Origin: Pseudaestuariivita sp.
GTDB lineage: Bacteria; Pseudomonadota; Alphaproteobacteria; Rhodobacterales; Rhodobacteraceae
DNA: 12,391 nucleotides
Direction of reading: 5' to 3'
Assembly (NCBI GenBank): GCA_020629995.1
Contig: JAHDCH010000058.1
Span: 1-12,391, forward strand
This document shows positions 1-12,391 of the stretch, piece after piece. Within the stretch, counting starts at the first letter, position 1. Every line of letters begins with the position of its first letter. Under the pieces are notes generated by a model. The model was given only the letters and a program-made list of their open reading frames with translations, made no database searches and was not told the DNA's origin. The position numbers and the translations under genes are program-made.

Positions 1-86
1 CATGACAGGGCCCAATATTCGCCCCGGGCGTGTTGAAAGCAGATGCCCCCAAAATAGCCATCCTGGACATGCTCGGAGATTAAGCC
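1..86. other. Left edge, no supported gene
   Basis: All three plus frames are short here: one has TGA at 3-5 and TAA at 81-83, another has TGA at 34-36. A 25-codon stretch between the TGA and the TAA reads like a protein tail, but it has no start and cannot be tied to a gene. On the minus strand an ATG at 70-68 opens a frame that runs off the edge, without a clear ribosome binding site. I call nothing here except the binding site for the next gene. Confidence 0.4.
75..78 (+). promoter_or_regulatory. Ribosome binding site for the LRR-like gene
   Basis: GGAG lies 8 nt before the GTG at 87. This favours the GTG over the ATG at 117 as the start. Confidence 0.5.
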
Positions 87-1004
87 GTGACCACCACCGA
101 CCCTGACGCGCCGCCTATGCTGACGTTGCACGGCGGCGCGACGCGCAGCGACAAGGGGCTGCAATCAAGCCCGGTGCCGATCCCGCGCGGGCAGGGGCGG
201 CAGATCATCGAGCTGGCCGTGTCAGATATTGAGGAGCTGGATGCACAACAGGTAGCCGAGATCGAAGATGTCTCGATCGGGCTGCGTGGCAAGCAACTCA
301 ACAAATTGCCCGATGCTCTGTGGGATTTTCCGAGCCTGTCCCGTTTATCGGTGCACACAGACAGATTGTGCGACGACCTGTTCGCCCGGGGCGTTCCGCC
401 CTCGGTCACGGCGCTGGCCATCTATGCGCAAACCCGCGATCTGGGTGACGTGGCGCCGGCGCCCAACCTGCAAGAGCTGACGATCGGCGAGCCGCACAGC
501 TTTCTCTTTGCGCCGCCGGGCACCTTTCCGAACCTGCGCACCGCCCGCATCCAGATGGGGCAGGCGCGGCAGGCCAAAGACCGCGCGCGGATGTGGGAAC
601 AGGTGGCGGCGTGGGCGGGTCTGACCGAGCTTGAGATCAACCATCCTAGCGATGCTCTCAGCTTTGCTGATCTGCCCCGGTCGATTGCCACGCTGATCCT
701 GACCCGGGGCACATATGCCAGCCTTGATCTGCTCGAAGGGGCACCCGATCTGCGCAGCATGACCCTGTTGCCATCCACGAAACTGCGCAGCCTTGATGGT
801 TTGGAAAAGCTTCAAACTCTGGAAGAATTCGACTGCCTGAATGCTGGACGGCTCGACGAGTGTGAGGCGCTGTTGGCCCTGCCAAAGCTGCGGCGCGTGA
901 TGGCCATCCGCCCGCCCAAAAGCACCGCGCCGGTGTTCCGTGCGTTGCGGGACAGGGGCACCGAGTTGGTAGGGTTTCGCGACGAAGACAGCTATTTTTC
1001 GTGA
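87..1004 (+). CDS. Leucine-rich-repeat-like protein
   Basis: A 305-residue protein with no signal peptide or membrane segment, so probably cytoplasmic. From about residue 65 to 275 it shows irregular repeats of about 20-25 residues with spaced leucines and turn residues, such as LPDALWDFPSLSRLSV, APNLQELTI, LTELEI, PDLRSMTLL and LEKLQTLEEFDCL. This is the pattern of a leucine-rich-repeat solenoid, a fold that normally binds other proteins. The first 40 residues look disordered. No enzymatic domain is visible. The GTG start is chosen because GGAG lies 8 nt upstream; an in-frame ATG at 117 would remove ten residues. The gene converges on the secretion operon and has no evident functional link to it. 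The LRR call rests on spacing alone; the partner is unknown. Confidence 0.75.
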   Translation: MTTTDPDAPPMLTLHGGATRSDKGLQSSPVPIPRGQGRQIIELAVSDIEELDAQQVAEIEDVSIGLRGKQLNKLPDALWDFPSLSRLSVHTDRLCDDLFARGVPPSVTALAIYAQTRDLGDVAPAPNLQELTIGEPHSFLFAPPGTFPNLRTARIQMGQARQAKDRARMWEQVAAWAGLTELEINHPSDALSFADLPRSIATLILTRGTYASLDLLEGAPDLRSMTLLPSTKLRSLDGLEKLQTLEEFDCLNAGRLDECEALLALPKLRRVMAIRPPKSTAPVFRALRDRGTELVGFRDEDSYFS

Positions 1005-1023
1005 CCGGATCGCACAAGGTCAC
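1001..1023. terminator. Inverted repeat between convergent genes
   Basis: GTGACC (1001-1006) and GGTCAC (1018-1023) form a perfect 6-bp stem with an 11-nt loop. It overlaps the stop codon of the LRR-like gene and sits 22 nt past the end of the convergent secretion operon. Neither strand has a T-run after the stem, so it is not a classical intrinsic terminator. It could still be a weak bidirectional end signal or protect the 3' ends. Confidence 0.3.
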
Positions 1024-1044
1024 AGTTCTGCACCCCCCAAAGGG

Positions 1045-1515
1045 CTAGTTCGGCGGCGGCGCGAAGGTAAAGGTCCAGTCGCGGAAGCTTTCGATTTTGG
1101 ATCCGCGCGGACCCATCGCGTCGGTTGTGGCCACGGTGATCCGCCGGGCGGGCTGTCTTTTTGAATCAAGGAACACGCCCTGGATCTGGCCTTGGGCGTT
1201 GCGGATCATTTGCCAGGTGTCCCCTTCAAAGGGCGACACCGGTTCGCGCCGCAGGTGACGCCGCAACCCGTTTCGGCGATCCTCCAGCAGCTGGGCGATA
1301 TCTGTTGGCAGCTCGGGCGTTTCTCCGCCCGCGACATAGTAGCTTTGCAGCGCGTTCAGGATCGCCGTGCCTTCGGCCTCGACCCGGTGGTCAATCTCGC
1401 GTTTGGCGCGCATCGCTTGCGAGGCGACCTGCGATTGCCCCAGAATGCCCACGACCAACAGGAACGCCAGCACCGCCGGATAGGAAAATCCGCCCTGGCC
1501 GCCTAGTTTCCCCAC
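1045..1515 (-). CDS. Pilin-like protein lacking Glu5, last gene of the secretion operon
   Basis: A 156-residue class III-signal protein. A nine-residue leader ending GGQGG precedes a hydrophobic helix starting FSYPAVLAFLLVVGI. The mature protein has Pro at +4 and Ala at +5, not the Glu5 that most pilins use for assembly. After the helix come a charged helix (residues 36-60) and a small domain with the basic motif RRHLRR (85-90) and a later AQGQIQGVFLDS segment. From memory, this matches a pilin-like family in the T2SS-type clusters of other Proteobacteria, where the RHLR motif is kept and Glu5 is also absent. The start is taken as GTG at 1515, which overlaps the gspG stop by 13 nt and leaves a correct leader length. 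The longer open frame upstream is gspG read out of frame. Its role could be at the filament tip or base, in place of a minor pseudopilin. Confidence 0.8.
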   Translation of the reverse strand: MGKLGGQGGFSYPAVLAFLLVVGILGQSQVASQAMRAKREIDHRVEAEGTAILNALQSYYVAGGETPELPTDIAQLLEDRRNGLRRHLRREPVSPFEGDTWQMIRNAQGQIQGVFLDSKRQPARRITVATTDAMGPRGSKIESFRDWTFTFAPPPN

Positions 1516-1943
1516 GAGGTGATATCCGCGTTTTCGCCGGTGCCGCCTTCCACGCCGTCGGCCCCGAATGACACGATTTCGAACTGCCCGTCGCGGCCCG
1601 GGTATTTGTAGACAAAGGGCTGGCCCCAGGGATCGTCGGGGATGTTCTTGCGCAGGTAGGGGCCGGCCCAGCCCGGCACCCCGGGATCGGTGCGCAGCAC
1701 GGCCAGCCCTTGCTGGGTTGACGGGAAATTGCCGGTGTCGACCCAATAGCTTTCCAGCGCGGTGGTGAAATTGCCGATCTGGCCGCGCGCGATGGTCTGC
1801 TTGGCCGGGTTGATCTTGTTGTACAACAGCGGCCCGACCAGCCCGGCCAGAAGGCCGATGATGACCAGAACGACCAGCAGCTCCATCAGGGTGAACCCGT
1901 CCTCCCGCCGCAGTTTGTGAAATGTGGTCTTACCAATCCGCAT
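1503..1943 (-). CDS. gspG: Type II secretion major pseudopilin GspG-like
   Basis: A 146-residue prepilin. The leader of 16 residues ends in EDG, and the mature protein starts FTLMELLVVLVIIGLLAGLV, with Phe at +1 and Glu at +5. After the helix come the hallmarks of GspG: a helix with ALESYWVDTGNFPSTQQGL (about residues 62-80), then GWAGPYLRKNIPDDPWGQPF (about 91-110), and a C-terminal YPGRDGQFEIVSFGADGVEGG that in the family forms the calcium-binding loop. Length agrees with the family. It would be processed by a prepilin peptidase and polymerise into the pseudopilus. The ATG at 1943 overlaps the stop of the preceding pseudopilin gene by 14 nt, and the next gene begins inside its 3' end. This is the surest pseudopilin of the four. 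Confidence 0.93.
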   Translation of the reverse strand: MRIGKTTFHKLRREDGFTLMELLVVLVIIGLLAGLVGPLLYNKINPAKQTIARGQIGNFTTALESYWVDTGNFPSTQQGLAVLRTDPGVPGWAGPYLRKNIPDDPWGQPFVYKYPGRDGQFEIVSFGADGVEGGTGENADITSWGN

Positions 1944-2310
1944 AAACCGTTCCGTCCAATGCTTCGTTTGTTGATCTGCTGCTTACGTCGATGATGCCGC
2001 CGCCGTCTTCGGCCAGCTCGATGTCCCAATCCTCGGGGCTGCGGGCGATCGTGTCCTGGGGCAGGGCGCGCAAATAGCCTTCTTCGACCAGCGCGTCGAG
2101 CGTTTCGGGATAGGAAAGGTGGTCGGCGTAATATTCGTCGATGACGGTGCGCAGGGTGGTCAGGTTGGTACGCAGCGTCGTCTCGCGCGCTTTCTGGACC
2201 GATCCGCTCATCATCGGCACGGCCAGCCCGGCCAAAAGACCGACGATGGCCAGAACCACCAGCACCTCGGTGATGGTGTAGCCCGCCTGCGATTTCAGCC
2301 TACCAATCAC
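1930..2310 (-). CDS. GspG-like pseudopilin, second of the tandem pair
   Basis: A 126-residue prepilin with the leader MIGRLKSQAG followed by YTITEVLVVLAIVGLLAGLAVP. The mature N-terminus is Tyr with Glu at +5. The body has the pilin helix (LRTNLTTLRTVIDEYYAD) and a LSYPETLDALVEEGYLRALP segment, then a short beta part ending ALDGTVYADW. That ending closely parallels ALDGSEIRDW in the preceding gene, so the two look like paralogues. The GTG at 2310 is preferred because it gives a ten-residue leader, overlaps the upstream stop by 11 nt and has GGAG 8 nt before it. The longer reading from 2361 would put 17 implausible residues before the leader. Probably a pseudopilus subunit, major or minor. Confidence 0.87.
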   Translation of the reverse strand: MIGRLKSQAGYTITEVLVVLAIVGLLAGLAVPMMSGSVQKARETTLRTNLTTLRTVIDEYYADHLSYPETLDALVEEGYLRALPQDTIARSPEDWDIELAEDGGGIIDVSSRSTNEALDGTVYADW

Positions 2311-2782
2311 GGATTTCGCTCCCGTCCAGGGCGATGCGGTCGGTGTTGGCGCGCAGGTCAAAGATGTCTACGCCGTTCCACCGGTCTGCGTCAGCCGGGT
2401 CGCGGTGGCCCAGCAGGATCCACGGCTCGTCCGGGTCGCTGGCAAAGGGGTTGCCCGGCACTGCGCGCAGATACCTGCGTGTGCCGCCACCCTCGGCCAC
2501 CGGCACGCCTTCGGTCAGGACCTCCCAATCGGTGGGAAAGCCGTCGCGGCTGATGCCGCTGGTGTTTTGCGCGATCACGCCTTCGCGCCAGTCCTTGTGA
2601 AACTGGTCGATGCTGGCGCGCACGCGGATCAGATCGCGGCGCAGCTCGTATTCCTTTTGGCGCACGGATTGCTTTTGCAGCTGCGGGATGGCCGCAGCGC
2701 TGAGGATCGACAGGATCAGCATGACCACCAGCATCTCGACCAGGGTCGCGCCGCTTTGGTCCTTGATCCTACTTTGCCACAA
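2300..2782 (-). CDS. GspG-like pseudopilin, first of the tandem pair
   Basis: A 160-residue prepilin. The leader MWQSRIKDQSG is followed by ATLVEMLVVMLILSILSAAAIP, with Glu at +5 and Ala rather than Phe at +1. A long amphipathic helix (YELRRDLIRVRASIDQFHKD) leads to a larger, less conserved domain that includes GFPTDWEVLTEGVPV and RRYLRAVPGNPF, and it ends ALDGSEIRDW. The start must be the TTG at 2782, because it gives a normal leader and no ATG or GTG is available nearby in frame. It overlaps the end of the secretin gene by 14 nt, so translation is probably coupled. It would be cleaved after Gly11 and enter the pseudopilus. The exact position in the filament cannot be told. Confidence 0.85.
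   Translation of the reverse strand: MWQSRIKDQSGATLVEMLVVMLILSILSAAAIPQLQKQSVRQKEYELRRDLIRVRASIDQFHKDWREGVIAQNTSGISRDGFPTDWEVLTEGVPVAEGGGTRRYLRAVPGNPFASDPDEPWILLGHRDPADADRWNGVDIFDLRANTDRIALDGSEIRDW
2319..2322 (-). promoter_or_regulatory. Ribosome binding site for the second tandem pseudopilin
   Basis: GGAG on the minus strand, 8 nt before the GTG at 2310. It lies inside the coding sequence of the preceding pseudopilin and supports this start. Confidence 0.4.
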
Positions 2783-5036
2783 TTTTTGTCGACCCCAGGT
2801 CCGGATCCGTGCCGCCCGGGGCAGGCCCGTCCAGCTCGATCAGAAAATAGGACAGCCCCGCCTGTTTGCCCGCCAGCGTGATATCGGCCAGCGCGCCCCC
2901 CGCGCCTGCGTTGACGCCGGTAAAGGTGATCTCGCCCCGGTCGTTGTCATAGCTCACGTCGCCACCGGCCCGGGCAGCGGCGGATGTGACCTGCGCGATG
3001 TTCTTGTTGAACCGGATGCGGAACGACACGTTGGACCCCGCGGCGAAATCGGCGGCCGTCACGGCGACCTTGACGTCGCCGCCCGACGGGATTTCGTAGA
3101 TGCTGTTCTGAAAGCCCAGCTTGGGCTTGGCGGCCGCGGTGGGCGCGGGCGTACGCGGCGCCGCAGGGGCGCGGGCCGGGGCGGCAACCACCGGGCTGAG
3201 CGTGGCCGGGCCAGAGGATTTGCGCCCGTCCATGTCCAGCCGGATGACCGCGCCACCGGGCGCACCGTCATCGAGGAACGCAAATTCGTTTTCCGAGCTG
3301 ACGCGATCCCCCGTGCCCGAGAAAAACTCGGTATCGGCGGGCGAGGGGATGTCCCAGCCTTTGACGATGCGTGGCGTGAGGGTCAGCAGGATGTCGGTGC
3401 GCGTGCCTTGCCCGTCGCGCACCTGGAACAGCTTGCCGATCACGGGGATCTCGCCCAGCCCCGGCACGCGCTGCACCGTCACGCGTTCTTCGTCGCGGAT
3501 CAGCCCGCCGATGATCGCGGTTTCGTTGTCGTTCAGAACCATGTTGGTTTCGACATTGCGGGTGCCGATGGAAAAGGCGCTTTCGTCCGCGGTGCCCAGG
3601 TTCTGGCCAAGGCTGCTGACCTCGAGGTTCAACTCGACGTTCACGGTGTTGTCCAGCAGGACCTTGGGCGTCACCTCAAGCTTGATCCCGATGTCGCGAT
3701 ATTCGAACGAGGTGCGCGACTGGCCATTGGCATCCAGCACGGTCGCCGCGCGCAGCGGCACGCGGTCACCGATGTGGATGGTCGCCAGCTTTTGGCTGAC
3801 GGTGCGGATGCGCGGGCTGGCCAGCGTGCGGGCGTCCACATCCTGTTTGAAAAACTTGATGCTGGAGGCGGGCAGCGTCACGACCGAAGTCGCCAGCTGC
3901 GATCCCGCATCCCCGCCGCGAATCTGGCCCAGCGTCACCGTCGGTGGCGAGATGGTGATCTGCGAGCCGAAATCCACGCCGAGGTTCTCGCTCTTGGTGC
4001 GGTTCACCTCGAGGATCTCCACCTCCAGCGACACTTCGGCCAGGCCGCGGTCATTGGCCCGGATCAGCCGGTCGGCCAGCGCCAGCTTGTCGCGGGTCGT
4101 GCGCAGCGTGATCGAGTTGTTTTCGGTGTTCGCGCTGACGTTGGACACGTCCAGCACCCGTTCGACCAGCGCGCGCATCTGTTCCGCCGGGGCGCTTTCC
4201 ATATAGAAGGTGCGCACGTGGAAATCGGTGTTCTTGGCGCGCGCCTCGGGGCTGTCGTTGAAGATCAGAACCGAATTGCCACCCATGGGCCGGAAATGGT
4301 TGCCGCTGGCCTTGAGCATCAGCCGGAAGGCCTGATCGAACGACACCCGCTCGGCGTAGACGGTGACCTCCTGGTTGTCGAGGCCGGCGTCAAAGATCAC
4401 GTTCAGCCCGTAATTCTTGCCCAGCGTCAGGAACGCTTCTTTCATATCCGCGTCACGGAAATTGACCGTGACGGGCGCCGACGATTTCAGCTTGATCGGC
4501 TTGGGCGCGGTGTGGATCGGGGTGCTGCCATAGGCGCGGTTCAGCAGCTTGAGCGCCTCGCGGTTTTCCGGGTCGTGCTGCAGCGCCTCTTCCAGCTGCG
4601 CGATCGCCCGGTCGGTGCGGCCCAGCTTGAGGCTGGAGCGGCCTTGCGACATCGCCGCGTGCGATTTGCGTTTCGATTTGATCCCGTCCAGTTCATCGCG
4701 CAGCAGCTGGCTTTCGGGCACCACCAACAGGCCCTTGCTGAACGCGCCCTCGGCCGACCCCAGATCCCCTTGCCGCAGCAGATCGCGGCCCGATTTCAGA
4801 TAATGATCTTCGGCCGATTGAATCGCGCTCAGCAGAGCGGTGCGGTATTCGCTTTTGTTGGGGTTGCGCTGCGCATCCGAACGCGCCTTGGCCACGGTTG
4901 TGGACCATTCCGACCCATCAACCGGAGAGGATACAAGGGCAGGGGGGCGCGTGCGATCTTCTTCGCAGGATACAAGAAATACGCAGGCGCAAAGCGCCGC
5001 TATTCCCCGAAAAACCTTTCCAAAAACTCGTGCCAT
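2769..5036 (-). CDS. gspD: Outer-membrane secretin, lipoprotein with TPR and cohesin-like domains
   Basis: A 755-residue secretin, the multimeric outer-membrane channel of the machine. Residues 1-24 form a lipoprotein signal with lipobox LVSC (Cys24). Residues of about 75-170 look like tetratricopeptide repeats (DLGSAEGAFSKGLLVVP and TDRAIAQLEEALQHDPEN). About 190-260 resembles the STN/N0 domain, and 275-345 a secretin N-domain with ALVERVLDVSN. The secretin barrel spans about 390-560 and contains the family signature VPGLGEIPVIGKLF (524-537). An Ala/Pro-rich linker (about 606-640) leads to a C-terminal domain (about 640-755) whose pattern (KLGFQNSIYEIPSGGDVKVAV ending in ITFTGVNAG and LADITLAG) resembles a cohesin-type beta sandwich. 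Such TPR-secretin-cohesin fusions occur in T2SS-like clusters of Deltaproteobacteria and some others. It starts 3 nt after the previous stop. The Cys anchor may replace the need for a pilotin. Confidence 0.92.
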   Translation of the reverse strand: MARVFGKVFRGIAALCACVFLVSCEEDRTRPPALVSSPVDGSEWSTTVAKARSDAQRNPNKSEYRTALLSAIQSAEDHYLKSGRDLLRQGDLGSAEGAFSKGLLVVPESQLLRDELDGIKSKRKSHAAMSQGRSSLKLGRTDRAIAQLEEALQHDPENREALKLLNRAYGSTPIHTAPKPIKLKSSAPVTVNFRDADMKEAFLTLGKNYGLNVIFDAGLDNQEVTVYAERVSFDQAFRLMLKASGNHFRPMGGNSVLIFNDSPEARAKNTDFHVRTFYMESAPAEQMRALVERVLDVSNVSANTENNSITLRTTRDKLALADRLIRANDRGLAEVSLEVEILEVNRTKSENLGVDFGSQITISPPTVTLGQIRGGDAGSQLATSVVTLPASSIKFFKQDVDARTLASPRIRTVSQKLATIHIGDRVPLRAATVLDANGQSRTSFEYRDIGIKLEVTPKVLLDNTVNVELNLEVSSLGQNLGTADESAFSIGTRNVETNMVLNDNETAIIGGLIRDEERVTVQRVPGLGEIPVIGKLFQVRDGQGTRTDILLTLTPRIVKGWDIPSPADTEFFSGTGDRVSSENEFAFLDDGAPGGAVIRLDMDGRKSSGPATLSPVVAAPARAPAAPRTPAPTAAAKPKLGFQNSIYEIPSGGDVKVAVTAADFAAGSNVSFRIRFNKNIAQVTSAAARAGGDVSYDNDRGEITFTGVNAGAGGALADITLAGKQAGLSYFLIELDGPAPGGTDPDLGSTKIVAK

Positions 5037-5039
5037 CTT

Positions 5040-5549
5040 TTACTCAATCGAGATATCGCGCTGCAATGCCAGTTCGGGATGCGCAATTCTCACGCGATCC
5101 GGCCTGACAGCCTCTACGACAATTCCCTCACCCAGCTCTGTCCCAGAAACGGCAACCCCTTGAAAAAAGGGCGCGTTAACCATTGCACTTAACCCACTTC
5201 GGGACGAAAGAACACCCGTAACGTGTACGTTGAGCATGTTTACGCGTGCAACTTCCAACGCGACTTCGCGCGGGTCGGGGCCTGTTTCGACCGGCGCGAC
5301 AACCGTAGGTTCGGGGACAGGGCGCACCGGTTCGGGCCGCACCTCGACAAAGGCGAACAGATCGCGTTCGGCCTGTGGCGGCGACCGGCTGGCCTGCGTG
5401 GGAAAAGCAAAGCCGGGCAGGTCCGGCACCGCGCTGATCGGGCCATCGGCCCTGTCATCACCAGTGCCGCCGCCGCCCGCGTAGCGGACCACGTTCAACG
5501 CGATCAACACCGCGATCACACCGGTCACAAGAAGCGCTCTGCCGGTCAC
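5040..5549 (-). CDS. PilP/GspC-like periplasmic linker protein
   Basis: A 169-residue bitopic protein. One membrane span (about residues 5-22) is followed by a Gly/Pro-rich linker with ERDLFAF (61-67) and a string of Pro-Val pairs (70-90). A small C-terminal beta domain follows (about 105-169), with VHVTGVLSSRSGLSAMVN and GEGIVVEAVRPDRVRIAH. This layout is that of GspC and PilP, in which the C-terminal homology region contacts the N0 domain of the secretin, and the next gene is indeed the secretin. The start is the GTG that directly follows the previous TAG, with AGGAGG five bases upstream, so this start is secure. Sequence identity to either family is low, and I leave the choice open. Confidence 0.8.
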   Translation of the reverse strand: MTGRALLVTGVIAVLIALNVVRYAGGGGTGDDRADGPISAVPDLPGFAFPTQASRSPPQAERDLFAFVEVRPEPVRPVPEPTVVAPVETGPDPREVALEVARVNMLNVHVTGVLSSRSGLSAMVNAPFFQGVAVSGTELGEGIVVEAVRPDRVRIAHPELALQRDISIE

Positions 5550-6095
5550 CTAGGCCTCCTGTCTCAGCAAAGTGGCCAGGCTGATCCGGATCTTCTGGCG
5601 CGTGCCCTTGCCGCGTTTCCAGTCGACCTCTTCGATCAGGGTCAGGTGTTTCGAGGCGCCGACCAGCTGCAAGAAATACCGCACAGCGGCATACTCGCCT
5701 TCCAGCGTCACCTCCTGCCGCAACCAGATGATGCCGTCACGGCGCGTGTCGGTCCGGTTGTCGCTGTGCAACAGGGTGATGTTGCTGCGCCGCACCAGCG
5801 TGCTGATTTCCGACACCAGTTCCGACTGGGTAAGCGGGGTGGTCAGCTGATCATCCAGCGTCGCCAGGATGTCCTTGGTCGTGCGGGCCTGTTCCGACAG
5901 GTTGGCCCGCGCGCGCACCTGCGCCAGGTCGCGTTTCAGCGCACGGTTTTCGGCCTGCAATTCGGCGTGGCGCTGCGCGGTGCCCGACCAAACCTGCACC
6001 TGCAAGACCCCCAGCAGGGCGGCGGCACACAGGCACACCAGCACCGACAGCACCAGATGCGGCACCAGCAGGTAGCGCAAAAAGACCTGTTTCAT
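5550..6095 (-). CDS. PilO/GspM-like inner-membrane alignment protein
   Basis: A 181-residue bitopic protein with a membrane span at about residues 12-34. A coiled-coil segment follows (about 38-80, rich in Glu, Arg, Ala and Leu), and then a ferredoxin-like domain with QEVTLEGEYAAVRYFLQLV and ASKHLTLIEEVDWKRG (127-161). This LEGxYxxVxxFLxxL signature is typical of PilO. In type IVa pili, PilN and PilO form a heterodimer in the inner membrane that links the cytoplasmic PilM ring to PilP and the secretin. The ATG overlaps the previous TGA (ATGA), and the next gene starts directly after its own TAG. The GspM-like alternative would have the same role. Confidence 0.82.
   Translation of the reverse strand: MKQVFLRYLLVPHLVLSVLVCLCAAALLGVLQVQVWSGTAQRHAELQAENRALKRDLAQVRARANLSEQARTTKDILATLDDQLTTPLTQSELVSEISTLVRRSNITLLHSDNRTDTRRDGIIWLRQEVTLEGEYAAVRYFLQLVGASKHLTLIEEVDWKRGKGTRQKIRISLATLLRQEA
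5555..5560 (-). promoter_or_regulatory. Ribosome binding site for the PilP/GspC-like gene
   Basis: A full AGGAGG on the minus strand, inside the 3' end of the PilO-like gene and five bases before its GTG at 5549. It settles the start and suggests strong independent re-initiation there. Confidence 0.65.
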
Positions 6096-6628
6096 GACGA
6101 CACCCGCAAATCATACTGGAACACCCGCTCGCCCGACCCTTCGAGCGTCACTTGCCGTTCCAGTTCAACCGCAGCGGCGCCAAAGCCGTCCTGCAGGGCT
6201 TCGATGGATTTCAGCAGGCTCTCTTCGACCTCTGACACCAGCGAAAAGGTGATGAACCGCCCGCGCCGGTCATAAAAGATCGCGCTGGCCCGTACATCGC
6301 GCGGCAAGGTCTCTTCAAGCAGGTCCAGCATTTCAAGGATCGGCGGCGCGCCCGCGCCAATCTGGTCATTGTACCATTCTACCCGGGCGGCCAGGGCGCG
6401 CAGTTCGGCGATTTCGGGGGCATCCGCGGCGGCCTGCCGTTCAGTCACCAGCGCGGCCGAAATCTTTTGGTTTTGCTCGGCAAACCGGGCGGCCTCTTCG
6501 CGCAGGGCCGCGTGTGTCAGCGATTGCATCCAGAGGGCCACAAGGCACCCAAGTGTCAGCGCATAGAACACCACAGCCAGAATGGCCGACAGGTTGCGGG
6601 GGGCAGGGATGACGGACAGGTTGATCAT
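6092..6628 (-). CDS. PilN-like inner-membrane alignment protein
   Basis: A 178-residue bitopic protein that begins MINLSVIPAPRN, close to the INLLP-type N-terminus of PilN that docks onto PilM. A membrane span follows (about 13-35), then a coiled-coil stretch (about 40-80) and a small alpha/beta domain containing PPILEMLDLLEETLP, the usual PilN phrase, and a terminal QVTLEGSGERVFQYDLRVSS. It is expected to pair with the PilO-like protein. The ATG at 6628 is chosen because it gives the INL N-terminus and overlaps the previous stop as ATGA. The longer open frame reaching 7108 covers an antiparallel reading of the PilM gene. Confidence 0.85.
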   Translation of the reverse strand: MINLSVIPAPRNLSAILAVVFYALTLGCLVALWMQSLTHAALREEAARFAEQNQKISAALVTERQAAADAPEIAELRALAARVEWYNDQIGAGAPPILEMLDLLEETLPRDVRASAIFYDRRGRFITFSLVSEVEESLLKSIEALQDGFGAAAVELERQVTLEGSGERVFQYDLRVSS

Positions 6629-7461
6629 CGTGCGCCCAGCCGTTCTGCCACGGTGGTCCATGACGCCAGATGGGTTGCGGTCACCGCCATCTTCTGCTCC
6701 GCCTCCAGCGTGGCAAGAGTGGGTGACGCAGGCGACGCGGCCTTGAGGAACGCCGCGACATAGGCGGGTGCCGGGGTGGCCGCCGCGCAGATCCTCTTGA
6801 GCCGGCGCAGCATGTTCTGATCGTCCACATCCGCCGCGCCCCACGAGGCAAAGATCGGCTCGGCCCGGGTGCCGGGGCCCAGTATGCGAAAGCACCACCA
6901 CTCCGGCCCGCGCCAGAAATACAGCCCCGATTGCGCCGCCGCCTTGGCCGGGCGACGAGGGGTCAGAAAACTGCTGAGCGCATCGATGCGCGTGGCCACC
7001 AAGCCATTGGCCCACAAGGCAGACTGCACCGCCCCAGAGCTCTGCTGGTGCAGCGATTGCGCCAGAACGGTGGCGGTGGCGGATTTGCCCGTGTCGACCC
7101 TGTGCCAACCGACCGAGACATCATTAGCGTTGAGGTTCAGATCGCGCGCGTGCCGCCACGCCACCAGCCGCGACGCCTCTTTGGCCGATTTGGGAAAAGC
7201 GTCAAACTCCAGCAGGGATTGCTGGAACATCGGGTCGGGCAGGGCGACCGACACTTGCGTGTCGGCGCGCCGCATCACCGCCGGAAACTGGCCGGCGAGG
7301 CGGCCAAGGCCCTGATCCAGACCCGTCAGCGCGGGCGTTTCGACATCCGTCTTGTGCGCCAGCTGCGCGCTGTGGATGACCCGTCCACGGGCCGACTTCA
7401 GGCACATGGCCAGCGCCGACGGCGCGACCACCAACGTCAGGTGCTGTCGCTTGCTCCACAT
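6625..7461 (-). CDS. PilM/GspL-like cytoplasmic scaffold protein (divergent)
   Basis: A 278-residue soluble protein with no membrane span. It sits immediately upstream of the PilN-like gene, as pilM does in pilMNOPQ operons. The N-terminal strands (HLTLVVAPSALAMCLKSARGRVI) fit the first strands of an actin-like fold. SVALPDPMFQQSLLEFDAFP and ASRLVAWRHARDLNLNANDVSVGW (about 70-120) correspond to the region in PilM-like proteins where the LP..Q sequence is followed by a W/D segment. The nucleotide-binding loops are not clear to me, so ATP binding is uncertain. It probably recruits the short PilN N-terminus and the GspE-type ATPase. Start ATG shares one base with the preceding stop. Homology is inferred largely from position and layout. 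Confidence 0.7.
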   Translation of the reverse strand: MWSKRQHLTLVVAPSALAMCLKSARGRVIHSAQLAHKTDVETPALTGLDQGLGRLAGQFPAVMRRADTQVSVALPDPMFQQSLLEFDAFPKSAKEASRLVAWRHARDLNLNANDVSVGWHRVDTGKSATATVLAQSLHQQSSGAVQSALWANGLVATRIDALSSFLTPRRPAKAAAQSGLYFWRGPEWWCFRILGPGTRAEPIFASWGAADVDDQNMLRRLKRICAAATPAPAYVAAFLKAASPASPTLATLEAEQKMAVTATHLASWTTVAERLGAR

Positions 7462-9035
7462 CAGCTGTCGCCCAGAACGCGGGCCAGCTCGGCCTCGCTG
7501 ATCAGACCGTCTGTCACCAGATCCCTTGCCGCGTCCTCAAGCTGGCGCATGCCCTTGCGTTCGCGTGCGTCCTTGAGCGCGCCAAAGATCGACCGGTTGA
7601 CGATCAGCTCGGATATTTCAGGATCGACAATCAGATGTTCCAGCGCCGCAAGCCGCCCGCGATAGCCGGTGCCCGAACAGGTGACACAGCCCCGGGCCTC
7701 GTACGTGGGCCGGTCGGCGGCTGTCTTGCGTTTCAGCACCAGCGGCGCGGGCTTTTTGCACTGCGCGCACAGACGCCGGAACAGACGCTGCGCAAAGACC
7801 GAATTCAGCGCGGCCACAAAATCATGCAGGTCTATGCCCCAATGGGTAAAGCGCCCGATCACGTCCAGCGTGTTGTTGGCGTGCACCGAGGCCAGCACCA
7901 GATGCCCGGTCAGGGCGGCCTGAATCGCGATCTCGGCGGTTTCGCGGTCGCGGATTTCGCCGACCATGATCTTGTCCGGATCGTGCCGCAGGATCGACCG
8001 CAGCCCGGACGCAAAGGTCAGGCCCTTTTTCTCGTTCACCGGGATCTGCGCGACATTGGCGATCTGGTATTCGATCGGGTCCTCGATCGTGATGATCTTT
8101 TGCCCGCCATCGTTCATTTCGCCAAGCGCGCCATACAGGGTGGTGGTCTTGCCGCTGCCGGTGGGGCCGGTGATCAGCATCAGACCGTAGGGCGCGCGCA
8201 CCTCGCGGCGCAGTACCGCAAGATCCGCCTGCGCAATCCCCAGTCCGTCCAGCGACAGCGCTTTGCCGTCCTCGGCCAGATGCGCCTTGTCAAGAATCCG
8301 GATCACCACGTCTTCGCCAAACTGGGTGGGCAGGACCGACACGCGGAAATCAATCTCGCGCCCGTCAAAGCGCATCCGAAAGCGGCCGTCCTGCGGGATG
8401 CGCTGTTCGGCGATGTCCAGTTCAGCCAGCACCTTGATGCGCGACACCAGCTCTTCGTGGTGAGTGGCGTCGATGTGATCGGTCGCGGGACGCAGGATGC
8501 CGTCGATCCGGTATTTCAGATCCAGCCGGTGCGCCGACAGTTCGAAATGGATGTCGGACACCTGCTTTTCCAGCGCCGCCATCAGGACCGAGTTCAACAG
8601 CCGGACAACGCCGGTTTCGCCCACCACCGACGCAAGGTCGACCACCTCTTCGTCGCCGGTGCCGGTTTCGCGGACCAGCTCGGGCTGGAAATCATGCGCC
8701 ACGTTGCGCAGCACCTGCCCGCCGCTGTCTGCAAGGCGCAGATAGGCGAGAATCTCTTTGCGTTCGGCAACCGCAAGGTCAACATCTCCGCCCGCCAACC
8801 GGCAAAGTTGATTTTCCAGAAAAAGGTTGCCGGGATCGCAAATCGCGATGTGAACCTTTCCATCCGCGCCCCGAAATGGCGCAGCCGTCAGGCGCAAAGC
8901 GTCCTCGACCGAAAATACGTCAAAGACCTGAGGATCTATCTCTTTTGTGCCCAACTCGACAAAGTCCAAGTCAAGCTGTTTGGCCCGGGTTCGAAGCTCG
9001 TTCAGGTCAAGAGAGTGATTTTGCGCCACGTTCAC
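7461..9035 (-). CDS. gspE: GspE/PilB-like secretion ATPase
   Basis: A 524-residue hexameric AAA-type ATPase that powers pseudopilus assembly from the cytoplasmic side. A degenerate N-terminal domain (about 25-110) is followed by the N2 domain with SDIHFE and the RIDG segment. The core has Walker A GPTGSGKTT (290-298), an Asp box IITIEDPIE (314-322), a Walker B-like KIMVGEIRD (355-363), and a His box LVLASVHANNT (379-389). A zinc-binding tetracysteine follows: CAQC (423-426) and CVTC (450-453), as in GspE and PilB. The SVHANN and DVIGRF wording differs from the common LHTND form and, from memory, is seen in related T2SS-like clusters. GTG at 9035 directly follows the gspF stop. The next in-frame GTG, at 9029, has AGG at a better distance and may be the true start. 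Confidence 0.93.
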   Translation of the reverse strand: MNVAQNHSLDLNELRTRAKQLDLDFVELGTKEIDPQVFDVFSVEDALRLTAAPFRGADGKVHIAICDPGNLFLENQLCRLAGGDVDLAVAERKEILAYLRLADSGGQVLRNVAHDFQPELVRETGTGDEEVVDLASVVGETGVVRLLNSVLMAALEKQVSDIHFELSAHRLDLKYRIDGILRPATDHIDATHHEELVSRIKVLAELDIAEQRIPQDGRFRMRFDGREIDFRVSVLPTQFGEDVVIRILDKAHLAEDGKALSLDGLGIAQADLAVLRREVRAPYGLMLITGPTGSGKTTTLYGALGEMNDGGQKIITIEDPIEYQIANVAQIPVNEKKGLTFASGLRSILRHDPDKIMVGEIRDRETAEIAIQAALTGHLVLASVHANNTLDVIGRFTHWGIDLHDFVAALNSVFAQRLFRRLCAQCKKPAPLVLKRKTAADRPTYEARGCVTCSGTGYRGRLAALEHLIVDPEISELIVNRSIFGALKDARERKGMRQLEDAARDLVTDGLISEAELARVLGDS

Positions 9036-10238
9036 CTATTGAATTACATCCGAGACGCCAAATATCGGCAGATAGACAGTGATTACGATTACCCCAATTA
9101 CGCCCCCCACCAGAACCATCATAATCGGTTCAATCAAGGACGTGACCACATCGACACGGTCGCTCAGCTCTTGTTCGTGCAATTTGGCAACGTGGTGCAT
9201 CATCCGATCCAGCGCACCGGTACGTTCGCCCGCCTGGATCAACCCTTCGCCCGCGCCCGGGAAAAACCCGTTGTCCCGCGCCAGGTCGGAAAACCTTTTG
9301 CCTGTGGCGACCCCGTTTTCAACTTCGCCCAGCTTGCCCGCCAAATAGCTGTTGGGCAGGTTGTCCCGCACCAGCCCCAGCGCGGATTTCAGCGGCATCC
9401 CGGAATACAGCAGCAACGACAGGCCCGAGGCGATCTGCGCCATATGGCCCTCGTGCCTCAGCCGGCCAAAGATGGGCACCTGCAGGCTGACGCGGTCCAG
9501 CCACAGCTTGCCCCGATCGGTCTGCATCGCAAACTTGCGGCCCAGCCAGATCGCCGCCATCACAGCCAGCAGACCACCGCCCCACAGCGGCGCTGTTTCC
9601 ACCGTGTTGATCAGCACCTGGGTGGACGCCGGCAGATCGGCGCCAAATTCGGAATACAGCTCGACGAAATTGGGCAGGATGAACAGGAACAGCACCACCA
9701 GCACGATCACCAGCAGGCACAGCAGAAAGACCGGATAGGCCATCGCCTTGCGGAACTTGCGCGCCAGTTCAAGCCGCATCGCCAGATCGGATTCGTACCG
9801 TTCCAGCGCCGCCGCAAGCCCCCCCGACGACATCCCGATCTGAAAGGTCGTGGCCAGGGCAGGTTCAAAGATGTCGGGCCGGTTGCGCAGGGCGTCGGGC
9901 AGGGCGGTGCCGCGCCGTACATCTTCGGTGACGTCATGGAGCGCGGTCGACAATTGCAGGTCGTTGGGGCGGTTCTTCACCATGCCCAGGGCTTCGATCA
10001 CCGATATGCCGGCCTCGATGATGGTGCGCAGCTCGCGCAGCATCGCCAGGATTGACGCGGGCTTGACCCGGTTGCGCGCCACGATTTCGCCGACGGACCC
10101 GCGCTGTTCGCGCAAGGACGAAACCAGCAGGCCTTCCTTTTGCAATTCGTCGCGTAGATGGCTGCCCGACAGCCCTTTGCGGGTCTCGGTGACAAGGCGC
10201 CCCGCCGCATCCCGCGCCTTGATGCGAAAGGTCTTCAT
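9036..10238 (-). CDS. gspF: GspF/PilC-like inner-membrane platform protein
   Basis: A 400-residue polytopic protein, the platform that rotates or clamps under the ATPase during filament assembly. It has two copies of the T2SSF domain, about 64-186 (LRELRTIIEAGISVIEALGM) and about 266-390 (GLSLLLYSGMPLKSALGLV and GLIQAGERTGALDRMMHHVA). Membrane spans are predicted at about 168-190, 218-234 and 370-392, the usual three. Length matches the family. The start is the ATG at 10238, which gives MKTFRIKARDAAGRLV, the expected GspF N-terminus, and overlaps the prepilin peptidase stop as ATGA. The upstream extension to 10289 is only the 3' end of the peptidase gene in another frame. Confidence 0.93.
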   Translation of the reverse strand: MKTFRIKARDAAGRLVTETRKGLSGSHLRDELQKEGLLVSSLREQRGSVGEIVARNRVKPASILAMLRELRTIIEAGISVIEALGMVKNRPNDLQLSTALHDVTEDVRRGTALPDALRNRPDIFEPALATTFQIGMSSGGLAAALERYESDLAMRLELARKFRKAMAYPVFLLCLLVIVLVVLFLFILPNFVELYSEFGADLPASTQVLINTVETAPLWGGGLLAVMAAIWLGRKFAMQTDRGKLWLDRVSLQVPIFGRLRHEGHMAQIASGLSLLLYSGMPLKSALGLVRDNLPNSYLAGKLGEVENGVATGKRFSDLARDNGFFPGAGEGLIQAGERTGALDRMMHHVAKLHEQELSDRVDVVTSLIEPIMMVLVGGVIGVIVITVYLPIFGVSDVIQ

Positions 10239-10726
10239 GGCACCGCCCGCCACAGCTCGATCCCGGCAAAAAGGGCGATGGCCGGGCACAGATACAGACC
10301 AAAGGGAATATGCGCATCAGGCCGGTGCACACCGAAAAACACCGCAGCCAGCGCGCTGGCCGAACTGATAACCAATATCCACGCCAGGTTGTGCGGCCCA
10401 ACCCACAGCGTTGCCGCTGCAAAAAGCTTGACGTCGCCCATCCCCAGCGCCTCTTTGCCCAGCACCCGGGCCGCGCCAATCGACAAAAGCAGCCCCGCGG
10501 TCAGGCTCAGAACCGCCCCCGCAATTCGGAACGCCAGCTCTTGGGGGACCGCCAGGAAACAAAAGACCACGCCCGCCAAAACGAGTGCAGCAACATCTGT
10601 GTTTGGAATGACGCGGCGCCGCAGGTCGCTAAGCGCGATCCTGACAAGCAACAGCGCCATCCCAAGGACAGCCGCACCCAGCCCAAGCAGCACAGGTAAA
10701 GGGGACGAGGTAAAATCGTACGACAT
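10235..10726 (-). CDS. Prepilin peptidase, catalytic domain only (A24 family)
   Basis: A small polytopic aspartate protease of 163 residues from the ATG at 10726, or 167 from a GTG at 10738. The two catalytic aspartates are visible: SDLRRRVIPN near the first membrane span and GMGDVKL further on (Asp34 and Asp98 in the shorter form). About five hydrophobic spans follow one another. The N-terminal methylase domain of full-size PilD/GspO, with its paired cysteines, is absent, as in the CpaA/TadV branch. It would cleave the leaders of the four prepilins at the operon's end. N-methylation would then need another enzyme, or does not occur. First gene of the operon; neither start has a clear binding site. 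Confidence 0.88.
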   Translation of the reverse strand: MSYDFTSSPLPVLLGLGAAVLGMALLLVRIALSDLRRRVIPNTDVAALVLAGVVFCFLAVPQELAFRIAGAVLSLTAGLLLSIGAARVLGKEALGMGDVKLFAAATLWVGPHNLAWILVISSASALAAVFFGVHRPDAHIPFGLYLCPAIALFAGIELWRAVP

Positions 10727-10781
10727 CGTAAATCGCACGTTAGGTTGTTTTCAAACGACGCACACCCTCATTTTGCGAGTA

Positions 10782-10787
10782 ATTATA
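10782..10787 (-). promoter_or_regulatory. Candidate -10 box of the secretion operon
   Basis: TATAAT on the minus strand in an AT-rich island, about 55-60 nt before the first possible starts (10726 and 10738). No good TTGACA-like -35 was found 16-18 nt upstream, so an activator or another sigma factor may be needed. Confidence 0.4.
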
Positions 10788-10798
10788 TTACATAATAT
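10785..10798. repeat. AT-rich palindrome, possible operator
   Basis: ATATTA-CA-TAATAT is a perfect 6-bp inverted repeat around 2 bp. It overlaps the upstream half of the TATAAT box, where a bound repressor would block transcription of the secretion operon. Such a run is striking in a GC-rich neighbourhood. No regulator gene is in the window. Confidence 0.35.
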
Positions 10799-10818
10799 TG
10801 CTTACGCGCCACCGAGGC

Positions 10819-11835
10819 TCAACCCTCAAGAGCCGCCAGAATGGCGCGCGTTTCGGGCATCCGGGCCAGTGACCTGTCCATGTGCTCGCGCCAGCGCGGG
10901 CCGACATCGCGCGCGGCGGCATGGGCCGCGATCAGATCGTCGGGCCTGTCTTCGGCCAGCGCAGCGATCAGGAACGCGGCCTGCTCGCGGTCCTTTGCGG
11001 ATTTGACCCGCCCGGGCCCGTCGCGCCGCCGGTCCGCGATGATCAGCTTGTGGATCGCATAGCGTTCGGGGCGCGGCACCTGAACCAGGATCCCCGACCT
11101 GTAGATCGCCGCGGCGTGGATCGGCTCGGCGATCAGAAAGTTCAGGTAGTTCAGCGCCTGCGCCCCCACACCCAGCGCCGGCAGATCGCGCAGCGTCTCC
11201 TCGCCAAAGGCCGGCGTCAAAAACTCGACCAGCTGCCCGCTGCCACCCTGCGCCCATCGCCACGTCCGCCCTTTGGCCAACCCGGGCACCGGATCGAATT
11301 TGAGCGCAGAGAAGGTCGCGGCCAGGCCTGGATCCACCTGGTCCTGCAAGGCCACGCTCAGCTTTTCGAATTGCGCGATGTCGATATCGCCGGTGTTTGC
11401 CATACCGCCCAAAGGCAGCCGCAAGCCCAGTTCGCCTTCGTACAGGCGAAAGGCATTGGTGCCCACCAGCGTCCCGCCCAGACGGAATGTCCCGGCGGTG
11501 GCCATCGCCGACAGGATCGACCCCGTCGCGCGGTCCGTCGGCGTCAGGCCTTCGGCGCGCAGCAGGCGAACAAGGCGCGACCTTTCGGCCTGCCTGTCTT
11601 TGGCCGTTGCGCGCAGGTCTTCGATCCGGTCGATCCGCACGCGCGTCTCGGCGGTGTCTTCGCCGATATAGGTGAACTGCATGTCCGTCCCGACACGGCG
11701 GGCGGCGTACCAATACCCCCTTGCCCCACGCTTTTTCAGCGTCGGCGTGCCGTCGACCCCCGACAGGGCGTCATCCTTCAAAAGCCGCACCAGATCGGTA
11801 TAGGCGCTGGTCGCAATGCTGCTGAGTGGGGTCAT
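10819..11835 (-). CDS. Nucleotidyltransferase-fold protein, GSU2403-like
   Basis: A 338-residue soluble protein. Residues 118-137 (LGGTLVGTNAFRLYEGELGL) and a following NTGDIDIA (147-154, Asp150 and Asp152) match, from memory, the core of GSU2403-family nucleotidyltransferase-fold proteins: a G-rich strand, then a DxD metal site. The N-terminal 100 residues (YTDLVRLL, GYWYAARRVGTDMQFTYIGED) and the C-terminal helical part (PERYAIHKLIIADRR, AKDREQAAFLIAAL) also fit that family. Its substrate is not known; related folds include antitoxin-paired AbiEii/MenT enzymes. The ATG at 11835 has no ribosome binding site. No partner antitoxin gene was found next to it. It is upstream of the secretion operon on the same strand, but separated by an AT-rich gap, and I infer no functional link. 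Confidence 0.78.
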   Translation of the reverse strand: MTPLSSIATSAYTDLVRLLKDDALSGVDGTPTLKKRGARGYWYAARRVGTDMQFTYIGEDTAETRVRIDRIEDLRATAKDRQAERSRLVRLLRAEGLTPTDRATGSILSAMATAGTFRLGGTLVGTNAFRLYEGELGLRLPLGGMANTGDIDIAQFEKLSVALQDQVDPGLAATFSALKFDPVPGLAKGRTWRWAQGGSGQLVEFLTPAFGEETLRDLPALGVGAQALNYLNFLIAEPIHAAAIYRSGILVQVPRPERYAIHKLIIADRRRDGPGRVKSAKDREQAAFLIAALAEDRPDDLIAAHAAARDVGPRWREHMDRSLARMPETRAILAALEG

Positions 11836-11844
11836 GCCAATCAA

Positions 11845-11850
11845 TTTATA
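11845..11850 (-). promoter_or_regulatory. Possible -10 box for the nucleotidyltransferase gene
   Basis: TATAAA on the minus strand, 9 nt before the ATG at 11835. If used, the transcript would be almost leaderless, which agrees with the missing ribosome binding site. No good -35 is seen. Confidence 0.25.
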
Positions 11851-11871
11851 GTTTTGCTTGGCACGTTTGTA

Positions 11872-11896
11872 CCTAGCGAAACTTGAAATTGCTAGG
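11872..11896. repeat. Inverted repeat in the divergent intergenic region
   Basis: CCTAGC (11872-11877) and GCTAGG (11891-11896) are perfect 6-bp arms around a 13-bp spacer, centred two helical turns apart. The site lies just upstream of the nucleotidyltransferase gene and about 40 bp before the EcfG-type promoter, so it could be an operator for the minus-strand gene. Confidence 0.3.
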
Positions 11897-11933
11897 CAAA
11901 TCTTTGGCGCCGCTGCGACGCCCGCGCCTTGCG

Positions 11934-11958
11934 GGAACCAGCCAAGGCCGCCCGCGTT
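11934..11958 (+). promoter_or_regulatory. EcfG-type (general stress response) promoter
   Basis: GGAAC (11934-11938) and CGTT (11955-11958) are separated by exactly 16 bp. This is the consensus of the alphaproteobacterial general-stress sigma factor EcfG (GGAAC-N16-17-CGTT). Transcription would begin near 11965, leaving a leader of about 20 nt with AGGAGG in the right place before the ATG at 11986. The promoter would drive the two small genes that follow. Confidence 0.6.
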
Positions 11959-11974
11959 GTGCCCCCAAGAACCC

Positions 11975-11980
11975 AGGAGG
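11975..11980 (+). promoter_or_regulatory. Ribosome binding site of the small membrane protein
   Basis: AGGAGG, five bases before the ATG at 11986. It is the main reason to accept so short a gene. Confidence 0.7.
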
Positions 11981-11985
11981 CACCC

Positions 11986-12057
11986 ATGCACAGCATTTTC
12001 TACGTCATCGGCGTTCTGGTGGTTGCCGTCGCAATCCTGAACCTGGCCGCCGTTTGA
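11986..12057 (+). CDS. 23-residue single-span membrane protein
   Basis: The peptide begins MHSIFYVIGVLVVAVAIL and ends NLAAV, almost entirely one hydrophobic helix. It is too short for usual gene finders. Support comes from a perfect AGGAGG at five bases, an EcfG-type promoter just upstream, and a second gene with its own binding site 23 bp downstream. Small hydrophobic proteins of this type, often placed by stress genes, occur in Rhodobacteraceae as far as I remember; no function is known. It probably inserts in the inner membrane. Codons are GC-rich like those of the neighbours. Confidence 0.65.
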   Translation: MHSIFYVIGVLVVAVAILNLAAV

Positions 12058-12068
12058 CCCCTGAACAC

Positions 12069-12073
12069 AGGAG
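12069..12073 (+). promoter_or_regulatory. Ribosome binding site of the Ala-rich protein
   Basis: AGGAG, seven bases before the ATG at 12081. Confidence 0.6.
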
Positions 12074-12080
12074 ACATCCC

Positions 12081-12391
12081 ATGACCAACTCGACATCCAA
12101 ATCTTCCACAAAATCGAACCTGAAGGCGCAAGCAAGCGAAGCCGCAGCCGCAGCCGAGGACGAAGCCCGCGACATCGCCGAACAGGCCAAGGCGACAGCG
12201 ACCGCACATGCGGACGCGGCCAAGGCATCTGTTGCCAGCGAAGTGGACGAGACCGCCGAACAGCTGCGTGACGCGGGCCGCTCCTTTGACGAAGGCAGCT
12301 TTGCCGACATCGCCGCAAGCCACCTGGCCGACAACCTTGCCTCGGCCGCCGATGCGGTGCGCACGACTGACCTGTCGTCGCTGCAGGACGA
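12081..12391 (+). CDS. Ala-rich helical protein, 5' part only
   Basis: The first 103 codons of a gene that runs off the window. Residues 1-13 are Ser/Thr/Lys-rich. From 14 to about 65 the chain is Ala/Glu/Asp/Lys-rich and probably one long amphipathic helix or coiled coil (AEDEARDIAEQAKATATAHA). Then SFDEGSFADIAASHLADNLA and AADAVRTTDLSSLQD follow. This pattern recalls alphaproteobacterial stress or nutrient-deprivation proteins that continue with RRxPALF and a C-terminal membrane span, but that part is outside the window. It lies 23 bp behind the small membrane protein and probably shares its EcfG-type promoter. Confidence 0.7.
   Translation, partial: MTNSTSKSSTKSNLKAQASEAAAAAEDEARDIAEQAKATATAHADAAKASVASEVDETAEQLRDAGRSFDEGSFADIAASHLADNLASAADAVRTTDLSSLQD

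Follow-up and report, generated by a model that had tools for sequence, protein, structure and literature searches.

An operon of the type IV filament superfamily with giant SpvB/TcB-RHS proteins as candidate cargo

Introduction

The Geobacter Pul machinery, whose genes are named like PilM-N-O-P plus a secretin lipoprotein, is reportedly called an atypical type II secretion system in the title of Mehta et al. 2006. In Geobacter sulfurreducens, the Pul (OxpG) system is required for the export of the multicopper protein OmpB, and the pseudopilins PulG, OxpG and TklG have been named for duplicated sets in Pelobacter; the parts of that source available to us mention no RHS link, and we liken the system to the operon studied here only from its description (PMC3543383). 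A second gsp cluster, Rmet_4704-4713, was noted in 2010 in Cupriavidus metallidurans CH34, with a matching content of gspD, gspEFG, two extra gspG and four hypothetical genes, of which three are predicted to encode membrane proteins; the accessible portions of that report assign it to no clade, give no cargo and mention no connection to RHS (PMC2864759). On the side of the possible cargo, Zhang et al. 2012 described the TcdB/TcaC export class of polymorphic toxins, in which a signal peptide is joined to SpvB, an FG-GAP/integrin-like propeller, RHS and a variable C-terminus; Table 1 of that paper, as far as it was available, gives TcdB as the signature neighbour gene and no filament machine (PMC3482391).

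In the open-licence literature, no title or abstract opening among the matches listed stated a link of RHS to secretin/pseudopilin machines. Atypical T2SSs gave no matching papers there, and the best-ranked matches on T2SSs of Rhodobacteraceae or Alphaproteobacteria, seen to the same extent, likewise stated none. The new element of the present analysis is that RHS giants emerge as a cargo candidate for such an operon.

A twelve-gene filament-machine operon

The window, i.e., the whole stretch of 12,391 nucleotides that was analysed, apparently constitutes a complete contig (G000, C43:1-12391) of a genome that is 70% complete. Twelve filament-machine genes form one run on its minus strand (1045-10738), all of them present as the first-pass annotation had placed them, in the order peptidase, F, E, M, N, O, P, secretin D and the pseudopilins H1, H2, G and K, with most neighbouring genes overlapping or abutting. 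Because the same or a similar gene order recurs in dozens of other loci, a chance assembly is excluded. When ten of the operon proteins were scanned with profiles, none passed the equivalog cut-offs for T2SS, T4aP or MSH.

The prepilin peptidase (10235-10738; 167 aa, PF01478 Peptidase_A24, 52.6 bits) comprises the A24 catalytic part only, and a peptidase gene also adjoins the operon in L020 (same strand) and in L022 and L023 (divergent). The inner-membrane platform F (9036-10238; PF00482 T2SSF, 160.9 bits) starts with an ATG at 10238, an earlier GTG at 10289 being possible, and scores 248 bits against the GspF profile (equivalog cut-off 424). The assembly ATPase E (7461-9035; PF00437 T2SSE, 384.4 bits) carries an MshEN N-domain (PF05157, 48.4 bits) and scores almost alike against GspE (449 bits, cut-off 630) and PilB (435 bits, cut-off 676). 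With 54 bits for E against the TadA-family profile (cut-off 373) and F encoded as one full-size protein, the locus departs from the Tad type. Contig C62 of the same genome also has T2SSF matches, which seem to belong to a distinct Tad locus.

The four alignment genes resemble those of pili, in agreement with the first-pass annotation: as families, M, N and P correspond to PilM, PilN and PilP. For the actin-fold protein M (6625-7461), Pfam gave a PilM or GspL match in 0 of 21 family members, and the assignment needed profile-versus-PDB and fold comparison, where the M family profile matched PilM (7e-9) and an AlphaFold model (pLDDT 85.7) matched PilM best (5eoy, 1.9e-13), ahead of the GspL cytoplasmic domain (2e-11). 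PF05137 (PilN) was matched by 18 of 21 family members of N (6092-6628, with the start near 6628), the window's own N not among them. The PilO/GspM-like O (5550-6095) reached 21.7 bits for PilO, just under the Pfam cut-off of 22, compared with 19.9 bits for T2SSM (cut-off 27.8) and 31.3 bits for GspM_XpsM (cut-off 60). The PilP/GspC-like P (5040-5549) combines an N-terminal hydrophobic segment, a Pro-rich linker and a homology-region-like domain in the alignment, where no PDZ domain was seen; its family profile matched PilP in the PDB at 4.8e-9 and GspC at 1e-3, and 1 of 20 family members matched T2SSC. The PilM, PilN, PilO and PilP set by which T4aP is recognised is present, with O only just below its Pfam cut-off, and M and N are separate genes, unlike the one fused GspL of T2SS.

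Secretin D (2769-5036; Secretin, 135.7 bits) is built of TPR, STN and secretin domains and a C-terminal cohesin-like domain, and has at residues 21-24 the sequence LVSC, which we take to be lipobox-like; Cohesin PF00963 is annotated on the relatives P0068, P0080 and P0089 and was not found on the window's D. The protein had been read as T2SS-like, which is not clearly the case: it scored 152 bits against GspD (cut-off 351), 141 against PilQ (cut-off 284) and 77 against MshL (cut-off 250), and its best PDB matches were about equal for PilQ (115 bits) and GspD (111 bits). With GspD and PilQ scores so close and both under their cut-offs, D as a plain GspD was ruled out.

The T2SS-like character of the major pseudopilin was borne out, G (1503-1943) being GspG (PF08334 T2SSG, 117.7 bits, with an N_methyl match too). 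The minor pseudopilins H1 (2300-2782; TTG start, N_methyl 31.1 bits) and H2 (1930-2310; GTG start, N_methyl 26.2 bits) both have Glu+5. K (1045-1515) was recognised in the alignment of family rows as a pseudopilin-like subunit, with a prepilin-like leader by eye and with Glu+5 missing in 13 of 13 aligned rows. GspK of canonical T2SS likewise lacks Glu+5, and K is presumed to be the filament tip; an AlphaFold model of K gave no significant PDB match, the best being XcpGHIJK (9a1f, E 0.36).

Convergent with the operon lies a leucine-rich-repeat-like gene (87-1004, plus strand; LRR_4 15.5 bits, under the cut-off of 27), for which there was no NCBIfam match and no tblastn match in the 11 related regions tested. 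By position and strand, it might be a candidate immunity gene.

A branch of its own in the E+F tree

We built a tree on E and F from the window and 31 of the 69 loci with at least five operon genes, together with 11 T2SS, 7 MSH and 10 T4aP rows (10 of 20 T4aP loci); L201, L204 and L205 were left out, and the tree was without T4bP, ComM, Tad and Geobacter rows. All 32 rows of the window's family formed one clade (SH-aLRT 100) outside the T2SS, MSH and T4aP rows, where GspE was under the profile cut-off in L191-L194, four of the ten T2SS rows from Alphaproteobacteria, and MshL in 2 of the 7 MSH rows (L199, L203). Similar operons with conserved gene order were found in Beta-, Gamma- and Alphaproteobacteria. 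Judged from sequence, the operon is best seen as a distinct lineage within the type IV filament superfamily, with its own branch beside the T2SS, T4aP and MSH rows compared. The idea of a chimera was ruled out by the single E+F clade and the conserved order.

These data also revise the first-pass annotation, which had described a hybrid and an architecture uncommon in Alphaproteobacteria. Its expected phylogenetic position was recovered, with relatives of the same family and outside the rows of canonical T2SS and T4aP that were used. The operon is rare in Rhodobacteraceae, occurring at a threshold of E<=1e-60 in 3 of the 394 genomes, the window's own among them, and is absent from the one other genome of the window's genus that was searched. 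The mixed composition stands, with PilMNOP-like alignment genes next to GspG, but a hybrid peculiar to Alphaproteobacteria finds no support: the operon is a lineage whose gene order is conserved in the other two classes as well, and a C. metallidurans cluster of similar make-up was already noted in 2010 (PMC2864759, as far as available).

Compared with canonical T2SS, the window's operon shares the GspG major pseudopilin, E, F, a secretin and a subunit without Glu+5, but differs in having separate M and N and a secretin with TPRs and a lipobox-like start, and in the branching of E and F outside the T2SS rows used. It has PilM/PilN/PilP-like genes and the MshEN domain on E in common with T4aP and MSH pili; unlike in those, no PilT was found over the cut-off in the window's subgroup (G000, G396, G220, G418, G419, G420 and G422, where G000 is 70% and G220 64% complete and G220 and G419 are apparently one genome), and E and F fall outside both row sets. 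PilT is present in G421, G423 and G424, a point against the exporter reading proposed below.

Giant RHS genes near the operon

Fetched flanks alone gave a modest picture, with a YD-rich frame at 11 of 69 operon loci, frames of at least 800 aa at 30 of 69, and no flanking gene common to more than 8 of 70 loci; the RHS pattern emerged only through genome-wide searches. We searched 46 carrier genomes (L058 left out), a set chosen after large neighbouring frames had been noticed and thus possibly selected for RHS, and found the RHS core (TIGR03696) in 33 of them. In 22 of these 33, counting only cores on contigs that share sequence with the operon locus and could be assigned to it in this way, a core lay at most 20 kb from the operon, compared with 0.81 expected (P 1.9e-29 under independence; since the carriers are related, this P value and that of the control below overstate independence). 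Counted over all 69 loci, the number with a core within 20 kb was still 22; G700 (L034), with a core ~15 kb away by coordinates, is outside this count. As a control, we compared ATPases within the same 33 genomes: among the matches listed, an RHS core was at most 25 kb away for 21 of 31 window-type ATPases versus 2 of 119 other GspE-profile ATPases (Fisher 4e-16), an imperfect control because the latter are probably mostly in core-genome loci. This listing lacks the window-type ATPases of G696, G729 and some others, and for several of those it includes, the contig was inferred from coordinates alone. Furthermore, a frame with at least two YD motifs occurred in 0 of 20 T2SS/MSH/T4aP regions of 15-20 kb.

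Distances were short in several lineages, at +37 bp in L036, +347 in L040, +714 in L030 and +841 bp in L024, and in G696, the genome with L020 (64% E+F identity to the window's operon), each of the six RHS cores detected lies 3.9-14.1 kb from the operon. In Duganella rivi FT55W, the one RHS core detected is 11 kb from the operon, which a giant frame adjoins. SpvB-containing frames of 3000-4100 aa stand beside the operon in several lineages, and the SpvB giants that were scanned contain SpvB, FG-GAP and RHS repeats, mostly with TcdB_mid too. This proximity to giant RHS genes in many bacteria suggests that the giants may be cargo. The first-pass annotation had called the cargo unknown; linkage now offers the SpvB/TcB-RHS giant as a candidate.

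The linkage is not universal. An RHS core is missing from 13 of the 46 carriers, among them Nitrosomonas, Methylovorus, Vogesella and two MAGs of Rhodobacteraceae, and 12 of these 13 also lack SpvB, so that other cargo must exist; Yoonia sediminilitoris has one weak, stop-interrupted RHS core and no SpvB. These 12 carriers would be expected if the machine were a T2SS-like exporter with a broad range, moving several proteins unrelated to one another and RHS giants as one cargo of many, as for the Geobacter Pul system and its requirement for OmpB secretion (PMC3543383, in the parts available). Big neighbours other than RHS proteins, for example the CARDB giant of L042, fit as well. We consider this somewhat unlikely, given that the strong RHS excess was found near the window-type operon only.

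The window's own genome encodes such a giant on contig C35, a 3248-aa frame with SpvB, TcdB_mid, FG-GAP and RHS repeat that is 72% identical to the G696 giant over 3048 aligned residues. Its SpvB, FG-GAP and RHS combination is that of the TcdB/TcaC class; the contig edge cuts the frame off within the RHS core motif, so that its C-terminus, and with it any variable end, is missing. The giant and the operon are on different contigs (C35 and C43), and no shared end sequence between C35 and the window was found.

The C35 giant adjoins ParA/RepB partition genes, and secretin D matches occurred in 25 PLSDB plasmid records. In Aliiroseovarius crassostreae, the secretin and an SpvB/TcaC giant occur on an identical set of 8 plasmids, and in the one plasmid inspected the giant lies ~36 kb from the operon. 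Among the plasmid regions scanned, 4 of 8 were without a YD-rich frame, and in Aquabacterium olei a POTRA/FhaB-like pair comes after the operon. The CH34 megaplasmid record has a secretin match that covers 52% of the query at 34% identity, probably the second gsp cluster, with a 2708-aa frame without YD motifs nearby. Operon and RHS arrays might both be accessory genes that gather on plasmids or islands, adjacent yet functionally unconnected, the machine exporting unrelated enzymes. The plasmid matches, the partition genes beside the own giant, the sporadic distribution (3 of 394, and absence from the one other same-genus genome searched) and the suggestion that the C. metallidurans cluster was acquired laterally (PMC2864759, in its accessible portions) are in line with such hitch-hiking, but the short-distance adjacency in L036, L040, L030 and L024 and the ATPase control (21/31 versus 2/119) argue against it, and we regard it as unlikely.

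Discussion

A true extracellular type IV pilus, serving adhesion or DNA uptake, is very improbable, since the PilMNOP-like alignment genes and the PilQ-like score of D that would fit it are set against a GspG-type major subunit, the lack of PilT over the cut-off in the subgroup genomes searched, and the position of the family outside the T4aP and MSH clades.

On balance, we favor a T2SS-like exporter whose main cargo in many carriers would be a giant SpvB/TcB-RHS protein, a reading drawn from gene content and linkage, and the window's organism is probably among these carriers. In this exporter, the peptidase would mature the pseudopilins, and E and F would build a short G-type pseudofilament, with K at its tip, on a PilMNOP-like scaffold. 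The filament, presumably non-retracting, would push folded periplasmic cargo outward, with the lipoprotein secretin D as the likely channel. The cargo would be a giant Sec-exported SpvB/TcB-RHS (YD-repeat) protein, polymorphic-toxin-like and possibly a toxin, with its gene close to the operon or at least on the operon's replicon. More tentatively, the operon could represent a distinct secretion system beside T2SS, T4aP, MSH and Tad, dedicated to moving folded SpvB/TcB-RHS giants across the outer membrane, and could be the missing exporter of the TcdB/TcaC class where T6SS-type delivery is unused.

How very large Sec-signal RHS/YD-repeat proteins cross the outer membrane becomes a testable question with a compact operon near such genes in many genera. 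In Aliiroseovarius, the annotation lists the alignment genes, the secretin and K as hypothetical proteins; the proposed function, if true, would give this machine a cargo and a name.

Results

Gene calls and profile matches confirmed the filament machine proposed in the first-pass annotation: twelve abutting or overlapping genes at 1045–10738 on the minus strand, comprising an A24 peptidase, the platform F, the ATPase E, the alignment proteins M, N, O and P, the secretin D and the pseudopilins H1, H2, G and K. None of the ten proteins in an NCBIfam scan (all but G and K) passed an equivalog cut-off for T2SS, T4aP or MSH. M gave no Pfam PilM match; against the PDB, its profile matched PilM at 7e-9 and GspL at only 0.63, and its AlphaFold model was likewise closest to PilM, with the cytoplasmic domain of GspL somewhat weaker. 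Pfam PilN matched 18 of 21 N family members, and the P profile matched PilP at 4.8e-9 and GspC at 1e-3; by eye, P begins with a hydrophobic segment and lacks a lipobox. E carries an MshEN domain, G is GspG-like, and K lacks Glu+5 in all 13 aligned rows, an absence that characterizes GspK-type tip subunits. D begins with a lipobox-like motif whose Cys24 is nearly invariant; TPRs, STN and secretin domains follow, and the C-terminal domain is assigned to cohesin by precomputed Pfam in three relatives. Directly upstream of the operon and likewise on the minus strand, the gene at 10819–12318 encodes a Pfam NTP_transf_8 nucleotidyltransferase domain; its long N-terminal extension probably reflects a wrong start.

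A secretin-alignment profile search of genome contigs found 228 relatives; the 80 best loci were retained, and gene order was compared across the 69 loci in which five operon genes or more were present. The order F-E-M-N-O-P-D-H1-H2-G-K is repeated in Rhodobacteraceae and Gammaproteobacteria, in a few Betaproteobacteria and in candidate division FCPU426; G instead precedes F in many Betaproteobacteria and in some Gammaproteobacteria, and a third arrangement has O-P-D-H1-H2-K-G ahead of F-E-M-N. At a Nitrospirales locus (L045), K precedes D and G was not detected, and at a Hyphomicrobiaceae locus (L027), G comes first and H2 and K were not detected. A lytic-transglycosylase-like gene, assigned by eye from the flanking-gene cluster and annotated in L267, adjoins the operon in several Betaproteobacteria (L046, L072, L087, L088, L267). 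Weak secretin-profile matches of 22–63 bits came from proteins of 720–965 aa encoded close to the operon in members of Methylophilaceae and in Variovorax (L069:1871–4033, L070:1667, L073:11560, L079:13198, L096:1511).

In a quick IQ-TREE phylogeny of E and F (61 rows, SH-aLRT support only, without T4bP, ComM, Tad or Geobacter rows), the 32 operon-family rows formed one clade with support 100, next to clades for T2SS (99), MSH (100) and T4aP (90). The window grouped with the G696 locus L020, Yoonia sediminilitoris and L023 (support 99), and because this group is nested among rows from Gamma-, Beta- and Alphaproteobacteria and FCPU426, the tree suggests that the operon was transferred into Rhodobacteraceae. 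At E ≤ 1e-60, the operon occurs in 3 of 394 Rhodobacteraceae genomes, the window's own included, and it was not found in the sole other genome of the genus searched. PilT was found in G421, G423 and G424, and no match passed the cut-off in the window's genome (G000), G396, G220, G418, G419, G420 or G422.

Large frames adjoining the operons include YD-repeat and SpvB/TcB-like giants. Genome-wide searches found RHS cores (TIGR03696) in 33 of 46 carriers of the operon and SpvB in 23. When the regions around the RHS matches were retrieved, sequence that they share with operon loci placed 22 of them on the operon's contig, and in 22 of the 33 carriers a core lay within 20 kb of the operon, where random operon placement predicts 0.81 (P = 1.9e-29, a value that assumes independence and is inflated by the relatedness of the carriers). 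As an internal control, among 150 listed GspE-profile ATPases from these 33 genomes, which hold at least that many, 21 of 31 of the window type lay within 25 kb of a core, against 2 of 119 others. A YD-rich frame was present in none of 20 control regions (15–20 kb each) around T2SS, MSH and T4aP loci. A single ancestral arrangement is an unlikely source of all this linkage, since the 22 linked carriers, judged by their record titles, include Rhodobacteraceae, Hyphomicrobiaceae, Marinobacter and other Gammaproteobacteria, Lysobacteraceae, Oxalobacteraceae, Burkholderiaceae and Comamonadaceae.

In G696, the giant is followed by five more RHS-core frames and then by the operon, oriented toward them; of the three further frames read in L020, one ends in a NucA/NucB-type nuclease, and a nearby gene has a weak, below-cut-off Imm26 match. 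The single SpvB match in the window's genome falls in a 3248-aa frame on contig C35. By eye, this frame opens with a Sec-like signal; it is 72% identical to the G696 giant across 3048 aligned residues and is cut off by the end of the contig within the RHS core motif. No RHS core exceeded threshold in this genome. ParA-like and RepB partition genes lie near this giant (at 11489–13587 of L260, a region of C35), so that it may reside on a plasmid or chromid, perhaps together with the operon. In the window itself, an LRR-like gene (87–1004, plus strand), convergent with the operon and the sole gene between it and the contig end, encodes a protein assignable to no known family. It stands where a G696-like RHS array would end, and on this position alone it is a candidate immunity gene.

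An Aliiroseovarius crassostreae plasmid carries twelve matching genes in identical order, six annotated as hypothetical. In this species, secretin and giant occur on the same eight plasmids; on the one inspected, the giant lies ~36 kb from the operon, with genes for an AHH-domain protein and an Imm26-family protein after it. A frame with at least two YD motifs lay near the operon in four of eight plasmid regions scanned, namely in Janthinobacterium lividum (annotated as a 2290-aa FG-GAP protein), Eleftheria terrae (an annotated RHS protein, then an ankyrin-repeat protein), Variovorax paradoxus and Caballeronia sp. SBC1, and was absent in A. crassostreae, C. metallidurans CH34, Paraburkholderia largidicola and Aquabacterium olei.

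Discussion

Several findings speak against RHS proteins as the cargo. Twelve of the 46 have neither RHS core nor SpvB, and Yoonia sediminilitoris lacks SpvB and has a single weak, stop-interrupted core; the closest core lies 35 kb from the operon in the Nitrospirales genome and 29 kb from it in L042, where both share a contig. Other giants also occur: downstream of the operon on Aquabacterium olei pTB101 (L269, 21429–33392) are a PEP-CTERM protein, a POTRA-domain protein and an FhaB-like giant. Downstream of the L042 operon lies a 2332-aa giant with CARDB and terpenoid-cyclase-fold-like regions (14679–21674), a possible non-RHS cargo. The machine is therefore a general exporter that RHS proteins have often recruited, or else a dedicated one whose cargo was replaced in some lineages.

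Denise et al. 2019 (PMC6668835) assign systems without a matching specific model to a generic class, the genome paper of C. metallidurans (PMC2864759) notes a second gsp cluster whose content matches the operon, and OmpB secretion is stated to require the Geobacter Pul system (PMC3543383). The available text of Zhang et al. 2012 (PMC3482391) names no machine for the TcdB/TcaC export class that it lists, and treats signal-peptide toxins as T2SS/Sec-dependent by default. The machine is a distinct lineage, noticed before and little described in the literature searched, and its linkage to RHS/SpvB proteins is the new, testable part of the finding.
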